Shown here piece by piece: positions 1-64,000 of a stretch of DNA of 64,000 nucleotides (position 1 is its first letter; each line of letters starts with the position of its first letter). Origin of the DNA: Paraburkholderia sp. PGU19. GTDB taxonomy: Bacteria; Pseudomonadota; Gammaproteobacteria; Burkholderiales; Burkholderiaceae. A program made the translations under genes and the position numbers. The stretch spans positions 1,302,001-1,366,000 of the forward strand of contig NZ_AP023180.1 in NCBI RefSeq assembly GCF_013426915.1, in the 5' to 3' direction. The notes under the pieces were generated by a model, which was given only the letters and a program-made list of their open reading frames with translations, was not told the DNA's origin and did not search any database.

Positions 1-242
1 AGCTTCGCCTTGCGCTCGATTTCGGGCTCGACCTCTTCGAGGTCCTGCTGCTCGAGCGCGCTGCACATGGAATCGAGAATGTCGGGTACGTGGTCCGTCA
101 ACTGCTCGTTGGTCAGACGGTCGGGTTCTGTCAGCTCGACATCGCTGAACACGGCCTTCAGCCAGCGTTCAGTCAGCTCGACCTCGTTATTGCGGACGTG
201 CGCGGCGAATGCGCCGAGCGGTCGTGATTGCGTCGTGGCCAT
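1..242 (-). CDS. Sensor protein with RsbRD-like N-terminal domain (partial, N-terminus only)
   Basis: The ATG lies at 242 and the frame runs off the left edge, giving the first 80 residues, beginning MATTQSRPLGAFAAHVRNNE. The acidic helical segment (ELTERWLKAVF, LTNEQLTDHVPDILDSM) resembles the RsbRD N-terminal (RsbT co-antagonist) domain that commonly precedes histidine kinase or STAS modules in Burkholderia. The output domain is outside the window, so kinase activity is only inferred. It sits upstream-to-downstream after the ABC exporter on the same strand, with about 110 bp between them. Confidence 0.6.
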   Translation of the reverse strand, partial: MATTQSRPLGAFAAHVRNNEVELTERWLKAVFSDVELTEPDRLTNEQLTDHVPDILDSMCSALEQQDLEEVEPEIERKAK

Positions 243-352
243 GGTTGTCGCTCGCGTCTCGCTGAATGCGCCATGCTGCGATATCGAACGGCTGCGATGC
301 GGTGTCCCGCAGCCTCTCCCATGTCGGCTTCGCGCCAACGACGTTCATCGTA

Positions 353-1114
353 CTACGACTTCAGGCGATAGCCCGTTTTGAATATCCACGCGATCACTGC
401 AAGGAAGATGCAAAGAAACAGCGCGGTCATGCCGAGACTGATGCCGACGCTGACATCCGCCAGCCCGAAGAAGCTCCAGCGAAAGCCGCTGACCAGATAG
501 ACGATGGGATTGAACAGCGTGACGATTTTCCACGCCGGCGGCAGCATCGCGACCGAGTAGAAACTGCCGCCGAGAAACGTCAGCGGCGTGATGATGAGCA
601 GCGGCACGAGTTGCAGCTTCTCGAAGTTGTCGGCCCAGATACCAATGATGAAACCGAGCAGACTGAAGGTGACGGCCGTCAGCACCAGAAACGCGATCAT
701 CCAGACGGGATGCTGCACCTGCAACGGCACGAACAGCCCCGCCGTGGCGAGAATGATCAGACCGAGAATGATCGACTTGGTCGCCGCCGCGCCGACATAG
801 CTGATCACGATCTCCAGATACGACACGGGCGCGGACAGCAATTCGTAAATGGTGCCCGTGAAGCGCGGAAAATAGATACCGAACGACGCGTTGGAAATAC
901 TCTGCGACAACAGCGACAGCATGATGAGCCCCGGCACGATGAACGAACCGTAGCTGATGCCCTCCACTTCGCGGATACGCGAGCCGATCGCCGAGCCGAA
1001 CACGATGAAATAGAGCGATGTCGAAATGACGGGCGCGATCACGCTTTGCATCAGCGTGCGCCCGGTGCGCGCCATTTCGAAGCGGTAGATTGCGCGGATG
1101 GCATGGATGTTCAT
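353..1114 (-). CDS. ABC-2 type transporter permease (YadH-like)
   Basis: This is a 253-residue polytopic inner-membrane protein of the ABC-2 permease family. About six hydrophobic segments are visible, with the family-typical stretches [30 protein letters not shown] and [19 protein letters not shown] near the end. Length and motifs match Escherichia coli YadH (256 aa). The ATG at 1114 overlaps the stop of the ATPase gene by 4 bp, so the two form one translationally coupled unit: an ATPase followed by its permease. The exported substrate is not known for the family and cannot be read from the sequence. Confidence 0.9.
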
Positions 1115-2058
1115 CGCACGCTCTCCTCTTGTTGTTGCTTATGCACGAGACTCACGAAGATGTCTTCGAGCGAGCTTTGTGTGGTGTGCAGGTCCTTGAA
1201 GCGGATACCCGCTTCGCTGAGGTCGTTGAGCAGCGCGACGATGCTGCTGCTCTTCTCGCGTTCGGCGTCGTACGTGTAGATCAGTTCGCCGTTGTCGTTC
1301 GCAAGCTCCAGCCCATAATCGGCCAGCGACGCCGGAACGCACGCGAGCGGCGTTTCGAGTTGCAGCGTCAACTGCTTCTTGCCGAGCTTGCGCATCAACT
1401 CCACTTTGTCTTCGACGAGCATGATCTGGCCGCCGTTGATCACACCGATGCGGTCAGCCATCTCTTCGGCTTCTTCGATGTAATGCGTGGTGAGGATGAT
1501 CGTCACGCCGTTCGCGCTCAACGAGCGCACCAGCTTCCACATATCGCGGCGCAGTTCGACGTCGACACCCGCCGTCGGCTCGTCGAGAAACAGGATGCGC
1601 GGCTCGTGCGACAACGCCTTGGCGATCAGCACACGCCGCTTCATGCCGCCCGACAACTGGATGATGCGGCTATTGCGCTTCTCCCACAGCGAGAGATCGC
1701 GCAGCACCTGTTCGATATGCGCCGGATTCTTCGGCTTGCCGAACAGGCCACGGCTGAACGAGACCGTCGCCCAGACGGTTTCGAAGGCATCGGTGGTCAA
1801 TTCCTGCGGCACCAGTCCGATCAGCGAACGCGCGGCGCGGTAGTCGGTGCGGATATCACGGCCGTCGACGGTCACGGTGCCTTCGCTCGCATTGACGATG
1901 CCGCAGATGATGCTGATGAGCGTGGTCTTGCCCGCGCCGTTCGGCCCGAGCAATGCAAAGATTTCGCCTTGGCGAATGGAGAGGTCGATACGCTTGAGGG
2001 CCTGGAAACCCGATGCGTATGTCTTCGACAGATTCGAGACCGAGATGATGGGTAGCAT
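1111..2058 (-). CDS. ABC transporter ATP-binding protein (YadG-like)
   Basis: The 315-residue ATPase partner of the downstream ABC-2 permease. It carries Walker A (GPNGAGKTT, about residue 40), the ABC signature LSGGMKRR, and Walker B with the catalytic Glu ([12 protein letters not shown]), followed by an H-loop (TTHYIEEAE). The C-terminal third beyond the nucleotide-binding domain is the extension usual in drug or polysaccharide-type ABC-2 ATPases. The ATG at 2058 ([14 protein letters not shown]) is preferred because a longer in-frame extension upstream is arginine-rich and without homology character. It ends in a 4-bp overlap with the permease gene. Confidence 0.92.
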
Positions 2059-2144
2059 AGACGCGAACGATAGCAGATACCGCCCCGCCACGCCGTTACT
2101 CTGCCCGATTTGACGTTCCAGCGCCGCCCATGCGCGCGGTTTTG

Positions 2145-2498
2145 TCAAACACCGTCGTCTTCCTGACTTTCGATCACCATCCGCGCTTCGACGCGCACGG
2201 GCACGCGCGTCAATGCTGCGCCAAGGCAAGGCCCATCGACGCACACGCCGTCCTCGAAGCGGAACATCGCGCTGTGATGCGCGCACATCAGATGCTCGCC
2301 GTCATAGGTCCAGAAAGTGTCCGGCTCGTAGTTGAGCGGGATCGAGAAGTGCGGGCATACATTACGATAAGCCCACGCGCGATCGCCGCGCCGCAGCACG
2401 ACGATGGCAGCCTCGCCCGCTCCGGTAGGCGCGACCTCCCTGCCGCCGCCATCGGGGATGTCATCGAGCGGACACAATGCCATTGCCGTCATCATCAT
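2145..2498 (-). CDS. Rieske [2Fe-2S] ferredoxin-like protein
   Basis: A 117-residue single-domain Rieske protein. The cluster-binding motif is intact: CPH at the first loop and CAHH at the second, about 19 residues apart, so two Cys and two His ligands are present. The start is taken at 2498 where ATGA overlaps the stop of the dioxygenase gene, making it the last gene of the aromatic operon. In this setting it probably passes electrons to an oxygenase, or helps keep a ring-cleavage dioxygenase iron reduced, as ferredoxins do in some aromatic operons. No oxygenase alpha subunit is present in the window, so the partner is unknown. Confidence 0.85.
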
Positions 2499-3382
2499 GC
2501 CGCTCCGTCTGAGCGCGTCAGCACGAAGTCGCGCTGCACGTCGAAGAACGGGCTCGGCAAGTCCCACTCTTTCGCGTCGGCGCGGCTCTCGTTCGTGACG
2601 TACTCGACCACGAGCGAAGGCTTCACGCCGAACACCGCATCCGAATCCACATACGGGTCGTCGGAACTGAACAGCGCCGTGGTGAGCGTGTCATAGCCGG
2701 GCGCCTGAATCAGGAAATGCACATGCGCGGGCCGCATCGGATGACGGCCGAGCGCGAGCAGCATCTGGCCGACGGGACCATCCGTCGGAATCGGATAGGG
2801 CGTCGGCTTGATCGAACGGAACGCGTATTCGCCGCTTGGTCCCGAGCGGAAGCGGCCGCGCAGATTGCTTTCCGGCTGGTCCGGGTCCTGTCCTTCATAC
2901 ATGCCGTTATTGGCCGTTTCCCACACTTCGATGAGCGCATTCGGCACGGGCTTGCCCGACTCGTCGACCAGCCGCCCGCGAAACAGCGCCGGCTCGCCTT
3001 CCGTGCGGGCGATGTTCGCGCCGAACGCTTCATCGTGCGCGCCTTCGCGATAGAACGGCCCGAGCAGGCTGTGCTCCGTAGCGGCCGATTCCGTCACGTC
3101 GTGCCGGCGATGAATCGCGTCGAGCATGATCGACAGGCCGAGCGTGTCCGACAGCAGAATGAACTCTTGGCGAATGCCATCGCACTTCTTGCCCGTCTGC
3201 GTGAGGAACTCGATGCCGCGCCGCCATTCGTCGCCCGTCAGTTGCACTTCTTCGGCAAATGCGTGCACGTGTTTGATGAGCGCCGTCATGATCTCTTTCA
3301 GGCGCGCGTCGGCGCAGCCCGAAAGCGTGGCGAGCACGATGTCGGTAGTGGGATGAACTGAGTTGCCGCTTGTCTCTCTCAT
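2495..3382 (-). CDS. Hydroxyquinol 1,2-dioxygenase-type intradiol dioxygenase
   Basis: A 295-residue intradiol dioxygenase that cleaves a catecholic ring between the hydroxyls. The N-terminal helical dimerisation region (residues 1-100) is followed by the beta-barrel catalytic domain. The Fe(III) ligands can be placed: Tyr in LLGPFYREG, Tyr in PTPYPIP, and two His in RPAHVHF. Length and the neighbouring maleylacetate reductase favour hydroxyquinol (1,2,4-trihydroxybenzene) over catechol as substrate, the product being maleylacetate. It is the fifth gene of the operon, 64 bp after the reductase gene, and overlaps the Rieske gene by 4 bp. Substrate assignment is by context, not by a diagnostic residue. 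Confidence 0.85.
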   Translation of the reverse strand: MRETSGNSVHPTTDIVLATLSGCADARLKEIMTALIKHVHAFAEEVQLTGDEWRRGIEFLTQTGKKCDGIRQEFILLSDTLGLSIMLDAIHRRHDVTESAATEHSLLGPFYREGAHDEAFGANIARTEGEPALFRGRLVDESGKPVPNALIEVWETANNGMYEGQDPDQPESNLRGRFRSGPSGEYAFRSIKPTPYPIPTDGPVGQMLLALGRHPMRPAHVHFLIQAPGYDTLTTALFSSDDPYVDSDAVFGVKPSLVVEYVTNESRADAKEWDLPSPFFDVQRDFVLTRSDGAA

Positions 3383-3446
3383 GATGTCCTCACGCTCTAT
3401 TGGCGCTGGTTGCGTTGTTCATTGCTTCAGGAATATAGCGCCGGCG

Positions 3447-4505
3447 CTATGCGGGCCTGCGTCCTTCGTAAGCATTTTCCAGCAATGCGCGAAGCGGTTC
3501 GCGCTCCACCGCGCGCGGATTCCAATAAGGGCTTTTCAACGCGAGATCGAGCGCGACATCGATATCGCCTTCCTTCATGCCGATGTCTTTCAGCGCGATC
3601 GGTGCGCCGTTGTCGAGCGCGAGATCGAACACGGCCTGTGCGGCATCGTCCGCATGCAGGGCGCGCGCGATACGCTGCATCGCGTGCGGCGCCGCCGCGC
3701 GGTTGTACGCTAGCGCGTGCGGCAAAACGATTGTGTGCGTCTCGGCATGCGGCAGATTGAACGTGCCGCCAAGTGTATGACACAGCTTGTGATGCAGCGA
3801 CATGCCGACACTGCCCAGCACCGCGCCGCACAGCCATGCGCCATACAGACATGCGGCGCGCGCATCGAGATCGTCAGGTGCCTTCATCACGCGCGGCAAG
3901 CCTTCGCCCAACGCGCGTATGCCCTCTTCCGCCATCAGGCTCATGATGGGATTCGCGTCCTGCGCGTACAGACCTTCGGCGGCATGCGCAATCGCGTTGA
4001 TGCCGCTCGTCAACGAAAGCGCGGGCGGCAGCGATACGGTCAAAGACGGATCGTAGATGACCGTCTTCGGCAACACGCGCAAGTCACGGCCCGTCTTCTT
4101 CACGCCGCCTTCCGTGAGGCCGTAGATCGGCGTCATTTCGGAACCGGCGTAAGTGGTCGGAATCGCGATGATGGGCAGCGACGTTTCGAGCGCGATGGCC
4201 TTGCCGAGGCCCGTCGTCGAGCCGCCGCCGATGGCGATTGCGCAATCGGCGCCGACACGCGCCGCGTAGTCGCGCGCGGCACGCGCCGTTTCGATGGGTA
4301 CGTGCATCACCGCTTCCGCATACACGCCCGCCGCGCGCGGCCCGATGCGTTCCGCGAGTTGCTCGGCCTGTGTGCGCTGTTGCGGTGTCGACAGCACGAT
4401 GGCGCGTTGCGCGCCGAGCCATTCGATCTCGCGGCCCAGATGATCCAGACTGCCGACGCCGAATACGACGCGCGAAGGCAAGCCCTGATAGACGAACGGT
4501 TCCAT
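3447..4505 (-). CDS. Maleylacetate reductase (iron-type alcohol dehydrogenase family)
   Basis: A 352-residue NAD(P)H-dependent reductase that would convert maleylacetate to 3-oxoadipate, the point where the hydroquinone and hydroxyquinol branches meet. Features seen are the nucleotide-binding region with AIGGGSTTGLGKAIA (about residues 90-105), the family stretch IPTTYAGSEMTPIYG, and histidines in the C-terminal helical domain (SLHHKLCHTLGG, LPHAETHTIVLPH), as in iron-type alcohol dehydrogenases of the maleylacetate reductase branch. The ATG at 4505 (MEPFVYQ) is chosen over one ten codons upstream because it matches the family N-terminus. It is encoded 33 bp after the semialdehyde dehydrogenase gene. 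Confidence 0.93.
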   Translation of the reverse strand: MEPFVYQGLPSRVVFGVGSLDHLGREIEWLGAQRAIVLSTPQQRTQAEQLAERIGPRAAGVYAEAVMHVPIETARAARDYAARVGADCAIAIGGGSTTGLGKAIALETSLPIIAIPTTYAGSEMTPIYGLTEGGVKKTGRDLRVLPKTVIYDPSLTVSLPPALSLTSGINAIAHAAEGLYAQDANPIMSLMAEEGIRALGEGLPRVMKAPDDLDARAACLYGAWLCGAVLGSVGMSLHHKLCHTLGGTFNLPHAETHTIVLPHALAYNRAAAPHAMQRIARALHADDAAQAVFDLALDNGAPIALKDIGMKEGDIDVALDLALKSPYWNPRAVEREPLRALLENAYEGRRPA

Positions 4506-4538
4506 GTCGTTAGCGTTCCAGCACGGTTTCAGCACAAT

Positions 4539-6002
4539 TCAACGCGGATAATAAGGCGGGATCTGCGCGTCGACATTGATCCACACCGACTTGGCCTGAG
4601 TGTACTCGCGCATCGCTTCGAAGCCCATTTCGCGCCCGTAGCCGCTCGCGCCGACGCCGCCGAACGGTGAGCCCGGGCTCACGCGCTTGTAGCAGTTGAC
4701 CCACACCATGCCGCTATGAATCTCGCGCGCAATGAGGTGCGCGCGTTGCAGATCGCGCGTCCACAGGCCCGCACCGAGGCCGTACTCCGTGCCGTTCGCA
4801 ATGGCGAGCGCTTCTTCGTCGGTGCGGAACGTCGTCACGCTCATGAACGGGCCGAACACTTCTTCCTGCGATACACGATCCGTCGGCTTCGCTTCGACGA
4901 TGGTCGGCTCGACATAGCAGCCATTGGCGAGCGCCGCATTGTCCGGCGACTTGCCGCCCGACAGCACGCGTCCGCCCTGCTCGCGCGCGATATCGACATA
5001 CGACAGCACGCGGTCGCGATGCTGGCGCGAAGTGAGCGGGCCCATTTCCGTGGTTGGGTCGAGCGGATCGCCGATACGGATCGAACGCGCGAGCGCGACG
5101 AACTTCTCGAGCACTTCGTCCGCGACCGACTCATGCACGATCATCCGCGACGCGGCGATGCACGCCTGCCCTTGATTGTGGAAGATGCCGAACGCAGAAC
5201 CTTGCACGACGGCATCGATATTCGCGTCGCTGAACACGACGTTCGCGCCCTTGCCACCCAGTTCGAGCTGCACCTTCTTCAGATTGCCGCTCGACGCCTG
5301 CACGATCTTGCGCCCCACAGCCGTCGAGCCGGTGAACGCGACCTTGCCGATCTCCGGATGTTCGGCGATGTACTGGCCCGCCACATGCCCAAGCCCCGGC
5401 AGAATATTGACGACGCCCGCCGGAAAGCCAACTTCGGCCATCAGCTCGGCAATCGCGAGACTGGAGAGCGGCGTGAGTTCGGCGGGCTTCATGATCACGC
5501 AGTTGCCCGCTGCGAGCGCGGGCGCCATCTTCCAACTGGTGAACATCAGCGGAAAATTCCACGGCACCACCTGCCCGACGATGCCCACCGGCTCGCGCGT
5601 CAGATAATTCAGAAAGCCCTGCTCGACGGGAATCACCGAGCCTTCGAACTTGTCGGCCATGCCGCCGAAATAGCGGAACGTCGCCGCCGTGCGCGGCACA
5701 TCGAGATTGCGCGTGTCGCGGATCGGATGACCCGTGTCAATCGATTCGAGGCGCGCGAGCCGGTCCGCATTCGCTTCGATCGCATCGGCGAGCTTCAGCA
5801 GCAGACGCCCGCGCTCCGCGCCCGCCATGTTGCTCCACTTCGGGAACGCCGCTTTCGCCGCAGCGACGGCGCGATCGACGTCGGCGTGATTCGCCATCGC
5901 AACGTCGGCGATCACCGAGTTGTCGTGAGGGTTGAGCGTGGCGAGTGTTTCGCCCGAGAGCGATGGCACGAAGCGGCCGTCGATGAAGAGTTGCGTTTGC
6001 AT
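4539..6002 (-). CDS. hapE: Aldehyde dehydrogenase, probable 4-hydroxymuconic semialdehyde dehydrogenase
   Basis: A 487-residue NAD(P)+-dependent aldehyde dehydrogenase of normal family length. The catalytic signatures are present: VPWNFPLMF in the cofactor fold, the Glu-containing LELGGKGANVVF, and the nucleophile Cys in NQGQACIAASR. The gene sits directly between the hydroquinone dioxygenase subunits and maleylacetate reductase, the order found in hydroquinone pathway clusters (HapCDEF, PnpCDEF). There the enzyme oxidises 4-hydroxymuconic semialdehyde to maleylacetate. The ATG at 6002 (MQTQLFIDGRF) is preferred to one 17 codons upstream. The symbol follows the hap naming; the function is inferred from position. 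Confidence 0.85.
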   Translation of the reverse strand: MQTQLFIDGRFVPSLSGETLATLNPHDNSVIADVAMANHADVDRAVAAAKAAFPKWSNMAGAERGRLLLKLADAIEANADRLARLESIDTGHPIRDTRNLDVPRTAATFRYFGGMADKFEGSVIPVEQGFLNYLTREPVGIVGQVVPWNFPLMFTSWKMAPALAAGNCVIMKPAELTPLSSLAIAELMAEVGFPAGVVNILPGLGHVAGQYIAEHPEIGKVAFTGSTAVGRKIVQASSGNLKKVQLELGGKGANVVFSDANIDAVVQGSAFGIFHNQGQACIAASRMIVHESVADEVLEKFVALARSIRIGDPLDPTTEMGPLTSRQHRDRVLSYVDIAREQGGRVLSGGKSPDNAALANGCYVEPTIVEAKPTDRVSQEEVFGPFMSVTTFRTDEEALAIANGTEYGLGAGLWTRDLQRAHLIAREIHSGMVWVNCYKRVSPGSPFGGVGASGYGREMGFEAMREYTQAKSVWINVDAQIPPYYPR

Positions 6003-6092
6003 GTCAGTCCTGCTCGATGAGGCGTTTGGGCGTGAGCGTCCCCGCGGCGCCACCTGTCAGGCGCCGTCCACAGGGAACACGAAAGGATGTGC

Positions 6093-7099
6093 TTAAAGCT
6101 GAATCGGATACGGCGGCAGTTCACCGCTCTCGTAGCGCTTCGGTAGATCGGGCGTTGCGTTCTCCCACACCAGCAGCATCGAACGCTTCTGCGAATAGCC
6201 CTTGTGGCGGATATCGGCGGGCATCGCGGCGATGTCGCCCGCGTTCATCGTGATGCGCGCACGCGGCTCGCCCGTATCTTTGTCGGCGACGTCCCAGATG
6301 ATCTGATCCGACAGTTGCAGGAACCACTCGACGCGATCGTTGCCATGAAACACGGGCAGCACGAATTCTTCCGTCGTCGGGCAAAAGAGGCTCTGCTTGC
6401 ACACCGACGTCACGGACGGATTCCACGTGACATCCGAGCGCGACAGATACTTGAACAGACTGAACGCATGCAGTTCCTTCTCGAAGCCAGGCGCAGCGTG
6501 AATCTCCGGCTCGTCCTGCGCGACATCGGCGAATTGCCGGTTGATGGGGAAATCGTCGCGCAGCGGCGAATCGCCTTCCAGTCCGGGCATGCGCTTCGTG
6601 GCAATGCGCGTGCGTTCGATCGCCGCGATGTTGTCGCCATGCTTCGCGCCGAATGCGGAACCCGTCTCTTCGGGGCGGCGAACGGGTCGAAGCCTTCGTT
6701 GACCCAGTCCCGCAGAATCGCCTTGAAGGTCGCCATGATGACGGGCGTATCGAACTGCTGCGTATGATCGACCGCGGCGTCGCGGAAGCTCGCGTTATAG
6801 GCGCCCGCATACATGTCGACCTTGCCGTAGTGATTGCGCGTGCCGATCACTTCGTCGAAATTGACCCAGCCGTAGAAGAAACCCCACGCGACGTCGCGCA
6901 TCATCGCGCGCAGGAAGTCGTCGGCGTGCATCTGATGCGAGCGCTGCTCGCCTTTCGCGGGCCACTTGACGGTGACGAAGTAGGCGTCGCGTGAAAACTC
7001 GAAATCGCCGAGGCGAAACGTGCGATAACCCGTGGCGGCATCCGGCTCGCCGGCGCTGACGTTTTGCAGCGCGTTTTGCAGCGTATTGACTGTGCTCAT
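6093..7099 (-). pseudogene. hapD: Hydroquinone 1,2-dioxygenase large subunit, frameshifted
   Basis: The gene starts at 7099 (MSTVNTLQNALQNV) and reads well to about residue 142 (GFDPFAAPKR). The frame is then lost near 6671-6675. One extra base there restores continuous coding in the next frame (GSAFGAKHGDNIAAIERTR, KRMPGLEGDSPLRDDF) to the stop at 6093, giving about 335 residues, the size expected of HapD/PnpD large subunits (about 38 kDa). As given, translation would leave the frame before the conserved C-terminal half. The site is at the edge of a short G run (TCGGGG), so either a real one-base deletion or a sequencing error is possible. It follows the small-subunit gene by 26 bp. Confidence 0.8.
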
Positions 7100-7125
7100 G
7101 ACCCACTCCAGAAAAAGGTTGTGCG

Positions 7126-7617
7126 TTACTGAATGCAGATGTCTTTCCACTTCTCGACCGAATAGCGGCCCAGAATGGTCTGCACCAGCAGCACGCCCTT
7201 CCCTGCCGTCTCGAAGCGATACGCGGCGCCCGCGGGCAACAGCGCCTGATGGCCGCGGCGCAGCCGCACGAAGCCCATGCTCTTGCCCGAAGGCGTGCCG
7301 TCGAGGCGCACACTGCCTTCCGTTTGCGCATCGACGAGCGGGCCGTCCGAAGGCTTGATGAAATGCACGTCGATCTCGCCGTCCATCACGACGCAGAACT
7401 CGTCGTGCGATGCCGTGAACCACGGCGACGCGCCTTCCGCGCGCAGCGTTTCGATCACGTACTTGAGGTTCTTGCCGACCACGATCTTCTCGTACGGCGC
7501 GGCATGGCTCGCGACTTCGAACACATTCGACATTGCGTAGTGCTCGGGCTTGCCCTTGATGATTTCGATGGAGCCTTTACGGTAGTTGTCGAGACTCCCC
7601 AACCAGGTCTGCTGCAT
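7126..7617 (-). CDS. hapC: Hydroquinone 1,2-dioxygenase small subunit
   Basis: A 163-residue cupin-like protein matching in size and context the small subunit (about 18 kDa) of the two-component Fe(II) hydroquinone dioxygenases HapCD and PnpCD, which open hydroquinone to 4-hydroxymuconic semialdehyde. Visible stretches include SPWFTASHDEFCVVMDGEID and RRGHQALLPAGAAYRF, which have the shape of a cupin fold. It starts at 7617 behind a strong ribosome site (AAGGAGG). It is the first structural gene after the LysR gene, with 203 bp between them for a promoter. Without a functional large subunit it should not make an active enzyme. Confidence 0.82.
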   Translation of the reverse strand: MQQTWLGSLDNYRKGSIEIIKGKPEHYAMSNVFEVASHAAPYEKIVVGKNLKYVIETLRAEGASPWFTASHDEFCVVMDGEIDVHFIKPSDGPLVDAQTEGSVRLDGTPSGKSMGFVRLRRGHQALLPAGAAYRFETAGKGVLLVQTILGRYSVEKWKDICIQ

Positions 7618-7667
7618 GTCTGCCTCCTTGAATCTCCGTTGATTCTGTCGGCCACGGCTTGCGTGGT

Positions 7668-7691
7668 CTTGCGTGATTCCATGGACGCAAG
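7668..7691. promoter_or_regulatory. Inverted repeat upstream of hapC, candidate LysR operator
   Basis: Arms CTTGCGT (7668-7674) and ACGCAAG (7685-7691) form a perfect 7-bp inverted repeat with a 10-nt spacer. A further CTTGCGT lies just beside it (7658-7664). It sits about 50 bp upstream of the hapC start, between the LysR gene and the operon. LysR-type proteins bind imperfect dyads of this size; that this is the site is inferred from position only. Confidence 0.4.
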
Positions 7692-7820
7692 AGTAAGTGC
7701 CGGGAGGCGCAACAGCAATGATCCGAGGTTCGGCAAATCAGAACGCTGGGTGCGGGTAGAAGACCCCAGGGAAATTACCTGGCGTCGGCGCTCGGGCCTG
7801 ACGGGCGGGCCGTGCGGCGC

Positions 7821-8786
7821 TCACTGGTCGGCAAGCTCTTCGCCGACGCTCTTCGTATCTTCATCGTCGGGGGCGATGCCGAGCGCCTTGTCCCATTGCG
7901 GCTCGCGCAGATAGCGCCCCCGCAGGAAGTCGACGAACGCCTTCACCTTCGCCGTCGAGCGATGCGAGGCGGGGTACACGGCCGACAGCCACAGCGGCGG
8001 CGCCGCGTAATCGGGTAGCACGCGCTCCAGACGGCGTTCGAGCAGATCGGCGGCGGCGACCATCGTCGGCAGATAGACGACGCCCGCGCCCGCCCGCGCG
8101 AATTCGAGCAGCAAGTGCACGCTATTGGTTTTCAGCACCGGATTCAGCGCGATCTCGAAGCATTCGTTGCCCTTCATCAGCGGCCACTTGTCGCCCCACG
8201 GGTAGTACGAGTAACGCGCGAAATCATGCCGCAGCAAGTCGAGCGGCGTTTCGATCACGGGCTCTTCCTTCAGGTAGCCGGGCGCCGCGCACAGCACGCC
8301 ACGCACGGGAAAGAGCCGCCGTTCGACGAGCAGGTTCGACGCGGGCGGATAGATCTGCAACGCGAGATCGAAGCCTTCCTGCACGGGGTCGATCACGCGG
8401 TCGTTGACGGTCACGACGAACTCGATGCGCGGATGCGCCTCGCGAAACTCGATCAGCGCACGCGAGAAATGACCGAGCGCGAAACCCGGCAACACGTGGA
8501 CATTGAGCGTGCCCGACAGCGACTCGTGCTGCGCGGCCGAGCGGCCGGACAGATCGTGGACCTTGTTGACGAGTTCCGCGCATTCCCGGTAATACGTCTC
8601 GCCTATCTCCGACAGACGCACCGCGCGCGTCGAACGATGAAAGAGCGGCACGCCGAAGTGCTCTTCGAGCTGCTTCACACGCGATGTGACGACGGATTTC
8701 GCCACGCCCAGCTGGCGCGCGGCGCTCGCGAAGCTCTGGGCCTCGGCGGCCCGCACGAACGCTTCCATCGACATGAACAGATCCAT
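7821..8786 (-). CDS. LysR-family transcriptional regulator
   Basis: A 321-residue LysR regulator. The N-terminal winged helix-turn-helix (residues 1-62; FASAARQLGVAKSVVTSRVKQLEE) is followed by an effector domain from about residue 90 to 300, and an acidic tail. It is encoded on the same strand as, and immediately upstream of, the hydroquinone operon, not divergently from it, so it may be co-transcribed in part or read its own promoter beyond 8786. The likely role is inducer-dependent control of the ring-cleavage genes; the inducer cannot be read. The start at 8786 has GGAGA about 5 nt upstream. Confidence 0.92.
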   Translation of the reverse strand: MDLFMSMEAFVRAAEAQSFASAARQLGVAKSVVTSRVKQLEEHFGVPLFHRSTRAVRLSEIGETYYRECAELVNKVHDLSGRSAAQHESLSGTLNVHVLPGFALGHFSRALIEFREAHPRIEFVVTVNDRVIDPVQEGFDLALQIYPPASNLLVERRLFPVRGVLCAAPGYLKEEPVIETPLDLLRHDFARYSYYPWGDKWPLMKGNECFEIALNPVLKTNSVHLLLEFARAGAGVVYLPTMVAAADLLERRLERVLPDYAAPPLWLSAVYPASHRSTAKVKAFVDFLRGRYLREPQWDKALGIAPDDEDTKSVGEELADQ

Positions 8787-9119
8787 GCTGTCTCCTGTGC
8801 AACACGTGCTGAATGACGGGCCTTTCTCTGCTGCGCCGCATGAAGAAGGCCGTTTCCGTTAATACGCTGAGTGTACGTTTTTTCGCGCGCGGCTTCGCGA
8901 TGCGCAGCGAATCAGGATGCCGCGTAAAAACGGCAATGTCCCCGTGCAGTTTGTACAGAACACTGTGCGGCGCAACAGCGTGCGTCCTGGCGGCCGGCCT
9001 TGCTGCACTGCGAACACGAGCGAATCCCAAAACCTGGAACAGCCGTTGCTTGATCCGGCGAAAGCCATTGCCCTGCCGCCAGGTCCGGGCGGCTGCAAAC
9101 ATGCGGACATGGAGGGTTC
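8787..9119. other. Intergenic region between divergent genes
   Basis: This 333-bp gap separates the LysR gene (minus) from the small hypothetical gene at 9120 (plus), so it should hold two divergent promoters. I see no RNA gene, repeat or convincing additional coding frame in it. Confidence 0.5.
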
Positions 9120-9467
9120 ATGCGTCTGTCGATTCTGATCAATACATCCGACCCGACCGTCAATCACGACTACGCGGTGTTGTGGCTCGACACGATCAAC
9201 CACGCGTGGACGTCGCAGGATCGTCGGGGCGTCGAATTGCCGTCGTCGGGCGAGGTGCGCGAGGACGGGCACGTCATGTCGCTGTGCGCGCGCGGCAGCG
9301 AAGCGCCGCTCGTCACGCTGTACGGCGTGCGCGTCGACCGGCATGGCAACATGACGTCGGCGCAAGGCCAGGCGACGTGGATCTCGCACTCGCGGCCCAA
9401 CGCCGTCGCGGGCTTCTGGCGCTTGCAGGCCGTCGAGCGTGAAAGCTCGCCTGCGATACGCCGTTAG
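9120..9467 (+). CDS. Hypothetical protein, 115 aa
   Basis: I do not recognise this protein. It is 115 residues, soluble, with no signal peptide or membrane segment. It has two aromatic-rich beta-like stretches (YAVLWLDTINHAWTSQD and ATWISHSRPNAVAGFWRLQ). A GGAGG-like site (ATGGAGGGTTC) precedes the ATG at 9120. It is separated by 67 bp from the exonuclease gene on the same strand, so the two may share a transcript, though no functional link is evident. Codon use is like its neighbours, supporting a real gene. Confidence 0.6.
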   Translation: MRLSILINTSDPTVNHDYAVLWLDTINHAWTSQDRRGVELPSSGEVREDGHVMSLCARGSEAPLVTLYGVRVDRHGNMTSAQGQATWISHSRPNAVAGFWRLQAVERESSPAIRR

Positions 9468-9534
9468 CCGCACTCCCCATTGACGCACAGGCGCAGGCCT
9501 GCAGACATCGCGTGGCGCTTCGCGGAGACAAGCT

Positions 9535-10611
9535 TTGAGCCAACAGACAGACCTGATCGTCGCGCGTCCCGAAGGCCTGTACTGCCCGCCAGGCGACTTC
9601 CATATCGATCCGTGGCGGCCCGTCGAGCGTGCGGTCATCACGCATGCCCATGCCGATCACGCGCGCTTCGGGCATCGCCGCTATCTCGCCGCTGAACCCG
9701 GCTCGCTCGTGCTGCAGTCGCGGCTACCGGGCATCGCGTTGCAAACGCTCGCGTATGGCGAGCGCATCGCGATCAACGGCGTCGACGTGTCGCTGCATCC
9801 GGCTGGACATGTGCTGGGTTCGGCGCAGGTGCGCGTCGAATATCGCGGCGAAGTGTGGGTCGCATCCGGCGACTACAAGCTCGAGGCCGATCCCACTTGC
9901 GCGCCGTTCGAGCCCGTGCGCTGCGATACCTTCATCACCGAGTCCACCTTCGGCCTGCCCATCTACCGCTGGGACGCGCCGCAAACGGTGTTCGACGGCA
10001 TCGACAACTGGTGGCGTCACAACGCGGCCACGGGGCGCGCTTCCGTGCTGTTCTGCTATTCGTTCGGCAAGGCGCAACATATTCTCGCGGGGATCGATGC
10101 GGGCATCGGCCCGATCTTCTGTCACGGCGCCGTCGAACCGTTGAATCGCGCGTATCGCGCAGCGGGTGTCGCGCTGCCGTCCGTGCGCCTCGTCAGCGAG
10201 ATTCCCGCGAAGAACAAAGAGGCCTTCCGGCAGGCGCTCGTGATCGCGCCGCCGTCCGCGCAAGGCAGCGCGTGGCTGCGGCGCTTTGGCGACTACAGCG
10301 ACGCATTCGCGTCGGGCTGGATGCGTCTGCGCGGCACGCGCCGGCGGCGCGGCGTCGATCGCGGCTTCGTGCTGTCCGATCATGCCGACTGGCCCGGCCT
10401 GCAAACGGCCATCGCCGCGACGGGCGCGCGGCGCGTGATCGTCACGCATGGACAGGTCGAGCCGATGGTGCGCTGGCTGCGCGAGCAAGGCCTCGAGGCG
10501 GGCGCGTTCGCAACCGAGTACGGCGACGATGCAATCGAAGCGGACGCGGCAGCGGCCAACGAAGGCGAGCCCGCGATGAGCACCGACGTATCGCCGCCCG
10601 AAGCATCATGA
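9535..10611 (+). CDS. Ligase-associated DNA exonuclease (metallo-beta-lactamase/beta-CASP)
   Basis: A 358-residue metallo-beta-lactamase-fold nuclease. The zinc motif THAHADH is present near residue 37, followed by further ligands in HPAGHVLG and the late stretch SDHADWPG, with a beta-CASP insertion between them. Proteins of this type are encoded beside ATP-dependent DNA ligases in many proteobacteria and are thought to process DNA ends for repair. The only plausible start is TTG at 9535 (GGAGA about 8 nt upstream). Its stop overlaps the ligase ATG (ATGA), so the two are translationally coupled. Confidence 0.9.
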   Translation: MSQQTDLIVARPEGLYCPPGDFHIDPWRPVERAVITHAHADHARFGHRRYLAAEPGSLVLQSRLPGIALQTLAYGERIAINGVDVSLHPAGHVLGSAQVRVEYRGEVWVASGDYKLEADPTCAPFEPVRCDTFITESTFGLPIYRWDAPQTVFDGIDNWWRHNAATGRASVLFCYSFGKAQHILAGIDAGIGPIFCHGAVEPLNRAYRAAGVALPSVRLVSEIPAKNKEAFRQALVIAPPSAQGSAWLRRFGDYSDAFASGWMRLRGTRRRRGVDRGFVLSDHADWPGLQTAIAATGARRVIVTHGQVEPMVRWLREQGLEAGAFATEYGDDAIEADAAAANEGEPAMSTDVSPPEAS

Positions 10612-12299
10612 AGCGCTTCGCCACGCTCTATACCGCGCTCGACGCCACGACATCGACGCGCGACAAGCTCGATGCGCTGATCACCTATTTCCGCGCCGCG
10701 CCGCCCGAAGACGCCGCGTGGGCGTCGTATTTTCTCGCGGGCGGCAAGCCACGCCAGTCGGTGCCGACGCGTCTGCTGACCGACATCGCGCGAACCCGCG
10801 CCGGCCTGCCCGAGTGGCTTTTCGAAGAGTCGTATCAGGCCGTCGGCGATCTCGCGGAGACCATTGCGCACGTCTTGCCGCCCGCCGCGCGCACCTCGGA
10901 GCTCGGCCTCACGCAGTGGATCGAGGAACGCATTCTGACGCTGCGCGGCGCGTCGCCGGAAGTGCTGCGCGAACGGCTCGTCGCGTATTGGGACGAACTC
11001 GACTGGAGCGGCCGCTTTCTGTTCACGAAGCTGATCGGCGGTGGCTTTCGCGTCGGCGTGGCGCGGCACCTTGTGGTGCGCGCGCTCGCCGATGTGGCGG
11101 GCGTCGATCACAAGCTGATCGCGCAGCGCATGGTCGGCTGGACGGATTCGAGCCAGCCGCCCGACGCCGCGCGCTATCTGCGCCTGATCGCGCCCGCACC
11201 TTCCGGCGATACAAGCAATGACGCGCAAGCCGCGCCAATCCGCCATGAAAGCGAACTCGGCCTGCCCTATCCGTTCTTTCTTGCGCATCCATTGCAGGTC
11301 GATCCCGCGACGCTCGGCGAGCCGTCATCGTGGTTCGCCGAATGGAAGTGGGACGGCATCCGCGCGCAAGTGGTGAAACGCGATGGCCGCGTGTGGGTCT
11401 GGTCGCGCGGCGAAGACCTGATCACGGACCGCTTTCCCGAAGTCGTCGCGCTGGGCGAGACGCTGCCCGACGGCAACGTGCTCGACGGCGAAATACTCGC
11501 GTGGGAACCGGGCGCGCTCGCGCCGCTGCCGTTCGCGCGGCTGCAACCGCGTATCACACGCAAGTCGCTGACGAAGCGCGTGCTCGCCGAATCGCCCGCA
11601 ACCTTTCTCGCGTACGACGTGCTCGAAGCGAACGGTGACGATCTGCGTATGCAACCGCTGCACGAACGGCGGGCCCGGCTCGATGCACTCGGCGCTACGC
11701 TCGCAGGCACGCTCGCGAAAGATCTGCTACGCGTGTCGCCGCTCGTCGACGCGCACGACTGGAACACGCTTGCGACGATGCGCGATGAAAGCCGCGCGCG
11801 CGGCGTCGAAGGTCTGATGCTGAAGGAGCGCGCGTCGATGTATGGCGTGGGGCGAACCAAGGCGTCGGGCACCTGGTGGAAATGGAAGATCGATCCCTAC
11901 GCCGTCGATGCCGTGCTGATCTACGCGCAACGCGGCCACGGCCGGCGCGCGAGCCTCTATACGGACTTCACGTTTGCCGTGTGGGACGAGGCCGACGGCG
12001 TGCGCACGCTCGTGCCCTTCGCGAAGGCATATTCAGGCCTCACCGACGAGGAAATGCGCGAGGTCGACGCCATCGTTCGCAAGACCACCGTCGAAAAGTT
12101 CGGCCCGGTGCGCAGTGTCACGCCGACGCTCGTGTTCGAACTCGGCTTCGAAGGCATTCAGGCGAGTCCGCGCCACAAGTCGGGCGTGGCCGTGCGCTTT
12201 CCCCGCATGCTGCGCTGGCGCACCGACAAGCACATCGACGACGCCGACACGCTCGCGACGCTCAAAGGTTTCATCGACGAACGCGAACGCGCGCGTTGA
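10608..12299 (+). CDS. ATP-dependent DNA ligase
   Basis: A 563-residue ATP-dependent DNA ligase. The N-terminal DNA-binding domain (about residues 1-200) precedes the adenylation domain, where the nucleotidyl-transfer lysine lies in EWKWDGIR at about residue 247. Later motifs are GEILAW, FLAYDVLE, EGLMLKER and TWWKWKI, followed by an OB-fold domain (about 420-560). It would seal nicks, with the coupled exonuclease trimming ends. The start ATG at 10608 overlaps the exonuclease stop by 4 bp; a long in-frame extension upstream lies inside the exonuclease gene and is not used. No DEAD/DEAH helicase partner is in the window. Confidence 0.94.
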   Translation: MKRFATLYTALDATTSTRDKLDALITYFRAAPPEDAAWASYFLAGGKPRQSVPTRLLTDIARTRAGLPEWLFEESYQAVGDLAETIAHVLPPAARTSELGLTQWIEERILTLRGASPEVLRERLVAYWDELDWSGRFLFTKLIGGGFRVGVARHLVVRALADVAGVDHKLIAQRMVGWTDSSQPPDAARYLRLIAPAPSGDTSNDAQAAPIRHESELGLPYPFFLAHPLQVDPATLGEPSSWFAEWKWDGIRAQVVKRDGRVWVWSRGEDLITDRFPEVVALGETLPDGNVLDGEILAWEPGALAPLPFARLQPRITRKSLTKRVLAESPATFLAYDVLEANGDDLRMQPLHERRARLDALGATLAGTLAKDLLRVSPLVDAHDWNTLATMRDESRARGVEGLMLKERASMYGVGRTKASGTWWKWKIDPYAVDAVLIYAQRGHGRRASLYTDFTFAVWDEADGVRTLVPFAKAYSGLTDEEMREVDAIVRKTTVEKFGPVRSVTPTLVFELGFEGIQASPRHKSGVAVRFPRMLRWRTDKHIDDADTLATLKGFIDERERAR

Positions 12300-12373
12300 T
12301 GTCCGCATTTTTGTGCATTCTAGCCAATGGTGTCAAAATACGGTTTTAGGCATTTCCAGGACCGAGGCAAACC

Positions 12374-12955
12374 ATGGCAGGAGTTCGTCAGTTCAATGAA
12401 GACGACGCTTTCGCGCACGCGCTGGACGTCTTCTGGCGCAAAGGCTTTCGCGCCACGTCGATGCTGGACCTCGCCGAAGCGACGGGTGTGCAGCGCGGCT
12501 CGCTGTACAACGCATACGGCGACAAGGAAGAGATCTTCATGCGCGTGTTCGAACGCTATGCGCAGCGTTTCGTCGCGGATGCGCGCAAGGCGCTCGACAA
12601 GCCCGATCTGCATGACGCGCTGACGTCGTTCTTCACGTTCGCGATCCGCTCGATCTCGCAGGGCACGCCCACGCGCGGCTGCCTGTCGACGAAAACGGCC
12701 GTCGAGATCGACCCCGACTCGCCGCGTCCGCGTGAGGCGTTGCAGGCCATGCTCGATGCGCTCGAAGCGGCCCTCCTGAGCGTGCTCGACACGAAAGAAG
12801 CCCGCGCGCAACTGACGCTGCCGCCGCAGCAGGCAGCGAACCTGATCGTGACGACGACGCGCGGCATCGCGGTGATGGAACGCGTCTACGGCGATCCGAA
12901 GAAGCTCAGGCAGACGGCGTTCGCACTCGTCGATGCGCTGGTGCGCAAGCACTAA
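12374..12955 (+). CDS. TetR-family transcriptional regulator
   Basis: A 193-residue TetR regulator. The helix-turn-helix lies at residues 10-50 (ATSMLDLAEATGVQRGSLYNAYGDK), with a helical ligand domain after it. The tail end (GIAVMERVYGDPKKLRQTA) resembles the branch of TetR proteins that control short-chain dehydrogenases or nitrilases. It ends convergently, overlapping by 3-4 bp the stop of the methyltransferase gene. The target is unknown; no gene in close divergent arrangement suggests one. Confidence 0.9.
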   Translation: MAGVRQFNEDDAFAHALDVFWRKGFRATSMLDLAEATGVQRGSLYNAYGDKEEIFMRVFERYAQRFVADARKALDKPDLHDALTSFFTFAIRSISQGTPTRGCLSTKTAVEIDPDSPRPREALQAMLDALEAALLSVLDTKEARAQLTLPPQQAANLIVTTTRGIAVMERVYGDPKKLRQTAFALVDALVRKH

Positions 12956-13773
12956 CCCACTCGCTTCAACCGATACGCGTACGTCACATACGGCACCGTC
13001 ACCGTATCGTGCGCGGCCAGCGCCGGCTCCGACGCGATCAGCGCGCGCACCTCGCGCTCGACTTGCGCCCACTCTTCGGACGGCAACGCGAGGATGAAGC
13101 TCGTCGAGTGCACGCGCGTCACGATCACATCTTCGACGGGTCCCGTGTGCCCGTGCGGCATGTGCCGCTCTTCCAGATCACCGAAACCCTCGGCCGGGAA
13201 CACGTTGCGCCATTCGCCCGTGTGGTAGCGCGGCGCATCGCCTTCGCGCGCGTTGACGATCGCGTCGAGCCGCTCGATCCACGGCACGCGCGCATCGCGC
13301 ACATTCCACACGAGTCCGAGATGGCCGCCCGGTTTCAGCACACGGCGAATCTCGGCGAGCGCAGCGGACGTCGCGAACCAGTGAAACGACTGTGCGCACA
13401 GCACGGCATCGACGGAGGCGTCGTCGAGCGGCATGCGCTGCGCAGTGCCATCGCGCACATCGACTTGCGGCAGCGCAGCGGCGATTTTTTCGCGCATCTG
13501 CGCAACGGGTTCGACGGCGATCACGCTTGCGCCCGTTTCGACGAGACGCGGCGTGAACTTGCCCGTGCCCGCGCCGAGATCGACGGCCGTCTTGCCCGGC
13601 CCGAGCGCCAGGTCGCCTTTCAGCCAGCCTGCCAGTTCCGGCGGATAGTCGGGGCGGCCCTTCGCATAGGTATTCGCGCCCTTCGTGTAGCCTTCCGACG
13701 CGGCGTGATGAACGTGTGGCGTTTGGTCGGTCATAGCGGTATTTGCGGTGTTTGCGGTATCGAAGATCTTCAT
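12952..13773 (-). CDS. Class I SAM-dependent methyltransferase
   Basis: A methyltransferase of UbiE/Methyltransf_11 type. Motif I is VDLGAGTGKFTPRL, the acidic loop is VIAVEPVAQMREK, and motif III lies around LKPGGHLGLVW. The aromatic stretch AQSFHWFA is typical of this subfamily. The substrate is not predictable. The start is uncertain: ATG 13773 (MKIFDTANTANTAM) gives 273 aa and ATG 13734 (MTDQTPHVHHAAS) gives 260 aa. The shorter form matches the usual family N-terminus, but neither has a clear ribosome site. The short threonine/asparagine repeat between them may be non-coding. Confidence 0.88.
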   Translation of the reverse strand: MKIFDTANTANTAMTDQTPHVHHAASEGYTKGANTYAKGRPDYPPELAGWLKGDLALGPGKTAVDLGAGTGKFTPRLVETGASVIAVEPVAQMREKIAAALPQVDVRDGTAQRMPLDDASVDAVLCAQSFHWFATSAALAEIRRVLKPGGHLGLVWNVRDARVPWIERLDAIVNAREGDAPRYHTGEWRNVFPAEGFGDLEERHMPHGHTGPVEDVIVTRVHSTSFILALPSEEWAQVEREVRALIASEPALAAHDTVTVPYVTYAYRLKRVG

Positions 13774-13965
13774 TGTGAACGATCCATTTACGCGCGAGCA
13801 AATGATCACGCTCATGACGCACTGCCGCATCGATCGGAGATCACCTCGTGCCGTAATCATGGCCATTCGAAGGCAAACGGGCATCGCTCTTGCGAGACTG
13901 TCGCGCGCGCGTTCACAGCGCGATAATGGTTCTCACACGTCGGCGCACAGCGCATGGAGGTCGGC

Positions 13966-14292
13966 ATGCAAGGCAGCCAGCTCACCGTGTTCGCGGCCAC
14001 GACCGGCCCGCGCAAGCACCATCAGACGACAGTCGCCTGGATACTCGACGAAGCGCGGCAAGCGGGCATCCATGGCGCAACCGTCGTCGATGTCAGCGAA
14101 TGCGTGGACGTGCACGGCAAATATCACGCGGCGCGCTTTGTCGAACTCGCCGAGCAGCCTGTCGCCATCACGCTCGCGGGAGAAAGCGAGCGCGTCGATG
14201 CGCTGCTCGACCGCCTGCGGCAAGGCAACGTGCCGCTCTTCTATACGCGCTGCGCCGTCGATTACGAGGTGCTCGGCAGCGGTGTCCCGTGA
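13966..14292 (+). CDS. DUF190 domain-containing protein (first copy)
   Basis: A 108-residue DUF190 protein, a small PII-like ferredoxin-fold family often encoded beside CrcB fluoride channels. Family stretches are QLTVFAATTGPRKHHQTTVA, GIHGATVVDVSECV and FYTRCAVDYEVLG. GGAGG lies 5 nt before the ATG at 13966, which decides this start over one four codons upstream. A second DUF190 protein lies 0.5 kb downstream. No CrcB gene is present here, so a fluoride link is not supported by this window. Confidence 0.85.
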   Translation: MQGSQLTVFAATTGPRKHHQTTVAWILDEARQAGIHGATVVDVSECVDVHGKYHAARFVELAEQPVAITLAGESERVDALLDRLRQGNVPLFYTRCAVDYEVLGSGVP

Positions 14293-14394
14293 AAGCGCGT
14301 AATCTGCTTTAGGTCTGACGCACACAGCGACGCACACGCTGACCGACCCACGCGCTAGCGGTGCAACGCGAATCCGGGCGACAGGAGAAACGCG

Positions 14395-14784
14395 ATGAAA
14401 ACAGAGCCAAGACTCTTGCATGATGTCGGACTGTTCGATGCGGTATTCGCTTACGTTCAGGACAAGGACCCTACGGTGCACGCGGGCGCGATGTTCGGCT
14501 GCCCGGCTGCGTTCGTCGGCTCGAATCTCGCGTTTTGCGTGTACGGCAGCGGCATCGGCATCAAGCTGCCCGCCGAACGCGCGGCGATGCTGGTGGACAC
14601 GGGCCGCGCGTTCGCTTTCCAGCCGTATGGCCGATCGGCGATGCGCGAATGGGTGGAGATACGGATACCGCGCGAGCGCGTCGGCGAAATTGCCCCCGTG
14701 CTGATCGAAGCGGTCGAGTATGCGCGCCATCACGTGAGCCATGCGGGCGCCATGGCGCCGTCGGCTTCGGCGTCGCGGGCGTAG
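14395..14784 (+). CDS. TfoX N-terminal domain-like small protein
   Basis: A 129-residue soluble protein. The pattern of a short GAMFGCPAAFVGSNLAFCVY strand pair, then GIGIKLP, RAFAFQPYG and MREWVEI, followed by a C-terminal helix, is like the N-terminal domain of TfoX/Sxy proteins (MFGG-type motif, then KPM-type motif). That assignment is by pattern only and the protein could belong to a related fold family. GGAGAA precedes the ATG at 14395 by about 5 nt. It sits between two DUF190 genes on the same strand. Confidence 0.55.
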   Translation: MKTEPRLLHDVGLFDAVFAYVQDKDPTVHAGAMFGCPAAFVGSNLAFCVYGSGIGIKLPAERAAMLVDTGRAFAFQPYGRSAMREWVEIRIPRERVGEIAPVLIEAVEYARHHVSHAGAMAPSASASRA

Positions 14785-14815
14785 CGGAGTTGGCATCCAG
14801 CGTGCGAGTGTCACG

Positions 14816-15184
14816 ATGAACGGCTGTCAATTGACTTTCTTCACTGAGCGCAACCGGCGGCACGGTCATCAGACCGTGTGCGAATGGCTGCTGCACGAGG
14901 CGCGCGGGCTTGGGATTCGCGGCGCGACGGTGGTCAGTTGCGCGCAAGGCGTCGGGCATGCGGGGGCGCTTCATGCTGCGCATGCACTTTCGCTGGGGGA
15001 CCAGCCGCAGCAGGTGATTCTCGCTACCTCGGACGCCGATGCGGATCGTCTGCTCGAGATCGTGCGTGCGGCGAATGTTCATGTGTTCTTTACTCGCATG
15101 CCGGTGGAGTTTGGGTGGATCGGCGGGGATGAGGTGGACAGGCCGGATAAGCATCACGGGTTGTTCAGCCGTCACGGGAGGTGA
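14816..15184 (+). CDS. DUF190 domain-containing protein (second copy)
   Basis: A 122-residue DUF190 protein paralogous to the one at 13966: QLTFFTERNRRHGHQTVCEW, GIRGATVVSCAQGV and FFTRMPVEFGW align with the corresponding stretches of the first copy. The start ATG at 14816 begins MNGCQLTFF. The last 150 bp become visibly G/T-rich on the coding strand (GGGTGGATCGGCGGGGATGA), like the other genes that run into the palindromic element described separately. The stop is about 160 bp before the outer end of that element. Confidence 0.82.
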   Translation: MNGCQLTFFTERNRRHGHQTVCEWLLHEARGLGIRGATVVSCAQGVGHAGALHAAHALSLGDQPQQVILATSDADADRLLEIVRAANVHVFFTRMPVEFGWIGGDEVDRPDKHHGLFSRHGR

Positions 15185-15344
15185 TCCGCTGCTGCGGTGG
15201 TCTTTGCTGGTATCTGCTGGCGCCTTCGCGGCGCGTGCGTTGCGCGTGCTTTGTCTTCGACGGTTTGCTGGTTTGGTTCGGGTTCGCTCTGGCGTCGGCG
15301 TGGCGCATGCGTTGTCCCTGTGCGGGGCGGCACCTACTTTTGAT

Positions 15345-16131
15345 TGTCTGCGACGCTGGGTGGTTTGCTTCGGGTTTGCGCTGGCATCCGCGATGCGTTA
15401 GCGTGCTTCACGCGTCGCCCCTGTGCGGGGCGGCACCTACTTTTCTTTGCCGCCGCAAAGAAAAGTAGGCAAAAGAAAGCGGCTAACACCGCCAATCCTT
15501 GTGTTTGCCTGACGGCCCCCAACCGGTCTTACGCTTCACGCGGCGGCGCCTTTGTTTGCGTGCGTTGCCAACGCTCTCTCTGCGCGCCTCACCCGCTTCA
15601 CGCACCCGCGTCGCATCATGCCGTGCCAGATAGTCCACTGCCGCCCAGGTGGCAAACTGTGTGTAGGCCGTAGTACTGCACACGCCTCGCTCCGGACCGA
15701 TAGCGCACGCGCTCCACCATTTAAGAGCGCCAGGTTATACGACGCGACAACCTACACACAGTTTGCCACCTGGGCGGCACATACCAGTCGCTGCCCCTTG
15801 CCCTGTACGGGTGTTTGAAGTGGGTGAGGCGTTCATTCGAAGCGTTGGCAACGCACGCAAACAAAGGCGCCGCCGCGTGAAGCGTAAGACCGGTTGGGGG
15901 CCCTCAGGCAAGAACTAGCGCTGGCGGTGTTAGCCGCTTTCTTTTGCCTACTTTTCTTTGCGGCGGCAAAGAAAAGTAGGTGCCGCCCCGCACAGGGGCG
16001 AAGCGTGAAGCACGCTAACGCATCGCGGATGCCAGCGCAAAGCCAAAAAGCACAGGACCGACGCCTGAAGCACGAAGGCATAACGCGGATGCCAGCAAAA
16101 ACACCAGCAAACCAACCACCCGTCGCAGACA
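15345..16131. repeat. Palindromic composite element, copy A
   Basis: Outer ends TGTCTGCGACGCTGGG at 15345 and its inverted counterpart ending at 16131. The core 15379-16037 is 659 bp, bounded by CGCTGGCATCCGCG and its complement. Each arm holds a perfect 14-bp stem, 4-nt loop hairpin (15437-15468 and 15948-15979). The centre is bounded by perfect 28-bp inverted repeats (15640-15667 and 15751-15778) that enclose 83 bp. That centre is in opposite orientation to copies B and C. Open frames inside it read through the hairpins and are probably not genes. It fills the gap between the DUF190 gene and the DHA2 transporter gene. Confidence 0.9.
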
Positions 16132-16333
16132 AAGCAGCTACCACCCCGCGCACAGGGGCAACGCCTGCCCCGCGTAGGGGCCACGACGTCCCGCACCGCG
16201 CTCCTTACGAGTAGATAATTCACGCCGACGGCAGCTAGCCGCCCCACGGAAAATCCAGTTGCAACCACAACGTCATGGCATTTGCCCGACTTGCTATGCA
16301 ATAATCAACATTCACTTACATCGCTCGCCGCCC

Positions 16334-17743
16334 GTGCTGCTTGCCATCAAGGCTTTTATCGCTCCCGTTATCGTCGCCTGCGCGATGTTCATGGAGAGCG
16401 TCGATGCGAATGTCATCGTCACTGCGCTGCCTGAAATGGCGCGCGCCTTCGGCCGGGACCCCGTCACGCTGAAAATAGCCGTCACCAGCTACGTGCTCGG
16501 GCTCGGCGTGTTCATTCCCGTCTGCGGATGGCTGGCCGACCGTTTCGGCGCGCGCTCGGTGTTCCGCACGGCAATCGGCATCTTCGTGGTCGGCTCGCTG
16601 GCGTGCGCGGCGTCGACGTCACTCGCGACATTCACGGTCGCACGCTTCATACAGGGCGTGGGCGGCGCGATGATGGTGCCCGTCGGGCGGATCATCATCT
16701 TCCGCGTGGTGGAGCGCTCCGAGTACATACGCGCGATGAACTACCTCAGCGTGCCCGCGATGCTCGGGCCCGCGGCGGGACCGCTGCTCGGCGGCTTCAT
16801 CACGACGTATCTGCATTGGCGGCTGATTTTCTTCATCAATATTCCCGTCGGCATTCTGGGCATCTGGCTCACCAACAAGTACATCAAGAACACGCGCGAG
16901 CCGCATCCGGGTCCGCTGGACTGGCTGGGTTTCGTTTTGTCGGCGGGCGGCGCGTCGCTGTTTCTGCTTGGGCTTTCGCTCACCGATGGCGAACTGGTGA
17001 CGGGCACGACGGCCACCGTGATGACCGTGATCGGTGCCGTGATGCTGGGCATCTATGTGCTGTATGCGCGGCGTGTCGAGCGTCCGTTGCTCGATTTGCG
17101 GTTCTTTCGCGTGCCGACGTTTCAGGCTAGCGTGCTGGGTGGGTCGCTGTTTCGTATCGGGCTTGGTGCTGTACCGTTTTTGCTGCCGCTCGTGCTGCAG
17201 GAAGGGCTTGGGATGAGCGCGTTCGAATCTGGGTTGATTACGTGCGCCTCGGCGTTTGGCGGCATGTTCATGCGGACGCTTGCTGCCACTGTCTTGCGAC
17301 GCTGGGGGTTTCGCACTGTGCTGATGTATAACGCGGCGTATTCGGGTATTGCCATTGCCGCGTGTGGTGCGTTTTTTCCCGGGACGCCGACGTGGTTGAT
17401 CTGGGTCATCGTGCTGCTTGGTGGGTTCTTTCCTGCTTTGCAGTTTACGAGTTTGAACTCGATGACCTATGCGGAGATTGAAAGCCGTGATGTGGGTCGG
17501 GCGACCAGCCTCGGTAGTGTCGTGCAGCAGATTTCTCTTGGGCTTGGGGTTACCGTTGCGGGGATTGTTTTATCGATTACTCGCGCTGTGCATGGGCATG
17601 CTGCGCTGCAGTGGTCGGATTTCTGGCCTGCGTTTGTTGTGGTTGGGCTCTGTTCGTTTGCTTCGATTCTTGTTACCAGGAAGTTGTCGGCTAATGCTGG
17701 GGATGAGATTGTGAGGGGGAAGCGAGAGGTCACCACGAAGTAG
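16334..17743 (+). CDS. MFS multidrug efflux transporter, DHA2 family
   Basis: A roughly 470-residue inner-membrane proton-driven antiporter of the DHA2 (14-helix, EmrB/QacA) family. The motif A region GWLADRFGARSVF lies after helix 2, and the motif C-like GPAAGPLLGGF is in helix 5. Helix 1 contains the DHA2-type stretch MESVDANVIVTALPEM. The start is uncertain: GTG 16334 gives MLLAIKAFIAPV and lies just after a -10-like TATGCAATAAT; TTG 16259 and ATG 16385 are alternatives. The last 600 bp switch to T- and G-ending codons. It is bracketed by palindromic element copies on both sides. Confidence 0.88.
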   Translation: MLLAIKAFIAPVIVACAMFMESVDANVIVTALPEMARAFGRDPVTLKIAVTSYVLGLGVFIPVCGWLADRFGARSVFRTAIGIFVVGSLACAASTSLATFTVARFIQGVGGAMMVPVGRIIIFRVVERSEYIRAMNYLSVPAMLGPAAGPLLGGFITTYLHWRLIFFINIPVGILGIWLTNKYIKNTREPHPGPLDWLGFVLSAGGASLFLLGLSLTDGELVTGTTATVMTVIGAVMLGIYVLYARRVERPLLDLRFFRVPTFQASVLGGSLFRIGLGAVPFLLPLVLQEGLGMSAFESGLITCASAFGGMFMRTLAATVLRRWGFRTVLMYNAAYSGIAIAACGAFFPGTPTWLIWVIVLLGGFFPALQFTSLNSMTYAEIESRDVGRATSLGSVVQQISLGLGVTVAGIVLSITRAVHGHAALQWSDFWPAFVVVGLCSFASILVTRKLSANAGDEIVRGKREVTTK

Positions 17744-17755
17744 CGGTTTTTTTGT

Positions 17756-17970
17756 TGTCTGCGACGCTGGGCGGGGTTTTGGTTTTTTCTCTCGCGTTTT
17801 CGGTTGTGTTTTCTCGGCGCGGGTGGATTGGGTATGCTGGTCTTTTCGCTGGCATCCGCGTTGCGTTAGCGCGCTTCAAGCGTCGCCCCTGTGCGGGGCG
17901 ACGCGTGAAGCAGGCTAACGAATCGCGGATGCCAGCGCAAAGGCCAAAACACCGCCCAGCGTCGCAGACA
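17756..17970. repeat. Mini-copy of the palindromic element
   Basis: It has the same outer ends as copies A and C (TGTCTGCGACGCTGGG at 17756, inverted at 17970) and the same CGCTGGCATCCGCG boundaries (17847-17937, 91 bp). The arms meet directly at CGCCCCTGTGCGGGGCG, so the 32-nt hairpins and the whole centre are missing. It reads as a near-perfect cruciform of about 90 bp. It lies between the stop of the DHA2 transporter gene and the AhpD-like gene. Confidence 0.88.
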
Positions 17971-17991
17971 TAGAGAAAAGGAGCCACTGCA

Positions 17992-18573
17992 ATGCCAGAA
18001 ACAACGATCAGCCGATACCCAGTCCCGACCCCGGGCGAATGGCCCGACGACATCCGCGCCCGGATACTGGAAGTCCAGGCCAAAGCGGGCTTCGTCCCAA
18101 ACGTCTTCCTGACGCTCGCCCACCGCCCGGAAGAATTCCGCGCCTTCTTCGCCTACCACGATGCCCTGATGTTAAAAGAAGGCGGCCTCACCAAAGGCGA
18201 GCGCGAAATGATCGTCGTCGCAACGAGCGCCGTGAACAACTGCCTCTACTGCGTAGTAGCGCACGGCGCAATCCTGCGCATCTACGAAAAGCAACCGCTG
18301 CTAGCGGATCAACTAGCAGTGAATCACCGCAAAGCCGACATCACCCCACGCCAAAAAGCGATGCTGGATTTCGCGCTGAAGGTATGCCGCGACTCGGCAT
18401 CCATCAACGACGAAGATTTCAACACACTGCGCACGCACGGCTTCAACGACGCCGACATCTGGGACATCACCGCCATCACCGCGTTCTTCGGCCTGTCGAA
18501 CCGCATGGCAAACGTCATCTCGATGCGCCCCAACGACGAGTTCTACCTGATGGGCCGCATCCCACGCGAATAA
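17992..18573 (+). CDS. Peroxidase-related protein, AhpD/carboxymuconolactone decarboxylase-like fold
   Basis: A 193-residue member of the uncharacterised peroxidase-related branch of the CMD/AhpD superfamily. The redox pair CLYC lies within NNCLYCVVAHG at about residue 83, with the downstream His as in AhpD. The C-terminal half repeats the helical fold (ITAFFGLSNRMANVISM). The role is probably thiol-dependent reduction of peroxides, but the substrate is unknown. The coding strand is rich in C and A in its first part, the mirror of the G/T-rich transporter gene on the other side of the mini-palindrome. It converges on the GGDEF-EAL gene 17 bp away. Confidence 0.88.
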   Translation: MPETTISRYPVPTPGEWPDDIRARILEVQAKAGFVPNVFLTLAHRPEEFRAFFAYHDALMLKEGGLTKGEREMIVVATSAVNNCLYCVVAHGAILRIYEKQPLLADQLAVNHRKADITPRQKAMLDFALKVCRDSASINDEDFNTLRTHGFNDADIWDITAITAFFGLSNRMANVISMRPNDEFYLMGRIPRE

Positions 18574-18589
18574 GAGCCAAACGGGAGCA

Positions 18590-21424
18590 CTACTGCTCCA
18601 TCGCCCGCGAGCGCGGCGCCAACGGCGACGACATCAGCGCGCCCAGCGACATCGGCCGCGCCAGGTGATAGCCCTGCCCGTGCGCCGCGCCGATCGTGCG
18701 CAACAGTTCGAGCGTCGACTGATCCTCGATGCCCTCGGCAACCACCGTCAGTTCCAGCGATTCCGCCATCCGCACGATCGCGCGCACGATCGCACGGCTG
18801 CGCGCGCTTTGCGTCAATTCGAGCACGAACGACTTGTCGATCTTCAAGCCGCTGAATCGATACTGGTGCACATAGCTCAATGAAGAAAAACCCGTGCCGA
18901 AATCGTCGAGCACGACGCACATGCCGTTATCCGCGAGGCTTTGCATCGTCGTGCGCGCAAGGTCCGGCTCGGCAACGAGCGCGCCTTCCGTCAGTTCGAG
19001 CGAAATGCGCGAAGGATGCACGCCGTAGCGCTTCAACAGTTCGAGCAGTTCATCCGCGAACTCGGGGCGCGTGATGCTGTAGCTCGACAGATTCACCTGC
19101 ACGGGCGGCCAGTCGATATGCTCCGGCTGCGCGAGAATCTCCGCCACCCGCGTGAGCATATACATGTCCAGGCGACCGATCAGCTTCAGCCCTTCCACCG
19201 CGGGCAAGAAACGCCCCGGCGCCCAGACCTCGCCGTTCGGTTGCTGCCAGCGGATCAACGCCTCCAGCGCGACCAGCTGCCCACTGCCAATATCAACGAT
19301 AGGCTGGAAATACGGCACCAGCTCGCCATCGCGCTTGAGCGCATTGCGCAGCGCGCCCTCCGTTTCGATCTGATCGGACAGCTCACGGCGCATCTGATGG
19401 TTGAACACCGCGAAGCTGTCGCGGCCGCGATTCTTCACGCGGTACATCGCGGCATCGGCGTCGCGCAGCAGGTCGGCGGGTTCGCGGTGATGCGCGCTGT
19501 CCGCGCTCACCACGCCGACACTGCATGAGGTGAACACGGTCTGCTCGCCGATGTTGAACGGCGTATCGAAGGCCGCAAGAATGCGCTCCGCGAGCGACAG
19601 CACCGTTTGCAGGTTCGCCCCCGGCACGACGACAGCGAACTCGTCACCGCCCAGACGCGCGAGCAGATCGTCGCGCCGCAAGCATTCGCGCAAACGCCCC
19701 GCCACGTCGACGAGCAATGCATCGCCAAACAGATGGCCGAGACTGTCGTTGACCACCTTGAAGCGGTCGAGGTCGATGAACAGCACGGACAACGGATCGC
19801 CGCGCTTGCTGTAGCCATGCCACGCAGCTTCGAGCCGCTCGTACAGATGCGAGCGGTTCGGCAGGCCCGTCAGCGCGTCGTGATAGTTCTCGTGCAACAG
19901 CCGCGCGTTGGCGGCGTCGAGTTCCTGCGTTCGCGCCAGCACACGCGCTTCGAGTTCGAGATTCGCCGCATGCTGCGCTTCCGCGACGCGCCGCCGCGAC
20001 AGCGCCGTATCGATGTGGCGCGACACGAAGGTCAGCAGTTCCTGATCGCGCCTGTCGTAACACACGCTCGACGAATAGCTCTGCACGACGAGCACGCCAC
20101 GCACCACGCTGCCGTCGAAGAGCGGCACGCCAAGCCACGAACGCAAGCGGATGTTCTCGCTGTCGAGCTTGATCTCGCCCGCCTCGACGAGATGCAAGGC
20201 ATCGCTGGTGTCGAGCAGACAAGGCACGCGCTGGCGGATCACATACTCAGTCAGCCCGCGCTCGTGGCGACGCGGTATGGGCACATCCTGCTGCGTTTCG
20301 TCGATGTAATACGGAAACGACACTTCCGCCGTCGCGGGCTCGAACAACGCGATATAGAAGTTCTTTGCATACAGCAGCGCGCCGACGATCGCATGCAGGC
20401 TGCGAAAAAACTTGCCGATATCGACGGATTGACTCGACAGCTCGGCGATCTCGAACAACGCCGCCTGCAAGTGCTGCGCGCGCTCGCGCTCGGCGATTTC
20501 CGCGCGCAGCGTGTCGTTCAGCCGCGACAGTTCGGCCGTGCGGCGCGCCACTTCGGCTTCGAGGCCGACGCGGTGCAGAATGCGGTCGAGCGCCATCGCC
20601 ACGTGTCGCGCGACGACGAGAAACAGCGCGCGGTCCTCGGCGCTATAGATGCGCGATGCGTCGTAGACCTGCATCGTCACCATGCCGAACACTTCGTCCG
20701 ACGCGTTTTTCAGCGGCGCGCCCATCCAGAACTTTGGCCGGTGCCCGACGCAGTAAAAGCGCCCCGTCGCGGCCGCGTCGATGATGCCCTTCTCGTCGAT
20801 CAGCAGCGGCTGGCCCGTGGTCAGCACGTACCCCGTGAGCGACAGGCGCTCGGGGTCGACCATGTCCATGTGATTCGTATCGACGGCTTCGGTGTCGATC
20901 AGGTCGATGTAATACGGATACGTGACAGCGCCCGTTTCGCCGTCGTAAAGCGCGAGATAGAAGTTCTCCGCATCGATAAGCGTGCCGAGTCGCTCGTGAA
21001 TGGCCCGCAGGAATTCACCGCGCTCGCTGATCGAACTCGCGAGATACGCGATGTCGTACAGCACGCGCTGGACGTTTTGCGCGCGCACCAGCGCATCCGC
21101 CTGCATCTGTTCGCCGATCGCGCGTCCGAGCGCCGCAAAGGCCGCGTCCGACGCGAACGACGCGGGCGCCAGCAGCCAGCCCAGCGCAAGGTCGCTGCGG
21201 CCCGTCGGCCACGCGAACCAGCCGCGCTCGACGCAGGCGTCGTGCAGCATCGCGCGCACGATTGTGCGCGGCCAGTCGAAGCGCGCCGCGCCTTCGCGCA
21301 CCAGTTCGAGATGCTGGCCCGCGCGATACCACGCCCACGGCACGCCAAGCGCCTCCACCGCGCGCGCCGCCTCGTCGATCGATTGCGATCCCGTCCCGCC
21401 TGCCGATAGATCGGCATTCCACAT
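18590..21424 (-). CDS. GAF-GAF-GGDEF-EAL cyclic-di-GMP signalling protein
   Basis: A 944-residue soluble protein. Two related GAF-like modules lie at about 125-280 and 320-475; the same pattern (NFY-ALY-YYID) appears in both, suggesting internal duplication. A coiled segment (476-505) leads into the GGDEF domain with an intact RLGGDEF active site at about 590-596, then the EAL domain starting near 690 with EAL at 721-723. Later catalytic-type stretches are LELTEG, VLDDFGTGFSSL and IDKSFV. Both synthase and phosphodiesterase motifs look complete, so either or both activities are possible. No transmembrane segment is seen, so a cytoplasmic signal is likely sensed. Confidence 0.93.
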   Translation of the reverse strand: MWNADLSAGGTGSQSIDEAARAVEALGVPWAWYRAGQHLELVREGAARFDWPRTIVRAMLHDACVERGWFAWPTGRSDLALGWLLAPASFASDAAFAALGRAIGEQMQADALVRAQNVQRVLYDIAYLASSISERGEFLRAIHERLGTLIDAENFYLALYDGETGAVTYPYYIDLIDTEAVDTNHMDMVDPERLSLTGYVLTTGQPLLIDEKGIIDAAATGRFYCVGHRPKFWMGAPLKNASDEVFGMVTMQVYDASRIYSAEDRALFLVVARHVAMALDRILHRVGLEAEVARRTAELSRLNDTLRAEIAERERAQHLQAALFEIAELSSQSVDIGKFFRSLHAIVGALLYAKNFYIALFEPATAEVSFPYYIDETQQDVPIPRRHERGLTEYVIRQRVPCLLDTSDALHLVEAGEIKLDSENIRLRSWLGVPLFDGSVVRGVLVVQSYSSSVCYDRRDQELLTFVSRHIDTALSRRRVAEAQHAANLELEARVLARTQELDAANARLLHENYHDALTGLPNRSHLYERLEAAWHGYSKRGDPLSVLFIDLDRFKVVNDSLGHLFGDALLVDVAGRLRECLRRDDLLARLGGDEFAVVVPGANLQTVLSLAERILAAFDTPFNIGEQTVFTSCSVGVVSADSAHHREPADLLRDADAAMYRVKNRGRDSFAVFNHQMRRELSDQIETEGALRNALKRDGELVPYFQPIVDIGSGQLVALEALIRWQQPNGEVWAPGRFLPAVEGLKLIGRLDMYMLTRVAEILAQPEHIDWPPVQVNLSSYSITRPEFADELLELLKRYGVHPSRISLELTEGALVAEPDLARTTMQSLADNGMCVVLDDFGTGFSSLSYVHQYRFSGLKIDKSFVLELTQSARSRAIVRAIVRMAESLELTVVAEGIEDQSTLELLRTIGAAHGQGYHLARPMSLGALMSSPLAPRSRAMEQ

Positions 21425-21693
21425 AAATCAGCCCTCGTGCCGTCCCGTGATTGTTTTGCCCCTCGAACTGTTATATCGACGTAAGCAACTGCGAACTTAA
21501 TGTATCTGGCCCGCAAAAAAATGCCGTAAGCACACGAAAACGTTTGCTTGAAGATTTTTCGAATGCGGTTTTGCCCTGATTGCTGCGGAATGGGATTTGC
21601 TGTTTAGCTGACGTCCGCGCCGCTCATGCGAGGCCGTCTTTCACTTCGCAAACACGGCGACTCAGCATCAGTTCGAGAGTTTGAGGAGGACAC

Positions 21694-22236
21694 ATGCAAG
21701 CACATACGAGGGGCCCCGTGCACGCGGACGTATTCCGGCTCGGCCCGCGCGACTGGGTGCCGAATAATGCACATCTCCCCGTCATCCTGTATCGGGACGT
21801 GCTGGACGGCGACGGCTCAGGCAGCGGCGAGCGGCTCGCCGACGCGTTCGAAGCGATGTTCCAGCGCAACGGCTGGCCGCCGAAATGGCGCAACGGCATC
21901 TTCGACTATCACCACTTCCATTCGTCAGCGCATGAAGTGCTGGGCATCGCCGGGGGCGCGGCGGATGTGATCGTGGGCGGTCCGGGCGCCCGTGTCGTGC
22001 ATCTGGAAGCGGGCGACGTGATCCTGCTGCCGGCGGGCACCGGGCATTGCCTCGAATCGTCGAGCGGACCGCTCAATGTGATCGGCGCGTATCCGCCGGG
22101 CCAGCAATGGGACATCCGCCGCGACGCATTGACGGGGAAGGAACGCGCCGCGATGGAAGCCCTGCCGTTTCCGCACAGCGACCCTGTGCGCGGCGCACAG
22201 GGTCCGTTGATCGAGCACTGGTTGAACGAGGCGTAA
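21694..22236 (+). CDS. Cupin protein, YjlB-like
   Basis: A 180-residue protein of the YjlB-type cupin family. It has the lead-in FQRNGWPPKWRNGIFDYHHF and the metal-binding cupin motif HFHSSAHEVLGIAGG, followed by the second motif AGDVILLPAGTGHCLE. The metal ligands would be the clustered His and Glu. The biochemical function is unknown. TTTGAGGAGG precedes the ATG by about 7 nt. It converges with the ABC permease gene 40 bp downstream. The 270 bp before it, shared with the divergent GGDEF-EAL gene, shows no further gene. Confidence 0.85.
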   Translation: MQAHTRGPVHADVFRLGPRDWVPNNAHLPVILYRDVLDGDGSGSGERLADAFEAMFQRNGWPPKWRNGIFDYHHFHSSAHEVLGIAGGAADVIVGGPGARVVHLEAGDVILLPAGTGHCLESSSGPLNVIGAYPPGQQWDIRRDALTGKERAAMEALPFPHSDPVRGAQGPLIEHWLNEA

Positions 22237-22275
22237 GCGTTGTCAGCGCCGGCGTTGCATCGTCATGGTGCAGCG

Positions 22276-23154
22276 TCAGTGCTGCAAGCCCCAGCGGTGC
22301 ACGGTCACGCGCTCCAGCGTGTCGAACACCAGATGCTCGACGAGCAACCCGATCGCGATGACGGCGGCGAGTCCCGCGAACACGCGGTCGGTATAGAGCT
22401 CGTTGCGGTTCTGGAAGATGTACCAGCCGAGTCCGCCGTTGCCGCTGCTCGCGCCGAACACGAGTTCGGCGGCGATCAGCGTGCGCCACGCGAAGGCCCA
22501 GCCGACCCGCAGGCCCGCGAGGATGGACGGCAACGCAGCGGGCACGAGTATCAGCACGACATGGCGCAAGCCCGTCAGGCCATAGTTGCGGCCCGCCATC
22601 CGCAAGGTCGCGGGCACGGCGCGAAAACCCGAATAGGTGTTGAGCGCGAGCGGCCACAGCACGGCATGCACGAGCACGAACAGCAGGCTGCCCGTGCCGA
22701 GGCCGAACCACAGCAACGCGAGCGGCAGCAACGCAATCGACGGCAATGGATTGAACATTGCCGTCAGCATCGACAGCAGATCGCGGCCGATGCGCGTCGA
22801 CACGGCCAGCGAAGTCAGCACGAACGCGAGCGCGACGCCGAGCAGGTAGCCGCGTAACAGCACCGACATCGACACGGCTGTTTTCTGCAGCAGTTCGCCC
22901 GACGCGATGCCTTGCACAAATGCCAGGAAGGTCGCGCCGAAGGTCGGCAGCAACAGGTCGTTGTCGATTGCGCGCGCTGCGATTTCCCACCCGGCAATCA
23001 GCACGATCGCGATGATCGTCTTGCTCAGCCACGACTGGTTCGCAAGGCGCCGCGCAAGCGGCAACGGCGCTTCGACGGCGAGGTCGCCGACGGGTTCGAG
23101 CGGCCGCTCGTATTCGGCGCGCACGGGCGGCAACAAGGTGGAAGGCGTGCTCAT
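22276..23154 (-). CDS. ABC transporter permease, NitT/TauT (SsuC/TauC) type
   Basis: A 292-residue inner-membrane permease with about six helices after an unusually long soluble N-terminus (about 45 residues). The EAA loop region reads AGRNYGLTGLRHVVLILVPAALPSILAGLRVG, with the characteristic Gly about in the middle, and WAFAWRTLIAAELVFG follows as in SsuC and TauC proteins. It probably imports a sulfonate or related organosulfur compound, given the TauD-type oxygenase nearby. It overlaps the ATPase gene by 4 bp and is the last gene of the set. Confidence 0.9.
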   Translation of the reverse strand: MSTPSTLLPPVRAEYERPLEPVGDLAVEAPLPLARRLANQSWLSKTIIAIVLIAGWEIAARAIDNDLLLPTFGATFLAFVQGIASGELLQKTAVSMSVLLRGYLLGVALAFVLTSLAVSTRIGRDLLSMLTAMFNPLPSIALLPLALLWFGLGTGSLLFVLVHAVLWPLALNTYSGFRAVPATLRMAGRNYGLTGLRHVVLILVPAALPSILAGLRVGWAFAWRTLIAAELVFGASSGNGGLGWYIFQNRNELYTDRVFAGLAAVIAIGLLVEHLVFDTLERVTVHRWGLQH

Positions 23155-23987
23155 CGGGCGGACTCCGTCTCTTCGAACAACAGGCGATGGATCTGCGCGA
23201 CGCGATGCTGAAAGTCGCTGCGGCCAAAACTATCTTGCGTGTACTGGTGGCTGTTGAGTTCGGCGCGCACGCGTCCCGGATGCGGCGACAGCAGCAGAAT
23301 CCGGCTGCCGACAATCAGCGCTTCCTCGATCGAATGCGTGACGAACAGCAGCGTGAAGCGCACTTCTTCCCACAGGCGCAGCAACTCTTCCTGCATCTTG
23401 CGGCGCGTGAGCGCATCGAGCGCGGCAAACGGTTCGTCCATCAGCAGCACGCGCGGCTGCATCGCGAGTGCGCGCGCAATCGCGACGCGCTGCTTCATGC
23501 CACCTGACAGCGTGTGCGGATACGCATCGGCGAACTGCGCAAGGCCGACCTTGTCGAGATAATGCTGCGCGCGCTCATTCGCTTCGGCGCGGCTCAGCTT
23601 CTTTGCCGCGCGCAAAGGGAATGCAATGTTCTCCAGCACCGTCTTCCACGGCGGCAACTGGTCGAACTCCTGGAACACGACGATGCGATCCGCGCCTGGC
23701 TCGCGCACCGTTTCACCGTCGAGCGTGATCGTGCCCGAGGCAGGCTTGATGAATCCGCCGACGGCCTTCAGCAGCGTCGACTTCCCGCAGCCCGACGGGC
23801 CGAGCAACACGAAACGGTCGCCGCCATACACGTCGAAGCTGACGTCGTGCGTGGCGCGCACCACGCGTTCGCGCGTGCGGTATTCGAGGCTCACGCGATC
23901 GACGGCAAGCAGGCGGCTCGAATGCGCCGGCTCGCTTGCCTGCGTCGCGGCTTGTTCAGGGAAAAGCACGGAAGGATTCGCGACCAT
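23151..23987 (-). CDS. ABC transporter ATP-binding protein, NitT/TauT (SsuB/TauB) type
   Basis: A 278-residue importer ATPase: Walker A GPSGCGKST, Q-loop VFQEFDQLPPW, signature LSGGMKQR, Walker B VLLMDEPFAALD and H-loop VTHSIEEA. The start ATG at 23987 has AAAGGAG upstream, which decides it against a longer frame. It is translationally coupled to the permease gene. A strong terminator lies between it and the binding-protein gene upstream (24197-24225), so this pair either has its own promoter in 23988-24196 or depends on readthrough. Confidence 0.92.
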   Translation of the reverse strand: MVANPSVLFPEQAATQASEPAHSSRLLAVDRVSLEYRTRERVVRATHDVSFDVYGGDRFVLLGPSGCGKSTLLKAVGGFIKPASGTITLDGETVREPGADRIVVFQEFDQLPPWKTVLENIAFPLRAAKKLSRAEANERAQHYLDKVGLAQFADAYPHTLSGGMKQRVAIARALAMQPRVLLMDEPFAALDALTRRKMQEELLRLWEEVRFTLLFVTHSIEEALIVGSRILLLSPHPGRVRAELNSHQYTQDSFGRSDFQHRVAQIHRLLFEETESAR

Positions 23988-24196
23988 TAGCGCGCTCCTT
24001 TGAGTTGAACTGCGTGCGAAATGACTTTCACGATGACGACACCGCATTAGCAAAACGACAACATACGGTGAGCCTCCGCAAAGACCAACCAATGAATGTA
24101 GATATTCAATACGCTGTGATGCATAAGCGCCGTAAATCGCGCCATGACCGCCGTCGCGTCTTGTTTAGCAGCGTCACTTCGTTCGCACCAGAAACG

Positions 24197-24225
24197 AAAA
24201 AACCCGCTGAAATAGCGGGTTTTTT
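24197..24225 (-). terminator. Rho-independent terminator after the ABC binding-protein gene
   Basis: Stem AACCCGCT / AGCGGGTT with the loop GAAAT and runs of A and T on both sides, so it could work in both directions. On the minus strand it follows the binding-protein stop at 24244 by about 20 bp and separates that gene from the ATPase and permease genes. Confidence 0.8.
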
Positions 24226-24243
24226 GCATGTCGAAGGCAAATC

Positions 24244-25296
24244 TCAGCTTCCGGCCGCCGTCGCCGGATCGTCGAAGAAGTAGTCTTTCCACGACTTCGG
24301 TTCGTTGCGAATCGCGCCGACGCGATACATGAATTGCGCAAGCGCGAACGTGTTTTGCGGCGCGACCTTGAATTGCACCTGCGGATTGCGGATTACCGAA
24401 AGCAGCAGATTGCGATCCATCTTCGCCTGATTCACGCGAATGTAGATATCGGCGGCGGCTTCCGGATTCGCGGTGACGAATCGCGCGGCATCGGCAAGTC
24501 CGTTGACGAACGCGCGATACGTCTTCGGGTTCTCGCTACGGAATTTCTCTGTTGCATAGAGCACGGTTGCCGAACTCGGTCCGCCCAGCACGTCGTATGA
24601 ATTCAGCACGATATGCGCTTTCGGATTCGCGGCCAGTTCCTGTTCCTGGAACGGCGGATTGCCGAAGTGCCCCGTAATCTCCGTGCCGCCCGCAATGATG
24701 GCAGCCGCTGCATCAGGATGCGGCACGGCCTGTGTGAGCTTGTCGAGACGGTTGTACTCCTTGTCGCCCCAACGCTTTGCAGCCGCAAACTGCAACACGC
24801 GCGATTGCACAGAAACCGTGACGGCGGGCAGCGCGATGCGATCCTTGTCGGTGAAGTCGGCAATCGTCTTCACGTTCGGGTTATTCGACACGAGGTAATA
24901 CGGCAGATTGCCGAGCGAGGCGACGCCCTTCACGTTCTGCTTGCCATGCGTGCGGTCCCAGATCGTGAGCAAGGGACCCACGCCTGCGCCCGCAACGTCC
25001 ACCGAGCCCGACAGCAGCGCGTCGTTCACGGCCGAACCGCCCGACAGATTCACCCAGTCGACCTTGATGTCGAGCCCTTCCTTGCGCCCTTCTTTCTCGA
25101 TGAACTTCTGGTCGCGCGCGACGTTCAGCAGCAAATAGACAATGCCGAACTGTTCGGCAACACGGATCTGACCTTCAGCGTGCGCGTCGAGCGACATGCC
25201 CAGGCTGGTTGCGCCGAGCGACAACGCGAGCATCGTCGAAACGAAACGGCGAGCGAAAGACGGCCGCGCCGCGGCCGGGCGAATTGAAAACTGCAT
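24244..25296 (-). CDS. ABC transporter substrate-binding protein, NitT/TauT type
   Basis: A 350-residue periplasmic binding protein. The N-terminus has an Arg-rich start and a hydrophobic core (FVSTMLALSLGATSLGM) with probable cleavage after AHA (residues 38-40). The mature part begins with IRVAEQFGIVYL and contains the family-typical AVNDALLSGSVDVAGAGVGP. It is encoded 45 bp after the TauD-type dioxygenase gene and should feed the permease/ATPase pair. The ligand is likely an aliphatic sulfonate or sulfate ester, inferred only from the neighbouring dioxygenase. Confidence 0.88.
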   Translation of the reverse strand: MQFSIRPAAARPSFARRFVSTMLALSLGATSLGMSLDAHAEGQIRVAEQFGIVYLLLNVARDQKFIEKEGRKEGLDIKVDWVNLSGGSAVNDALLSGSVDVAGAGVGPLLTIWDRTHGKQNVKGVASLGNLPYYLVSNNPNVKTIADFTDKDRIALPAVTVSVQSRVLQFAAAKRWGDKEYNRLDKLTQAVPHPDAAAAIIAGGTEITGHFGNPPFQEQELAANPKAHIVLNSYDVLGGPSSATVLYATEKFRSENPKTYRAFVNGLADAARFVTANPEAAADIYIRVNQAKMDRNLLLSVIRNPQVQFKVAPQNTFALAQFMYRVGAIRNEPKSWKDYFFDDPATAAGS

Positions 25297-25341
25297 CGGA
25301 ACTCCGGATGTCGGAAAACGGAAATGAGGACTGCGCGCGGG

Positions 25342-26256
25342 TCAGAACGGCGCGTTGCCTTCGATCGTCGTGCGATACAGCTTGCGGCGCAGATGATCGG
25401 GCGTACCTGCGGCGAGATGCATCAGCGAGCGGTTGTCCCAGAACACGAGATCGTGTTCCGACCACTGATGACGATAGATATGTTCGTCACGCACGCTATG
25501 CGCAAACAGCGCTTCGAGCAACTCGCGGCTTTCGTCTTCTGGCAGGCCGACGATATGCGTCGTGAAATGCTCGCTGACGAACAGCGCCTTGCGGCCCGTT
25601 TCCGGATGCGTGCGTACGATGGGATGCACGACGGGCTTCACTTCGGCGATCTGCTCGGCCGACAGGTTCGGCCGCCACGGGCTGCGCTTTTGCAGTTCCG
25701 CGTATTTGGCGAGGTACGTGTGCTCCGCCGAGCGTCCCTCGACCGCCTTGCGCAAGTGCTCGGGCAGCGTGTCCCACGCCAGATGCATGTTCGCGAACAG
25801 CGTGTCGCCGCCTTCCGAAGGCAGTTCCTGCGCGTGCAGCAGCGAGCCGAGACTCGGCTTTTCCTTGTACGACAGGTCCGAATGCCAGAAGTGGCCGGCG
25901 TCGCCGAGTCCGATCGGCTGACCGTTCTCGCGAATGTTCGACACGATCAGCACTTCAGGATGACCGGGCAGCTGAAACTGGTGCAGCACGTGAATCTGCA
26001 GCGGCCCAAAACGGCGGCTGAAGTCGATGTGCTGCGCAGGCGTGATCTGCTGATCGCGAAACACCAGCACGTGATAGTCGAGATGCGCGCGGTGAATGCG
26101 CGCGAAATCTTCGGCGGAAAGCGGCTGGTTCAGATCGAGCCCGAGCACTTCGGCGCCGACGGGCGCATTGAACGGAACGATTTCGAGCGGCCGGCGCACG
26201 CCGGCCGATTGCACACGCGGCGCGGCGTCTTGAGAGGACGAAACAGTGGTTGTCAC
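25342..26256 (-). CDS. TauD/TfdA-family Fe(II)/2-oxoglutarate dioxygenase
   Basis: A 304-residue dioxygenase of usual TauD length. The facial triad can be read: His and Asp in FWHSDLSY (about residue 130) and the distal His in LMHLAAGTP, followed by the 2-oxoglutarate-binding Arg in KLYRTTIEG. Such enzymes hydroxylate taurine, alkyl sulfates or related compounds so that sulfite or sulfate is released. As first gene before an ABC importer it suggests an organosulfur scavenging locus. The exact substrate cannot be told from TauD, AtsK or TfdA by eye. Confidence 0.9.
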   Translation of the reverse strand: MTTTVSSSQDAAPRVQSAGVRRPLEIVPFNAPVGAEVLGLDLNQPLSAEDFARIHRAHLDYHVLVFRDQQITPAQHIDFSRRFGPLQIHVLHQFQLPGHPEVLIVSNIRENGQPIGLGDAGHFWHSDLSYKEKPSLGSLLHAQELPSEGGDTLFANMHLAWDTLPEHLRKAVEGRSAEHTYLAKYAELQKRSPWRPNLSAEQIAEVKPVVHPIVRTHPETGRKALFVSEHFTTHIVGLPEDESRELLEALFAHSVRDEHIYRHQWSEHDLVFWDNRSLMHLAAGTPDHLRRKLYRTTIEGNAPF

Positions 26257-26570
26257 GCTGAATGTTCTTTGTAGGGTTGCAACGATGGAGTCAATCTACG
26301 GCCCGCGTACGGGTGCGTCAACGAAGCAAATCCCATACTCATATCTGCTTTAGCGATAAACGGCAGGCTAGCCTGGATAGACGCATTTTTTGATTTCGCG
26401 CAATATTGCACGGTCGCTTCACCATGCTCGCGCAACCTTCAAAACAGTTGCGCTGCGTGGCGGCGCGGCGGCATCGCGCGCTAGCGCACAGACGTTGGCT
26501 GACGTGCGTGACAAGTTCGGGCTACCATCAGGGACCGGCCATTGCCGGCTCAGGGTCTCGCGCCAGTTCC
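26257..26570. other. Divergent intergenic region
   Basis: This 314-bp gap separates the TauD-type gene (minus) from a secreted-protein gene (plus) and should carry both promoters. I see no coding frame with normal codon use, RNA gene or repeat in it. Confidence 0.45.
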
Positions 26571-27017
26571 ATGACAAAGGATTGCATCCACTCGATTGCC
26601 GTGCTGGCCGCCCTGGGAGCGGGACTCTGTTGCGCACCCGCGCATGCGCTCGACCTCGACGCGCAACTCGTCTGCAAGACCGACGCGCACACCTTCATTC
26701 AGCCGCTGCTCGACGATCAATACATCGACCCGAATCCGATGCGGGTCGAATCCAACTCGGTGAATGCGTTTCGCCCGAAGCACGGTCGCGATCTCACAGC
26801 GTTCGGCTTTCACGTCTACGCCGTGCTCGGCTATCAGCGCGACGACGCGATCTTCCGGCAAGGCACCGGCAAGGTGGAAGCCGATTCGATCTATGGCGTG
26901 GTCGTATCCGGTCCTTCGGAGTCAGTGCGCGTGCGTGTGCAACAGGCCGGCAGCGAAGCGACCGTCAAACAGGTATTGCCCTTCATCCTGACAGCGATCG
27001 TGTGCAGCGCCGGCTAG
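26571..27017 (+). CDS. Hypothetical secreted protein, 148 aa
   Basis: I do not recognise a function. The 148-residue product has a signal peptide (MTKDCIHSIAVLAALGAGLC, cleavage probably after AHA near residue 26), then a mature part with two Cys that could form a disulfide (VCKTDA near the start and IVCSAG at the end). It lacks further membrane segments and is probably periplasmic. The ATG at 26571 is favoured since the signal peptide begins there; an in-frame extension upstream is Arg/Ser-rich. Confidence 0.65.
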   Translation: MTKDCIHSIAVLAALGAGLCCAPAHALDLDAQLVCKTDAHTFIQPLLDDQYIDPNPMRVESNSVNAFRPKHGRDLTAFGFHVYAVLGYQRDDAIFRQGTGKVEADSIYGVVVSGPSESVRVRVQQAGSEATVKQVLPFILTAIVCSAG

Positions 27018-27284
27018 AACTGTTGTTATTCGCCCAAACGGTGCACGCTGCCATCAAACGGAAATCCCCTCCCAGCTAATCTCATCCGCGCAATTCATGC
27101 GTAGCGGGTTGATCGCGCGCCGCTTCACGGCGAACTTTCCAGCGATTGTTTCGATTTGATGACTCTTTCCTGCGATATGACGCAAGAGTCTGCTGCAGCA
27201 ACACGGCGTTAAATCGGACCCCGCGTTTTTCTATACTCGCCAGGCTGTTTTTCACTCATTGTCTGGAATAGCTGGAGCTTAACC

Positions 27285-28436
27285 ATGAAAAGAATTCCCG
27301 CCGCAGTTGCGGTGCTCGGCGCTTTGGCCGCAACGGGCGCGCACGCGCAAAGCTCGGTCACGCTGTACGGCATCATCGACGCGGGCCTGATGTACACCAA
27401 CAACGTGCAAAAGGGCGGCACGAGCGGCGCGCTGTTTCAGGCGACGAGCGGCACCATCAACGGCAGCCGCTTCGGCCTGCGCGGCGCTGAAGATCTGGGC
27501 GGCGGCTACAAGGCGATCTTCGTGCTCGAAAACGGCTTCAACGTGCAGAACGGCACGCTCGGCCAGCACAGCCGCCTGTTCGGCCGGCAGGCGTATGTGG
27601 GCCTCGCCAGCGCCAACTACGGCCAGCTCACGTTGGGCCGCCAGTATGACTCGCTGGTCGACTTCGTCGCGCCGCTGTCGGGCACGGCAGGCACCTTCGG
27701 CGACACGGGCTTCGCTCACCCGTTCGACAACGACAACCTCAACCACTCGGTACGGATGAGCAACGCCGTCAAGTACACGAGCAGCAACTACGCCGGCTTC
27801 AAGTTCGGCGCGTTGTACGCGTTCTCGAACAGCACCGACTTCGCGATCAACCGCGCGTACAGCGCAGGCGCGAGCTACCAGTGGGGTCCGTTGAACGTCG
27901 CGGCCGGCTATTTGCAGATCAACGGCTCGAACAGCACGACGAACACGGGCGGCGCGGTCGATACGGCTGAATCGGCCGCGAACGGGGTTGGCGGCTTCCA
28001 GGTCGGCGCAGGCGTCGAGCGCGTGTTCGGCGCGGGCATCAACTACGCGTTCGGTCCGGCGACGGTCGGCTTCGTCTACACGAACAGCCACTATCAGCAA
28101 ACCAACGCGTTCGCGATGACGAACGGCTCGATGCACTTCGACAACTATGAACTGAACGCCAAATATCAGTTCACGCCCGCCATCACGTTCGGCATCACCG
28201 ACACCTACACCGACGGCCACATCAGCGGCTCGCCGACCTTCGGTTCCGATCCGAAGTTCAACCAGGTCAATGCGCAGGCCATCTACGCATTCTCGAAGCG
28301 CACGGACGTGTACGCCGAAGCGATGTATCAGCACGCCATCGGACACCACTACGTCGCGTTCATCAACACGTCGGGCGGCGCGTCGTCAACGGCCAACCAG
28401 GTCGTCGCGACGATCGGCATGCGTCACCGCTTCTAA
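27285..28436 (+). CDS. Outer-membrane porin, Burkholderia type (first copy)
   Basis: A 383-residue general diffusion porin of the Gram-negative type common in Burkholderiales. The signal peptide ends at GAHA, and the mature protein starts with QSSVTLYGIIDAGLMY. The eyelet-type stretch SRFGLRGAEDLGGGYKAIF follows, and the C-terminal strand ends in Phe (VVATIGMRHRF) as needed for BAM recognition. A -10-like TATACT lies about 55 bp upstream and GGAG about 8 nt before the ATG. A terminator follows directly, so it is probably a single-gene unit with strong expression. Confidence 0.94.
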   Translation: MKRIPAAVAVLGALAATGAHAQSSVTLYGIIDAGLMYTNNVQKGGTSGALFQATSGTINGSRFGLRGAEDLGGGYKAIFVLENGFNVQNGTLGQHSRLFGRQAYVGLASANYGQLTLGRQYDSLVDFVAPLSGTAGTFGDTGFAHPFDNDNLNHSVRMSNAVKYTSSNYAGFKFGALYAFSNSTDFAINRAYSAGASYQWGPLNVAAGYLQINGSNSTTNTGGAVDTAESAANGVGGFQVGAGVERVFGAGINYAFGPATVGFVYTNSHYQQTNAFAMTNGSMHFDNYELNAKYQFTPAITFGITDTYTDGHISGSPTFGSDPKFNQVNAQAIYAFSKRTDVYAEAMYQHAIGHHYVAFINTSGGASSTANQVVATIGMRHRF

Positions 28437-28475
28437 AGCGACACCGCTTCAACTATCCGGGATTTGCGTTTCGAA

Positions 28476-28507
28476 GCCCGCCGCGATCTGCGCGGCGGGC
28501 TTTTTTT
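28476..28507 (+). terminator. Rho-independent terminator after the first porin gene
   Basis: Stem GCCCGCCGCG / CGCGGCGGGC with the short loop ATCTG is followed by seven T. It lies 40 bp after the porin stop. Confidence 0.9.
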
Positions 28508-28652
28508 GCGTGCGCGTCGCGCCGCATCGTTCTGCGAGACGGAAGGCTGCCTTCCAGATCCGGCCGTTTTTCTCCACGTGTGCGATCCGTAGACTTGTTT
28601 TGCCGGTTCATGCAATACGGCCGGCATCCTCGGATTGCTATTGGAGAACGTC

Positions 28653-28952
28653 TTGAAGTCCACAGTTGCCGCCGCTGTCGCCATGTTGGCAGCGGCCTTG
28701 CTCGCCGCCGCCCCCGCCCTCACGCAGGCGCAGGAACCCAGCACACGCGTCACGCGCACACAGGTCCGCCAGGAACTCGCCGATCTCGCGTCCGTCGGCT
28801 ACCAGGCGGGAGGCGGCGAAGACCCGACCTATCCGTCGAAGGTGCAGGACGCGATGCAGCGGCTCGCCGCCAAACGCGCCGCCGAATCCACGTATGGCGC
28901 GGGCACGTCGGGCTCGTCGCAGACGGGCGTGCGGCAATCTGCCGCGCAGTGA
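28653..28952 (+). CDS. DUF4148 periplasmic protein (first copy)
   Basis: A 99-residue DUF4148 protein, a small secreted family abundant in Burkholderia. The signal peptide ends around TQAQ, then comes the family core TRTQVRQELADLASVGY with YPSKVQDA downstream. The start is TTG at 28653 (KSTVAAAVAM after it), behind TTGGAG; it aligns with the MKS start of the second DUF4148 protein at 57684. Function is unknown; expression of such proteins often responds to stress, which is general knowledge of the family and not visible here. Confidence 0.8.
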   Translation: MKSTVAAAVAMLAAALLAAAPALTQAQEPSTRVTRTQVRQELADLASVGYQAGGGEDPTYPSKVQDAMQRLAAKRAAESTYGAGTSGSSQTGVRQSAAQ

Positions 28953-29367
28953 TGATTAGCGCAGTGCCGCGTAATTGCGGCACTTTCACGCGTTGCGGGC
29001 GCTGCATGACGTGCGCGCCCCGGCATCCTTATTGTACGAACGACCGTGCGTCAATATCGAAACCGCACGGTCGATCGCAGCAAATTCAGCCAAATCACGT
29101 CATTTAACGCGCAAACCGCGCGCTTCTTCTAGCTTCCGTTTAGCGCTTAATCACGCCACCGCAAGCGGATTGACTCCAAAAACAACGATTAGACCGCAAA
29201 CTCAATCCGGCTTTGTGCATCGCACCATATTTTTGTCTATAGTGGTGGGTGGAGATGTCTTTCGCATCCGCGAAAACGCTGATTATTGACGGATAGTCCG
29301 CCCAAAGCGGACACCAGCCCGCCGCGGCCCATCAGGCTCGCGGTCGCTCAGGCGAGGAGAAATCACA
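28953..29367. other. Intergenic region with a weak terminator-like hairpin
   Basis: The 415-bp gap begins with the hairpin GTGCCGC / GCGGCAC (28964-28983, loop GTAATT) followed by three T, a weak terminator for the DUF4148 gene. The middle is AT-richer than its surroundings (around 29080-29240), including a promoter-like TTTTTGTCTATAGT near 29229. I see no further gene. Confidence 0.5.
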
Positions 29368-29706
29368 ATGTTCGATGCCGAAATCGCCGCAAAACTGCTG
29401 AACCGGTGGACGGTCAGGCCGCCGGCCGTGCATTGCGACAGCTATCTGGATCTGCTTCGCGAGGGGAACCTGAACTTCACCCATCAGATGGGCCGCGCGA
29501 CACCGGGCGGCGTCGCTTCAGAGAGTCTCTTCGATCTCGAATCACTCGTATTCGTCGACGGCTCGCGCGCACTTCGCCTGAAAGCGCCTGGCGCGACGCC
29601 GGACTGGACGCAGTGGGCCGCGTTCGAGCCGCCGCTGAGCCCGGTGTCGAGTATGGCCGAGCCGTTCGCCGACGAGTCCTGCACGCTCGAGGCGCCCGAA
29701 CGCTGA
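29368..29706 (+). CDS. Hypothetical protein, 112 aa
   Basis: I do not recognise this protein. It is 112 residues, soluble and acidic, beginning MFDAEIAAKLLNRWTVRPPA. A GAGGAGAA ribosome site lies about 7 nt before the ATG. There is no signal peptide, membrane span or known motif. A promoter-like sequence and AT-rich leader precede it. It converges with the DUF72 gene 17 bp downstream. The good ribosome site and codon use support a real gene. Confidence 0.6.
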   Translation: MFDAEIAAKLLNRWTVRPPAVHCDSYLDLLREGNLNFTHQMGRATPGGVASESLFDLESLVFVDGSRALRLKAPGATPDWTQWAAFEPPLSPVSSMAEPFADESCTLEAPER

Positions 29707-29723
29707 GTCACGCCTATACGCTG

Positions 29724-30548
29724 TTATTGCGCCGCCTTGATCCGCTCGATGAGCGCCATCGCGGCGGCGGGATTGTGCGCCTTGTGCCCGCTGATCACGA
29801 ACAGGTAGACATCGCGCGCCTTCTTCGGCGCGGCGCGGGCATAGGTGTCGAGATCGTCGGGCGCGCCGCCCGCGGCCCAGGTCTGCGCGCGCTCGGTCCA
29901 CTTGTCGAGCGCCTTCTTTGCGTAGCCGTGCGGATTCGCCTCTTCCGTGCCCATGATGCGCGCATAGACGAACGACGCCGTCGGATCGGCGATCTGCGGA
30001 TACTTCGAATCGCCCGCTACGACAATCGCGACGCCATGCTTGCGCGCCAGCGCGACGAACGCCTCGTCACAGAAACTCTCATGACGCACTTCGACGGCAT
30101 GGCGCAAGGTCTGCCCATCGACCTCCGCCGGCAACAATTCGAGGAAGTTGCCGAAGTCATCGGCATCGAACTGTTTGGTTGGCGGGAATTGCCAGTTGAT
30201 CGGGCCAAGCTTGTTCTTGAGTTCGAGCACGCCGCTCGCGACAAAGCGCTCGACGGAATCGCGTGCTTCCGCCAGCACGCGCCGATGCGTCGCGAAGCGC
30301 GGCGCCTTTAACGCGAACACGAAGTCGTCGGGCGTCTCGTCGTGCCACTTCACAAAGGTGGCAGGCTTTTGCGAGCCGTAGAACGTGCCGTTGATCTCGA
30401 TCGCCGTGAGCTGGCGGCTCGCGTATTCCAGCTCGCGTTTCTGCGCGAGCCCTTTCGGATAGAACACGCCGCGCCAGGGTTCGAAAGTCCAGCCGCCAAT
30501 ACCGACACGAATACGCGTTGCCTTCGCCGTCTTTTTTCGAGTAGTCAT
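29724..30548 (-). CDS. DUF72 (YecE-like) protein
   Basis: A 274-residue DUF72 protein, a TIM-barrel-like family of unknown biochemical role. Family stretches are IGGWTFEPWRGVFYP near the N-terminus, AIEINGTFYGSQ, FVFALKAPR, NKLGPINWQFPP and AVEVRHESF. Length is near the family norm. It starts at 30548 with a Lys/Arg-rich segment of about a dozen residues before the conserved domain. It is preceded by about 90 bp of spacer from the SDR gene on the same strand. Confidence 0.9.
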   Translation of the reverse strand: MTTRKKTAKATRIRVGIGGWTFEPWRGVFYPKGLAQKRELEYASRQLTAIEINGTFYGSQKPATFVKWHDETPDDFVFALKAPRFATHRRVLAEARDSVERFVASGVLELKNKLGPINWQFPPTKQFDADDFGNFLELLPAEVDGQTLRHAVEVRHESFCDEAFVALARKHGVAIVVAGDSKYPQIADPTASFVYARIMGTEEANPHGYAKKALDKWTERAQTWAAGGAPDDLDTYARAAPKKARDVYLFVISGHKAHNPAAAMALIERIKAAQ

Positions 30549-30637
30549 GGTTCACGCCTTGGCGCATGCCGCGCGAGAGCAATGATGCACAGAATAGACG
30601 ATGCAGGCCGTCATTTCCGCAACGGCACATCGTCGCA

Positions 30638-31489
30638 TCACGCCATTCGAAAGCGGACAACGCGCGGCGCGCTCGTTCCTTTGCGGCGCCGCGTGAACGA
30701 ACCGAAGATCAGAACACCGCCGCCGCCATCGGCGCGCAACGCCGCGCCATTGGTCGCCGACGACAGTTCCGAGCACACGAACACGACCATGTTTGCAATT
30801 TCTTCGGGCGTCGTGAAGCGCTTTAGGATCGAGCTGGGCCGGGCCTGTTCGAAGAACTGCTTTTCGAATGCCTCGAAGTTCTGTCCGCCCGAGAGCTTGT
30901 CGATGAATTCCTCGACACCATCCGAACTGGTCGGCCCCGGCAACACCGAGTTGACCGTCACGGCCGTGCCCGTGCAGGTTTCGGCGAGACCGCGTGCGAG
31001 CGCGAGTTGTGCGGTCTTGGTCAAGCCGTAGTGAATCATCTCGGTTGGAATCTGGATGCCGCTTTCGCTGCTGATGAACACGACGCGCCCCCAGTTCTTC
31101 TGCTTCATGCCGGGCAGATAGGCGCGCGACAGCTGCACGCCCGACATCACGTTCACGTTGAAAAAGCGCAGCCACTCTTCATTCGAGATTTCTTCGAACG
31201 GCTTCGGATCGAAGATGCCCATGTTGTTGACGAGAATGTCGACCTGCGGAAAGCGCTCGACGAGCCGCGCGACTTGCGCCGCGTCCGACACATCGCCGGC
31301 GAATCCTTGCACGGTCGCGTCGGGCACTTGCGCGCGCAGTGTTTCGATGGCGTGATCGACCGATTGCTGCGAGCGGCCGTTGACGATCACGCTCACGCCT
31401 TCGCGCGCGAGCCCGACGGCGATCGCATGGCCGATGCCTTTGGTGGAGCCCGTTACGAGCGCAAGCTTGTTTCTGATCTTGAGATCCAT
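30638..31489 (-). CDS. Short-chain dehydrogenase/reductase (SDR)
   Basis: A 283-residue classical SDR. The cofactor motif TGSTKGIG lies at residues 13-20, NNMG is near 90, and the catalytic Ser and YGLTK (Tyr-x-x-x-Lys) follow at about 140-160, so an active oxidoreductase is expected. The C-terminus after DGG is about 25 residues longer and more Arg-rich (FTRRRKGTSAPR) than in typical members, so a late frameshift or altered end is possible. The start ATG at 31489 (MDLKIRNKLALVTG) is chosen over one five codons upstream. The substrate is unknown. Confidence 0.88.
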   Translation of the reverse strand: MDLKIRNKLALVTGSTKGIGHAIAVGLAREGVSVIVNGRSQQSVDHAIETLRAQVPDATVQGFAGDVSDAAQVARLVERFPQVDILVNNMGIFDPKPFEEISNEEWLRFFNVNVMSGVQLSRAYLPGMKQKNWGRVVFISSESGIQIPTEMIHYGLTKTAQLALARGLAETCTGTAVTVNSVLPGPTSSDGVEEFIDKLSGGQNFEAFEKQFFEQARPSSILKRFTTPEEIANMVVFVCSELSSATNGAALRADGGGGVLIFGSFTRRRKGTSAPRVVRFRMA

Positions 31490-31812
31490 CTGGTTTCCTT
31501 TCAATCGTGCGATAAACGGATCGCGGACAAGACGCGCGCAACGCGCTATCGTCCCGCATCATGACGCTGCATTCGCGAGTGTAGGACCGTGATAAAAATA
31601 TTGCAGTCGGCGGGACGGATGTCGCGCGCGGCGCCCGCGATCACTGAGAAGTCGGCATCCTGGGCGATTTCTGGCACGATTGTTCAAACAGTACTAGCAT
31701 CCGACTGACATTCGCCGGGCGCACGAGAACACATTCATGCATAACGCGTGACCATCCGGCGCAATGTCCAGATAACGAGTTATCCACGCATCGAGGATAC
31801 GAAGAGACGCTC
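31490..31812. other. Divergent intergenic region
   Basis: This 323-bp gap lies between the SDR gene (minus) and the second porin gene (plus). It probably carries a promoter for each. No RNA gene, repeat or convincing small coding frame was seen. Confidence 0.45.
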
Positions 31813-32925
31813 ATGAAAACACGCACCCGGCTCGCCGCGCTGCTCGCGCTCGCCTCTCCCGTCGCGTTCGCGCAGAACAGCGTGACGCTCTATGGCCGCA
31901 TCGATGGCGGCATCCAGTATCTAAACCACATCGCGACGCCTTCGGGCGGCAGCACCTCAAGCTGGACGGCCGAAGGCGGCGACTGGGGCACCAGCATGCT
32001 GGGCTTCAAGGGATCGGAAGATCTTGGCGGCGGGATGTCGTCGGTGTTCGATCTGGAAACGGGACTGCAAATAATGAACGGCACCACGAGCGGCGGCCGC
32101 TTGTTCTCGCGCCGCGCGTATGTCGGACTTGCTGATAAACGCTACGGTCAGATTCAGGCAGGCCGAAACCTGTTTATCGATAGTGACGGTGTGTGGGAAT
32201 TCGATCCGTTCGTGCAGCAGGCTTTCTCGTCGGCATCGCTTGTGCGTGGGCGCAACTGGCAACAGACGAGCAATAACATCGAGTATCACAGCCCCGTCTT
32301 TCACGGCTTCGATGTGCAAGGACAATACGCGTTGGGCAACCAGGCCGACGGCTTCAATCGAGGCGCGCCCGGCGAGTTCGGACGCTCGGACGGCATCATG
32401 CTCACGTATCACTCGCAACTGTTCGACGTGCGCGGCATCTACGACGAACTGCGCGACGTGAATGGACGCATGACCAACGTCTTCACGAGTTCGCGCGAAT
32501 ACTTTGTCGGCGCGAATGTGCGTGTATCGAAGGTGAAGATTCAGGGCGCCTATACGCACCTCGCCGCGCCTGATACGCCAGCCGGCCTCGCCGACAGCGC
32601 CGACTACTACTGGCTTGGCGCAACGTGGGAAGCCACGCATCAATTCGCCGTGACGGCGGCGGCCTTCTACGTCCATCTGAGCGAAGGCTCCGGCGACGCG
32701 ACGCACGACCCCGCCGGACACGCGACGATGTTCGTGCTCGGGTCCACCTACAACCTGAGCCAGCGCACTTTCCTCTACGGCACGGTTGCCTACATGCGCA
32801 ACAGCAGCCACGCGAACTTCTCGCTGCTCGCGACCTCGCGCGATGCGACGGGCAGCGCGAACACGAACCCGTTGCCAGGCGAATCGCAAACGGGCGCCTA
32901 CGTCGGCGTGATGCACGTCTTCTGA
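31813..32925 (+). CDS. Outer-membrane porin, Burkholderia type (second copy)
   Basis: A 370-residue porin related to the one at 27285. The signal peptide ends with AFA, and the mature protein starts QNSVTLYGRIDGGIQY. The conserved GFKGSEDLGGGMSSVFDLE and RAYVGLADKRYG stretches are present, and the last strand ends in Phe (GVMHVF). Its loops differ considerably from the first porin, so solute preference may differ. It is followed by about 290 bp without a clear gene. Confidence 0.93.
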   Translation: MKTRTRLAALLALASPVAFAQNSVTLYGRIDGGIQYLNHIATPSGGSTSSWTAEGGDWGTSMLGFKGSEDLGGGMSSVFDLETGLQIMNGTTSGGRLFSRRAYVGLADKRYGQIQAGRNLFIDSDGVWEFDPFVQQAFSSASLVRGRNWQQTSNNIEYHSPVFHGFDVQGQYALGNQADGFNRGAPGEFGRSDGIMLTYHSQLFDVRGIYDELRDVNGRMTNVFTSSREYFVGANVRVSKVKIQGAYTHLAAPDTPAGLADSADYYWLGATWEATHQFAVTAAAFYVHLSEGSGDATHDPAGHATMFVLGSTYNLSQRTFLYGTVAYMRNSSHANFSLLATSRDATGSANTNPLPGESQTGAYVGVMHVF

Positions 32926-33213
32926 CCGAGGCCGTCATTCGTATGAACAATGGCGGGCACATTCCACTTTGGCATCGACCTCATGCCAATGCCGGAATAC
33001 CCCCCGCTGTCCCGCGATTCGAGTAGTACTTCGATATGCGGCGCTTGACCACGCGCAAGACAACCCGTATTTGCCTACTATTGAATCTCACACTGATTCA
33101 ACCTGAGACGGAAGCCAGAGATCAACACGCGCATTCGCGCTCACCGCATCTCTCCAGGTCGATTTCGATCGCAGCAATCGCGCTCCTGCCACTGACGGGC
33201 TTGCTTCCGGCCC

Positions 33214-33333
33214 ATGTTCAGTTTCCACAACGGCAATGAGAAAGAACGTGGCACGCACGACATCAATGTCGTGATGCGCGACACGCCAGCGAACGCTGCC
33301 GCAGCGATTTCAACCTTGAAGGAGGTGCCATGA
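33214..33333 (+). CDS. Possible small protein, 39 aa
   Basis: A 39-codon frame from ATG 33214 (MFSFHNGNEKERGTHD) to a TGA that overlaps the ATG of the next small frame (ATGA at 33330-33333). That overlap is the main support, since coupled pairs of this kind are usual in real operons here. There is no clear ribosome site and no recognised motif. It could equally be non-coding leader. Confidence 0.3.
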   Translation: MFSFHNGNEKERGTHDINVVMRDTPANAAAAISTLKEVP

Positions 33334-33509
33334 AAAGCCCCATCTATGAAGAGCGTCTCGAACTGCTTGGCTTGATCGCGCGCGAAGCGCTCGGCATCGA
33401 GGAACTGAACGAGCATCCGGATGTGCTCGCCGCGCTGGAAGCGGCCTACGACGCCGGGCTGTGGGTCGGCCATAGTGTGGGCCGGCGTGAGGAAGCCTGT
33501 GTAGGCTGA
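33330..33509 (+). CDS. Small hypothetical protein, 59 aa
   Basis: A 59-codon frame from ATG 33330 with a near-ideal ribosome site (AAGGAGG, 4 nt before the ATG). The product is soluble and acidic, with a strongly helical pattern (ERLELLGLIAREALGIEELN and VLAALEAAYDAGLWVGH). Third codon positions are G/C-rich as in neighbouring genes. It is followed by a terminator-like hairpin at 33523. I do not recognise the family. Confidence 0.6.
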   Translation: MKSPIYEERLELLGLIAREALGIEELNEHPDVLAALEAAYDAGLWVGHSVGRREEACVG

Positions 33510-33522
33510 TGGGACTTGTGAC

Positions 33523-33553
33523 GCGCGGGCCGTGCGGACAGCCCGCGCGCTTT
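33523..33553. terminator. Candidate terminator between convergent genes
   Basis: Stem GCGCGGGC / GCCCGCGC around a 10-nt loop, followed by GCTTTGTG. It lies between the small gene ending at 33509 (plus) and the ketopantoate-reductase-like gene ending at 33579 (minus). The T-run is poor, so the call is tentative. Confidence 0.4.
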
Positions 33554-33578
33554 GTGCACCAACACAACACCGCGCCAG

Positions 33579-34607
33579 TTACGCAGCCTTCGCGCTCGGC
33601 GCAGCGTGTTCCGGCTTGGCTGCTGGCGCGCCATCCTTCTGCTGCGCGATCTGCTCGCGCAGCTTGATCAACGCGAGAACGGTATCGATGGTCGGCGTTT
33701 CATGCCCGACCAGCCGACCCATTTCCTGCACGACGGTCAGCAGCGGATCGATTTCCATCGGACGTCCCGCTTCGAGATCCTGCAGCATCGAGGTTTTGTG
33801 CGCGCCCACCGCGCCCGCGCCATCGATACGCCGTTCGACATCCACGCGGAAATGCACGCCGAAGCGATCCGCCACGGATTTCGCTTCGAGCATCATCGTC
33901 TTCGCGACGGCGCGCGTGCCGACGTGACTCGTGATGACATCGAGCGTCGCGTGTGTCAATGCGCTGATCGGGTTGAAGCACAGATTGCCCCACAGTTTCA
34001 GCCAGATTTCATCGCGGATGTTGTCGCGAATGGGCGCGTCGAGCCCCGCTGCGACCATGATCTGCGACAGCGCTTCGACGCGCGGAGAACGCGTGCCGTC
34101 CGGCTCGCCGATTGGAAACTTCTTGCCGTATACATGCTTGATCACGCCCGGCTCGACGATCTCCGCCGCGGGATAGACGACACAGCCGATCGCGCGCTCC
34201 GGTCCGAGCTTCTGCCATTGCGTGCCGCCCGGGTCGATGCTTTCGAGCGTCGTGTTCGCGAACTCGCCGCCATGCTTGTAGAAGTACCAGTATGGAATGC
34301 CGTTGACGGCCGTCACGATGGCCGTCTCGGGCCCGAGCAGCGGCTGCATCGCGTCGACGACGCCCGGCACTGAATGCGCCTTCAGCGCGATGATCACGTA
34401 GTCCTGCGGCCCCAGCTCGCGCGGGTCCGACGAACAACGCACGTTGACGACACGCTCGGTATCGTCGATCAGCAGACGCACGCCGTTGCGTTGCATTGCG
34501 GCAAGATGCGGGCCGCGAGCGACGAAACTGACGTCCGCGCCCGCACGCGCCAGTTCCGCGCCGACATAGGCGCCAATCGCGCCGGCTCCATAAACACAGA
34601 TCTTCAT
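33579..34607 (-). CDS. 2-dehydropantoate 2-reductase family protein
   Basis: A 342-residue member of the ApbA/PanE family. It begins with the NAD(P)-binding motif GAGAIGAYVG at residues 7-16, followed by the family stretches VIIALKAHSV, AVNGIPYW, and the C-terminal helical domain with WLKLWGNLCFNPISALT (Lys and Asn of the catalytic set) and SMLQDLEAGRPMEID. The canonical role is NADPH reduction of ketopantoate to pantoate. Paralogues next to catabolic genes often act on other 2-oxo acids, and its place after an FAH-family gene and frc suggests such a variant. The last 20 residues are Ala/Pro-rich. Confidence 0.87.
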   Translation of the reverse strand: MKICVYGAGAIGAYVGAELARAGADVSFVARGPHLAAMQRNGVRLLIDDTERVVNVRCSSDPRELGPQDYVIIALKAHSVPGVVDAMQPLLGPETAIVTAVNGIPYWYFYKHGGEFANTTLESIDPGGTQWQKLGPERAIGCVVYPAAEIVEPGVIKHVYGKKFPIGEPDGTRSPRVEALSQIMVAAGLDAPIRDNIRDEIWLKLWGNLCFNPISALTHATLDVITSHVGTRAVAKTMMLEAKSVADRFGVHFRVDVERRIDGAGAVGAHKTSMLQDLEAGRPMEIDPLLTVVQEMGRLVGHETPTIDTVLALIKLREQIAQQKDGAPAAKPEHAAPSAKAA

Positions 34608-34763
34608 CTATCTGCTCCCATTCCAAGAAGTGATCAGTGAGATCGAGCCGGGCGCCTCGCGACGCAGCGCGCGATCGTCATTGTCGATTCATGGTCGACT
34701 CATTGGCGATGACGCGTCCGGCTCTCATTGCATGCTCGGTGCGTGTTCCTCAGTGCGCGTTCT

Positions 34764-35561
34764 TCAGGCCGCCGTCTCGAGCTGCCTTGCGACGGCGAGC
34801 TGATTCGGCAGCGCGCCGATACCGTCGATCGATACGACGACCGTCGAGCCGTCCTTGATCGAGCCGACGCCGATCGACGTCCCGCATGCGATCACATCGC
34901 CGGGCATCAGCGTCATGTCGTGCGAGATCATGCTGACCTGTTCGGCCGGCGTGAAGATCATGTCGGAGATCGGATAGTTCTGCCGCTCGACTTCGTCGAG
35001 ACGCGTGACGACGTTCGCGTTGCGCCAGTCGAACTGAGTTTCGATCAGAGGGCCGATGCAACTGAACGTATCGAAGCCTTTCGAGCGGCACCATTGCGCG
35101 AAATTCGGGTCTTCGTTCAGCAGATCGACGGCTGTGACGTCATTGATGCAGGTGTAGCCGAAGATGTAGTCGTCCGCTTCTTCGGGCGAGACATTGGTGC
35201 AGCGTTTGCCGATCACGATGCCGAGTTCGCCTTCGTAGGCGATCTTGCCGCTATAGCCTTTGGGGCGGCGAATGGGCGCGCCGGGGCCGATCACGGACAT
35301 CGGCGGCTTGATCAGAAAGAGCGGATGCGACGGCGCCGCCTTGCCGAGCTTCTGCGACAGCGCATGAAAGTTGTTCCAGAGCGCGACCACCTTGGTCGGC
35401 AGGCAGGGGCTCAGCAACTCGACGCCGTCCTGTTGCCACTGCTTGCCCGTCGCTGTTGCCTCGCCGAACATGTCACCTTCGAATTCGGCGATGCTGCCGT
35501 TGTCGAGCACGCCGAAACCGATATGACCTTGCGGCTGCCGGAAGCGTATCCACGATGTCAT
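34764..35561 (-). CDS. Fumarylacetoacetate hydrolase (FAH) family protein
   Basis: A 265-residue FAH-superfamily enzyme. The metal-binding Glu pair and Asp are in YEGELGIVIGK and FGYTCINDVTA, and the late DVIACGTSIGVG matches the family C-terminal motif. Such enzymes hydrolyse, decarboxylate or hydrate 2-oxo acids and related compounds. The ATG at 35561 has TGGAGA about 9 nt upstream and is preferred over a longer frame. It is 79 bp downstream of frc copy 1 on the same strand and may be co-transcribed with it, but its substrate and any link with oxalate are unknown. Confidence 0.87.
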   Translation of the reverse strand: MTSWIRFRQPQGHIGFGVLDNGSIAEFEGDMFGEATATGKQWQQDGVELLSPCLPTKVVALWNNFHALSQKLGKAAPSHPLFLIKPPMSVIGPGAPIRRPKGYSGKIAYEGELGIVIGKRCTNVSPEEADDYIFGYTCINDVTAVDLLNEDPNFAQWCRSKGFDTFSCIGPLIETQFDWRNANVVTRLDEVERQNYPISDMIFTPAEQVSMISHDMTLMPGDVIACGTSIGVGSIKDGSTVVVSIDGIGALPNQLAVARQLETAA

Positions 35562-35640
35562 CGAAACTGTCTCCACAAATTTTTTATCGACCGACACGGT
35601 GAATACGCCCGCGTCACGAGTTTGAATCGGGTTTGATTCT

Positions 35641-36888
35641 TCAGATAGCGCCGACTGTTCTGAGCGCTTCGATCTGTTCACGCGAATAGCCGAGTTCGGC
35701 CATTACTTCGTCCGTGTGTTCGCCGAGCAGCGGCGAGCGCGTCACGTCCGTCGGGCTGTCCGACAGCTTGATCGGGTTGCCCACCGTCAGATACTTGCCG
35801 CGCACCGGGTGATCGACCTCGACGATCGTGCCCGTCTTGCGCAGCGAGTCGTCTTCCGCGATCTCCTTCATCGACAGGATCGGGCCGCACGGAATGTCGT
35901 ATTTGTTCAGGATCTCCATCGCCTCGAACTTGGTCTTCGTCATCGTCCAGCGTTCGATCTCCGCGAAGATTTCCTTCAGGCGCGGCAGGCGTGCGCCCGG
36001 TGTCGCGTACTCGGGATCGGTGGCCCACTCTTCCTTGCCGATCACGTTGCAGATCTTCACCCACACGGGGGCCTGCGTGATGAAGTAGATGTAGGCGTTC
36101 GGGTCGTGCTCCCAGCCCTTGCACTTCAGGATCCAGCCCGGCTGTCCACCGCCCGATGCATTGCCCGCACGCGGTACCGCTTCACCGAATGTACCGTTCG
36201 GATACTGCGGATATTCCTTCATGACACCCGTGCGTTCGAGCCGCTGCTGGTCGCGCAGCTTCACGCGGCACAGGTTCAGCACGCCGTCCTGCATTGCCGC
36301 GAGCACCTTCTGGCCGCGGCCCGTCATCGTGCGCTGATAGAGGGCGGTGACGATGCCCAGCGCCAGATGCAGACCCGTGCCGCTGTCGCCGATCTGCGCA
36401 CCCGTCACGACGGGCGGGCCGTCATCGAAGCCCGTGGTGGACGCTGCACCGCCCACGCACTGCGCGACGTTCTCGTAGACCTTGCAGTCCTCGTACGGCC
36501 CGGGGCCGAAGCCCTTGACCGACGCGACGATCATCTTCGGGTTCAGCTCCTGGATGCGCTCCCACGTGAAGCCCATGCGGTCCAGCGCGCCCGGCGCGAA
36601 GTTCTCCACCAGCACGTCGCACTTCTGGATCAGCGCCTCGAGCACGAGCTTGCCTTCGGGGTTTTTCGTGTCGATGGTGACCGAGCGCTTGTTGTGGTTG
36701 AGCATCGTGAAGTACAGGCTGTCGGCGTCGGGGATGTCGCGCAGCTGTTCGCGCGTGATGTCGCCCGCGCCCGCGCGCTCTACCTTGATCACGTCTGCGC
36801 CGAACCACGCCAGCAACTGCGTGCAGGTCGGGCCCGATTGCACGTGGGTGAAATCGAGAATGCGCACACCGTCGAGTGCCTTGCCCAT
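35641..36888 (-). CDS. frc: Formyl-CoA:oxalate CoA-transferase, copy 1
   Basis: A 415-residue class III CoA-transferase that would move CoA from formyl-CoA to oxalate, making oxalyl-CoA for the decarboxylase. The catalytic Asp lies in [11 protein letters not shown] at about residue 170. The glycine loop reads ASGGGQPG, with Ser where copy 2 and the Oxalobacter enzyme have Gly at the first loop position. It is clearly homologous along its length to the copy at 38725. The start ATG at 36888 follows GGGAGA. A GntR-type operator lies about 80 bp upstream (36970). Downstream genes are FAH and ketopantoate-reductase types. Confidence 0.92.
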
Positions 36889-36969
36889 GCTACGTCTCCC
36901 GTCTTTGTTGAATGTGTTGCTTGCGCATGCCGGGGGTGTTTTTGCCCGGGCTTTGAACACGCCTGATAT

Positions 36970-36984
36970 GTGATATATCGTATT
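36970..36984. promoter_or_regulatory. Candidate GntR operator upstream of frc copy 1
   Basis: The sequence GTGATATATCGTATT matches, with few changes, the sites found upstream of oxc and of both GntR/FCD regulator genes in the region. It lies about 80 bp upstream of the frc start, a sensible position for promoter control. Confidence 0.6.
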
Positions 36985-37130
36985 TACAGGCTGGTGTTTG
37001 AGCAAGCTTTTTTGCCAGGTTTTTTGTGGGGATAAACCCCAAGGTCTGGTTTGTCGCTGGCGCTTGGGGTTTTTGGTTTTTTTGCGGCGGTTGGTGGTGG
37101 TTTTTTTGCTCTTCGCGGCGCAGGCTTTTT

Positions 37131-37789
37131 CGCTGGCATCCGCGTGGCGCCTACGCGGCGCAGGCGTTGCCCCTGTGCGGGGCGGCACCTACTTTTCTTT
37201 GCCGCCGCAAAGAAAAGTAGGCAAAAGAAAGCGGCTCACACCGCCAATCCTTGACGTTTACCCACGGGCCCCCAAAGGCCCCGTACTTCACACGGCAACG
37301 TATTTGCCCACGTGCGTTGCCAACGCCCTTGTCGAGCGCCTCCCCCGTTTCACGCACCGGCGCCCTAACCCACGATATGGAATATCCACCGCCCCATAGC
37401 GGCAAACTGTGTGTAGGTTGTCGCGTCGAATAGCGTGGCGCCCTTACAAAGTGGAACGCATGCGCTATCTGTGCGGAATGAGACATGTGAAGCACTTGGG
37501 CCTACACACAGTTTGCCACCTGGGCGGCGGTGGAATAGCTGGCAAGACATGCCGCGACGCGGGTGATTGAAGCGGGTGATGCGCGGGATAAGAGCGTTGG
37601 CAACGAACGCGAACAGGAAGGTTGCCGTGTGAAGTGAGGGACCGGTTGAGGGCCCTCAGGCAAGAACTAGCGCTGGCGGTGTTAGCCGCTTTCTTTTGCC
37701 TACTTTTCTTTGCGGCGGCAAAGAAAAGTAGGTGCCGCCCCGCACAGGGGCAACGCGTGAAGCACGCTAACAAATCGCGGATGCCAGCG
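37131..37789. repeat. Palindromic composite element, copy B
   Basis: The core is 659 bp, bounded by CGCTGGCATCCGCG and its complement. The identical 32-nt hairpins lie at 37189-37220 and 37700-37731. The inner inverted repeat is GGCAAACTGTGTGTAGG at 37401-37417 against 37501-37528; the left inner arm has lost its outer third. The centre has the same orientation as copy C. The outer TGTCTGCGACGCTGGG ends of copies A and C are absent. The left flank (37000-37130) is strongly G/T-rich and the right flank C/A-rich. It lies between frc copy 1 and the small gene at 37851. Confidence 0.88.
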
Positions 37790-37850
37790 CAAAGGCAAAA
37801 ACCAAACCTCAGGCGCCAACACAAATCCCTAGCGACGCACGGCAAAAGGT

Positions 37851-38087
37851 CTATACGGCCTGTGGCCCAATAACTGCAACAGCCACACCGCGCGCAGCAT
37901 CAATAGCCGCCGCCTCAGTGGCAAACACAGTGTGATCAACAACATGTTGAAAAGGCAGAACATGAACACCCACTTCTGCCCCATCATCCAGTTTGCGAAC
38001 GGCGGCAAACGCCGCCCACCCACCGTTATGAATAAACTGCATAGCAGACAACTCGACCTGATAAGGTCCAAACATTTCCACACGCAT
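37851..38087 (-). CDS. Small hypothetical protein, 78 aa
   Basis: I do not recognise this protein. It is 78 residues, soluble, with no signal peptide (MRVEMFGPYQVELSAMQFIH at the start, VVDHTVFATEAAAIDAARGV near the end). The ATG at 38087 follows GGAGA by about 5 nt and is preferred over an upstream frame inside the PAS gene spacer. It lies 85 bp after the PAS gene on the same strand, at the end of the oxc-frc set. The non-template strand is C/A-rich, consistent with its position beside palindromic copy B. Confidence 0.55.
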   Translation of the reverse strand: MRVEMFGPYQVELSAMQFIHNGGWAAFAAVRKLDDGAEVGVHVLPFQHVVDHTVFATEAAAIDAARGVAVAVIGPQAV

Positions 38088-38172
38088 CGATGTTCTCCGT
38101 ACCAAATCGCCGCAACGGCGATCGACGTTGATATTGACTGCGCGAGAGCAAAGCGCCACCTTCAAGGCACAT

Positions 38173-38604
38173 TCAGGCGCCAACGCGCGCCTCAAGTTCC
38201 GCGATGCGCTTGCGCAGATTGCGGTCTTCCTGAAAGCGCGCGGTTTCATCGCGGATCACCGCGACAATGCCCGTCAAATCGCGCTCGGGTGAATACAACA
38301 GTGCAACCGTAAAAGCGATCGACAACGCCCGCCCGTCCTTATGAATCGCAGGCACGCGAAGAAGATCGTTGCCATAGCGCGTCTGTCCCGTCGCCATGGT
38401 CTTTTCATAGCCTTCCCAGTGACGCCCGCGCAAACGCTCGGGAATGATCAGATCGAGCGACTGACCCAGCGCGTCTTCCTGCGTAAAACCAAAAATGCGC
38501 TCCGCCGCGGGATTCCACAGCGTAATCGCGCCGTGCTGGTCGGAAATCACGACGGCATCGCCGATCGCGTGCACCAGTTGTTCAAAATCGATGGCTGCTT
38601 GCAT
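38173..38604 (-). CDS. Single PAS domain protein
   Basis: A 143-residue protein made of one PAS domain (about residues 5-120: AVVISDQHGAITLWNPAAER, IFGFTQEDALGQSLDLIIPE, GRALSIAFTVALLYS) and a short C-terminal helix (FQEDRNLRKRIAELEARVGA) that looks like a coiled-coil linker. No output domain follows, so it must act by contact with another protein. It lies after frc copy 2 on the same strand but behind a terminator (38641-38669). A role in sensing oxygen, redox state or a ligand for the oxalate genes is possible and not shown. Confidence 0.85.
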   Translation of the reverse strand: MQAAIDFEQLVHAIGDAVVISDQHGAITLWNPAAERIFGFTQEDALGQSLDLIIPERLRGRHWEGYEKTMATGQTRYGNDLLRVPAIHKDGRALSIAFTVALLYSPERDLTGIVAVIRDETARFQEDRNLRKRIAELEARVGA

Positions 38605-38640
38605 ATAGGGGCTCGTGTGTTATGGGCTCGCTGCCGCTCA

Positions 38641-38669
38641 GTAAAAACAGCGCCACGCGGGCGCTGTTC
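38641..38669 (-). terminator. Rho-independent terminator after frc copy 2
   Basis: Read on the minus strand: ACAGCGCC, loop CGCGT, GGCGCTGT, then TTTTTAC. It lies about 60 bp after the frc copy 2 stop and 40 bp before the PAS gene, closing the oxc-frc unit. Confidence 0.78.
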
Positions 38670-38724
38670 GAAGGGGCTCCGTTTCTCCTGTGCAACCCGG
38701 AGCCCGTTGATACGCCGGTGACAA

Positions 38725-39975
38725 TTACACCACTTTCGCTTCCCGCAAGTTTGCGATCTGATCGAAGCTGTAGCCGAGGTCTTTCAGCACTTCTTCCGTA
38801 TGCTCGCCGAGCAGCGGCGAACCCGTAATCTCCGGCTTCATGTCCGAGAACTTGATCGGGCTCCCAACCGTCAGGTACTTGCCGCGCGCCTTGTGGTCCA
38901 CTTCGACGATCGTGCCGCTCGCACGCAGCGACTCGTCGTTGGCGATTTCCTTCATCGACAGAACAGGCGAGCACGGAATGTCGAACTTGCGCAGGATGTC
39001 GACCGCTTCGAACTTCGTCTTGTCGGCGAGCCACGCTTCGATCGTGTTGAAAATATCGAAGATGTGCGGCTGACGTGCTTGCGCCGTCATGTAGGCCGGG
39101 TCGTCGATCCATTCCGGCTTGCCGATCGCACGGCAGATCGGCTCCCACGCGTGCCCTTGAACCGTGAAGTAGATGTACGCGTTCGGGTCCGTTTCCCAGC
39201 CCTTGCACTTGAGCACCCAGCCCGGCTGACCGCCACCGCCTGCATTGCCGCCGCGCGGCACGACATCGGTGAACTCGCCGTGCGGATACTGCGGATATTC
39301 TTCCAGGTAACCGACGCGGTCCAGACGCTGCTGGTCGCGCAGCTTCACGCGGCACAGGTTGATCACGCTGTCCTGCATCGAGACGGCCACCTTCTGCCCC
39401 TTGCCCGTCTTGTCGCGGCCGATCAGCGCCGTGAGAATGCCGATGGCGAGGTGCATGCCCGTGTTGCTGTCGCCGAGCGCTGCTGCGCTGACCGTCGGCG
39501 GGCCGTCCCAGAAGCCCGTCGTCGAAGCCGCACCGCCCGCGCACTGCGCGACGTTTTCATAGACCTTCAGGTCGTCGTAGTGGTGGCCGTCGCTGAAGCC
39601 CTTGACCGATGCAACGATCATCTTCGGGTTCAGCTCATTGATGCGCTCCCACGTGAAGCCCATGCGGTCCAGCGCGCCCGGTGCGAAGTTTTCGACCAGC
39701 ACGTCCGATTCCTGAATCAGCTTTTCGAGCACTTCCTTGCCATCTTGCGTCTTCGTGTCGAGCGTCAGCGAACGCTTGTTGCTGTTGAGCATCGTGAAGT
39801 ACAGCGCGTCGGCTTCCGGAATGTCGCGCAGCTGGTTACGCGTCACGTCGCCCGAACCGGGGCGCTCGACCTTGATCACATCCGCGCCGAACCAGGCAAG
39901 CAACTGGGTGCACGCAGGACCTGCCTGGACGTGCGTGAAGTCGATGATCTTGACGCCTTCGAGTGGTTTGCTCAC
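38725..39975 (-). CDS. frc: Formyl-CoA:oxalate CoA-transferase, copy 2
   Basis: A 416-residue class III CoA-transferase. The catalytic Asp is in [11 protein letters not shown], and the glycine loop is the full GGGGQPG. Other family stretches are [12 protein letters not shown] and [15 protein letters not shown]. It is encoded 25 bp after oxc, so the two form the core oxalate operon: Frc makes oxalyl-CoA, Oxc decarboxylates it to formyl-CoA, which Frc uses again. The intact glycine loop and linkage to oxc make this copy the likelier main enzyme. A terminator follows. Confidence 0.95.
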
Positions 39976-40000
39976 TTTGTATCTCCGTGGTTGGCTGATG

Positions 40001-41740
40001 TCACTTTTTCATTGCCGCGCTTTGCGGGTTCAGATTGGTCAAGCGTCCGCTTTCGGTGCCGGCCGCTTCGTCGATCACTGCGTTGATGAGCGTCGGCTTG
40101 CCGGATGCGATGGCTTCCTTCACCGCTTTATCCAGTTCTTCCGGCGTCGTCACGTTGTAGCCGATGCCGCCGAATGCCTCGATCATCTTGTCGTAGCGCG
40201 CGTCCTTCACGAACACCGTCGGCGCAACGTCCTTGCCGCCCGTCGGGTTCACGTCCGTGCCGCGATACACGCCGTTGTTGTTGAAGATGATCGTGCACAC
40301 AGGCAGGTCGTACCGGCAGATCGTTTCGAGTTCCATGCCGCTGAAGCCGAACGCGCTGTCGCCTTCGATCGCGAGTACCGGCTTGCCGCTCGTCACGGCT
40401 GCGCCGATCGCGAAGCCCATGCCGATGCCCATCACGCCCCACGTGCCCGAGTCGAAGCGCTTGCGCGGCTGATACATGTCGATGATGGCGCGCGCATAGT
40501 CGAGCGTGTTCGCGCCTTCGTTGACGACGTTGATATCCGGGTTCGCCTTGACGATGTCGCGCAGCACGCGCAGCGCGCTGTGGAAGTTCATCGGCGACGG
40601 ATTCTTCGCGAGCGTCGCAGCCATCTTTTGAAGGTTCGTGTTCTTCTTCTCGCTGACGGCGTCGAGCCATTCCTTCGGCGGCTGCGGGAAATTGTCGCCG
40701 ACCTGATCGACGAGCGACGCCACGCACGAACCGATATCGCCGACGATAGGCGCCGCGATCGCGACGTTGCTATCCATTTCCTGCGCCGAGATATCAATCT
40801 GCACGAACTGCTTCGGCTTGCCCCAGGTCTTGCCCTTGCCGTGCGACAGCAGCCAGTTCAGCCGCGCGCCGATCAGCACGACGACATCGGATTCAGCCAG
40901 CACGAACGAGCGCGCCGCCGAAGCCGATTGCTCGTGCGTGTCGGGCAGCAGGCCCTTGGCCATCGACATCGGCAGATACGGAATGCCCGTCTTTTCGATG
41001 AACGCGCGGATTTCCTTGTCGGCCTGCGAGTATGCTGCGCCCTTGCCGAGCAGCACCAGCGGACGCTTTGCGCCCTTCAGCAGATCGATGGCGCGCTTGA
41101 CGGAATCGGGCGCGGGCAGCTGGCGCGGCGCCGCGTCGATCACACGTACCAGCGACTGTTTGGCCTTCACGGCGTCGATGGTCTGCGACAGCAGCTTCGC
41201 CGGCAGGTCCAGATACACGCCGCCCGGACGGCCCGACACGGCAGCGCGAATCGCACGCGCCAGACCGATGCCGATGTCTTCCGCGTGCAGCACGCGATAC
41301 GCAGCCTTCGCGTACGGCTTCGCCGCGTTCAACTGATCCATCTCTTCATAGTCGCCTTGCTGCAGGTCGACGATTTCGCGCTCGCTCGATCCGCTGATCA
41401 GGATCATCGGGAAGCAGTTCGTCGTGGCGTTGGCGAGTGCCGTGAGGCCGTTCAGGAAGCCCGGTGCTGACACCGTGAGGCAGATGCCAGGCTTCTGCGT
41501 CATGTAGCCCGCGATGGCGGCTGCATGACCTGCGTGCTGCTCGTGACGAAAACCGATAAAGCGCATTCCTTCGGCTTGCGCGAGGCGCGCGAGGTCGGTG
41601 ATAGGAATGCCGACCAGACCAAAAATCGTGTCGATATCGTTCGCTTTGAGCGCATCAATGACGAGGTGGAAACCGTCCGTCGTTTGTTGTGCGTTCTCTT
41701 CAGCGGATTCTTGCGGTCTGATCTCAAGTACATCTGCCAT
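40001..41740 (-). CDS. oxc: Oxalyl-CoA decarboxylase
   Basis: A 579-residue thiamine diphosphate enzyme that converts oxalyl-CoA to formyl-CoA and CO2. The N-terminal domain has the catalytic-type Glu region ([29 protein letters not shown]). The ThDP-binding motif in the C-terminal domain is [15 protein letters not shown] to [11 protein letters not shown] (GDS...NN, about residues 465-495). Length is near that of the Oxalobacter enzyme (568 aa). The start ATG at 41740 follows GGAGGAGA. A GntR-type operator lies 37-52 bp upstream (41778). It leads the oxc-frc operon. Confidence 0.96.
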
Positions 41741-41777
41741 GACGTCTCCTCCTTGGCCGGGTGTTGTGTGGCGTCTC

Positions 41778-41792
41778 GTGATATACAATATT
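41778..41792. promoter_or_regulatory. Candidate GntR operator upstream of oxc
   Basis: GTGATATACAATATT, differing by one base from the inverted site upstream of the GntR gene (42808). It lies in the 231-bp gap between oxc and the first GntR gene, close to the oxc start, so it would probably block or activate the oxc promoter. Confidence 0.65.
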
Positions 41793-41971
41793 CCAAACAC
41801 AATATTAGTCAACGGATTTTTGCAGGTGCTTCAGGTTTCATCCGGTATTGCTGCATTGCAAAAGTTGGCTAGCGCTTTGTGTCTGAAGGGTCTGGGCGCC
41901 TGAATCGTGCATCGCATCAAGTGCCCGTTCGGGATTGTCCTGGGGTCGCTATCTGTTGGTGACGGCGGCCC

Positions 41972-42691
41972 TCAGTCCAGAAAATCGCAATGCGCTTCGA
42001 CATACAGCGCGAGGTCGAGCGAGTGCTGACGCACCAGCGCTTCGACGCGCTCGGTGTCGCGCGCTTCCAGCGCCTCGATGATGCGCATGTGGTCTTCGAT
42101 CGAACGCGACGCGCGGTCGCTCTGCGCGATCGTCATGCGCCGTATCGCGCGCACGTGCATGAAGATGTTCTTGATCGTGTCGAGGATGATCTGCGAGCCG
42201 GATAGCTCGACGAGCGCCTGGTGAAACGCGATGTTCACCTCGGAGTACTCCTCGATGTGATCGGTCGGCGTGGTCGAATGGAAGTCGTCGAACATCGCGC
42301 GCAGCCTCGCAATGTCTTCACTCGACGCGCGCTGTGTCGCCAGACGCGCCGCCACGCTTTCGAGCGCGGCCCACATGCAGATCATCTCGACGATCTCTTT
42401 CTTGGTCTTGCGCAGGATGTAGACGCCGCGGCGCGGCACCGTGCGCAGGAAGCCTTCCTGTTCGAGCAGCGTCATCGCCTCGCGCACGGGCGTGCGGCTC
42501 ACGCCGAGCGCCTCGGTCAGCTCCTTTTCATCCAGCCGCACTTCGGTGCGCGAGTGATAGATATCGGTGTTCGCGATCGCGTGCTTGAGTCGCGCGTACG
42601 CCTGATCCCGCAGCGAAGCTGTCGCGCTGATCGGCGTGAGATTCAGGCTCAACGGGATCGTGCGGACATTTTCTTGCGTGTCGGTGGACAT
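41972..42691 (-). CDS. GntR/FadR-family (FCD) transcriptional regulator, copy 1
   Basis: A 239-residue FCD-type GntR regulator. The winged helix (about 28-95) holds LTEALGVSRTPVREAMTLLEQEG, and the FCD ligand domain (about 105-230) has the metal-type residues in EYSEVNIAFHQALVEL and RRMTIAQSDRASRSIEDHMRIIEAL. It lies upstream of oxc on the same strand and shares strong similarity with the second copy at 45338. A candidate operator in its own promoter (42808) suggests autoregulation. It probably responds to oxalate, oxalyl-CoA or formyl-CoA; the ligand is inferred from context. Confidence 0.92.
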   Translation of the reverse strand: MSTDTQENVRTIPLSLNLTPISATASLRDQAYARLKHAIANTDIYHSRTEVRLDEKELTEALGVSRTPVREAMTLLEQEGFLRTVPRRGVYILRKTKKEIVEMICMWAALESVAARLATQRASSEDIARLRAMFDDFHSTTPTDHIEEYSEVNIAFHQALVELSGSQIILDTIKNIFMHVRAIRRMTIAQSDRASRSIEDHMRIIEALEARDTERVEALVRQHSLDLALYVEAHCDFLD

Positions 42692-42807
42692 GGTCGACGT
42701 GTCTCCTCAGTGTCGAAAACGGTGGTGGCCCGCTCGACGGAAGCGCCGGATAAGGCGCGACCGTTCGGCCCTTCTGCATGTCTTAAAATACCGTCTTGCA
42801 TATGTGC

Positions 42808-42822
42808 AATACTGTATATCAC
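42808..42822. promoter_or_regulatory. Candidate GntR operator upstream of GntR copy 1
   Basis: AATACTGTATATCAC reads GTGATATACAGTATT on the minus strand, one base different from the oxc site. It lies about 120 bp upstream of the regulator gene and about 150 bp upstream of the divergent hypothetical gene, so it could act on both. Confidence 0.62.
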
Positions 42823-42970
42823 ATATCTCGTGGTCACCAATTCTCCTGCACCCTAGGTCTGTAGCAGGCTTTCCATAAACGTTAGCGAATAGTTTTCAAA
42901 GAAAACTTTAACTATCGTGAATCCATTGACGCGCCTAAGCTGTCTTCACGCAATCGATGAACTGGAGAGC

Positions 42971-43351
42971 ATGATGCGCAACGCACACGATCAACACCGG
43001 ACTCACTACGAGCGCGCAATCGAGGCGCAGCTCTGCGCGTTCAATAGCGCCTTCGCGGACCTCGGTTTGCGCTTCCGCTGGGACGCGCAGACGCTGACGT
43101 CGCTTGCGACGATCGACGGCGAACACGCTCGCGTCGTCGCTTATCTGGAGGCGCATCAGGCGCATTTGCTCAATGCGTACAGCGCCGAGTTCCTGAGCGC
43201 GGCGATTCTCGCGAAGAAGAGCGCCCATACGCCCGAAGTGCTGCCGACGCGCATCGATACGTCGAGCGATGCGCAACGTTCGAATCGTTCGGGCTTTTCG
43301 TTTTCGCAGTACTTTGCCGATGACGGCGTGCCGGCTCTTGCAGGCGCCTGA
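42971..43351 (+). CDS. Hypothetical protein, about 126 aa
   Basis: I do not recognise this protein. It is soluble and mostly helical (HYERAIEAQLCAFNSAFADL, VVAYLEAHQAHLLNAYSAEF), with a polar, Ser-rich tail. The ATG at 42971 has GGAGA just before it; a GTG at 42917 in the same frame would add 18 residues but lacks a ribosome site. It is divergent from the GntR gene and shares its intergenic region. A terminator follows at 43392. Codon use supports a real gene. Confidence 0.6.
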   Translation: MMRNAHDQHRTHYERAIEAQLCAFNSAFADLGLRFRWDAQTLTSLATIDGEHARVVAYLEAHQAHLLNAYSAEFLSAAILAKKSAHTPEVLPTRIDTSSDAQRSNRSGFSFSQYFADDGVPALAGA

Positions 43352-43391
43352 AGAACGGCAAGCCGCACAAGAAGCGAAACAGGACGCAAGC

Positions 43392-43426
43392 AATCTCCCG
43401 CGCTGATGAAGCGCGGGAGATTTTTT
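43392..43426. terminator. Rho-independent terminator between convergent genes
   Basis: Stem TCTCCCGCGC / GCGCGGGAGA with the loop TGATGAA, followed by six T on the plus strand. It follows the hypothetical gene (stop 43351) and faces the OxlT-like gene ending at 43578. Confidence 0.88.
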
Positions 43427-43577
43427 ATTGGCTCGTAGATTGTTGAGAGAGCGGGTTCGGCGCAAACCCGCGAGAGTCAAGCGGACAAAAACAACAAAGC
43501 GGTGCGCCGCCCTTTCAGGCCACGCACCGCTTCAAGATTTCAATGATGAACCCGCAGCGCCGGAATGGCGCCCTGCC

Positions 43578-44903
43578 TCACTCGCCCGAGCTTGCGCTTA
43601 ATCGCGACGCATTGGCCGACGAAGAGGACGCAGACGTCCCCGACTCGATCAACCGTGCGCGCATCGGTGCCAGCACGAACTTCGCCGACACGCCCGCCGC
43701 AATCGTGATAACAGCCGACACGATGAACACCAGGCTCCAGCCACCCGTTGCCGACAACACCGACGCGAGCGGCACCAGCAGCGCCGCCGTGCCCTTCGCC
43801 GTATACAACGTGCCCGCGTTAGACGCCGCAAACTTGCTACCGAACGTATCCGCGCAGATGGCCGGGAAGATCGAGAAGATCTCGCCCCAGAACATGAAGA
43901 TCAGTGCCGCGAACGTCATGAACGCATACGGGTTCTGGCCGTACTGCATCATGCCGAGCAGCGCGAGCCCTTCGCCGATGAAGATCGCGAACATCGTGTT
44001 CTCGCGGCCGATCTTGTCGGAGATGAAGCCGCACAGCGGACGCGTGAAGCCGTTGCAGATGTTGTCGATGGACAGCGTCATCGTCAGCAGCGGCAGCGTC
44101 ATGCCGAACATCGTCATCGGCAGTTTCGCGAGGCCCCAGTCCTTCGCGATCGGGCCAATCTGGGCCGTCGCCATCAGGCCGCCCGCCGCGACCGCGACGA
44201 ACGCTGCGTAGATCACCCAGAACACGGGCGTTTTGATCATCTGCCCCGGCGTGTAATCGATCTTGCTGACCGCGAACTTGCGCTTGATGTTCGATGCGGC
44301 GCGCGTCGTCGGCTTGTGCAGCAGCAGCGCCAGCACGAAGATCGCGACGCCCTGCAGGATGCCGAAGAACAGGAACGTGTGCTCGTAACCTGAGCGCGTA
44401 ATCATGTTTGCAATCGGAATCACCGTGACGGCCGCGCCCGCGCCGAAGCCCGCTGCCGTCAGGCCCGCCGCGAGACCGCGCTTGTCCGGGAACCACTTCA
44501 ACGCATTGCCCACGCACGTGCCGTACACGCCGCCCGCGCCGATCCCGGCGACGACGGAGCCGATATAAAGCTCAGGCAGCGTCGTCGCATGCGCGAACAG
44601 CATCCACGCGAGGCCAGCGCAAATCGCGCCGCCCGCGACGACAGGACGCGGACCGAAACGGTCGACGAGCCATCCTTCAATCGGTACGAGCCACGTCTCC
44701 GTGACGATGAAGATCGAGAACGCAAGCTGAATCGATGCTTCGCCCCAGTGGTGCCGCGCGTTCATCGGCGCGACGAAGAGAGTCCATGCATATTGAAGGT
44801 TGGCAACGAGTGCCATGCACAGCATGCCGATCACCAGTTGACACCAACGGTTCGAAAATAGACCGCTTCCCGTCGCCTGTCGGGTGTTTCCATTCATGAG
44901 CAT
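43578..44903 (-). CDS. MFS transporter, oxalate:formate antiporter (OxlT) family
   Basis: A 441-residue, 12-helix MFS protein of the oxalate/formate antiporter family. Motif-type stretches are GWLVDRFGPRPVVAGG after helix 2, GIGAGGVYGTCVGNALKWFP in helix 4, and the second-half FISDKIGRENTMF. It would bring in oxalate in exchange for formate, the end product of the Frc/Oxc cycle. It lies between the two GntR genes. No copy of the shared GntR site was found in the 430 bp upstream, so it may be controlled differently. The start is ATG 44903, or ATG 44897 two codons later. Confidence 0.9.
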   Translation of the reverse strand: MLMNGNTRQATGSGLFSNRWCQLVIGMLCMALVANLQYAWTLFVAPMNARHHWGEASIQLAFSIFIVTETWLVPIEGWLVDRFGPRPVVAGGAICAGLAWMLFAHATTLPELYIGSVVAGIGAGGVYGTCVGNALKWFPDKRGLAAGLTAAGFGAGAAVTVIPIANMITRSGYEHTFLFFGILQGVAIFVLALLLHKPTTRAASNIKRKFAVSKIDYTPGQMIKTPVFWVIYAAFVAVAAGGLMATAQIGPIAKDWGLAKLPMTMFGMTLPLLTMTLSIDNICNGFTRPLCGFISDKIGRENTMFAIFIGEGLALLGMMQYGQNPYAFMTFAALIFMFWGEIFSIFPAICADTFGSKFAASNAGTLYTAKGTAALLVPLASVLSATGGWSLVFIVSAVITIAAGVSAKFVLAPMRARLIESGTSASSSSANASRLSASSGE

Positions 44904-45337
44904 CGTCTCCGCATTTCTAGTGTTTTCGATGCAAGCCGCGCGATACGTGATCGCGTTGCCCGCATCCGCCTTGCTGTTTTCTGCTGTGTTCTTCTACCCG
45001 GCGCTGGGGACTTTTGACAGACCCGTGTAGTTAACCATTCAAACATGTTTCAGTCTTTACATTTTTATTCCAGCGGCCTGCGGATTTTCCCCAATGCAAT
45101 GCGCTTAAAAGCGTTGATTGCACGCGTTAACCCTTAAAGCAGAACGCATCCGGGCGAACCCATCGTACGAGCGCGCAGGGGATTGGGAATAATTAAAGAA
45201 AGTTATCGAATGCATTCGCGATCGTTTATGGATGCGATGGCACGGGGCGCGCAGAGAAGCTCGCCGGTTGGCAATGAGGGAAGATGCGGACATCCGGGAA
45301 CGGATGCCCGCGATAGATCAGGGAGAAGCGACTGCTC
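44904..45337. other. Intergenic region upstream of the OxlT-like gene
   Basis: A 434-bp gap before the second GntR gene. It holds a perfect 10-bp palindrome AAACATGTTT at 45041-45050, about 140 bp upstream of the OxlT-like start, which may be a protein-binding site. Around 45030-45080 the DNA is AT-rich, consistent with the transporter promoter. No gene is visible. Confidence 0.45.
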
Positions 45338-46057
45338 TCAATCGAGAAAGTCGCAATTTGCCTCGATGAAGGCGGCGAGGTCGAGCGAGTGCTGGCGCAC
45401 GAGACGCTCGGCGAGTTCGGTGTCGCGCTTTTCCAGTGCCTCGATGATGCGCAGATGGTCGACGATCGAACGCGACGCACGGTCGCTCTGCGAAATCGTC
45501 ATGCGACGAATTGCGCGCACATGAATGAAGATGTTCTTGATCGTGTCGAGAATGATCTGCGACTTCGACAGCTCGACGATGGCCTGATGGAACGCAATGT
45601 TCGCATCCGAGTACTCGGCGATATGCTCCGCCGGCGTCGAATCGCGGAACTGGTCGAACATATGACGCAGCCGCGCGATTTCTTCGTCCGTTGCGTGCAG
45701 CGTGGCGAGACGCGCGGCCATGCTTTCCAGCGCGGCCCACATCTGCACCATCTCGACGATCTCGCGCTTGCTCTTGCGCACGATGTAGATGCCTCGGCGC
45801 GGGATCGTGCGCACGAAGCCTTCCTGTTCGAGCAGCGTCATCGCCTCGCGCACAGGCGTGCGGCTCACCCCCAGTGATTCGCTCAGCGCGCGGTCGTCGA
45901 GGCGTATTTCGTCGCGCGACGCATAGATATCGGCATCGGCGATCGCCGCGCGCAGCATCGCGTAGGCGCGATCACGCAAACTGGCGCTCGTCCCGATGGG
46001 TTGCAGTGACAGGGTGAACGGCGTAGCCGCTGGCTGACTGTCAAGTTCTGACGACAT
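45338..46057 (-). CDS. GntR/FadR-family (FCD) transcriptional regulator, copy 2
   Basis: A 239-residue paralogue of the regulator at 41972, similar over the whole length: LSESLGVSRTPVREAMTLLE in the winged helix, EYSDANIAFHQAIVEL and RRMTISQSDRASRSIVDHLR in the FCD domain, and the same end (CDFLD). The helix-turn-helix recognition segment is the same in both copies, so they likely bind the same sites. It has its own upstream site at 46173. The start ATG at 46057 is chosen to align with copy 1. It probably shares control of the oxalate genes, perhaps with different ligand affinity. Confidence 0.92.
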   Translation of the reverse strand: MSSELDSQPAATPFTLSLQPIGTSASLRDRAYAMLRAAIADADIYASRDEIRLDDRALSESLGVSRTPVREAMTLLEQEGFVRTIPRRGIYIVRKSKREIVEMVQMWAALESMAARLATLHATDEEIARLRHMFDQFRDSTPAEHIAEYSDANIAFHQAIVELSKSQIILDTIKNIFIHVRAIRRMTISQSDRASRSIVDHLRIIEALEKRDTELAERLVRQHSLDLAAFIEANCDFLD

Positions 46058-46172
46058 GCATCGCCTCTGATCCGGTCGGTGCGAATGAGCACCGTAGTTG
46101 GCTCGAGCGGCGCACTGCGCCGCTCCCGTATCCGCGCCCGTCAACTGGCTTCAATGTCACGCGGACTGTGAA

Positions 46173-46190
46173 CGTATTTAGTATATCAGC
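46173..46190. promoter_or_regulatory. Candidate GntR operator upstream of GntR copy 2
   Basis: CGTATTTAGTATATCAGC reads GCTGATATACTAAATACG on the minus strand, sharing TGATATAC with the other three sites and a similar TATT-type right half. It lies about 115 bp upstream of the regulator gene. Confidence 0.5.
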
Positions 46191-46283
46191 GCGTGAGGTA
46201 TTGTCGATCAAAGCCGCATCAGTGCTGGCTGCGCAGCTTCGCCACGCGAGTCGCGCAGTGTAGCGTGCGCCCGGCAAAAAAGC

Positions 46284-46583
46284 CTAAGGATTCGGAACTG
46301 TCGATGCGGCGCCCGTCGCGGCTGCCGTCAACGCCTCGGGCGCCGAGGACGCTTCGCGCGGCGCTTCCTGCGCGATCGTGCCGCATTGCAGCTGGCCGTT
46401 GTCGCTGGATTCGAGTTCGGCGGCGTTCAGGTTCGCGCAGGCAGCTTCGACGATCGTGCCGATGTCGTGCCGGTTGCGCTCGCGCGCGGCGTGCTTCATT
46501 TCGCTCTGGAGCCAGCCGCTGAAACTGACGACGGCGAACACGGCAACGGTGAGCAGTACGGACTCGGTCTTGGACACACGCAT
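46284..46583 (-). CDS. Small membrane-anchored hypothetical protein, 99 aa
   Basis: I do not recognise this protein. It has one N-terminal hydrophobic segment (SVLLTVAVFAVVSFSGWL, residues 8-25) and then a polar part with two Cys (AACANLN and QLQCGT) and an Ala/Ser/Pro-rich tail, so it is probably an inner-membrane-anchored periplasmic protein. The opposite strand is also open over the same region, but this frame has the better protein character. No ribosome site is strong. Confidence 0.5.
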   Translation of the reverse strand: MRVSKTESVLLTVAVFAVVSFSGWLQSEMKHAARERNRHDIGTIVEAACANLNAAELESSDNGQLQCGTIAQEAPREASSAPEALTAAATGAASTVPNP

Positions 46584-46900
46584 CTTTAATAGGGCTTTGC
46601 AGGAGGGACGGCCAGATACGTTATCGGCAGCGGCGCGGAAAGCTTGAATGGTTTGAATTCAGCGCGCGCGATAGAAGCCATCGAACCCGGCGATGCGTGC
46701 ATTAACGACGAGCAATCGAGCGATTCAGCTTCATGCAAATTGTGTTGCGCCAATCGTCTTGGTGTTAGCCGAATTGATCCATTAGCCTGTCGCCTGCTTC
46801 AAGCTTCCATACCGCGAACATTACTCCCGGCTTTCGCATTCGATTCGAAAAGCCGCAATATGCAATACGGATTTCGCCTATCCGATCATTGGAGACCACC
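46584..46900. other. Intergenic region
   Basis: A 317-bp gap between divergent genes at 46583 and 46901. It is AT-richer near 46720-46780 and 46850-46890, consistent with promoters. No RNA gene or repeat was seen. Confidence 0.45.
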
Positions 46901-48247
46901 ATGGCCGTCGAACCCGCGAGCTTCCGCGATCAATTCGTCTCGCTGTTCCAGTCAGCCGTCGATCAGGTCGTGCGCAGCACGACGCCCTCCGCGACGCTCG
47001 CCTCGCGGCCTGGCACGGACAACGCGCTCGTCAACGCGGCAGCGACGATTGCGTCGCTGAAGTCGCAAGGCGAATCGGCCTTGCCCGACGTCGCGCCGGA
47101 CGAAGTCGCGCAGGACGCCTGGACCTGCGCGAAGATGGGCTTCGCGCTGATGGAAGCGCGCGCACGCGGCGACGCGGCCGGCGCCGACAGCATCGAGAAC
47201 GATCTGCGCTTCAACGTCTGCGATCCGGCGTGGATCAAGGTCATCGAGAGCTACATGCAGTACTTCGGCCCGGACGGCAAGCGCGCGTCGATTCCGTACC
47301 GGCGCGCGGCCGCGATTGGCCCCGTCACGGTGCCGCTGAAAGCAGGCGCAACAGTCGCGCTGATCGCCGACTGGGGCACGGGAACGGATGTCGCCGTGGA
47401 CTTGCTGAAGCAGGCCGCGCTGCAAAACCCCGACGTCGTGATTCATCTCGGCGACATCTACTATTCGGGCACGCCGCAGGAATGCGATGCAAACTTCAGG
47501 AACATCGTCGACAGCGTGCTTTCGCGCAGCACGAAGGACGTACCCGTCTACACGCTTTCGGGAAACCACGACATGTACTCGGGCGGCGCCGGCTATTACG
47601 GGCTGATCGACACGCTCAACGATCACGCGCGCCTTCAGCCTGCCAGCTTCTTCTGCCTGCGCAACGACGACTGGCAGTTCATCGCGCTGGACACAGGGCT
47701 GCACGACTACAACCCGTTCGACGGAACGGAAGTTCTCACGTTTATCGAGCAGGACGAAGAGGACTGGATCGTCGAGCGCATCGCCGAATTCAGCGGCAAG
47801 ACGATCCTGCTTTCGCATCACCAGCTGTTTTCCGCGCTGTCGCAGATTGGACCGTTGCAGACGGGCGGCAAGCTCATCGCGCACAACCCGAAGCTGCTCG
47901 CGAGCTTCCAGCGTTTCGCGAAAGCCGCCAGGCAGCCGGTTAGCGCATGGTTCTGGGGCCACGAGCACAACCTGAGCATCTATCAGCCGTACCTCGGATT
48001 GAATCGCGGACGCTGCATCGGACACGGCGCGGTGCCTGTGATCGTCGACGGACCGGAGAATACGCCGGACGCACGCATCGTCAATCCGCCCACGCTGCAA
48101 AACGTGCTGCTGAAAGAAGCGGACACGATCTACATGCACGGCTTCACGATCATCCGGCTCGGGCAAGGCGCGCAGAGCGGGCAGGCGTCGGCGGAGTACT
48201 ACGAAAGCAGCGACGGCACGACGCCCATGTTCACGGAAACGCTCTAG
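46901..48247 (+). CDS. Metallophosphoesterase family protein
   Basis: A 448-residue protein with a calcineurin-like phosphoesterase domain from about residue 150. The metal-binding motifs can be read in order: ADWGTG, HLGDIYYSG, SGNHDMYSGG, LLSHHQLFS and WFWGHEHN. The N-terminal 150 residues are helical and unassigned. There is no signal peptide, so it is probably cytoplasmic. The substrate (phosphoester, nucleotide or phosphoprotein) is not predictable. The start ATG at 46901 has TTGGAGA about 6 nt upstream. Confidence 0.9.
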   Translation: MAVEPASFRDQFVSLFQSAVDQVVRSTTPSATLASRPGTDNALVNAAATIASLKSQGESALPDVAPDEVAQDAWTCAKMGFALMEARARGDAAGADSIENDLRFNVCDPAWIKVIESYMQYFGPDGKRASIPYRRAAAIGPVTVPLKAGATVALIADWGTGTDVAVDLLKQAALQNPDVVIHLGDIYYSGTPQECDANFRNIVDSVLSRSTKDVPVYTLSGNHDMYSGGAGYYGLIDTLNDHARLQPASFFCLRNDDWQFIALDTGLHDYNPFDGTEVLTFIEQDEEDWIVERIAEFSGKTILLSHHQLFSALSQIGPLQTGGKLIAHNPKLLASFQRFAKAARQPVSAWFWGHEHNLSIYQPYLGLNRGRCIGHGAVPVIVDGPENTPDARIVNPPTLQNVLLKEADTIYMHGFTIIRLGQGAQSGQASAEYYESSDGTTPMFTETL

Positions 48248-48263
48248 CGCCCGCCGAACGCCG

Positions 48264-48617
48264 TCACACGTCGACGATCACTTCGAAGCCGCCGTAGATC
48301 AGCCGCTTGCCGTCGAACGGCATCGTCATCACATCCGGTTGAAGACGCGGATCGGCCATCACCTTGCCCATGCCTTCGTCGCGCTTCGCGCGCGAAGGCC
48401 AGACGACCCACGAGAACACGACCACTTCGTCCGGCTCGCGCTTAACGGCCAGCGGAAACGACGTGAGCTTGCCTTCGGGCACGTCGTCGCCCCAGCATTC
48501 GACGACGTTCAGCGCGCCGAACTCCTTGAACACGCCCGCCGCCGTCTCGGCGTGCTTGCGGTAAATGTCGCGATTCTCCGCCTTCACTGCCACCACGAAT
48601 CCATCCACGTAGTTCAT
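48264..48617 (-). CDS. DUF1428 protein
   Basis: A 117-residue DUF1428 protein, a dimeric alpha-beta barrel family of unknown function. Family stretches are YVDGFVVAVKAENRDIYRKH at the start, ECWGDDVPEG, FSWVVWPSRAKRDEGM and MPFDGKRLIYGGFEVIVD at the end. The ATG at 48617 follows GGAGAG. It converges on the phosphoesterase gene 16 bp away. Confidence 0.92.
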   Translation of the reverse strand: MNYVDGFVVAVKAENRDIYRKHAETAAGVFKEFGALNVVECWGDDVPEGKLTSFPLAVKREPDEVVVFSWVVWPSRAKRDEGMGKVMADPRLQPDVMTMPFDGKRLIYGGFEVIVDV

Positions 48618-48813
48618 GCCGCTCTCCTGTACAAAGTCGTCAGATGCCGGGCATAAAAAGCGCCGCTGCCCGGTTCTACAAAGACGACGATCGACGCGAC
48701 AGCAAATCGACAGTTTCGCGAAGATTTTCATGTCCAGATGCGCGGCGGGCGTTCACTGCATGCCGCGCCGATGTCATAATCCGCGCAGGATCCCACACAC
48801 GTTTTCAATCAAC

Positions 48814-49200
48814 ATGGCGAGCCGGTTCCATCGGAAGATTGGCTGCATTCTCGGATTGCTCGCGATCCTGATGGCGGCGCTCGCACCCACCGTCTCGCAG
48901 GCCATTGCGGCGAGCCGCGGCGCGTACGATCCCGCCGCCGCGCTCTGCTCCGCCCAAACGGCCAGTCCCGCCGACACGCAAGAGGACGACACCGGCAATA
49001 CGCACACGCTTGCCTCGCACTGGCATGCGTGCGGCTATTGCAGCCTGCTCGCGCATACTCCCGTGCTGCCCGCGTCGCCGTCGACGTTCGCGCTGACGGT
49101 CGCCGCGATCACGCAGCGTGTAGCGGTTCGCTTCGAAAGCGTCGCGCTCATCACGCCGTTCGAAAGCGCGCAGCCGCGCGCGCCGCCCGTGCATCTCTGA
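48814..49200 (+). CDS. DUF2946 membrane-anchored/periplasmic protein
   Basis: A 128-residue DUF2946 protein. The N-terminal hydrophobic segment (GCILGLLAILMAALAP) acts as signal or anchor, and the family signature HWHACGYCSLLAH lies near residue 72 with two Cys and three His that could bind metal. Members are often found next to copper-handling genes, and here a barrel protein and CopC follow on the same strand. It has a poor ribosome site; the ATG at 48814 is chosen because the signal segment begins there. Confidence 0.82.
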   Translation: MASRFHRKIGCILGLLAILMAALAPTVSQAIAASRGAYDPAAALCSAQTASPADTQEDDTGNTHTLASHWHACGYCSLLAHTPVLPASPSTFALTVAAITQRVAVRFESVALITPFESAQPRAPPVHL

Positions 49201-49313
49201 GTCGAACCCGCGTACCCGCAACGCCGTCACGGCGTTGCTGTATTCGCGCACGCCGCGTCGCCGCCTTCTGGCGCGTACGCGGCCGGCGCGCGCTCCCACT
49301 CAGGATGACCTAC

Positions 49314-50195
49314 ATGAATATCCGATACGCCAGGCGCGGCATGCTGCCGTTCGCCGGCTGCATCCTTGCAGCCCTGCTCGTTCCGTCCATTTCTCACGCG
49401 CACTCCATTGCAGGTGACCGCGTCTTCCCCGCCACGCTGGCCGTCGACGACCCCGGTGTCAGCGACGAACTCAATCTGGAATATGGCCACCAGCGCGTAC
49501 GCGGCGACAATGGCGACCAGAGCGTCAACAGCTTCAGCTTCGAATACGACAAGCTGATCACGCCGCGCCTCGCGGTGTCGATCGGCGGCGCCTATGTCGG
49601 GCAGAACAATCCGACCGCGCACGGCTTCGACAACTTCAGCGTCGGCCTCAAGTACCTGCTGTATGTGAACGAGGCGCACGAGTTCATGACGTCGGTCGGC
49701 GTCAACGCGGACCTGGGCGGCACGGGCAGCCACGCGATCGGCCAGAGCTTCTCGACCATCTCTCCGACGATCTTCGCCGGCAAGGGCTTCGGCGACCTGC
49801 CCGATTCGCTCGCGTATCTGCGCCCCATCGCGATCACGGGCGAAGCGGGCCCCGCGTTGACGACGGGCACGGGCCAGCCGAATGCGTTCGACTACGGCGT
49901 GACCGTGCAATACAGCCTGCCCTATCTGCAGCAGCACGTGCGCGACGTTGGCTTGCCGCAGCCGCTCTCGAATCTGATACCCATCGTCGAAATTCCGTTG
50001 TCGCGCAGCCAGGGGCAAACCACGGGCACGGTCAACCCGGGCGTCATCTGGATCAACCGTTATGGGCAATTCGGCATCGAGGCGCAGATCCCCGTGAATC
50101 ACGCGAGCGGTTCGCATGTCGGCGTGCTGGTGCAGGCGCATCTGTTCTTCGACGACATCGCGCCCACGACGATCGGCAAACCGCTTTTCCCGTAA
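49314..50195 (+). CDS. Outer-membrane beta-barrel-like protein next to copC
   Basis: A 293-residue exported protein. The signal peptide (GMLPFAGCILAALLVPSISH) ends near SHAHS. The rest alternates polar and hydrophobic residues in strands (FEYDKLITPRLAVSIGGAYV, FSVGLKYLLYVNEAHEF, IPVNHASGSHVGVLVQAHLF), typical of a small outer-membrane barrel. I do not recognise a family with a known substrate. It is encoded 14 bp before copC and 110 bp after the DUF2946 gene, so a role in copper or other metal handling is likely. ATG 49305, three codons earlier, is an alternative start. Confidence 0.72.
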   Translation: MNIRYARRGMLPFAGCILAALLVPSISHAHSIAGDRVFPATLAVDDPGVSDELNLEYGHQRVRGDNGDQSVNSFSFEYDKLITPRLAVSIGGAYVGQNNPTAHGFDNFSVGLKYLLYVNEAHEFMTSVGVNADLGGTGSHAIGQSFSTISPTIFAGKGFGDLPDSLAYLRPIAITGEAGPALTTGTGQPNAFDYGVTVQYSLPYLQQHVRDVGLPQPLSNLIPIVEIPLSRSQGQTTGTVNPGVIWINRYGQFGIEAQIPVNHASGSHVGVLVQAHLFFDDIAPTTIGKPLFP

Positions 50196-50208
50196 CGAGG
50201 ACACGACT

Positions 50209-50568
50209 ATGAACACGACACGACTCGTGGCGGCGCTCGCGCTGTCACTCATGCTGACGCCGCTCGCGGCGCTCGCCCATGTGTTTCCGCAGAAGCAGGA
50301 GCCCGGCGCGGGCACGACCGTCGAAGCACCCGCCAAGGTGACCATCACCTTCGATGGCCCGCTCGAACCCGCCTTCAGTTCATTGACCGTCACGGATGCG
50401 GCGGGCAAGCAGGTGAGCACCGCGAAATCGACGGTTGATGCGCAGCAGCCGAGCATCGCGTCCGTCGCGCTGCCCGCGCTGCCTGCGGGCAAATACACGG
50501 TGCATTGGGTCGCGGTGGCATCGGACGGTCATCGCACGCACGGCGACTACTCGTTCAATGTGAAGTGA
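50209..50568 (+). CDS. copC: CopC-family periplasmic copper-binding protein
   Basis: A 119-residue CopC/YobA-type protein. The signal peptide ends with ALA, leaving His as the first mature residue (HVFPQKQEPG), the typical N-terminal Cu(II) ligand. The late motif HWVAVASDGHRTHGDYSF carries the further His and Asp ligands. A single cupredoxin-like domain is present; no CopD membrane partner follows. It probably buffers or delivers copper in the periplasm together with the barrel and DUF2946 proteins. Confidence 0.9.
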   Translation: MNTTRLVAALALSLMLTPLAALAHVFPQKQEPGAGTTVEAPAKVTITFDGPLEPAFSSLTVTDAAGKQVSTAKSTVDAQQPSIASVALPALPAGKYTVHWVAVASDGHRTHGDYSFNVK

Positions 50569-50794
50569 CGCGTGAAGTGGCCGCCCGCGCCGAACCCCAC
50601 GTACGCTCTGCTGCATCGCGATTAAAAATGTCGTAAAAACTGGGCTGAATGCGCGGCGCGCGGCGCCATGAAACTGGACATGGCGCCGCGTTGCACGAGG
50701 CCGTGCTACTGTCGCAAACAGTCGTTACCAACGACGATTGCATGCGGCTGGTGTACACATCGCTTTGACCGTTCAACCCCGCTATGGAGTGTGC

Positions 50795-52273
50795 GTGAAC
50801 AATCCGCTGATTTTTGGCTTTGCGCTCGTCGCAGTCGATGTCGTGATCTGGCGTTGCACCACACCCAAAAACGAAGTCGCGCGGCTGCTGGTGCGCCTGT
50901 GCATTTACGCGGCCTTTAGCGCGCTGCTATTCGGCTCGGGCCTGAGTCCTTTCTCGCAGGCACCCTATGCGGATTCGAAGCCGCTGCACGTGCTCGGCCA
51001 GGTGCTCGAAATCATCTGGTGGCTGATGGGCGCGCGCCTGCTGAGCCTTGCGCTCGACACGCTGCTGTTGCCGCAGACCTGGCGCCGTCAACGGCTCTTC
51101 TCGGACGTGTTCGGCGCGGTGGTGTTTCTTGCGGCTGTCGTTGCGGCGCTTGGCTTCGTGCTCGAGCTGCCGGTGCGCGGGCTGGTCGCGACCTCGGGCG
51201 CGCTCGCGATCGTGCTTGGGCTTGCGATCCAGAGCACGCTCAGCGACGTGTTCGCCGGCATCGTGATCAACACGACCGAGCCGTATCACATCGGCAACTG
51301 GGTGACTATCGACGGCGTCGAGGGCAAGGTGCTGGAGATGAACTGGCGCGCGACGCATCTGCTGACATCGCAAGGCAATATCGTGATTGTGCCGAACGCT
51401 GTCGCGGCGAAGGCGAAGATCACGAACAGCAGCCGGCCGCCGTCGCTGCACGGCGTCACCGTCACTCTGGAGATCACGCCCGAAGCGCGTCCGAGCGTGG
51501 TGCTGGCCGCGCTCGAACGGGCGCTTGCGGGTGTGCGCGCGGTGATCGCCGATCCGGCGCCCTATGCGCTTGTGAAGCGGACCAGCGTGATGTCCGTCAC
51601 GTACGAGGCGACCGCGTATGTCGACGACATGGGCAAGAAGCTTGCCGTTACGAATGAGCTTTATGACTTGTGTTACCGGCAGTTGCAGGCGGCGGGTGTC
51701 GAACTGAGGCCGCTTGGGGTTGGGTATGCGCCTTCGTCTTCGCCTTCGCCTTCGCTGGCGCAGCAGACCGATCCGCGCGTTGCGCTGCTGCGGCGCGTGG
51801 AGATATTCGCCGCGTTGACGGCGGATGAATTGCAGCGTCTTGCGCCTATGCTTTCACGTCGCTCGTATGAGCGTGGTGACACGGTGGTCACGCCGGACAA
51901 GGTGCTCGACCATTTGACCATCGTCGATTCGGGTGTGCTTTCTGTCGTGGCTGAAGATGCGTCTGGGCCCGTCGAAGTGATTCGTCTTGGGCCGGGTGAT
52001 GCCTTGGGCGAATCCGGTCTGCTGGCAGGCATGCCGGCGCGTGTGACCATCTCGGCGCTTACTTCGGCGACTGTTTATCAGTTGAAGAAGGAAGACTTGA
52101 CGCCGCTGCTCAAGGACAAGCCCGACGTCGCCAGGGAGATGTGTCAGATGCTGTCGCGGAGGCAGGATACTTTGGGTAAGCTCGGGACGCCGACGCCTGT
52201 TGCTCAGTCGGAGCAGTCGATTTTTCAATGGCTGCTGGATGGGATGAAGAAGTTGCACGATCTGACTTTTTGA
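50795..52273 (+). CDS. MscS-type mechanosensitive channel with cyclic-nucleotide-binding domain
   Basis: A 492-residue inner-membrane channel. About four helices lie in the first 150 residues, with the pore-lining type segment ATSGALAIVLGLAIQSTLSD followed by the MscS beta domain (WVTIDGVEGKVLEMNWRAT). The C-terminal part (about 345-450) is a cNMP-binding domain (VEIFAALTADELQRLAP, RRSYERGDTVV, PGDALGESGLLAGMPARVTI), so gating may depend on cAMP or cGMP. The start is GTG 50795 (MNNPLIFGF). The last 600 bp use T- and G-ending codons, as in the other genes that run into the palindromic element. Confidence 0.9.
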   Translation: MNNPLIFGFALVAVDVVIWRCTTPKNEVARLLVRLCIYAAFSALLFGSGLSPFSQAPYADSKPLHVLGQVLEIIWWLMGARLLSLALDTLLLPQTWRRQRLFSDVFGAVVFLAAVVAALGFVLELPVRGLVATSGALAIVLGLAIQSTLSDVFAGIVINTTEPYHIGNWVTIDGVEGKVLEMNWRATHLLTSQGNIVIVPNAVAAKAKITNSSRPPSLHGVTVTLEITPEARPSVVLAALERALAGVRAVIADPAPYALVKRTSVMSVTYEATAYVDDMGKKLAVTNELYDLCYRQLQAAGVELRPLGVGYAPSSSPSPSLAQQTDPRVALLRRVEIFAALTADELQRLAPMLSRRSYERGDTVVTPDKVLDHLTIVDSGVLSVVAEDASGPVEVIRLGPGDALGESGLLAGMPARVTISALTSATVYQLKKEDLTPLLKDKPDVAREMCQMLSRRQDTLGKLGTPTPVAQSEQSIFQWLLDGMKKLHDLTF

Positions 52274-52280
52274 TTTTTTT

Positions 52281-53087
52281 TGTCTGCGACGCTGGGTGGT
52301 GGTTTGGGGTTTGTGGTGGCATTGGCGGTTTGGTTGTTCTAGTCTTTGCGCTGCGCTGGCATCCGCGATGCGTTAGCGTGCTTCACGCGTCGCCCCTGTG
52401 CGGGGCGGCACCTACTTTTCTTTGCCGCCGCAAAGAAAAGTAGGCAAAAGAAAGCGGCTAACACCGCCAGCTTTTGTTTTTGCCTGAGGGCCCCCAAAGG
52501 GTCTTACGGTTCAAACGGCAACGCACCTGTTCACGTGCGTTGCCAACGCGCTGAATGAGCGCCTCACCCGCTTCGCATTCCCATATTTGGGCGAGCGGCA
52601 GCGAATGGTTTGCGCCGCCCAGGTGGCAAACTGTGTGTAGGTTGTCGCGTCGTACAGGGTAGCGCTCTTACATGGTGGCACGCATGCGCTATCGGTCCGA
52701 AGTGAGGCATGTGGAGCACCTGGGGCCTACACACAGTTTGCCACCTTGGCGGCGGTGGCATACCTGGCACGGCATGCTGTAACGCGGGGGTGTGAAGCGG
52801 GTGATGAGCCCTGTAAGAGCGCTGGCAACTAACATGGGTCACGTGATTGCCGCGTGAAGTGTAAGACCCGTTGGGGGCCCTCAGGCAAAAACTAGCGCTG
52901 GCGGTGTTAGCCGCTTTCTTTTGCCTACTTTTCTTTGCGGCGGCAAAGAAAAGTAGGTGCCGCCCCGCACAGGGGCGACGCTTGAAGCAAGCTAACAAAG
53001 CGCGGATGCCAGCGGAAAGGCTAGAACAACCAAACCAAACCGCAAACCCCAGCAAAAAACCCAAACCACCACCCAGCGTCGCAGACA
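52281..53087. repeat. Palindromic composite element, copy C
   Basis: Outer ends TGTCTGCGACGCTGGG at 52281 and inverted at 53087. The core 52354-53014 is 661 bp. The 32-nt hairpins lie at 52412-52443 and 52925-52956. The inner inverted repeats, 28 bp with one mismatch, lie at 52614-52641 and 52726-52753 around 84 bp. Orientation of the centre is as in copy B. The copy fills the gap between the MscS-type gene and the ABC operon. Open frames across it are probably not genes. Confidence 0.9.
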
Positions 53088-53114
53088 AAAAAAGCACACA
53101 CCTCAAGGACCCAA

Positions 53115-53825
53115 ATGCCGCCCCCGGCCCCCCGCCCTGCCCTCGAATGCCGCTCACTGAGCAAAGCCTACGCAACAACCCGCGTAGTCCTGGCCAACCT
53201 GGACTTCAAACTGGAAGCAGGCGAATTCATCGCCATCATGGGCGACTCAGGCGTAGGCAAATCAACGCTACTCAACCTGATAGCGGGCCTGGACCGCGCC
53301 GACAGCGGTGAGGTGCTAATCGACGGCACGCCCGTCTCAACGCTGAACGACGACACCGCCACCCGCCTGCGCCGCGAGAAACTCGGCTTCGTCTTCCAGG
53401 CGTTCCACGTGCTGCCACATCTGACGCTCGCGCAAAACGTCGCGCTACCGTTACTGCTGAACGGCATCGCGCCCCAACGCGCACTCGACATGCTCGCCGC
53501 CGTCGGTCTGGAAGGACGCGGAAACGACATGCCGCGCCAGCTATCAGGCGGCGAACTGCAGCGCGTCGCCATCGCTCGCGCCCTCGTGCATCGTCCGACA
53601 CTGATCCTCGCCGACGAACCCACGGGCAATCTCGACCCCGACACCGCGCATGAAGTGCTCGCGCTGCTGCGCGAAGAAACCAAGGCAAATGGCGCAGCGA
53701 CAATGATGGTCACGCATTCGCAAGCGGCCGCCGCCGTCGCCGATCGCGTGCTCATCCTGAGCGAAGGCAAGCTGCACGCGATGCACGCAACATCGCCCCA
53801 CGCATCGCGCCAAAACCATGAATGA
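53115..53825 (+). CDS. ABC transporter ATP-binding protein, LolD/MacB type
   Basis: A 236-residue ATPase: Walker A GDSGVGKST, Q-loop VFQAFHVLPHLT, signature LSGGELQR, Walker B LILADEPTGNLD and H-loop VTHSQAAA. The LADEPTGNLD form is typical of the LolD/MacB/FtsE group, which power FtsX-like permeases. Its end overlaps the permease gene by 8 bp. The first 200 bp are C/A-rich on the coding strand, matching the right flank of palindromic copy C. Confidence 0.92.
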   Translation: MPPPAPRPALECRSLSKAYATTRVVLANLDFKLEAGEFIAIMGDSGVGKSTLLNLIAGLDRADSGEVLIDGTPVSTLNDDTATRLRREKLGFVFQAFHVLPHLTLAQNVALPLLLNGIAPQRALDMLAAVGLEGRGNDMPRQLSGGELQRVAIARALVHRPTLILADEPTGNLDPDTAHEVLALLREETKANGAATMMVTHSQAAAAVADRVLILSEGKLHAMHATSPHASRQNHE

Positions 53826-56415
53826 CACAGCGCTAAACGCAACCGCGCACCGCGCGCATCCCACGCACCACGGACTGCGCACGCTCACGCGCTGGCTGCT
53901 CGCTGCCGAATGGCACAGCCACAAAGGCCGCGCGCTGATCGCGATTGCAACCATCGCGCTCGGTGTCGCACTCGGCTACGCCGTGCAACTGATCAACAGC
54001 GCCGCGTTCAACGAATTCTCAGCGGCGACGCGCAGCCTGTCGGGCCAGGCAGACTTGCAGGTGCGCGGCGCGCAGCCCACGTTCGATGAAAGCGCCTATC
54101 CACGACTCGCAGCACAACCCGGCGTCGTGCTCGCCAGCCCCGTGCTCGAACTCGACGTGACCGTGCCGGACCGCACCGCGCCGCTGAAAGTACTCGGCAT
54201 CGACATGTTCCGCGCGAGCCGCATCGCGCCCGATCTGACGGGCGTAACAGACAACGACCGCCCGCTCGACGCCCTCGCCAGCGACGCCATCTTCCTCTCG
54301 CCCGCCGCGCAGCAGTGGCTCGGCGTGCGCGTCGGCGAGACCGTGACGTTGCGCAGCGGCACGTCCGATGTGCATCTGCGCGTGGCGGGCGGCATCGTCA
54401 GGGCGCGGCCCGGCCAGCGCATCGCGGTGATGGACATCGCAGCTGCGCAATGGCGCTTCGGGCGCATCGGCAAGCTGTCGCGTGTCGATCTGCAACTCGA
54501 ACGCGGCATCGATCGCGAACGGTTCAGACGCGCGCTGCAGGACCAGCTCGGCAGCCGCTTCGCCGTGGGCGAAACGCGTGATGTCGAAAGCCGCACCGAC
54601 CGGCTGTCGCGCGCCTACCGCATCAACATGAACGTGCTTGCGCTCGTCGCGCTGTTCACGGGCGCGTTTCTCGTGTTCTCGACTCAGGCGCTCGGCGTGG
54701 TGCGCCGGCGCGCCCAGTTCGCGATGCTGCGCGTGCTTGGCCTCACGCGTGCGCAGTTGTTGCGGCAGATTCTGCTCGAAGGCGCGTTGCTCGGCACGCT
54801 CGGCTCGGTGGCGGGCATCGCGCTCGGCTTCGCGCTCGCATATGTCGTGCTGCGCTTTTTCGGCAGCGATCTGGGCGGCGGCTATTTCCCCGGCGTTCAA
54901 CCGACGGTCGGCTTCGAGCCCATCGCCAGCGCGATTTTCGTCGTGCTGGGTATCGGCGTGGCGCTGCTCGGCAGTCTCGTGCCCGCGCTCGAAGCGGCGC
55001 GCGCGCATCCCGCTCCCGCGCTGAAAGCAGGCGGCGAGGAAACCGCGCTCGGCAAGCTGTCGACACCGTGGCCCGCGCTGATCTGCATCGCCCTCGGCGT
55101 GGCGCTGACGCAGACACCGCCCGTGTTCGATGTGCCGATTGCGGGCTATCTCGCCGTCGCGCTGCTGCTGATCGGCGGCATTGCGCTGATGCCGCGCGTC
55201 ACGTCGCTGCTGTTTCGCATGCTGAGCCGTACGCTCGACGGGAACAAAAGACAGCGCCCCGCCACGCCCGTCGTCACGCTTGCGCTCGCGCGCCTCGCGA
55301 ATGCGCCGGGCCAGGCATCGATTGCAATGGGCGGCGTGCTGTCGAGCTTCACGCTGATCGTCGCGATGGCGATCATGGTGTCGAGCTTTCGCGTCTCGGT
55401 CGAAGACTGGCTCGCGCATCTGCTGTCCGCCGACGTCTATGTGCGCGTCGCGCCGAACGGCGACACGGGCGGGCTGAACCCGCAGCAACAGGCGATGCTC
55501 GCCGCCACGCACGGCATCCGGCACGCAGCGTTCGCGCGCACCTCGCAACTGACGCTCGACGCATCGCGACCGTCCGTCGCCTTGCTGGCACGCGAAATCG
55601 ATGCCGCCGATCCCGGCGCGAACCTGCAGATCACGGGCGAGATTTTGCCGCCGTCCGCGTTGCGCGCTGGCGAGACGCCCGTGTGGGCGTCGGAAGCGAT
55701 GGTCGATCTGTATGGCTATCGCGTCGGCCAGCGGCTGACGCTGCCGATCGGCGAGCACGGCGCAGTGTTCGTCGTCGCGGGCATCTGGCGCGACTACGTG
55801 CGGCAAACGGGCGCGCTGCAAATCCGTCTCGCCGACTACCGGCGCCTCACGGGCGACACGGGCGCCACCGACGCCGCCCTCACCCTGGAACGCGGCGTGA
55901 GCGCCGCGCAAGCCATCGCTGCGATGCGCGCATTGCCGTTCGCCAGCGCGCTCGACTTCGCGCAACCCGGCGAGATCCGCGCGCGCACGCTGACGATCTT
56001 CGACCGCAGCTTCGCCGTCACGTATCTGCTGGAAGCCGTCGCGATCGTGATCGGACTGTTCGGCGTCGCGGCGACGTTTTCGGCGCAGACGCTGTCGCGC
56101 TCGCGCGAGTTCGGCATGCTGCGACATGTGGGCGTGACGCGCGGACAGATCCTCGCGCTGCTCGCGACGGAAGGCGGACTGCTGACCGCGCTCGGCATCG
56201 CGATGGGCTGCGTGCTCGGCTTCGCGATCAGCCTGATCCTCGTGTTCGTCGTCAATCCGCAGTCGTTTCACTGGAGCATGTCGCTGCATGTGCCGTGGAC
56301 GCTGCTATCCGTGCTGGCAGTCGTGATGCTCGCATCGTCGTGCACGACGGCCGTCGCGGCGGGCCGCCGCGCGGTCTCCGTCGATGCCGTGCGCGCCGTC
56401 AGGGAGGATTGGTGA
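53818..56415 (+). CDS. FtsX-like ABC permease with two core domains
   Basis: An 865-residue permease. An N-terminal helix (about 35-60), a large periplasmic region, then the first FtsX core (about 275-410: FTGAFLVFSTQALGVVRRRAQ), more helices (about 415-450), and a second half with another periplasmic region and FtsX core (about 735-865: FSAQTLSRSREFGMLRHVG). This 10-helix layout is that of the AttF/AttG or YbbP-type permeases, not of LolCE. With the ATPase upstream and an AttH-like protein downstream it probably exports or extracts a lipophilic molecule at the inner membrane. Confidence 0.9.
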   Translation: MNDTALNATAHRAHPTHHGLRTLTRWLLAAEWHSHKGRALIAIATIALGVALGYAVQLINSAAFNEFSAATRSLSGQADLQVRGAQPTFDESAYPRLAAQPGVVLASPVLELDVTVPDRTAPLKVLGIDMFRASRIAPDLTGVTDNDRPLDALASDAIFLSPAAQQWLGVRVGETVTLRSGTSDVHLRVAGGIVRARPGQRIAVMDIAAAQWRFGRIGKLSRVDLQLERGIDRERFRRALQDQLGSRFAVGETRDVESRTDRLSRAYRINMNVLALVALFTGAFLVFSTQALGVVRRRAQFAMLRVLGLTRAQLLRQILLEGALLGTLGSVAGIALGFALAYVVLRFFGSDLGGGYFPGVQPTVGFEPIASAIFVVLGIGVALLGSLVPALEAARAHPAPALKAGGEETALGKLSTPWPALICIALGVALTQTPPVFDVPIAGYLAVALLLIGGIALMPRVTSLLFRMLSRTLDGNKRQRPATPVVTLALARLANAPGQASIAMGGVLSSFTLIVAMAIMVSSFRVSVEDWLAHLLSADVYVRVAPNGDTGGLNPQQQAMLAATHGIRHAAFARTSQLTLDASRPSVALLAREIDAADPGANLQITGEILPPSALRAGETPVWASEAMVDLYGYRVGQRLTLPIGEHGAVFVVAGIWRDYVRQTGALQIRLADYRRLTGDTGATDAALTLERGVSAAQAIAAMRALPFASALDFAQPGEIRARTLTIFDRSFAVTYLLEAVAIVIGLFGVAATFSAQTLSRSREFGMLRHVGVTRGQILALLATEGGLLTALGIAMGCVLGFAISLILVFVVNPQSFHWSMSLHVPWTLLSVLAVVMLASSCTTAVAAGRRAVSVDAVRAVREDW

Positions 56416-57527
56416 TGCGTGCCGCCCGTAGCCTGTTGCTCGTGTTTGCGTGCCTGCTTCGCGCAGCGTTTGTGTTCGCGGCCGAACCGCAGTTCGCGGT
56501 CGTCTTGCCCGGCAAATCGATCGAACTGCCTCGCGACACGGGCGCGCATCCCGCGTTTCGCACCGAATGGTGGTACGCGACGGGCTGGCTGGAGACGCCC
56601 GATCATCAACCGCTCGGCTTCCAGATCACCTTCTTCCGCTCGGCGACGGGCCACCCGGCCAGCGATCCGAGCGCGTTCGCGCCGACGCAGTTGATCATCG
56701 CGCACGCCGCGCTCAGCGATCCGAAGCGAGGCCGCCTCGTGCACGACCAGAAAATCGCGCGACAAGGCTTCGGCCTCGCATACGCAAAGCCCGACAACAC
56801 CGACGTTCGGCTCGATACCTGGCGCATGGTCCGCGCGCCGGACGGTCACTACGACGTGAGCGCCGACGCTGCCGGCTTCGCGCTGCATCTGACGTTCACG
56901 CCGAGCCAGGCGCCGCTGCTTCAGGGCGACAACGGTTTCTCGCGCAAAGGACCGCTGCCGGAGCAGGCGAGCTACTACTACAGCGAGCCGCAGCTGCGCG
57001 TGACGGGCAGCGTCACGCGTCCATCCGCCGATGGCGCGAGCCGCGCGCCAACGCCAACGCCCGTCACGGGCAGCGCGTGGCTGGATCACGAATGGTCGAG
57101 CACGCTGCTCGCGTCCGATGCCGTCGGCTGGGACTGGCTCGGCGCGAACCTGACTGACGGCGCCGCGCTGATGGCGTTCAAGGTGCGCGCCGCCGATGGG
57201 CGCGCAGTCTGGGCACACGCCGCGCTGCGCACGGCCGACGGACACGTCACGCAGTACGGCCCCGGCGACGTCGACTTTTCGCCGACCCGCCACTGGCGTT
57301 CGCCGCGCACGAACACGCAATATCCCGTAGCGACCGTCGTCCGCACGGGCGATACCCGCTGGCAACTGACGCCCTTGCTCGACGATCAGGAACTGGATTC
57401 GAGCGAATCGACGGGCGCGCTCTATTGGGAAGGCGCCGTCACCATCAGCCGCGACGGGCAGCCTGCGGGGCGCGGCTACCTCGAACTCACCGGCTACGGA
57501 AAAAAGCTGAAGCTCGGACGGAACTGA
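56415..57527 (+). CDS. AttH/CrtC-like lipocalin-fold protein
   Basis: A 370-residue exported protein. The signal peptide (SLLLVFACLLRAAFVFA) is followed by AttH-family stretches: FRTEWWYATGWLE, LGFQITFFRS, SAWLDHEWSS and WDWLGANLTDGAALMAFKVR. The AttH/carotenoid hydratase (CrtC) family has a double lipocalin-like fold and binds or hydrates hydrophobic compounds. The ATG overlaps the permease stop by 1 bp (TGATG). With the LolD-type ATPase and FtsX-type permease this is an AttEFGH-like set whose cargo is unknown. Confidence 0.9.
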   Translation: MRAARSLLLVFACLLRAAFVFAAEPQFAVVLPGKSIELPRDTGAHPAFRTEWWYATGWLETPDHQPLGFQITFFRSATGHPASDPSAFAPTQLIIAHAALSDPKRGRLVHDQKIARQGFGLAYAKPDNTDVRLDTWRMVRAPDGHYDVSADAAGFALHLTFTPSQAPLLQGDNGFSRKGPLPEQASYYYSEPQLRVTGSVTRPSADGASRAPTPTPVTGSAWLDHEWSSTLLASDAVGWDWLGANLTDGAALMAFKVRAADGRAVWAHAALRTADGHVTQYGPGDVDFSPTRHWRSPRTNTQYPVATVVRTGDTRWQLTPLLDDQELDSSESTGALYWEGAVTISRDGQPAGRGYLELTGYGKKLKLGRN

Positions 57528-57683
57528 CGCTCGCCCAGCGGGCGTTCAAGGGTAAACCCTGAAATCTGGAAAAGTCACTTCCACCGGATGGCCTTAATCT
57601 TAAGCGACTACTTACCTACACTTGCTTCAACTGATTGCGAACAGGGCTGTTCGCAAAGTCGAAATCAAAGTTGGAGGTTCATC

Positions 57684-57992
57684 ATGAAGTCGCTGATCAA
57701 GGCTGTTGCCGTCGCTGCTGTGCTCGCTATCCCCGCTGTGTCGTTCGCTCAGTCGAACCAGCCCGTGACTCGCGCTCAGGTCCGCGCCGAACTGGTTCAG
57801 CTGGAACAGGCCGGCTATCGCCCGGGCGCAGGCACGGAAGCGCACTACCCCGATGAAATCCAGGCCGCGCAAGCGCGCGTGAACGCACAGAACGGCGCAG
57901 CAAGCGGTTACGGCGGTGTCGCGAACGCGTCGCAGTCGGGCCGTCCTGGCGTGTCGGCTGCGGACTGGAATGCGATGTACAGCCGTCCGTAA
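57684..57992 (+). CDS. DUF4148 periplasmic protein (second copy)
   Basis: A 102-residue DUF4148 protein with a clear signal peptide (MKSLIKAVAVAAVLAIPAVS, cleavage after FAQ or so) and the family core TRAQVRAELVQLEQAGYRPG, as in the copy at 28653. The tail ends with DWNAMYSRP. TTGGAGG lies about 8 nt before the ATG. About 160 bp precede it after the AttH-like gene, enough for its own promoter. Confidence 0.85.
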   Translation: MKSLIKAVAVAAVLAIPAVSFAQSNQPVTRAQVRAELVQLEQAGYRPGAGTEAHYPDEIQAAQARVNAQNGAASGYGGVANASQSGRPGVSAADWNAMYSRP

Positions 57993-58032
57993 GTCGCTTG
58001 ATGCCCGCTTCACTCTGACGTCTGGCTGGCGT

Positions 58033-59361
58033 CTATTTCGCGCCCGCCGTTCCTGTCGCGGGCGCGATTCGCCACACCGCGTTGCCGACATCGTCGGCAA
58101 CCAGCAGCGCACCGCGCGCATCCAGCGTGACGCCGACGGGCCGCCCAACCGCGTGCCCGTCCGGCGTCAGGAATCCCGTCAGAAAATCTTCCGGTCCGCC
58201 CGATGGCTTGCCATTCGCGAACGGCACGAAGATCACCTTGTAGCCCGCAAACGGCTTTCTGTTCCACGAGCCGTGCTGGCCGATGAACGCGCCGCCCCGG
58301 TAGCGATCCGGAAACAGCCTGCCGTCATAGAACGCCAACCCGAGCGATGCCGTGTGATTGCCGAGCGCGTAGTCCGGCGCGATGGCTCGCGCGACCATGT
58401 CCGGGTTCTGCGGCTTCACTCGCGAATCGATATGTTGGCCGTAGTAGCTGAACGGGAAGCCATAGAACGCGCCGTCTTTCACCGACGTCATGTAGTCGGG
58501 CACGAGGTTGTTGCCCAGTTCGTCGCGTTCGTTCACGGTCGTCCACAGCGTGCCCGTTTGAGGTTGCCACGCCAGGCCGTTCGGATTGCGCAGACCCGTT
58601 GCGTAAGGCCGCATCGTGCCGCTCGCGATATCGAATTCGACGATCCGCGCGCGGTCCGCTTCCGCTTCGACGCCGTTCTCCGCTGCATTGCTGTTCGAGC
58701 CGACCGTGATGTAGAGCCGCTTGCCGTCGCGGCTCGCAAGAATATTTTTCGTCCAGTGATGATTGATCGGACCGGCGGGTAGATCGGCAACCTTCACGCC
58801 TTGCGATGCAATCTTCGTTTCGCCCGTAACGTAATCGAAGCGCAGCAGCGCGTCGGTATCGGCGACATACAGTTGGTTGCCGATCAGCGCCATGCCGAAC
58901 GGCGAATGCAGTTTGTCGATGAACACGCTTTGCGTTTCAGCGGTGCCGTCGCCGTCTGCGTCGCGCAGCAGCACGATCCGGTCGGGACTCGGCACGCCCG
59001 CGCCCGCGCGCTTCTGGAACTGCTTCGTGATCCACCCGACCACACCGCCGTTTTCGTCGTGCGGCTGCGGCGTGTTGGTCTCGGCGACCAGCACGTCGCC
59101 GTTCGGCAGCGTGTAGAGCCAGCGCGGATGCTGGAGATTCACGGCAAACGGCGTCACCGCAAAACCGGGCGGCGCGGTCGGATGCGTGCCGGCGGCACGC
59201 GTTTCGACAGGCGCGATGTGGACCGTCGGCACGAGTGATTGAGTGGGTGCAGGTAGTGTCGGCGAAGGGCCGAAGCTCGCTTCTTCCGGCGTCGTGGATG
59301 GCGCCGCGCAAGCGGCCAGCGGAACGACGACACTCGCGATCAGAAAGGGACGAACGCGCAT
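58033..59361 (-). CDS. PQQ-dependent sugar (sorbosone-type) dehydrogenase, lipoprotein
   Basis: A 442-residue six-bladed beta-propeller of the glucose/sorbosone dehydrogenase family. A lipoprotein signal (LAAC at residues 15-18) anchors it, probably at the outer membrane, facing the periplasm. Family stretches are [51 protein letters not shown] and [20 protein letters not shown]. The catalytic His and PQQ- or Ca-binding positions are in the usual blades. The sugar or alcohol substrate is not predictable. It converges on the DUF4148 gene 40 bp away. Confidence 0.88.
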
Positions 59362-59483
59362 GGAACCTCCAGCGTCAGCGCAACCGGGAGCGGCGCGATC
59401 GATGACTGCGCAGCAAATGTCTTGCCCGGTGCTCGCGATCGGCAGCTTGAGAGACGTTCAGATGGCAGCGGCGTGCTGACTTC

Positions 59484-59760
59484 TCCACAGATTTTGTTCA
59501 CAAGGCTGTGGGTAACCTGGGCAAGACCCGCGCAACTCATTGACGCCATTCAGATTGCGCACGCTGCATCCGCCTCGCGTCACTCGCGCACGCTTCTTCT
59601 ACGCGCAGACATGCCGCGAGGTTGTCCACAGTTTCCGTTGACAAGCCTGTGAGTATCCTGCGCAAGACTCACGTAACTCATTGATGCGACTCAGATTGCA
59701 CGCAATGCACCGGTGATCGCTCGATACACGGCCTCGACGTTATCCACAGTTTTCGTGCAC
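59484..59760. repeat. Degenerate tandem repeat rich in DnaA-box-like sequences
   Basis: Three related units begin with TCCACAG at 59484, 59625 and 59743. Units 1 and 2 both continue with CACAAG...CTGTG, GCAAGAC, AACTCATTGA and CAGATTGC. Unit 3 holds an exact DnaA box TTATCCACA at 59740-59748 and an inverted TTGTCCACA a few bases on; units 1 and 2 hold one-mismatch versions (TTCTCCACA, TTGTCCACA, inverted TTACCCACA). The boxes lie in inverted pairs. The rest of the 498-bp gap (59362-59859) shows no gene. Confidence 0.65.
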
Positions 59761-59859
59761 AACCCTGTGGACAACACCTGGACTCGCGCCTTATCCCACT
59801 GACGCATCACGACTTTTCTTCGCGACGTCATCAAGCAGCACGGCACGCATCACATCCCG

Positions 59860-61218
59860 CTACTGCCGCGCATGCGCGCGCTCCCGCACGCCTTCCAGCC
59901 GCTCTCGCACGAACCGCACATGCTCGCGCAGCACGTAGAACCCATCGGCATACGCAAGCGGCATCCGCAGCGTATTCAGCGACGCCTCGATGCCATCCAG
60001 TTCCGCGACCAGCTTCGCGCGCTCTTCCTCCGATGAACTGCGCATCGCGTCGCGTTCGATCGCGATCAGCGCGCCGTAGTACCGGTAAATCCGCGAGCGC
60101 ACGCGCCAGGTGAACAGCGCGGGAATCAGCCGCAACGCGGGAATCAGCAGCACGGCGATCGGCAGCAGCAACACCAGCAACCTGTCGACCACCGTAGCGA
60201 GCCAGAACGGCAGCGTCCGGTACAGAAAGCTCTTGCCCGATTTGTAATACCGCGTCGCGTCCTCGCTGATGCGGAATTCGCGTGCGACGGAATTCGGAAA
60301 CTGCCCAGCCTTCTGCAGCAGTCCCGCCGGCCCGTTCACTTCCTGCGCGGCTTCGATCAACAGATCGGATATCGCCGGATGCAGATTCGAGCGCGCCACC
60401 AGTTCGACGGTCGGGCTGATCAGATGAAGCGGTTCGGGCGGAATGCGGCGCCTCAGATCCAGCAGACCAATGGGGAGATCGAGGTTGTCGAGATAAGGAA
60501 AGATCCGCGTATAGGCATCCGCTTCGTTGAAATTCATCACCGAGACGCCAGGAATGGTCAGCAGGCGCAGGATCAACGCGCGCGTGGTCGAGTCGCCGCT
60601 CAGCAGCGCCGCGTCGACCTGGTTGGACACGAGTGCTTTGGCGGCGTCGAGCCCGTCGAGCGGCAAGAGTGTCGTATCGCCGCCCGGCAGAATGCCGTTC
60701 GCCCCGAGCAGTTCGAGCGACAGCATCCGCGTGCCGCTGCCTTCGCGGCCAATCGCGACCCGCTTGCCCTCCAGATCGGACAATTGCGACAGTCCCTTGC
60801 CGCGATACACGACGATCAGCGGCACATACGACACCGTGCCGAGCGACATCAGCGACGTCGTATCCCGGCCCGCCGAGACGCCGCCCTGCACGAGCGCGAC
60901 ATCCACCCTCTGCTTCGGGTCGAGCAACCGGTTGAGATTCTGCACGGAGCCATCGGACTCCAGCACGTTGAGCGTCACGCCATTGCGCCCGAGTATCTTT
61001 CGATATTCCTGCGCGTACTGCATGAACGAGCTGTCGTGCGGACCGGCGCTGATCGTAATCGTATGCGGCGGCGCGGGATCGACCAGCCATATCACGAGCC
61101 AGGCGAGCACGGCGAACAGCACCACGAACGGCAGAAACGACACGGCGAGATCGCGCCACATCGCATGCGTGTGGTCGCGAACGACTCGCGGAAAATGCTG
61201 ACGAACATTTTTCTTCAT
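59860..61218 (-). CDS. TAXI-family TRAP solute receptor-like protein, membrane-anchored
   Basis: A 452-residue protein. An N-terminal helix (FLPFVVLFAVLAWLVIWLV, about 28-46) anchors a periplasmic binding domain of the TAXI family (ITISAGPHDSSFMQYAQEYR, VDVALVQGGV, RVAIGREGSGTRM). A C-terminal pair of hydrophobic segments (DRLLVLLLPIAVLLIPALRL, about 345-370) and a coiled tail follow. The receptor part resembles proteins that deliver solutes to TRAP transporters, but no TRAP membrane subunits are nearby, so a sensor or scaffold role is possible. The region upstream of the tRNA gene holds its promoter. Confidence 0.88.
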   Translation of the reverse strand: MKKNVRQHFPRVVRDHTHAMWRDLAVSFLPFVVLFAVLAWLVIWLVDPAPPHTITISAGPHDSSFMQYAQEYRKILGRNGVTLNVLESDGSVQNLNRLLDPKQRVDVALVQGGVSAGRDTTSLMSLGTVSYVPLIVVYRGKGLSQLSDLEGKRVAIGREGSGTRMLSLELLGANGILPGGDTTLLPLDGLDAAKALVSNQVDAALLSGDSTTRALILRLLTIPGVSVMNFNEADAYTRIFPYLDNLDLPIGLLDLRRRIPPEPLHLISPTVELVARSNLHPAISDLLIEAAQEVNGPAGLLQKAGQFPNSVAREFRISEDATRYYKSGKSFLYRTLPFWLATVVDRLLVLLLPIAVLLIPALRLIPALFTWRVRSRIYRYYGALIAIERDAMRSSSEEERAKLVAELDGIEASLNTLRMPLAYADGFYVLREHVRFVRERLEGVRERAHARQ

Positions 61219-61366
61219 GGCCCGGCTCGCCTCCGAGATGCATCATCGCCCATCGTAGCCGTCTCGCGCCGCTCTGTGGAGCACCTTGCGCGCGCCCGTC
61301 CTGGCCCGCTTCTCCGCACCCACGAACCGCAGATTCCGTCATCGACAACAAAATCGCCCCGAGCAC

Positions 61367-61395
61367 TTGCGCGATCGAAAGTGTGTCTCTATAAT
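61367..61395 (+). promoter_or_regulatory. Promoter of the tRNA-Val gene
   Basis: A -35-like TTGCGC (61367-61372) and a perfect -10 TATAAT (61390-61395) are separated by 17 bp. The -10 ends 14 bp before the tRNA 5' end. Confidence 0.8.
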
Positions 61396-61409
61396 TCGCG
61401 CTCTTCGCT

Positions 61410-61486
61410 AGGCTCGTAGCTCAGCTGGTTAGAGCACCACCTTGACATGGTGGGGGTCGTTGGTTCGAGTCCAATCGAGCCTACCA
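61410..61486 (+). tRNA. tRNA-Val (anticodon GAC)
   Basis: A 77-nt cloverleaf: acceptor stem AGGCTCG / CGAGCCT, D arm AGCTCAGCTGGTTAGAGC, anticodon arm CCACC-TTGACAT-GGTGG with anticodon GAC, T arm with GGTTCGAGTCC, and an encoded CCA end. The anticodon and body match valine tRNAs reading GUC/GUU. Confidence 0.97.
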
Positions 61487-61508
61487 ACGAATATACGCAG
61501 TAAATGGA

Positions 61509-61543
61509 AGCGGCAAGCATCGTATGCTTGCCGCTTTTTTTTT
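61509..61543 (+). terminator. Rho-independent terminator after tRNA-Val
   Basis: Stem AGCGGCAAGCAT / ATGCTTGCCGCT with a 2- to 4-nt loop (CGT), followed by eight or more T. It lies 23 bp after the tRNA 3' end. Confidence 0.9.
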
Positions 61544-61560
61544 GCGTTCCGCGTCGACGA

Positions 61561-61592
61561 AAAAAAGCCGAAGGACATATCTGTCCTTCGGC
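61561..61592 (-). terminator. Rho-independent terminator after cyoD
   Basis: Stem GCCGAAGGACA / TGTCCTTCGGC (61567-61592) with a 4-nt loop; on the minus strand it is followed by a run of six T. It lies about 55 bp after the cyoD stop and ends the cyo operon. Confidence 0.88.
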
Positions 61593-61647
61593 TTCGTTCA
61601 CCGGGCATCGCGCTGACGCGCCATGCCCGGATGCATGTGCAACGGCT

Positions 61648-61989
61648 TCAGCGCGACATCATGTTCATGCTGACGTTGTGCATCACCCACACCGTCCCGA
61701 ACACCAGGAACATCGCGGCCAGCACCGTGTAGGCGAGCGCAAGTGTGTTCCAGCGCTGCCCGGACGTCGACACGCTCATGTGCAGGAAGAACACCAGGTG
61801 TACGACGATCTGCACGACAGCGAGCGCGGCCAGCGCGAATGGCGCCGATGCAGCCGGCAGCCAGCCTTCCAGCACGATGCCGAACGCCGCAGCCGTCAAC
61901 ACCACGGCCAGCACGAAGCCAACCACATATCCGCCGATACCGCCGTGCCCCGCTTCGCCATGAAGCGCATGGGAATTCGAGTGAGCCAT
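61648..61989 (-). CDS. cyoD: Cytochrome o ubiquinol oxidase subunit IV
   Basis: A 113-residue subunit with three membrane helices (GYVVGFVLAVVLTAAAFGIV, PFALAALAVVQIVVHLVFF, LALAYTVLAAMFLVFGTVWV). The FFLHM stretch after helix 2 is typical. It helps assembly of the bo-type heme-copper quinol oxidase. It lies directly after cyoC and ends the operon. Length matches the family (about 110). Confidence 0.92.
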   Translation of the reverse strand: MAHSNSHALHGEAGHGGIGGYVVGFVLAVVLTAAAFGIVLEGWLPAASAPFALAALAVVQIVVHLVFFLHMSVSTSGQRWNTLALAYTVLAAMFLVFGTVWVMHNVSMNMMSR

Positions 61990-62604
61990 TTAGATCGCGC
62001 TCCCGAGATAGACAAAAGTGAACACGCAAATCCACACGACATCGAGGAAGTGCCAGAAAAGACTCAGGCACGTCAGCCGCGTGATTTCACGCTGCGTCAG
62101 TTGCGGCGCGCGCGCCACCTGCACGGCGAGCACGGCCATCCAGATCAGCCCCGTCGCGACGTGCAGGCCGTGCGTACCGACCAGCACGAAGAACGACGAC
62201 AGGAACGCGCTGCGCGACGGACCTGCGCCTTGCGCGAGCAGATGCGAAAACTCGCCCAGTTCGAGCTTCAGGAACACAAGGCCAAGCACGAACGTAACGG
62301 CCAGCCAGCCGAGCACGGCACGCGTGTTCTGCCCGCGCGCGGCGACCATCGCGAAGCCGTACGTGATGCTGCTAAACAGCAGCGCAGCCGTTTCGACAGC
62401 GACGCCGGGAAGGTCGAACAGGTCCTTCCCCGTCGGCCCGGCGTTGAACTGATGCGCCATCACGGCGAACACCGCGAATAGCGACGCGAACAGCACGCAG
62501 TCGGTCATCAGGTACAGCCAGAAGCCGAACACCGAATGCGATTCGCCATGATGGCCGTGACCATCGATCCCGTTCAGGGTTGCGGTATGGACTTTTTGCA
62601 GCAT
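61990..62604 (-). CDS. cyoC: Cytochrome o ubiquinol oxidase subunit III
   Basis: A 204-residue subunit III with five helices, typical stretches [35 protein letters not shown] and [19 protein letters not shown], and a last helix with [19 protein letters not shown]. It lacks the first two helices of the mitochondrial-type subunit, as usual for CyoC. The start ATG at 62604 overlaps the cyoB stop by 1 bp. It is part of the quinol oxidase that reduces O2 to water and pumps protons. Confidence 0.94.
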
Positions 62605-64000
62605 CACTCGACCTCCGCGAGCACCGGCGACACTTCCACATGCTTCGGAAGCGGCGTGCGGCCTTTGTTTTCGATTGCCCGCACGACGTCGGACGGGATG
62701 AAGTAGCCGTCGTCGCGACCGAAGCTGCGGCCGATCACGGTCACGGCAATCGCCAGCAGCGAGACGATCGCGAGCCACCAGATGTGCCACACGGCAGCGA
62801 AACCGAACGCTAGGCTGAACACGCCGATGAAGAAACCCGCACTCGTGTTCGACGGCATGTGGATGTCCTGATACGCCGCCTGGATGCCAAGCCCCCTGCC
62901 CGTTTCCTTCATGTGCGCGAACGCATCCAGTTCCTCGACGACGGGAATCGTCGCGAAGTTATAGACGGGCGGCGGCGACGAGATCGACCATTCGAGCGTA
63001 CGGCCGCCCCACGGATCGCCCGTGACGTCGCGATACGCCGGCTTGTTGCGATTGATGATGCTGACCACCACCTGCGCGACCTGGAACACGACGCCGACCG
63101 CGATCAGCGCGACGCCGCATGCTGCGACGATCATGTACGGCTGCCAGGCGGGGTTGTCGTAGTGATTCAGACGGCGCGTCGCGCCCATGAAACCGAGCAC
63201 GTACAGCGGCGTGAACGCAACAAAGAAACCAACGAACCAGCACCAGAACGCGCTCTTGCCGAGCTTGTCGTTGAGCTTGAAGCCGAACACCTTCGGGAAC
63301 CAGTAGCTGAACCCGGCCAGATAGCCGAACACCACGCCACCGATAATCGTGTTGTGGAAGTGCGCGACGAGGAACAGCGAGTTATGCAGCACGAAGTCCG
63401 CGCCCGGGATCGCGAGCATCACGCCCGTCATCCCGCCGATCGTGAACGTGACCATGAAGCCGATTGTCCACAGCACGGGCGCCGTGAATTCGAGGCGGCC
63501 TCGATACATCGTGAACAGCCAGTTGAAAATTTTCACGCCCGTCGGAATGGCGATGATCATCGTCGCGATGCCGAAGAACGCGTTGACGTCGGCGCCCGAG
63601 CCCATCGTGAAGAAGTGGTGCGCCCACACGAGGAACGCCAGCACCATGATCGCGCACGACGCGTAGACCATCGTCTTGTAGCCGAACAGCGGCTTCTTCG
63701 CGAACGTCGAGATCACTTCCGAGTAGATGCCGAACGCGGGCAGAACCAGGATGTAGACCTCCGGGTGTCCCCAGGCCCAGATCAGGTTCAGATACAGCAT
63801 GGCGTTGCCGCCGGCTTCGTTCGTGAAGAAATGCATGTCCGCGTAGCGGTCGAGGCCGAGCAGCGCGAGCGCCACCGTCAGGATCGGGAACGTCGCCATG
63901 ATCAGCACGTTCGAGCACAGCGCCGTCCACGTGAACACAGGCATCTTCATCAGCGTCATGCCGGGCGCGCGCATCTTGATGATCGTCACGAAGAAGTTGA
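62604..64000 (-). CDS. cyoB: Cytochrome o ubiquinol oxidase subunit I (partial)
   Basis: The C-terminal 465 residues or so of the catalytic subunit; the start lies beyond the right edge. Heme-copper ligands visible are the His and Tyr in [12 protein letters not shown] (CuB, cross-linked pair), HH in [10 protein letters not shown] (CuB), and HFH in [12 protein letters not shown] (high-spin and low-spin heme His). The proton-channel Lys region of helix 8 ([14 protein letters not shown]) is intact. The extra C-terminal helices typical of CyoB are present. It is followed by cyoC and cyoD; cyoA should lie outside the window. Confidence 0.96.

Follow-up and report, generated by a model that had tools for sequence, protein, structure and literature searches.

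Introduction

MITEs such as Correia, NEMIS and RUP are non-coding elements with inverted ends that occur in many copies and share these ends around different middles. In rRNA operons and other dispersed gene families, non-allelic conversion homogenises copies at fixed places, and an evolution of REP sequences through gene conversion was reportedly proposed by Higgins, McLaren and Newbury in 1988. The literature on REP, BIME and REPIN sequences describes intergenic palindromes in hundreds of copies, with pairs of inverted conserved ends around a variable spacer, that behave as a within-genome population (PMC3116915, PMC8049555, PMC2817692). REP units measure about 20-60 bp and REP doublets are commonly spaced by 71 and 110 bp (PMC3116915); related literature was also consulted (PMC3686654, PMC13316101). 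An old question is what allows dispersed repeats to persist in bacteria: movement, usefulness to the host or gene conversion. It is testable in the family described here, which offers more than 100 marked copies per genome, fixed sites, flanks that diverge by less than 1% between strains and linkage from which the rate of mixing can be estimated.

Results

Three long palindromic elements of similar size and architecture

The window is the whole stretch of DNA that was analysed, 64,000 nucleotides of the soil bacterium Paraburkholderia sp. PGU19, whose genome is called the own genome below (G000 in the comparisons between genome pairs). The original prediction was that it carries three intergenic copies of an element with shared boundaries, cores of 659-661 bp, constant hairpin spans and a centre of 83-84 bp; all of these values were recomputed and confirmed. 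The features are as follows, in window positions.

15379..16037, unstranded: copy A, palindromic element core, 659 bp (ends, hairpins, self-complementarity)
37131..37789, unstranded: copy B core, 659 bp (ends, hairpins; syntenic site in relatives)
52354..53014, unstranded: copy C core, 661 bp (ends, hairpins; unbroken syntenic alignments in relatives)
15437..15468, unstranded: copy A left 32-nt hairpin, within the most conserved block (about core 38-116)
15948..15979, unstranded: copy A right 32-nt hairpin, within the matching block (about core 545-622)
15639..15667, unstranded: copy A inner inverted repeat, left arm, 29 nt, 100% complementary to 15751-15779 at a separation of 83 nt
15751..15779, unstranded: copy A inner inverted repeat, right arm, partner of 15639..15667
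37189..37220, unstranded: copy B left hairpin
37700..37731, unstranded: copy B right hairpin
52412..52443, unstranded: copy C left hairpin
52925..52956, unstranded: copy C right hairpin
15292..15378, unstranded: copy A left flank, with a partial element-end duplicate (15292-15346, 103 bp ahead of its match) and the outer motif TTGTCTGCGACGCTGGGTGG
16038..16135, unstranded: copy A right flank, rich in A and C, carrying another end unit and the reverse-complement outer motif
17847..17901, strand -: solitary element-end fragment, 55 bp, near a gene end (profile match, model positions 606-660, 42.6 bits)

Each core starts with CGCTGGCATCCGCG and ends with its complement. The two 32-nt hairpins have an outer span of 543 bp in copies A and B and of 545 bp in copy C, and the 15-nt anchors of the inner inverted repeat are separated by 83, 83 and 84 bp, respectively. 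Identity to the own reverse complement reached 0.83 (A), 0.74 (B) and 0.80 (C), compared to a mean of 0.58 and a maximum of 0.62 for 20 random 660-mers from the window, and the arm pairs of copy A include one of 240 nt at 92% complementarity in addition to the inner 29 nt at 100%. The two hairpins had been described as identical: their position, length and spans held, but their sequences differ in the loops, which are mutual reverse complements (GCCGCCGC and GCGGCGGC). A transposase had been reported missing from copies A, B and C, with which we agree, and the dispersed family with fixed size and ends proved to be real.

A weak inverted symmetry extends beyond the core, into a left flank rich in G and T and a right flank rich in A and C, where end units are repeated. 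Outside the core there are also partial element ends, spaced by about 100 bp (15292-15346 in the window; loci L115, L052, L203 and L205; strains MBA4, MWAP64 and 852011), and the G/T-rich flanks hold repeated TTTGCGCTGGCATCCGCG units, as if the ends had grown outwards by tandem duplication.

A scan of the window with Rfam 15 at the gathering score returned one tRNA only and no match to the element. Searches of an open-access text library found no description of the family or of the hairpin sequence, in line with the earlier failure to assign the element to a named family.

A large intergenic family spread across the genus

Counting copies per genome, a check suggested together with the original prediction, gave about 110-140 copies in the own genome, placed between genes (motif counts), and located the end motif in 128 of 144 genomes of the same genus. 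The inner motif CAAACTGTGTGTAGG is present in the own genome at 112 places on one strand and 108 on the other, and the end motif, 25 bases long and matched with at most 2 mismatches, at 136 and 133, with a count of 0 for the reversed control of each. Forward and reverse counts of the end motif were about equal across the genus, with a maximum of about 250 per strand, and a family-wide draw recovered it from 21 of 150 genomes and 3 of 25 genera. Draft contigs often stop in or beside the element (L121 of strain C35; contigs of G217, G252, G273 and G088), and short-read genomes therefore undercount it.

Sixty-nine full copies were parsed in the own genome, this number comprising the copies that span the profile, from loci fetched for part of the family, with truncated copies outside the count. 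Their length was 656-663 bp in 66 cases, 618 bp in two and 670 bp in one, and their mean pairwise identity was 0.854. Core positions 38-116 and 545-622 and the inner repeat were near-invariant among these copies, the remainder being variable. All of the best 40 genome matches to copy A spanned at least 655 of its 659 bases; by contig, they fell on C1 (17), C2 (16) and C3 (7), and none fell on C4 or C5, which together make up about 2.3 of the 11.2 Mb (about 20%) of the genome.

Among public plasmid or chromid records, 19 matched copy A (Paraburkholderia 9, Burkholderia 7, Caballeronia 3), with at least 80% of the copy covered in 6 of them. Terminal ends of the TTGGCCTTTCCTTG type occur in other species, and distant members combine the same ends and palindromic plan with different middles and lengths, several genomes showing one typical length.

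Sites are inherited between species, but the element sequence is not

The constant size of the copies had been attributed to selection on the structure or to a recent spread. A recent spread is not supported, because the sites are shared between several species. Seventeen of the 25 full copies on chromosome 1 of P. largidicola lie at sites that are occupied here, 0 at sites shown to be empty, and 8 were unmatched, maybe only because their place is absent from the set of loci of the own genome. Three sites of the own genome in the flhA area are also occupied in P. largidicola and in strain Ac-20365. A synteny search covered copies B and C in four relatives (G001, G057, G078 and G151): the site of copy B was found in syntenic DNA of all four, with about 1.4 kb of extra DNA in G001, and copy C lay within unbroken syntenic alignments in each of them. 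Following site conservation by a protein scan was abandoned, as its 80 loci included no more than a few close Paraburkholderia. The best reading is that the family is old and shows no visible movement between the species compared.

The sequences at shared sites were compared in 58 orthologous site pairs, which share genomes and sites and are thus not independent, from 7 genomes with 132 full copies (flank matches of at least 500 bp on each side, flanks 87-97% identical; partial and IS-interrupted copies kept out of the identity tables). Across 17 genome pairs, same-site identity equalled different-site identity within noise, with single comparisons varying either way, and an earlier run with fewer loci had the same outcome. 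The identities of individual genome pairs were as follows.

G000-G001: same-site 0.841, different-site 0.835 (n=18, flanks 93.0%)
G000-G151: same-site 0.868, different-site 0.869 (n=8, flanks 94.8%)
G078-G151: same-site 0.867, different-site 0.877 (n=2, flanks 96.8%)
G000-G128: same-site 0.727, different-site 0.725 (n=2, flanks 87.5%)
G000-G078: same-site 0.872, different-site 0.851 (n=1)
G001-G078: same-site 0.801, different-site 0.835 (n=2)

Orthologous identity of the immediate flanks in G000-G001 was 0.82 over the first 30 bp, 0.88 at 30-120 bp and 0.91-0.93 farther away, and the orientation of the element relative to its flanks was reversed in 7 of the 58 pairs. Copies were more alike within G128 (0.894, one pair) and G020 (0.882, 6 pairs) than to those of G000 (0.725 and 0.758). 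The within-species excess was slight for G000 (0.858) and G001 (0.852) compared to 0.833 between them, and there was none for G000 and G151 (0.858 within G000, 0.869 between). In all of these comparisons the copies of relatives had been fetched as best matches, possibly raising their likeness. Thus, the sites are inherited and the element sequence is not.

Closely related strains differ by short tracts inside the element

At four sites in P. largidicola, element identity between strains PGU16 and F2 was 0.985, 0.973, 0.865 and 0.986, with flanks at 98.4-99.9%, and that between 22B1P and F2 was 0.998, 1.000, 0.980 and 0.998. For P. caribensis 852011 and MWAP64, the elements were 0.951, 0.948, 0.883 and 0.936 identical with flanks at 98.4-99.6%, one site showing 32 differences in the element versus 1 in the neighbouring 240 bp. 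Elements of MBA4 matched those of 852011 and MWAP64 at 0.851-0.869, which is the level of unrelated sites (0.859-0.861), with flanks at 95.4-96.6%. Summed over four sites, element differences amounted to 125/2624 (PGU16/F2), 15/2635 (22B1P/F2) and 185/2634 (852011/MWAP64), and the DNA 200-1200 bp away differed at 47/7903, 44/7986 and 63/7577 positions, respectively. In a first comparison, the adjacent 120 bp had seemed to match the element in divergence (5.1% and 8.1%), a result that was due to indels and tract spill-over: longer anchored alignments showed few changes beside the element, except for a tract overrun of 60-90 bp at one edge or an indel, and the neighbouring 240 bp often had 0-3 differences between strains.

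Some of these tracts have an identifiable partner. At PGU16 site 106294, a 139-bp tract with 33 differences from F2 is identical to a PGU16 copy 6.2 kb away, and for 12 of the 15 clusters with at least 2 differences one haplotype is found exactly in another PGU16 copy, in a search that covered 57 of about 185 copies and in which some exact matches were short (9-41 bases). Both alleles were present in the pool at 3% or more for 197 of 229 differing positions, compared to an expectation of 0.63-0.65 under random mutation. Clustering of the differences exceeded that of 1000 draws for 4 of 7 strain-level pairs and was not significant for the other 3; the eighth pair (site 106294, PGU16/F2), to which the profile assigns opposite directions, was omitted from the clustering and allele test. 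Two unclustered pairs (9 and 10 differences, both alleles in the pool for 6/9 and 5/10) resemble plain mutation.

Linkage between variable positions decays within tens of base pairs

In the own genome, r2 between variable positions was 0.24-0.26 at 1-2 bp and reached background by about 25-50 bp. Decay was slower in G001 (r2 of 0.087 for 25-49 bp and of 0.036 above 100 bp, with 0.029 expected by chance), and linkage in G151 was at chance level within about 50 bp. By distance class, the own genome gave 0.240, 0.179, 0.103, 0.050, 0.032, 0.023 and 0.020, and a simulation with 130 copies and mean tracts of 150 bp gave 0.299, 0.161, 0.097, 0.054, 0.031, 0.024 and 0.020 for the same classes. Copy number was taken from the count and diversity fixed at 0.25 in this simulation, tract length being the sole varied value, and tracts of 60 or 400 bp fitted worse. 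Long identical stretches between sites exceeded block shuffles in G000 and G001: in the own genome, two copies at a distance of 73 kb have 284 identical columns in common and a cross-replicon pair 173, compared to at most 117 in the shuffles. The third genome tested, G151, had no excess of long shared tracts over block shuffles.

Gene conversion between copies as the main reading

With a probability that we put at roughly 80%, these elements form an old, static family of intergenic palindromes that is kept alike by ectopic (non-allelic) gene conversion with tracts of about 150 bp. Copies at different sites of one genome would overwrite short stretches of each other, and would do so frequently enough that a copy may cease to resemble its own counterpart in another strain. 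All copies would then constitute one freely mixing pool, with size, ends and consensus staying uniform per species and the species drifting apart slowly. Because the element is palindromic, tracts could pair in either direction, orientation could change and the two arms could come to share variants in the long term.

As for the mechanism, the hairpins, which are the most conserved part of the element, may open on single strands at the replication fork, and hairpin or cruciform extrusion could provoke a break or a template switch. The broken end would pair with another copy via the 60-80-bp invariant blocks and copy a stretch of it, the copying being carried out by ordinary RecA-type recombination and the near-invariant hairpin blocks acting as anchors or starting points. 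The family was probably founded by a spread through transposition that has since been lost from view.

In E. coli, SbcD is a nuclease that cuts palindromes. No SbcD scored over the curated cut-off in the own genome, and 15 of 141 genus genomes had one, including G128, which has the highest copy count. SbcCD was rejected as the driver on this basis: judged by copy number, it is neither required nor excluded.

Paired changes in the hairpin arms and a possible host function

Within the own genome, arm identity was 0.801 between the left and right arm of a copy and 0.799 between arms of different copies, and the cells with both arms changed numbered 362 versus 328 +/- 15 after shuffling, so that arm-to-arm homogenisation inside a copy was rejected. 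At the species level (32 distinct copies from 24 genomes), identity was 0.911 between own arms, 0.880 with another copy of the same genome and 0.791 with other genomes, a level of arm agreement reached in 0 of 2000 permutations. Such agreement at the species level without an excess within copies would arise because exchange runs in both directions. Across the genus, the hairpin arms change in pairs, from C-G to T-A at 11 of 64 ends and from T-A to C-G at 12 of 64, with a paired deletion at 30 of 64 and few unpaired intermediates. The proposed selection on structure is therefore upheld in part, by these paired changes, but not by the arms within the own genome, where those of one copy match no better. 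The shared size and sequence are better explained by copies that overwrite each other, together with constraint on a few blocks.

A structure that functions in the host, as a bidirectional terminator, a structured RNA or a chromosome-organising site, could explain the fixed sites and blocks and is compatible with gene conversion, and we consider it rather unlikely. It is suggested by the paired variation of the hairpin arms, by the absence of the two smaller contigs from the best 40 matches and by gene context: the 69 copies, placed with a home-made gene caller, lie between convergent (32), tandem (35) and divergent (2) genes, compared to 94, 326 and 81 for adjacent gene pairs at the same loci. 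The four copies with deposited annotation in strain F2 do not repeat this bias, however, with 1 convergent, 1 tandem and 2 divergent contexts. RNA that exits the element on either side would have, over its first 30 nt, a composition of A 0.42, C 0.36, G 0.18 and T 0.05; Rho sites are A/C-rich and G-poor as these exit flanks are, and the likeness to a Rho-like feature is only suggestive.

Two findings argue further against a host function. Element-side gene ends are not short of terminators, which are found at 19 of 80 such ends versus 16 of 149 controls, and a replacement of native terminators by the element, suggested by two empty sites, was rejected on these counts. A one-strand RNA signature was also missing, an energy-free pairing map giving near-equal numbers of G-U (595) and A-C (550) pairs; an apparent one-strand selection in an RNAalifold map of the 69 copies (836 G-U versus 152 A-C) was rejected as a bias of that map. 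Host selection may maintain the conserved blocks, or possession of them may simply admit a copy to the pool.

Continued transposition and the search for a transposase

A MITE- or REPIN-like element that still transposes, with same-site copies replaced through excision and new insertion, would account for the high copy number, the intergenic position and the inverted ends shared across the genus around different middles. It would also account for two sites beside flhA that lack the element in P. aspalathi and P. susongensis, genomes that are too diverged there for base-exact placement of the ends. The search for empty orthologous sites, which had been put forward as a check, showed 0 among the 17 locatable P. 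largidicola copies, however. Strain differences are patchy within the element and do not look like whole-element swaps, and linkage over tens of bp cannot come from the replacement of whole copies. No clean target duplication was found, and the three Y1_Tnp matches of the own genome (one of them weak) had no match to the core or to an element end at E 0.01 in their fetched loci of about 3.3 kb. Altogether, we consider ongoing transposition improbable.

An element-borne transposase was rejected too: in a non-exhaustive search that also found no autonomous relative combining a transposase with the same ends, end pairs 1.7-3.3 kb apart enclosed ordinary IS elements or an orphan gene. This gene, of about 150 aa, lies in the loop between the arms of a long version of the element (about 1.7 kb or more) in other species (L251, L252, L254, L256, L271-L300). 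It occurs in 71 of 141 genus genomes and not in the own genome; taking the best locus per genome (n=30), element ends flank it on both sides in 10, on one side in 4 and on neither in 16. Its protein had no Pfam or NCBIfam match and has 354 homologs, the named ones among the 120 listed being from Paraburkholderia or Burkholderia sp., and its predicted structure would be all-helical with three helices, at low confidence (mean pLDDT 65.6, pTM 0.37).

The element is a landing place for several ISs, which sit at recurrent positions in own-genome loci. An IS66-family element lies in the hairpin loop in all 5 cases seen, with an 8-bp duplication visible in 4 of them, an rve/HTH_38 (IS30-like) element at the hairpin foot in 4 of 4, and a DDE_Tnp_1 (IS4-like) element in the middle, with 11-bp duplications, in 3; further inserts are of other kinds. 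The first three families were assigned by Pfam. The 15 interrupted loci come from copies found via one motif, and the groups are L056, L082, L088, L101; L060, L061, L069, L089, L109; L052, L075, L109; L083, L108; and L110.

Other ways to obtain unlike copies at one site

If copies evolved alone, without exchange, with a few blocks selected and the rest saturated by very fast mutation, near-invariant blocks (core 38-116 and 545-622) would be expected to stand out from a variable remainder, as they do, and fast-mutating positions would likewise share alleles between copies. This view does not agree with the orthologous likeness that the adjacent non-coding flanks retain (0.88 at 30-120 bp in G000-G001), with differences that lie in tracts, carry pool alleles and have exact partner copies in PGU16, or with the multi-site linkage over 3-25 bp; we give it very little credence.

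An assembly or polishing artefact, by which assemblers mixed repeats or misplaced copies, is brought to mind by draft contigs that end inside the element, for example at both ends of a 5,873-bp contig of strain C35. The separate records of F2 and 22B1P nevertheless agree at the four sites compared (0.998, 1.000, 0.980 and 0.998), indicating that complete assemblies are not randomly scrambled, and linkage over tens of bp and site-dependent tracts over the 58 pairs are unlike swapped copies, which makes an artefact hardly plausible. The least probable alternative is allelic recombination, whereby a strain takes up whole regions from others together with a foreign version of the element. Bacteria commonly acquire DNA in this way, but the differences stop at or within about 60-90 bp of the element edge in DNA that is 98.4-99.9% identical beyond, and same-site copies were not alike in any species pair compared.

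Discussion

Gene conversion between fixed sites implies that non-coding sequences occupying one site in two strains may differ in ancestry, a caution for phylogenies, typing and genome assembly. The family also lends itself as a natural assay of how long imperfect palindromes recombine in bacteria. More speculatively, and with more doubt than belief, the elements could be seen as a within-genome DNA population that lives by recombination and not by transposition. Hairpins would provoke exchange among palindromes at fixed sites, so that a sequence spreads, competes and coheres by overwriting its kin; the invariant blocks would make a copy a good partner, losers would decay into landing places for ISs, and transposition would only found the family.

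With REP, BIME and REPIN sequences, the family shares inverted conserved ends and a variable spacer. Its hairpin foot ends in GTAGG, with GTAAG and GTCAG variants in relatives, and may correspond to the GTAG-type head of REP hairpins. It differs from them in its length of about 660 bp, in a hairpin span of 543-545 bp where doublet spacings are about 70-110 bp, and in a likeness that is kept by exchange between fixed sites; unlike in REPIN/RAYT systems, no RAYT gene flanked by element ends was found in the loci around the Y1_Tnp matches of the own genome. With MITEs, the family has in common terminal inverted repeats, a non-coding nature, high copy number and shared ends with different middles, whereas its palindromy over the whole length, the lack of a visible target duplication and of detected moving copies, and sites that are shared across species set it apart. 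As in the concerted evolution of the rRNA type, dispersed copies are homogenised at fixed positions, with same-site copies no closer than different-site copies (58 pairs) and partnered tracts (12 of 15 clusters). Unlike rRNA operons, the copies are non-coding, number more than 100 and are only about 85% alike, and exchange between them is still effective. The idea of dispersed palindromes kept alike by gene conversion is shared with the 1988 proposal for REP sequences, and what is added to it here is a long element, a comparison of same-site with different-site copies, strain-level tracts with a partner, and the decay of linkage.
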